Shown: positions 1-12,537 of the stretch, piece by piece
Position numbering within the stretch: position 1 is the stretch's first letter
Layout: every line of letters begins with the position of its first letter
From: Psychrobacter sp.
GTDB lineage: Bacteria > Pseudomonadota > Gammaproteobacteria > Pseudomonadales > Moraxellaceae
DNA: 12,537 nucleotides
Direction: 5' to 3'
Assembly (NCBI GenBank): GCA_012270355.1
Contig: JAAXIL010000204.1
Location: 1 to 12,537, forward strand
The notes under the pieces: model-generated
What the model was told of the DNA's origin: nothing
The model's input: only the letters and a program-made list of their open reading frames with translations
Database searches by the model: none
Made by a program: the position numbers and the translations under genes

Positions 1-544
1 GTTCTACACGGCTGTTAGCTTTTTGCCAAGTATTTGGATGGATAAGGGGTTAACTCCCGTGCAAGCAGGACACATGGCGACGATTTATTTTTGGATGGCA
101 CCAGTTACGATTGTAGCAATGACATGGCTAATTAAACGAGGCATGACCGCCTCTATAATTGCTATTGGTTCCTCGCTAGTTAACGTCATCGGGGTGGCGG
201 GCATCGCCTATGCCCCGCTATCCATGGCATGGCTTTGGTCGGGGCTGATTGGTGTGGGCTGTGCGGGGATTTTTACCTTGTGTATATTGCTGTTTTCACT
301 GCGGACCGACACACCAAACGAGGCAAGCCGTTTGTCAGGCATGGCTCAAGCCGTGGGCTATGTGATTGCGTTTTTTGGTCCTTTGGGGGCAGGTTGGCTC
401 CATGACCATCAGCACAGTTGGAGTTGGGACTTGGCGTTGCTACTGCTGCTGGTCTTGATGGTCATCAATGTTGGCGTGGGCTGGCTGGTAGGACGACCTG
501 TGATGCTCGATGGTCGAGAGGCGGGGCGGAGTTATGGGGGTTAG
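1..544 (+). CDS. MFS transporter, CynX/NimT-like (3' part only)
   Basis: The 5' end of the gene lies outside the window; the reading frame is open from base 2 and ends at TAG (542-544). The visible roughly 180 residues are strongly hydrophobic, with about five or six membrane spans, which matches the C-terminal half of a 12-span major facilitator. The opening FYTAVSFLPSIWMDKGLTP and the later SGMAQAVGYVIAFFGPLGAGWLHD resemble the CynX/NimT group (cyanate and 2-nitroimidazole transporters). In that group a YT..WLP segment begins the second half, and an AQ.VGY....GP...G.LHD segment sits near the last spans. The substrate cannot be told from this fragment. The protein would act in the inner membrane. 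It converges on nadB with a 93-bp gap that holds no clear terminator. Nothing ties it functionally to the NAD genes. Confidence 0.8.
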   Translation, partial: FYTAVSFLPSIWMDKGLTPVQAGHMATIYFWMAPVTIVAMTWLIKRGMTASIIAIGSSLVNVIGVAGIAYAPLSMAWLWSGLIGVGCAGIFTLCILLFSLRTDTPNEASRLSGMAQAVGYVIAFFGPLGAGWLHDHQHSWSWDLALLLLLVLMVINVGVGWLVGRPVMLDGREAGRSYGG

Positions 545-637
545 GTGGTGCTACAAGTTAGGGCGTAATGTGCTACCCTGTTAAACCTTTTAGGCGTTTT
601 AGTAGTCGTACATCTGCACACCTACACACCTAACCAC

Positions 638-2527
638 TTAAGCAACCATACTCACAGTTGATTGTATCGGTGCTATGACGCCCAATTGGGCGGTAGGGTC
701 TAGCGTAGGAAAATCGTCTCGAAAGTGACCGCCTCGACTCTCAACCCGTTCTAGAGCCGACTTTAACATCAACTCACATAAGATAAGCTGACGTTGCCAC
801 TGCCACAGGCTTAATGCCTCCTCACGGCTGAGCGTTGTTCGGCTATCTCCTTGCTGAATATGATTTTGCACCAGTTGCTCGCCCGCTGTCGCCGCTATGA
901 TATGAGTAACTTCGATGCGTGGGCATGTGTTTTGCCATTCTTTAATGCTGCTTAAAGCCTGCATCAAACCAGTTTTGGTGCGGCAGATGCCCATATACTT
1001 GGTCATCAGGTGTTTTAATTGGGGATAATCTGGGTGTATCTGTACAGAACCCTCTAAACTCACTGGCTTTGGCTGGATATGCTTGCCGATTCGGCGGCGT
1101 GCTTGAGCAGACGGTTTGACACAAATATCGGTAAGATGTTCCCGCTGGGGCATAAGGGTGTTTGGTGGCAATTCTGCTGCCAACCGCTGAGCGATTGCCT
1201 GCCCCACTACCACACATTCGAGCAAAGAGTTACTCGCCAATCGGTTTGCCCCATGCAATCCCGTATGTGCCACTTCCCCCACCGCAAATAGTCCTGAGAC
1301 ATCGGTTTGTCCTTGAGCATCTGTCATTACGCCGCCGCAGGTATAATGTGCAGTGGGGGCGACAGGTATCGGCTGACAGGTGATGTCTATGTGATGCGAC
1401 AGACAGTGAGCGTAGATGCTGGGAAAATGATGCTTAATAAAGGTCGCAGATTGATGCGAGATGTCTAAATACACATGGTTGAGGTCATGGTTTTGCATTT
1501 CTGTGGCAATCGCTCGTGCCACGATGTCTCGAGGGGCAAGTTCAGCACGGTCATCATACCGTGGCATGAATCGTTCGCCAGTTTTTGGATTAATGAGCCG
1601 CCCGCCTTCGCCACGTACGGCTTCGGAAATTAAGAAATTGCTATCGCCATGGACAAACCCTGTCGGATGAAACTGCACAAATTCTAAATTTGCCAAACGG
1701 CACCCTGCCTGCCAAGCCATAACGATACCATCGCCCACGCATACTGTCGGGGCAGTTGCACGCTTAAATAACTGCCCTAACCCACCGCTGGCTAGCACCA
1801 CACTTTTAGCCTGTATGGCAAAAACTTGTTTTGAACCACTCAACACCATCGCTCCCAGCACCCGTTTAGTAGGCTGGCGTGTGTCAAACTTAGCGACGGG
1901 GGCACATTGAGCATACGACTCATCACCTTTTTTGTCTTCCGTTATGAGCGACAATGCCATATGCTGTGACAAAACAGTAATGTGGTCACGCTTAGAAATT
2001 TGCTCATATAACGCATGCATGATGTGCTTGCCCGTCGCATCATCTGCATGTACCACTCTACGGTGACTGTGCCCGCCTTCTTGCGTGAGATGCAATTCGT
2101 GAACTTGCGTGCCATCGCTTAGGTTTGCGTCAGAATTTAGGCTAAAAGGGACCCCTTGCTGAATCAACCACGCCACTGCTGAGCGTCCTTGACTCAAGAT
2201 TTGCTCCGTCGCTTTGGCATCACACAATCCATCACCAGCAATCAAAGTATCTCGAACATGGTTTGCGGTACTGTCGCTGGGACTGAGACTGGCAGCAATA
2301 CCGCCTTGAGCGTAGTAGCTAGAGCAAGCAGATAACTCATCTTTTGCCAAAACTATGATATTAAGATGCGATGGCAAGCACAGGGCGGTTGTTAATCCTG
2401 CCAAACCCGCCCCAATCACTAATACGTCACACTGCTGGGTTAACACGTTTTTGCTGTCAGAAGGCGATGTTTGCATGGGCATTTTTGGATTTATGGACAT
2501 GGGATTGCCAATATGGTCTGATGCCAT
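638..2527 (-). CDS. nadB: L-aspartate oxidase (quinolinate synthetase B)
   Basis: This FAD enzyme oxidises L-aspartate to iminoaspartate, the first step of de novo NAD synthesis. The 629 residues contain the dinucleotide motif GAGLAG at 39-44, SYYAQGGIAAS at 70-80, EGGHSHRRVVHADDATG at 150-166, QFHPTG at 285-290, LAPRDIVARAI at 330-340, and HGANRLASNSLLE at 425-437. Active-site positions remembered from the E. coli enzyme (Glu121, His244, Arg290, His351, Arg386) correspond to Glu150, His287, Arg333, His394 and Arg429. The offset is 29 at the first and a constant 43 afterwards, so the fold is intact, with an N-terminal extension of about 29 residues and an insert of about 14 residues between 150 and 287. 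The start ATG overlaps the nadA stop (TAATG), with GGAG seven bases upstream, so translation is probably coupled. It is the second gene of the nadA-nadB operon, presumably controlled through the operator upstream of nadA. Confidence 0.97.
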   Translation of the reverse strand: MASDHIGNPMSINPKMPMQTSPSDSKNVLTQQCDVLVIGAGLAGLTTALCLPSHLNIIVLAKDELSACSSYYAQGGIAASLSPSDSTANHVRDTLIAGDGLCDAKATEQILSQGRSAVAWLIQQGVPFSLNSDANLSDGTQVHELHLTQEGGHSHRRVVHADDATGKHIMHALYEQISKRDHITVLSQHMALSLITEDKKGDESYAQCAPVAKFDTRQPTKRVLGAMVLSGSKQVFAIQAKSVVLASGGLGQLFKRATAPTVCVGDGIVMAWQAGCRLANLEFVQFHPTGFVHGDSNFLISEAVRGEGGRLINPKTGERFMPRYDDRAELAPRDIVARAIATEMQNHDLNHVYLDISHQSATFIKHHFPSIYAHCLSHHIDITCQPIPVAPTAHYTCGGVMTDAQGQTDVSGLFAVGEVAHTGLHGANRLASNSLLECVVVGQAIAQRLAAELPPNTLMPQREHLTDICVKPSAQARRRIGKHIQPKPVSLEGSVQIHPDYPQLKHLMTKYMGICRTKTGLMQALSSIKEWQNTCPRIEVTHIIAATAGEQLVQNHIQQGDSRTTLSREEALSLWQWQRQLILCELMLKSALERVESRGGHFRDDFPTLDPTAQLGVIAPIQSTVSMVA

Positions 2528-3789
2528 TAAGCAGCTCCGACGTTTTGAAATAACGGGCGGTCTTTAACAATATCACCACTGGCTTGCACCCGTTTTTTGT
2601 GTTCAGCTGCAAAATCAAGCATGCGTTGTAAAGGCAATAATGCTCGTGTTGCTAGCTTTTTGTCCAGTATGATTTCGCCCGAGTTGGTATTAAGGGCGTG
2701 TTCAATACCTTCAAGTCCATTCATCGCCATCCATGGACAAAAGGCACAGCTTTTGCATGTTGCACTCTCACCCGCCGTAGGAGCTGCCAAAAATCGTTTG
2801 TTTGGTGACTGCTTTTGCATTTCGTGCAAAATGCCGAGGTCGGTTGCCACAATGAAGGTGCTGGCGTCCATGTCTTTAGTGGCACTCAAGAGCTTGCTGG
2901 TTGAGCCCACCACATCTGCCAGTTCCACGACGCTATCAGGCGATTCAGGATGAACCAACACAACCGCATCTGGATGCTCATTTTTAAGCTGCACAAGCTC
3001 TGTGGCTTTAAACTCGTTGTGCACGATGCATGAGCCTTGCCAAAGCAGCATATCCGCTCCCGTCTTTTTTTGAATAAAATTACCTAAATGACGATCTGGT
3101 CCCCAGATTAGTTTTTCGCCCCGGTTATGCAAATGTGTCACTATCTCCAAACCAATGGATGAGGTCACCACCCAGTCGGCACGAGCTTTAACCTCAGCAC
3201 TGGTGTTGGCATATACCACCACCGTGCGGTCGGGATGAGCATCACAAAATGCACTAAACTCTTCGATTGGGCAACCCAAGTCTAGCGAGCACTCCGCCTC
3301 TAAATCTGCCATCAAGACGGTTTTTTCCATACTAAGAATTTTTGCAGACTCCCCCATAAACCTGACGCCTGCCACCACTAAAGTATCGGCAGAATGAGCT
3401 TGACCAAAGCGAGCCATCTCAAGTGAATCCCCAACACAGCCGCCAGTTGCCAATGCCAAATCCTGAATATAAGGATCAACATAATAATGAGCGACTAACA
3501 CGGCATTTTTTTCAATCAGCAATTTTTTGATACGTTCCTCAACCTGCAACCGCTTTGAGCGAGGTAGCTCAGCTGGTATGCGTGCTCGGGCATATTCAAT
3601 ATCAATTTTGCCGTCTACGTTTGTCGTTGTGGTTTGATTCATGAGGGCATTGGTCTGCTTTAACGGTGGGGCGTCATAAGCAAAAGTTTCTACAAACTCT
3701 GGCTGTGACTGTGTTGCGGCATGCATTTTGGTTCTGTGCGGATGACTCATTTTCATTGCTGAACTTTTAATCGCTGAACGTGTGGTCAT
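2527..3789 (-). CDS. nadA: quinolinate synthase (4Fe-4S enzyme)
   Basis: NadA condenses iminoaspartate with dihydroxyacetone phosphate to give quinolinate, using an oxygen-sensitive 4Fe-4S cluster. The 420 residues include [13 protein letters not shown] at 100-112, [15 protein letters not shown] at 115-129, [13 protein letters not shown] at 141-153 and the C-terminal [10 protein letters not shown] at 345-354. Cys167, Cys254 and Cys351 have exactly the spacing (87 and 97) of the three cluster ligands I recall for E. coli NadA (113, 200, 297). This places the protein in the longer E. coli-like subclass with an N-terminal extension of about 54 residues. The start at 3789 is supported by AGGAG six bases upstream; the later in-frame Met50 has no ribosome binding site. 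The gene heads the nadA-nadB operon, diverges from nrtR and has a leader of roughly 215 bases containing a perfect palindrome. NrtR repression is inferred from the operator at 4014-4034. Confidence 0.97.
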
Positions 3790-3795
3790 GACATG

Positions 3796-3800
3796 CTCCT
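3796..3800 (-). promoter_or_regulatory. ribosome binding site of nadA
   Basis: AGGAG on the minus strand, six bases before the ATG at 3789. It fixes the upstream start and shows that the long N-terminal extension of NadA is very probably translated. Confidence 0.75.
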
Positions 3801-3912
3801 ATTAAACATTAAGCTGTGTTGCTATCAAATAGATACATAAGCGACGGGTTGCAAAAGCTGCATAACAGTAGACTGGCTTTAAACTTGCTCACATCCGACT
3901 GTTTCGATTGGT

Positions 3913-3931
3913 CATGCATTGTCAATGCATG
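3913..3931. repeat. perfect 19-bp palindrome in the nadA leader
   Basis: CATGCATTGTCAATGCATG is a perfect inverted repeat with 9-base arms about a single central base. As RNA in the nadA direction it would fold as an 8-bp stem with a 3-base loop. The minus strand also reads TTGACA here (3925-3920), a consensus -35, but no acceptable -10 stands 16-18 bases downstream. It may be an operator for a second dimeric regulator or a leader hairpin. Its role is unknown. Confidence 0.6.
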
Positions 3932-4012
3932 GGTATCATTTCAGCACGTTCTAAATCGGCAAGCAGAACCCTTTAGCATGATTTATTTGACATTAGATAA
4001 GATTTATATACA

Positions 4013-4040
4013 ATTATGCTCATTTTGAGTATAAATACAA
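4013..4040 (-). promoter_or_regulatory. candidate nadA-nadB promoter
   Basis: On the minus strand TTGTAT (4040-4035) is followed after 16 bases by CATAAT (4018-4013). The spacer is largely occupied by the palindromic operator, an arrangement expected for a repressor that blocks RNA polymerase. A further AT-rich TATATAAA lies about 10 bases downstream and could supply an alternative -10. If correct, transcription starts near 4005 and leaves a long nadA leader. Confidence 0.45.
4014..4034 (-). promoter_or_regulatory. candidate NrtR operator upstream of nadA
   Basis: A 21-bp imperfect palindrome whose minus-strand core is ATACTCAAAATGAGCAT, with mirrored TTAT/ATAA flanks. Only the central pair and one pair per arm break the symmetry. 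The core matches 15 of 17 bases of the site before nadC, the other gene expected to be under the same control. The regulator gene nrtR lies between the two sites. Binding by NrtR is inferred from this arrangement and not shown directly. Confidence 0.75.
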
Positions 4041-4260
4041 GTGATTTATTCATATTCTCTATCTTTGAATAATAGATATCTATACTATTAAAGTCGATTT
4101 GTGGTTTTATCTGACCTGAATTTCGCTCTGCTACCATGCCATTTACTGGCTTAAGATTGATGTTTAACAAATAAATCATTTTGCATACTTGCTCGACTCT
4201 ACTTAACTCTTTTTTCAATTAACTCTTTATAAGCTATCAACCGCAATCACACGGCATACC

Positions 4261-5382
4261 ATGAGTCTCACATTTTCCCACACACATCAGCAAGGTAATG
4301 GCACAACAGAAGTGGTTGCCGTGTTGTTCGCCATCATAGATGAGAGACCTGCCGTATTAACCGTGGATGCTGGCAAACTATTGCCCAACGGTCCATTGAT
4401 GCCGCTACATCGCTCGTTGCAAGCTGGGGTACGGCAGTGGGTTGAAGAACAAACGGGTCAGATGCTGGGATATATAGAGCAGCTATACACTTTTGTCGAT
4501 ACCAATCGCAGAGGAGCGGATGGTCATGCCACCATTTATGTCAGCTATTTAGGATTATTGCAAGAAGCGGCGATTGCCCAGCCTGTGACGGCAACTTCTG
4601 ATGGCTCATCATCAACTGCAAATCGTGACAAGGGGGCTGCTTTGCCTGAGCATTTACCCACTACAGAGCAACTGACCGAAGATAATAGAGTGCAATGGCG
4701 ATGCTGGTATGATTTTTTCCCTTGGGAAGATCAACTGAATCCTAAGTCTGACACCATCATACAAGTCATTATCCAGCAACTACAAAACTGGGCGAACCGA
4801 GCAAACTCGGTAGAAGAAACCACGACCAGAGAGCGTCGTATACAATTGTGTTGGGGGCAGCATCATGAGGCAGAGCATACGGCTCAACGTGATGAACAGG
4901 CTGCCCAACAACCGCAAAAAACACCCACCAACTGGGTGGCGGAGCACGCTTTGTTACGCTATGAAATGCTTTATGAAGCTGGTCTAATTCCAGAATCGCC
5001 TGATTTTTTGCCCAGCACCTTGCCTGCTGAATTGCAACCAGACTGGCAAAACATCACAGGTATACCCATGTACTATGATCATCGACGGGTTATTGTGACC
5101 GCCATCGCTCGACTGAGAGCAAAAATTGAATATCGCCCTCTGATTTTTGGCTTAATGCCCGAAGAATTTACTTTGTCACAATTGCAACATAGCGTAGAAG
5201 CATTGACGGGCGAAGCCTTGCATAAACAAAACTTTAGACGGCTACTCATTCACCAAGACCTTTTAGAGCCCACAGGCAGACTGTATTCACCAAAGCGAGG
5301 AAGACCCGCAAAACTGTATCGATACAAATTTGATGTCGGCATGCATAGCATCTTGATGGCGAGCAAATTACCAAAAAAGTGA
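4261..5382 (+). CDS. nrtR: NrtR-type Nudix-related transcriptional regulator of NAD biosynthesis
   Basis: NrtR proteins are repressors of NAD genes with a non-hydrolytic Nudix domain that senses ADP-ribose or related metabolites and a C-terminal winged helix. Residues 17-100 read as the Nudix fold (EVVAVLFAIIDERPAVLTV). The Nudix box region GPLMPLHRSLQAGVRQWVEE at 44-63 keeps Arg and the EE pair but has His and Gln where catalytic glutamates are expected, so hydrolysis is unlikely. Residues about 105-140 are a low-complexity S/T/Q/E-rich insert. RCWYDFFPWED at 147-157 and LRYEMLYEAGL at 232-242 recall the long COG4111-like form that I remember from alphaproteobacteria. YDHRRVIVTAIARLRAKIEY, LHKQNFRRLL (320-329) and KRGRPAKLYRY (345-355) form the winged helix. 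At 373 residues it exceeds the roughly 220-240 usual for NrtR. The gene sits between nadA and nadC and is flanked by paired palindromes. No strong ribosome binding site precedes the ATG. Confidence 0.9.
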   Translation: MSLTFSHTHQQGNGTTEVVAVLFAIIDERPAVLTVDAGKLLPNGPLMPLHRSLQAGVRQWVEEQTGQMLGYIEQLYTFVDTNRRGADGHATIYVSYLGLLQEAAIAQPVTATSDGSSSTANRDKGAALPEHLPTTEQLTEDNRVQWRCWYDFFPWEDQLNPKSDTIIQVIIQQLQNWANRANSVEETTTRERRIQLCWGQHHEAEHTAQRDEQAAQQPQKTPTNWVAEHALLRYEMLYEAGLIPESPDFLPSTLPAELQPDWQNITGIPMYYDHRRVIVTAIARLRAKIEYRPLIFGLMPEEFTLSQLQHSVEALTGEALHKQNFRRLLIHQDLLEPTGRLYSPKRGRPAKLYRYKFDVGMHSILMASKLPKK

Positions 5383-5404
5383 TGCAAAATTCTTAACCCT
5401 AACA

Positions 5405-5433
5405 TTTATTTAATACTCAATTTGAGCATTAAT
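5405..5433 (+). promoter_or_regulatory. candidate nadC promoter
   Basis: TTTATT (5405-5410) and ATTAAT (5428-5433) are separated by 17 bases, with the palindromic operator covering the spacer and touching the -10. The hexamers are weak, but the layout copies that of the nadA promoter. Transcription would start near 5440, about 50 bases before the preferred nadC start. Confidence 0.35.
5410..5432 (+). promoter_or_regulatory. candidate NrtR operator upstream of nadC
   Basis: A 23-bp palindrome with one mismatched pair. The plus-strand core ATACTCAATTTGAGCAT sits between TTA and TAA flanks, and the centre is base 5421. It matches the nadA site at 15 of 17 core bases and is oriented the same way relative to its gene, with the GAGCAT half toward the -10. 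It begins 28 bases after the nrtR stop, so nadC probably has its own regulated promoter and does not depend only on read-through from nrtR. Confidence 0.75.
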
Positions 5434-5489
5434 CCCAGTTACATTTTACATTGAGTCAGAAACATATCGTGCACACACAAGGAATGATG

Positions 5490-6518
5490 ATGGCAATACT
5501 TCCCAAATCAAACATTGTTAAATCGGCTGCCAAGTTAAGGCTTTTTTGCAAAAAACCAGCACAACATCAATCCGTTGTCGCTGCCAGTCCAGCTTCATCC
5601 CATGCACTGGCTAACCAAAGCGACGAAGTTACAACATCTAGTCTGTATCCGCCTGCGGCATTAGATGATGTGCTGATTAAGCCCATGGTAGAGGCAGCTT
5701 TGATAGAAGATTTGGGCAGACGTGGTGACATCACCTCACAAGCCACCATTCCCGCACAGCAGCAAGCCAAACTGATTTTAAATGTACGCCAAACTGGTGT
5801 TGTTTGTGGCATGGACTTGGCGATATTGGCATTCAAGCTCATAAACCCAGACATCGTATTTTCTGCCCAAGCCCACGATGGGCAACTTGTCCAAGCTGGC
5901 ACTACGCTTGCGACGATTGAAGGCAATGCCAGAGATTTGTTGGCAGCCGAACGCACCGCTTTAAACTATTTAACTCATCTGAGTGGCATCGCAACTGCAA
6001 CGTATGAAGTGACAAAGCAGATTCACGCTTTACCCACCCAAATCACCTGCTCTCGCAAAACCATTCCAGGGCTTCGAATTTTACAAAAATATGCGGTTCG
6101 TTGTGGCGGCGGCACCAATCATCGCATGGGGCTGGATGATGCAATTCTGATTAAAGACAATCATATTGCCATTGCTGGCAACATTTCTAAAGCCATCTCT
6201 CAAGCTAAGGCGATGGCGGGGCACTTGATACCTATTGAGATTGAAGTGGATACGTTGACTCAACTTGAAGAGGCATTATCTGCCGGAGCAACCTTTGTGC
6301 TGCTAGATAATATGGACAACTCGACCCTCACTAAAGCGGTGAAGATGTGTCAAGATTACGCCGACAAACACGGTGTGCTCATTCGAACTGAAGCCTCAGG
6401 GGGCGTCACTCCAGAAAAGGTCACAGACATTGCAAACACTGGGGTAGATTTTATCGCCATGGGTTATCTGACCCATAGCACCGCCGCATTAGACATTGGC
6501 ATGGACTTCGTGGCATAA
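5490..6518 (+). CDS. nadC: nicotinate-nucleotide diphosphorylase, carboxylating (quinolinate phosphoribosyltransferase)
   Basis: NadC turns quinolinate and phosphoribosyl pyrophosphate into nicotinate mononucleotide, CO2 and pyrophosphate, the third step of the pathway. From the start used here the protein has 342 residues. The family core begins near residue 63 (IKPMVEAALIEDLGRRGDIT). Further matches are ERTALNYLTHLSG at 154-166, SRKTIPGLRILQKYAVRCGGG at 188-208, NHRMGLDDAILIKDNH at 210-225, EVDTLTQLEEAL at 252-263 and the C-terminal FIAMGYLTHS. In the phosphate-binding segment the usual DTRKT reads CSRKT, while Arg189 and Lys190 are kept. Three ATGs stand in a row at 5484, 5487 and 5490. 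AAGGA at 5479-5483 is best spaced for 5490, whereas a TTG at 5451 has no ribosome binding site. Even so, some 60 residues precede the conserved core. The candidate operator lies 58 bases upstream of this start. Confidence 0.95.
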   Translation: MAILPKSNIVKSAAKLRLFCKKPAQHQSVVAASPASSHALANQSDEVTTSSLYPPAALDDVLIKPMVEAALIEDLGRRGDITSQATIPAQQQAKLILNVRQTGVVCGMDLAILAFKLINPDIVFSAQAHDGQLVQAGTTLATIEGNARDLLAAERTALNYLTHLSGIATATYEVTKQIHALPTQITCSRKTIPGLRILQKYAVRCGGGTNHRMGLDDAILIKDNHIAIAGNISKAISQAKAMAGHLIPIEIEVDTLTQLEEALSAGATFVLLDNMDNSTLTKAVKMCQDYADKHGVLIRTEASGGVTPEKVTDIANTGVDFIAMGYLTHSTAALDIGMDFVA

Positions 6519-6579
6519 GATTTTGCAGTTTATATCCTGCTTATACGCATAAAACAGTAGTAGGTAGATGCTGGCAACG

Positions 6580-6933
6580 CTACTTTTTCAAACTCACTCG
6601 TCCCCGCCACACATCGGCATACATCCGCCAATCTCCGATAAAGCTTTGGAGCGGATATTTAAACGTGGCGGGTTTGTTTTTTTCAAAAAAGAAATGTCCA
6701 ACCCACGCACACGCATATCCTGTCACAATGCCTTTAGCAATGGGCTTAAACGAACGCTGTTGAATGGATTTGGCGATGCCGATAACACCGAAAGTCGTAC
6801 CCAAGAAATGCAGACGACGGCACATGACATTTTGATGCTCGGTCAAGTAATAGTCGTAAAAATGCGTGTCAGGATTGGGTGTCGTATCTGAAGGCTTGGT
6901 ATCAGATGTTGGTTGTGAAGTTTGCGTGGTCAT
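6580..6933 (-). CDS. DUF962 (Mpo1-like) small membrane protein
   Basis: This 117-residue protein carries the conserved blocks of the DUF962 family. YYLTEHQNVMCRRLHFLGT at 28-46 is followed by a hydrophobic stretch, then IAKGIVTGYACAWVGHFFFEKNKPATFKYPLQSFIGDWRMY at 65-105. Two membrane segments are likely (about 44-58 and 65-80). Yeast Mpo1, a member of this family, is an iron-dependent enzyme of fatty-acid alpha-oxidation; the bacterial role is not established. The conserved His33, His42 and His80 are candidate metal ligands. The first 22 residues are a polar Thr/Ser/Pro-rich tail. The start at 6933 is chosen because AAGGAGG stands seven bases upstream; a longer reading from 6975 would begin before that site. 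The gene is divergent from avtA (105 bp apart) and convergent with nadC. No operon partner is visible. Confidence 0.85.
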   Translation of the reverse strand: MTTQTSQPTSDTKPSDTTPNPDTHFYDYYLTEHQNVMCRRLHFLGTTFGVIGIAKSIQQRSFKPIAKGIVTGYACAWVGHFFFEKNKPATFKYPLQSFIGDWRMYADVWRGRVSLKK

Positions 6934-6991
6934 GTTCGCCCCTCCTTGAGCGTCTATTGCGAAAACACAAGGCAAATCATTACCTTGAAAC

Positions 6992-7000
6992 TGTTATAAT
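6992..7000 (+). promoter_or_regulatory. avtA promoter, extended -10
   Basis: TGTTATAAT is a perfect extended -10 (TGn followed by TATAAT at 6995-7000). No good -35 lies 16-18 bases upstream, which is tolerated for extended -10 promoters. It predicts transcription from about 7007 and a leader of about 32 bases. Confidence 0.6.
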
Positions 7001-7038
7001 ACGTCACTTTGCTATCTGTCACAAACCCCGATTCCCCT

Positions 7039-8364
7039 ATGAATTTCTCGAACTTTGGTAACCGATTCACCAAGCCCACGGGCGTCTCCCAAATCATGGA
7101 CGACTTAGGCGATGCTTTGCGTAGCCCTGAGCCTGTGAACTTACTAGGCGGGGGCAATCCTGCCCGCATTGAAGCGGTGAACGAAGCTTTTTTAGAGATA
7201 TATCAATCGCTCGGTGAAGGCGGACTCCACAGCCCTGCCATTGATGCCATCACCAATTATTCCAACCCACAAGGCGATGCGGGTTTTATTGACACACTTG
7301 TCGATTTTTTTAATCGCCATTACGATTGGCAACTGACTCGAGACAACATCGCCCTCACCAATGGCTCACAAAATGCCTTTTTTTATCTGTTCAACCTATT
7401 TTCAGGGCAGTTTTCAGAAACCTCTGGCGAGGAAGAAACCACCACCCAAAAAGCCATTTTATTGCCCCTCGCCCCCGAATACGTCGGCTATGAACACATT
7501 CAAGTGGACGGCAATCGCTTTGTGGCAGTGATGCCTGAAATTATCGAGGTCGAACATAACGGCGAGGATGGTTTTTTTAAATATAAGGTTGATTTTGACG
7601 CCCTAGAGAACCTACCCGAATTGGAAACCGTTGAGATTGGGGCGATTTGTTGCTCCCGCCCCACTAATCCGACGGGCAATGTGCTGACCGATGATGAGAT
7701 GGCTCGCCTGCACGCCATCGCCAAACGGCATGACATTCCGCTTATCATCGATAATGCCTATGGCGAGCCGTTCCCGAATATCATCTATCCCAACGTGCGA
7801 TTAACGTGGGACGAACAAACCATTTTATGCTTTAGCCTGTCCAAAATCGGCATGCCCGGTTTGCGGACGGGCATTGTGGTTGCAAGCCCTGATGTCGTGC
7901 GGGCGGTCGATGCCATGAATGCGTTGGTCAACCTTGCCCCCACTCGTTTTGGGGCGGTGCTTGCCAACCCCCTGTTTGTCGATGATCAAATTGTCCGTTT
8001 GAGTAATGACATCATCAAACCGTTTTATGCCGAAAAAGTAGCGACTGCCATTGAGTTACTCAAAGGGGCGTTGGGCGACACGCCAATGCGAATTCATAAG
8101 CCTGAAGGGGCAATGTTTTTGTGGCTGTGGTTCAAGGATTTGCCCATCACCACAGGCGAGCTCTATAACCGCCTCAAGGCACGGCAAACGCTGGTCGTGC
8201 CAAGCGAACATTTTTATCCCGGCGTTGATACGGACGACCCAGTGGGCGGTTATCGCCACGCTCACGAGTGCATTCGTATGAGCATTACAGGCGATGAACG
8301 TACCCAAAAAGAAGGTATTGCGATTATTGGCGAGGTCGTCAAAGAGGCGTATGCAAACGGATAA
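7039..8364 (+). CDS. avtA: valine-pyruvate aminotransferase
   Basis: AvtA is a fold-type I, PLP-dependent aminotransferase that interconverts valine plus pyruvate and 2-oxoisovalerate plus alanine in the cytosol. The 441 residues align along their whole length with E. coli AvtA as I recall it (about 417). Matching blocks are LGGGNPA at 36-42, NIALTNGSQNAFFYLFNLF at 103-121, LAPEYVGY at 144-151, SRPTNPTGNV at 206-215, IDNAYGEPFP at 237-246, SLSKIGMPGLR at 266-276 with the PLP lysine Lys269, HKPEGAMFLWLWFKDLPITT at 353-372, and CIRMS at 411-415 with the carboxylate-binding Arg413. A 15-20 residue Glu/Thr-rich insert near 125-137 explains part of the extra length. The start is the first ATG after the -10; it lacks a visible Shine-Dalgarno sequence. 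The TTG at 7009 lies essentially at the predicted transcription start. It may be cotranscribed with the pyrophosphatase-like gene 60 bp downstream. Confidence 0.95.
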   Translation: MNFSNFGNRFTKPTGVSQIMDDLGDALRSPEPVNLLGGGNPARIEAVNEAFLEIYQSLGEGGLHSPAIDAITNYSNPQGDAGFIDTLVDFFNRHYDWQLTRDNIALTNGSQNAFFYLFNLFSGQFSETSGEEETTTQKAILLPLAPEYVGYEHIQVDGNRFVAVMPEIIEVEHNGEDGFFKYKVDFDALENLPELETVEIGAICCSRPTNPTGNVLTDDEMARLHAIAKRHDIPLIIDNAYGEPFPNIIYPNVRLTWDEQTILCFSLSKIGMPGLRTGIVVASPDVVRAVDAMNALVNLAPTRFGAVLANPLFVDDQIVRLSNDIIKPFYAEKVATAIELLKGALGDTPMRIHKPEGAMFLWLWFKDLPITTGELYNRLKARQTLVVPSEHFYPGVDTDDPVGGYRHAHECIRMSITGDERTQKEGIAIIGEVVKEAYANG

Positions 8365-8424
8365 CGTGGCAATGGCAAGACCATGTTTTAAACTCATATA
8401 TTTTAACCCTATTGAGGAATCATC

Positions 8425-8832
8425 ATGTTTTTAGACGCATTGACCAAAGTCACGCCTTACAACAATAAGGACGATAAACTCGTTAATGTGTTTGTGGAAA
8501 CCCCCAAGGGCAGTCGACAAAAATATGACCTTGACCACGGCATAGGCTTGATGACATGGTCGCTCGAATTGTCCGCAGGATTAAATTTTCCATTTAGCTT
8601 TGGTTTTGTGCCGAATAAAAAAGCGGAAGATGGCGATGCGTTGGATATTATCTTGCTACTTGATGCCGACATTCATGGGTTGAATGATTTGCGTGATGAA
8701 CTCAAATGTGACATTCAACAATTTTTTGGCTCCTACCATCGGATGATAGAGCGGGGGTTTGAGAGCTTAGGGTTTAAGGGGGCAGATACCGCCTATCAGC
8801 TATTAGACGAGTCCATTGCAAATGCCAAATAA
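8425..8832 (+). CDS. short inorganic pyrophosphatase-like protein
   Basis: This 135-residue relative of family I inorganic pyrophosphatases (Ppa, usually about 175) hydrolyses, or once hydrolysed, pyrophosphate. VFVETPKGSRQKYDLD at 22-37 corresponds to the E. coli segment with Glu20 and Lys29. FPFSFGFVP at 55-63 matches the YPxNYGYI segment, and EDGDALDIILL at 68-78 matches the metal-binding DGDPVD with the Pro changed to Ala. The chain then runs directly into IHGLNDLRDELKCDIQQFFGSYH (83-105), which fits the C-terminal helix. From Asp74 to Tyr104 there are 30 residues against about 71 in E. coli, so the segment with Asp97, Asp102 and Lys104 is absent. Full catalysis is doubtful; it may be a degraded or specialised form. 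GAGGA stands seven bases before the ATG. The stop overlaps the start of purU by 11 bases, which suggests coupling. Confidence 0.8.
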   Translation: MFLDALTKVTPYNNKDDKLVNVFVETPKGSRQKYDLDHGIGLMTWSLELSAGLNFPFSFGFVPNKKAEDGDALDIILLLDADIHGLNDLRDELKCDIQQFFGSYHRMIERGFESLGFKGADTAYQLLDESIANAK

Positions 8833-9790
8833 CAGTAATAGCAACAGTAACAGTCGTCATAACAACAATAATCAAAACATAACAGCCACCGCTACCGCCA
8901 CACTATTGATTAAGTGCCAAGACCAAGCGGGCATCGTGCAAGCAGTGTCAGAATTTATTTTTCGTTATGGGGGCAACATCATCAGCCTTGACCAATACTC
9001 AACGGCTCATGAGGGCGGACAGTATTTTATGCGTCTTAAATTTGCCGTTGCAGACGTATCTAAAAGCAAGGCGGACGCTAATGCCCTAAATGACACGGCA
9101 GATAACTGGCACGAGGTATTTGCCAGTATGCAAACCAGTTTTGGGCATACCGTCGGCAAACGCTATGACATGGATTGGCAACTGTTTGACAATGGGCATC
9201 GGGCGAAAGTGGGCATTTTGGTATCAAAATATGACCATGCCTTGCTGGATTTATTATGGCGACATGAGCGAGGCTTGCTCGACTGCGACATTACTTGCGT
9301 GGTGAGTAATCACGACGATTTACGTCAAGCGGTACAAAACTTTGGCATCGACTTTCATCACGTTCCTGTCACTAAAACCAACAAAGCAGACGCCGAAGCC
9401 AAGATTAACGAGCTGATGGCAAGCTGTGATCTGTTGGTGCTCGCCCGCTATATGCAGATTTTGTCGCCTGAGTTTGTGCAACAGTGGTCGATGCAAATCA
9501 TCAACATTCATCATTCGTTTTTGCCTGCGTTTGTCGGGGCAGACCCCTACCGTCAAGCCTATGACAAGGGCGTCAAACTCATTGGGGCAACGGCTCATTA
9601 TGTCACTGCCGAGTTGGATCAAGGTCCGATTATTGAGCAAGACGTACACCGAGTGACGCACAAAAACAGCGTGGCAGATTTGCGGGCAATCGGGCGAGAC
9701 GTAGAACGCAATGTGTTGGCTCGGGCGGTGCGATGGCACGTCGAACATCGGGTGATTGTCGATGGCAATAAAACGGTGGTTTTTAACTAA
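8822..9790 (+). CDS. purU: formyltetrahydrofolate deformylase
   Basis: PurU hydrolyses 10-formyltetrahydrofolate to formate and tetrahydrofolate, balancing one-carbon pools and supplying formate to PurT. The 322 residues comprise an N-terminal ACT domain (about 24-112, beginning TATLLIKCQDQAGIVQAVSEFI) and a glycinamide-ribonucleotide-formyltransferase-like hydrolase domain (about 128-318). The latter carries INIHHSFLPAFVGADPY at 227-243 and ELDQGPIIEQDV at 264-275. The catalytic triad is Asn228, His230 and Asp266. About 20 residues precede the usual family start and form an Asn/Ser-rich tail (NNSNSNSNSRHNNNN) encoded by a run of AAC/AAT/AGT/AGC triplets. The ATG at 8822 lies inside the pyrophosphatase-like gene, overlapping it by 11 bases; no strong ribosome binding site is seen, so translational coupling is plausible. 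The alternative TTG at 8816 would add two residues. Confidence 0.95.
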   Translation: MPNNSNSNSNSRHNNNNQNITATATATLLIKCQDQAGIVQAVSEFIFRYGGNIISLDQYSTAHEGGQYFMRLKFAVADVSKSKADANALNDTADNWHEVFASMQTSFGHTVGKRYDMDWQLFDNGHRAKVGILVSKYDHALLDLLWRHERGLLDCDITCVVSNHDDLRQAVQNFGIDFHHVPVTKTNKADAEAKINELMASCDLLVLARYMQILSPEFVQQWSMQIINIHHSFLPAFVGADPYRQAYDKGVKLIGATAHYVTAELDQGPIIEQDVHRVTHKNSVADLRAIGRDVERNVLARAVRWHVEHRVIVDGNKTVVFN

Positions 9791-9859
9791 GAATTGTTTG
9801 GTTGATTGTTTAGATATTTTGGTTAAGAGGTGGCTTAATTGTAAATCGAGGTAAGGATA

Positions 9860-10690
9860 ATGAAATGGGTTATGACGTTAGCATTCGCTCTATTTGCCAT
9901 TTACATTTTGCTTGGCATCGTGCTTTATGTCGCACAGCGTCAACTCATCTATTTACCTCAGCCTTATACGCAAACGTTATACCCTGAACTGACGCTGACC
10001 ATTGACGGAAACGACATCAACGTTTTATGCCTAAATACCGATGAGCAGTGTAATCCGCTAGGCAATCGAGCCGTACTGTATTTTGGCGGAAATGCAGAAC
10101 CTGTCGTCAACAGTGCGTCCCTTTTACAGCAACTTTTGCTCAAAGATACGGCTGTTTATCTGATGAATTACCGAGGCTATGGCACAAGCCAAGGTAAGCC
10201 TAGCGAAACTGTTATGACCCGTGATGCCGTGACCGTTTATGACGCCATCGTTAATCTGCTAAACACTCAGGCGAATGCCTCAACAGTACAAACCTCATTA
10301 AATTTCGAAAAGGTTCGTATCGACGTGATTGGACGTAGTATCGGCACTGGTGTGGCTTGTGCCTTAGCCAGTCAACGTGACGTACACAAATTAGCACTCA
10401 TCACCCCGTTTGATAGCCTACAAGCCGTCGCTCAAGCCAAATTTCCGCTTTACCCATTGGCATGGCTACTCAAAGATACGTTTCGTAGCGACGAGCGAGC
10501 CTCACAAATCGACAGCGATACGTTGCTATTGGTTGCCGGCAATGATCAACTCATACCGCCTAAACACGCCAGTCAACTGCAATCCGCCTTCACTCAACCT
10601 GTGCGTAGCGAACTCATCGCCAATGCAACGCACAACGACATCATGACATATCCGAACGCCCAGCAACATCTGAAAGCATTTTTACAGTAA
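9860..10690 (+). CDS. membrane-anchored alpha/beta hydrolase (BEM46-like)
   Basis: This is a 276-residue serine hydrolase of unknown substrate. Residues 4-24 form a single hydrophobic segment followed by QRQLIYLPQP, typical of an inner-membrane signal anchor with the hydrolase domain in the periplasm. VLYFGGNAEP at 72-81 supplies the oxyanion region, and NYRGYGTSQGKPSE at 103-116 is characteristic of the BEM46/ABHD13-like group. VIGRSIGTGVA at 156-166 is the nucleophile elbow with Ser160. Asp229 (in AGNDQLIPP) and His258 (in NATHND) complete the triad. The reading frame is intact and of normal length. GAGG stands eight bases before the ATG. It follows purU by 69 bp with no obvious terminator, so read-through is possible. 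A long hairpin after the stop separates it from the lipoprotein gene. Confidence 0.85.
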   Translation: MKWVMTLAFALFAIYILLGIVLYVAQRQLIYLPQPYTQTLYPELTLTIDGNDINVLCLNTDEQCNPLGNRAVLYFGGNAEPVVNSASLLQQLLLKDTAVYLMNYRGYGTSQGKPSETVMTRDAVTVYDAIVNLLNTQANASTVQTSLNFEKVRIDVIGRSIGTGVACALASQRDVHKLALITPFDSLQAVAQAKFPLYPLAWLLKDTFRSDERASQIDSDTLLLVAGNDQLIPPKHASQLQSAFTQPVRSELIANATHNDIMTYPNAQQHLKAFLQ

Positions 10691-10706
10691 GTTTACTGCC
10701 GATGAC

Positions 10707-10750
10707 AAACCATTGATAAATCACCTTGGGTAAATGATTTATAATGGTTT
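10707..10750. repeat. long AT-rich inverted repeat (hairpin, possible terminator)
   Basis: The left arm AAACCATTGATAAATCA (10707-10723) pairs with the right arm TGATTTATAATGGTTT (10735-10750) over 16 bp with one bulged G (10715) and an 11-base loop. The structure begins 16 bases after the hydrolase stop. It is flanked by A on one side and T on the other, so it could act as a bidirectional though AT-rich terminator. It also contains the TATAAT proposed for the next gene, so it could instead be an operator. It contains an ATG at 10734 that would extend the downstream gene; the hairpin argues against that start. Confidence 0.6.
10740..10745 (+). promoter_or_regulatory. candidate -10 of the GDSL lipoprotein gene
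   Basis: A perfect TATAAT lies in the right arm of the hairpin, about 50 bases before the ATG at 10797. The nearest good -35 (TTGATA, 10713-10718) is 21 bases away, longer than ideal, so the promoter is tentative. Confidence 0.35.
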
Positions 10751-10796
10751 AAGCAAATTTCTATCAAGCCATTATTTCCGTAATACCATTCCAATC

Positions 10797-11537
10797 ATGC
10801 CTACGCTAAATCGCTTACTACTTCTTACCCTCATCATTCCGCTTACCGCCTGCCAACCTACCCAGCAAGCGACGGACGCCCCTAATGACGACACGCAAAC
10901 AGTCACCCAAACCACAGAAGCAACAGCCGACACCGAATCTACCGCAATCAACGCCACACCGCTGACAATTTTGGCATTGGGCGATTCCTTAACCGAAGGC
11001 TTAGGCGTGCCTGAAGATGAGGCATACCCTGCCCAGCTCGAAGCCAAATTGCACGAGATGGGCTATACGGGCGTGACGGTAGTCAATTCAGGACTAAGTG
11101 GTGAAACCAGTTCGGGACTGGTGAGCCGTTTGGATTGGGTGACGCAAACCAATCCTGACATTACCATTTTGACCATCGGGGCGAACGATGCCATGCGAGG
11201 CATTGACGTGGCAACGGTGGATAGCAACATTCGCACCGCCATCGCTAAATTGCAAGAAAATGGTAGCACCGTAATTTTGGGCGGCATGCAGATTTATGAC
11301 AATTTGGGCGAAGGGTATGTGAACGATTTTGCTCGCATTTATCCGAAAATCGCCGAGGACACGGGCGTGGCATACATTCCCTTTTTCTTAAATGGCGTGG
11401 CGGGCGATGCCAGCTTAAACCAAGGTGATGCCATTCACCCAACGGCAGACGGCTATGCGGTGGTGGTTGAGGACAACATTTTGCCTGTGCTTGAGCCTGC
11501 TTTGCTAAAAGAACTACAAGCGGAAGAGGTAGATTAG
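10797..11537 (+). CDS. GDSL/SGNH-family esterase lipoprotein (TesA/arylesterase type)
   Basis: This is a secreted serine esterase or lysophospholipase of the SGNH fold, predicted to be lipid-anchored. The first 19 residues form a lipoprotein signal peptide ending in the lipobox LTAC (Cys19). A Thr/Gln/Ala/Asp-rich linker occupies about 20-55. The catalytic domain carries the GDSL block ILALGDSLTEGLG at 58-70 (Ser64), block II NSGLSGETSSG at 97-107, block III LTIGAND at 125-131 (Asn130), and block V GDAIHPTADGY at 210-220 with Asp211 and His214. This is the complete SGNH set, of the size of TesA-like enzymes. An upstream ATG at 10734 would put 21 residues before the signal peptide and lies inside a hairpin and promoter, so 10797 is preferred. 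No clear ribosome binding site is visible. The physiological substrate cannot be told from the sequence. Confidence 0.9.
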   Translation: MPTLNRLLLLTLIIPLTACQPTQQATDAPNDDTQTVTQTTEATADTESTAINATPLTILALGDSLTEGLGVPEDEAYPAQLEAKLHEMGYTGVTVVNSGLSGETSSGLVSRLDWVTQTNPDITILTIGANDAMRGIDVATVDSNIRTAIAKLQENGSTVILGGMQIYDNLGEGYVNDFARIYPKIAEDTGVAYIPFFLNGVAGDASLNQGDAIHPTADGYAVVVEDNILPVLEPALLKELQAEEVD

Positions 11538-11736
11538 TAATCACTCACTTTGCTTTCGACTTAAAAGCATTTCAAGACCCAATTAAAATAGCATGTTAAC
11601 CGCTCAGCCCAATGACATTAACTTTAGCCGTTCTTAAAGCATGGCTTGCTAGCTTTGGTGATTATGCTAATCTAGATAAACAAACCGCTAATAACTTTTC
11701 TCAATAAACCCTCACTCACACTCAAGGAATAACCTT

Positions 11737-12027
11737 ATGTCAACCGCAACCAACCCAACCATCACCCACAACACCGCCAAAAACCGTTTTGAAACCACCA
11801 TTGACGGTCACACGGGCTACATCAGCTATGTCGATAATGGTGATAAGCTGATTTATGACCATACCATTGTGCCAAGTCAGCTTGGCGGTCAAGGCGTTGG
11901 CTCAGCACTCGTCAAGCACGCCCTTGAGTACGCCCAAGCAGAGCACAAAAAGGTCGTCCCGCAATGCTCATTTGTGGCACACTATATCGACAAACACGAT
12001 GAATACAGTGCTTTAGTCGCAAGCTAA
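11737..12027 (+). CDS. small GNAT-family N-acetyltransferase (YjdJ/COG2388-like)
   Basis: A compact 96-residue acyltransferase-like protein. NRFETTIDGHTGYISYVDNG at 16-35 and the Ile/Val-Pro turn HTIVPSQLGGQGVGSALVKH at 42-61 fit the acetyl-CoA-binding motif A (Q/RxxGxG/A, here QGVGSA) of the GNAT fold. PQCSFVAHYIDKHDEYSALV at 75-94 matches the C-terminal half typical of the COG2388 group, including Cys77. Members of this group are minimal GNAT domains whose substrates are largely unknown, so no target is proposed. AAGGAA stands about eight bases before the ATG. A 199-bp gap without a convincing gene precedes it, and phhB follows after 42 bp, so the two may share a transcript. Confidence 0.88.
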   Translation: MSTATNPTITHNTAKNRFETTIDGHTGYISYVDNGDKLIYDHTIVPSQLGGQGVGSALVKHALEYAQAEHKKVVPQCSFVAHYIDKHDEYSALVAS

Positions 12028-12069
12028 TCATTCCAATAAAAAGTTGCAAGAAAAAAATAAGGATACCCC

Positions 12070-12363
12070 ATGAGTCACCTCACCAATGACCAAGTTGCCC
12101 TGCAACTGCAAGACCTTTCTGGCTGGGCTCAAGATGGCAATGCCATCGTCAAAACCTTTGAGTTTCATGACTTTATCGAAGCCATGAGCTTTATGAATCA
12201 GGTGGCGTTTTATGCCGAAGGGCTGGAGCATCATCCCGAGTGGACGAATATCTATAACAAAGTGCATGTTCGCCTCACCAGTCACGACGTGGACGGCATC
12301 ACCAGTCGGGACATTCGCCTTGCCAAAAAAATGCACCACGTTGTGCAACCAAACACGTTTTAG
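12070..12363 (+). CDS. phhB: pterin-4a-carbinolamine dehydratase
   Basis: The enzyme dehydrates 4a-hydroxytetrahydrobiopterin, regenerating the pterin cofactor used by phenylalanine hydroxylase. The 97 residues match the family along their full length. [20 protein letters not shown] at 4-23 is the family start. [23 protein letters not shown] covers 28-50. The active-site segment [22 protein letters not shown] at 52-73 contains His54, His55 and the second conserved His72. AAGGA stands six bases before the ATG. No phenylalanine hydroxylase gene is present in the window, so the use here could be pterin recycling with a gene elsewhere or another pterin role. It lies 42 bp after the acetyltransferase and 8 bp before the YdjM-like gene, which looks like a short operon. 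Confidence 0.93.
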
Positions 12364-12371
12364 TCCAAGCT

Positions 12372-12537
12372 GTGGCAATTTTTAAAAGACATCTTATCGG
12401 CGGGTGTGGGGTCAGTGGCGTGCTGGGATTGGTGGCTTACAAAGCAGGGCTGGTCACGGGCAATGAGTTTGTGGCGTGTACGCTTATCGGCACGGCGGGT
12501 GGGCTTTTGCCTGACATCGACTCGGACAATTCTACGC
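12372..12537 (+). CDS. YdjM-type membrane-bound metal-dependent hydrolase (5' part only)
   Basis: The reading frame opens with GTG at 12372 and runs off the end of the window. The 55 visible residues, MAIFKRHLIGGCGVSGVLGL onward, have a hydrophobic segment (about 9-25), a second one (about 30-44), and then GGLLPDIDSDNS at 43-54. The early His7 and the LPDIDSDNS motif are the signature of the YdjM/PF04307 family of inner-membrane, probably metal-dependent, hydrolases; the acidic cluster is the presumed metal site. The function in bacteria is poorly known; E. coli YdjM is an SOS-regulated member, but no LexA-like box is visible here. No upstream ATG in this frame is available. The start codon lies 8 bp after phhB with only a weak ribosome binding site, so coupling to phhB is likely. 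Confidence 0.8.
   Translation, partial: MAIFKRHLIGGCGVSGVLGLVAYKAGLVTGNEFVACTLIGTAGGLLPDIDSDNST

Follow-up and report, generated by a model that had tools for sequence, protein, structure and literature searches.

We conclude with high confidence that the window, which is the whole 12,537-nucleotide stretch of Psychrobacter sp. DNA that we analysed (contig JAAXIL010000204.1, assembly GCA_012270355.1), holds a NadQ regulon, in which NadQ would act through two operators, O1 and O2, on nadA-nadB and on nadC, with ATP and NAD as its likely signals. Support for this circuit comes from the conservation of the sites, from the presence of NadQ in the genomes that carry them and from studies of the family. 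On the same grounds, the closed circuit of the original prediction is well supported in its local regulator, its targets nadA-nadB and nadC and its shared palindrome, whereas the naming of that regulator as NrtR is not.

The features of the window are listed in Table 1. Pfam agrees with the gene calls made from the letters alone: nadA-nadB lies on the minus strand, nadC on the plus. The nadB and nadA genes have one base in common and are probably carried on one transcript. The nadC open reading frame opens with 60-70 residues (window 5451-5657) that most relatives lack, similarity starting there only from residues 57-71, and its start codon is uncertain. An Rfam search of the window returned no match.

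Table 1. Genes, predicted operators and candidate promoters of the window.
Feature	Position	Strand	Remarks
nadB, L-aspartate oxidase	638..2527	-	Pfam PF00890 and PF02910; named by reading of these and context
nadA, quinolinate synthase	2527..3789	-	Pfam PF02445, E=1.5e-103
Possible nadQ promoter, TTGACA-N16-TACAAT	3987..4014	+	Ends one base before O1; 11/12 consensus bases
Probable nadA promoter, TTGTAT-N16-CATAAT	4013..4040	-	O1 in spacer
O1, predicted NadQ operator, 17-bp palindrome ATACTCAAAATGAGCAT	4016..4032	ATACTCAAAATGAGCAT read on minus	Between divergent nadA (-) and nadQ (+)
nadQ, 373-aa NadQ-family regulator	4261..5382	+	Nudix-like N-domain and winged helix
O2, predicted NadQ operator, 17-bp palindrome ATACTCAATTTGAGCAT	5413..5429	ATACTCAATTTGAGCAT read on plus	Before nadC, after nadQ
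nadC, quinolinate phosphoribosyltransferase	5451..6518	+	Pfam PF01729 and PF02749

The two matching palindromes that had been reported around the regulator gene are present, with 15 of 17 bases in common. Using the pattern ATACTCAWWWTGAGCAT with up to 3 mismatches, we found 4 strand matches in the window, all at O1 and O2, while 200 dinucleotide-preserving shuffles of the window gave a mean of 0.31 matches and none reached 4. Within the draft genome to which the window belongs, which is 83% complete and so could be missing further targets, O1 and O2 are the only places with zero mismatches, and five other places have 2. We fetched three of these five (all but C176:40250 and C240:2983), and each lies inside an open reading frame; by reading, the frames are rimM, anmK and one for an RNase T-like exonuclease. 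Allowing 3 mismatches, we counted 41 forward and 34 reverse matches in this genome, compared with 8 forward and 8 reverse when the pattern was reversed, which indicates that weak look-alikes are common.

As the original prediction had anticipated, relatives that have retained the cluster have retained the motif as well. In each of 30 Psychrobacter loci, the window included, the best site had 0-1 mismatch in the nadA-nadQ gap and 0-2 mismatches in the nadQ-nadC gap, and the sites are kept although gene lengths and distances vary (the set represents 30 of 36 genomes with a match; in L012, nadA lies outside the stretch). Information content reached 1.92 bits per column for the O1-side site (27 non-redundant loci; flanks 0.83 and 0.61) and 1.83 for the O2-side site (24 non-redundant loci; flanks 0.93 and 0.40), values that are raised by our choice of the best match in each gap and by centring the alignments on it. 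With one base relaxed, every one of the 60 genus genomes sampled contained the core somewhere, and 8 of them contained the reversed pattern. The layout nadBA <- site -> nadQ -> site -> nadC is recurrent in Psychrobacter and occurs in some Acinetobacter.

The original prediction had also asked whether the motif occurs only before NAD genes, and the sites that we examined outside the nad cluster are mostly intragenic, which is in its favour. The genus has at least 31 such places, and among the 13 of those listed that we examined, with open reading frames called mechanically, 11 lie inside frames of at least 100 aa and two between convergent frames. One genome, G163, carries two further exact sites, one inside an open reading frame (L107) and the other at L121. 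No new regulon target was found among the places examined in the window's own genome and in the genus. Three genus genomes have an exact palindrome inside similar open reading frames of 321-334 aa (L066:1892-1908, L074:1660-1676 and L119:1501-1517), which by reading look like plasmid replication proteins, and there the palindrome is probably a coincidence of coding sequence. Of the 66 genus members, only the genome that contains L119 and L125 (G240) gave no NadQ match, and its only exact motif is the intragenic one in the L119 frame.

We also examined how the operators are placed relative to candidate promoters, using plain base shuffles as controls. Both sites had been placed between -35 and -10 hexamers, an arrangement that fits nadA (TTGTAT-N16-CATAAT) and is weak at nadC. 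The last three bases of O1 form part of the nadA -10, and this CATAAT is present in 27/27 non-redundant genus loci, with a -35 of TTGTAT, TTGTAA or TTGTTT at a spacing of 16 nt in 26 of them. At least four of the six textbook -35 bases are present in 7/27 loci, compared with 7.3 for shuffles, which indicates that the nadA -35 is supported by conservation and not by consensus. On the nadC side, TATATT ends one base before the operator in 26/27 loci, which would put the likely start site of the relatives under the operator; a -35 with at least four matches is present in 14 of the 27 (shuffles, 7.2). The window is the sole locus of the 27 without this TATATT, which makes the action of O2 uncertain there. 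Towards nadQ, a -10-like hexamer occurs in 26/27 loci, which in part reflects the nadA -10 as read from the opposite strand, and a conserved -35 was not found (6/27 loci; shuffles, 6.8).

The presence of a nadC-side site in each of the 30 genus loci, and its position next to the conserved TATATT in all but one of 27, argue against a reading in which NadQ acts through O1 on nadA-nadB and on itself, while nadC is mainly under the nadQ promoter and O2 is secondary or a roadblock in the nadQ-nadC transcript. We consider that reading improbable, but it would account for the missing -10 at the nadC site of the window and for the good promoter-like element that points towards nadQ. It would also fit two NadQ genomes of the group g31, in which two tandem sites 31-32 bp apart precede nadA/nadQ (L088:822-870 and L089:838-885), no site precedes nadC and the nadC match begins 37-45 bases past the nadQ stop.

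Comparisons of sequence and of the modelled structure indicate that the gene between the palindromes, which had been called nrtR, encodes NadQ (COG4111). The window protein is homologous to NadQ over both domains: it matched Agrobacterium tumefaciens NadQ in two stretches that cover both (E=6.1e-61), it aligned over one stretch in a NadQ profile comparison (E=3.8e-103), and it has the Nudix-like N-domain and winged helix of that family. As expected of NadQ, the gene is clustered with nadA, nadB and nadC, and the same is true in relatives. Furthermore, O1 and O2 have zero mismatches to the core, ATRCTCannntGAGYAT, of the published NadQ operator, which is given as ttATRCTCannntGAGYATaa in PMC5343134.

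We rejected the NrtR identity because the match to NrtR is C-terminal only, a Pfam Nudix match is absent, NadQ matches far better and the motif is the NadQ consensus. The NrtR model matched the window protein with 57 bits at residues 268-358 only, which form the C-terminal winged helix, whereas a true NrtR from a relative scored 257 bits over its whole length (residues 24-259). The NCBIfam NrtR cut-off of 400 is too strict to count alone, since the true NrtR also falls below it, as does the window protein (57.4 bits, C-terminus only). At E 0.01, none of 22 NadQ members had a Pfam Nudix match, compared with E=1.9e-12 for the control NrtR; a literal Nudix-box scan was not used, because it scored the true NrtR no better than NadQ. 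The O1/O2 motif also differs from those cited for NrtR of Mycobacterium and Streptococcus. That the gene encodes an NrtR sensing ADP-ribose, with the palindromes as NrtR operators, is accordingly very improbable. With NadQ as the regulator, the effector is likely to be ATP/NAD rather than ADP-ribose, by analogy with the family, and the likely misnaming of NadQ as NrtR would point experimenters to the wrong ligand.

An NrtR-like protein of 260 aa is encoded besides NadQ in two genus members (L079:2907-3689 in G027 and L080:2552-3334 in G021), and the one at L079 matched both Nudix and NrtR_WHD. In both, the gene adjoins open reading frames that by reading are SPFH-like and NAD-kinase-like, and the contigs (49 and 57 kb) may be plasmids. 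Among 65 genomes of g36 (Acinetobacter), NadQ occurs in 7, a strong NrtR match (E below 1e-40) in 26 and both in none; across the family sample described below, a strong NrtR match is present in 1/74 genomes with NadQ and in 30/125 others. By these counts, which are uncorrected for relatedness, NadQ and NrtR may replace one another as NAD regulator in this family.

We evaluated the co-occurrence of motif and regulator in a sample of 199 family genomes, calling NadQ at E below 1e-30. NadQ was found in 74 of them, which comprise 65/66 genomes of the genus, 7/65 of g36 and 2/22 of g31. The exact core was present in 71 of the 74 genomes with NadQ, compared with 18 of the 125 without it, and a reversed-pattern control in 2/199; the three NadQ genomes without an exact core have sites with one mismatch (G032, at L011; G161, at L084; and G202, at the same locus as L132). 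The rate of 18/125 exceeds that of the reversed control, and we fetched all 18 sites with up to 1.5 kb on each side. By tblastn segments, which are not annotation, none of the 18 stretches had a nadA, nadB, nadC or nadQ match; 15 sites lie inside open reading frames of at least 100 aa and two of the other three between divergent frames, which indicates that chance or unrelated sites exist. In all nine NadQ genomes outside the genus, nadA, nadQ and nadC are found together and a site with 0-1 mismatch precedes nadA, and all seven of these from Acinetobacter also have a nadC-side site with 0-1 mismatch.

Named records extend the co-occurrence of motif and NadQ to several proteobacterial classes. 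A single-protein search returned no relative, and an alignment search returned 587, of which we kept the best 80. Among these best 80 of 587, a site that lies outside the matched nad segments and has at most one mismatch is present in 68 loci, compared with 0.15 of 80 for shuffles that move non-overlapping dinucleotides, and 52 have an exact site, compared with 0/80; the segments here are tblastn matches of window proteins and not annotated genes, and the loci are not independent, since 15 of them are Psychrobacter. Of the 12 loci without such a site, nine also gave no match to nadA, nadB or nadC within their stretch, L164 has a site beneath its nadC match, and in L171 and L205 nadA is matched and a site is absent. 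A nadC-side site with at most one mismatch is present in 14 of the 15 named Psychrobacter loci, the exception being L133.

Two of the named records are unusual in other ways. One contig of Acinetobacter rathckeae (NZ_VTDO01000003.1) carries two oppositely oriented copies of a nadB-nadA-nadQ-nadC locus (L144 and L145), which are separated by about 28 kb and share their match and site coordinates. The actinobacterial record of Intrasporangium chromatireducens (L205) has a NadQ 41% identical to the query and no site in its stretch, which reflects either gene transfer or contamination.

It is scarcely credible that the palindromes are hairpins or chance AT-rich repeats not bound by the neighbouring regulator: inspection shows AT-rich sequences that might fold into a short hairpin, but they exceed chance in the window shuffles, neither O1 nor O2 received a terminator-like call, and the motif co-occurs with NadQ both in the family and in the named records.

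In the NadQ circuit as we propose it, NadQ, encoded between its operators and probably dimeric when bound, would recognise the 17-21-bp palindrome. In the nadA-nadB promoter it would fill the spacer between -35 and -10 at O1, blocking RNA polymerase sterically, and at O2 it would block transcription into nadC. O1 also lies just downstream of the possible nadQ promoter, where bound NadQ may limit its own expression, and self-repression of nadQ is plausible. ATP and NAD would signal the supply of energy and cofactor to NadQ and raise or lower its affinity for DNA, so that de novo synthesis, from aspartate to nicotinate mononucleotide, would be switched as one unit. As a more speculative extension, which we regard as possible but unlikely, one operator sequence might serve three promoters in two geometries, occluding the spacer at nadA and the start site at nadC and perhaps nadQ, with NadQ and NrtR interchanging as regulators. 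If the two geometries are real, nadAB and nadC could differ in sensitivity to ATP and NAD, and quinolinate synthesis could stop before quinolinate use.

In our literature search, we found no paper that joins NrtR, nadA and Psychrobacter; one paper, which by its title concerns ArsA ATPases, joins NrtR and Psychrobacter, and none among the matches listed joins Psychrobacter and nadQ. The window instance is perhaps already in RegPrecise. Our additions are a corrected name for the regulator, a test of co-occurrence across the family and a description of two operator geometries. The window offers a clean, testable NadQ regulon in Psychrobacter and no new kind of system.

NadR and NiaR belong to protein families other than NadQ. 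PMC12421817 lists them, like NrtR and NadQ, among repressors that act on genes of NAD synthesis or salvage. NrtR (for example, that of Shewanella oneidensis; 3gz5, 3gz6 and 3gz8) has a homologous winged helix and a related overall fold and regulates NAD genes in other bacteria, but it differs in its recognisable Nudix domain, in having been solved with ADP-ribose and in its quoted operators, and the window protein matches NrtR models in the C-terminus only. AraR of Bacteroides thetaiotaomicron (5bs6), solved with arabinose (5deq), is a relative at the level of the fold only. The closest system is the proteobacterial NadQ regulon (COG4111; PMC5343134; PDB 7q91-7q94), which shares with the window the family over both domains, the operator core, the targets nadA, nadB and nadC and the clustering of the regulator gene with them. 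By the titles of the paper and entries, A. tumefaciens NadQ is ATP-responsive and its structures comprise native, ATP, NAD and DNA complexes (PDB 7q91-7q94). The window system differs in its divergent nadBA / nadQ-nadC arrangement with two operators, and its protein has 373 aa, compared with 336 aa in the PDB chain, with low-confidence loops in the model at residues 105-142 and 202-222. The NadQ system is already known in other bacteria, and the window holds an ordinary, well-conserved member of it.
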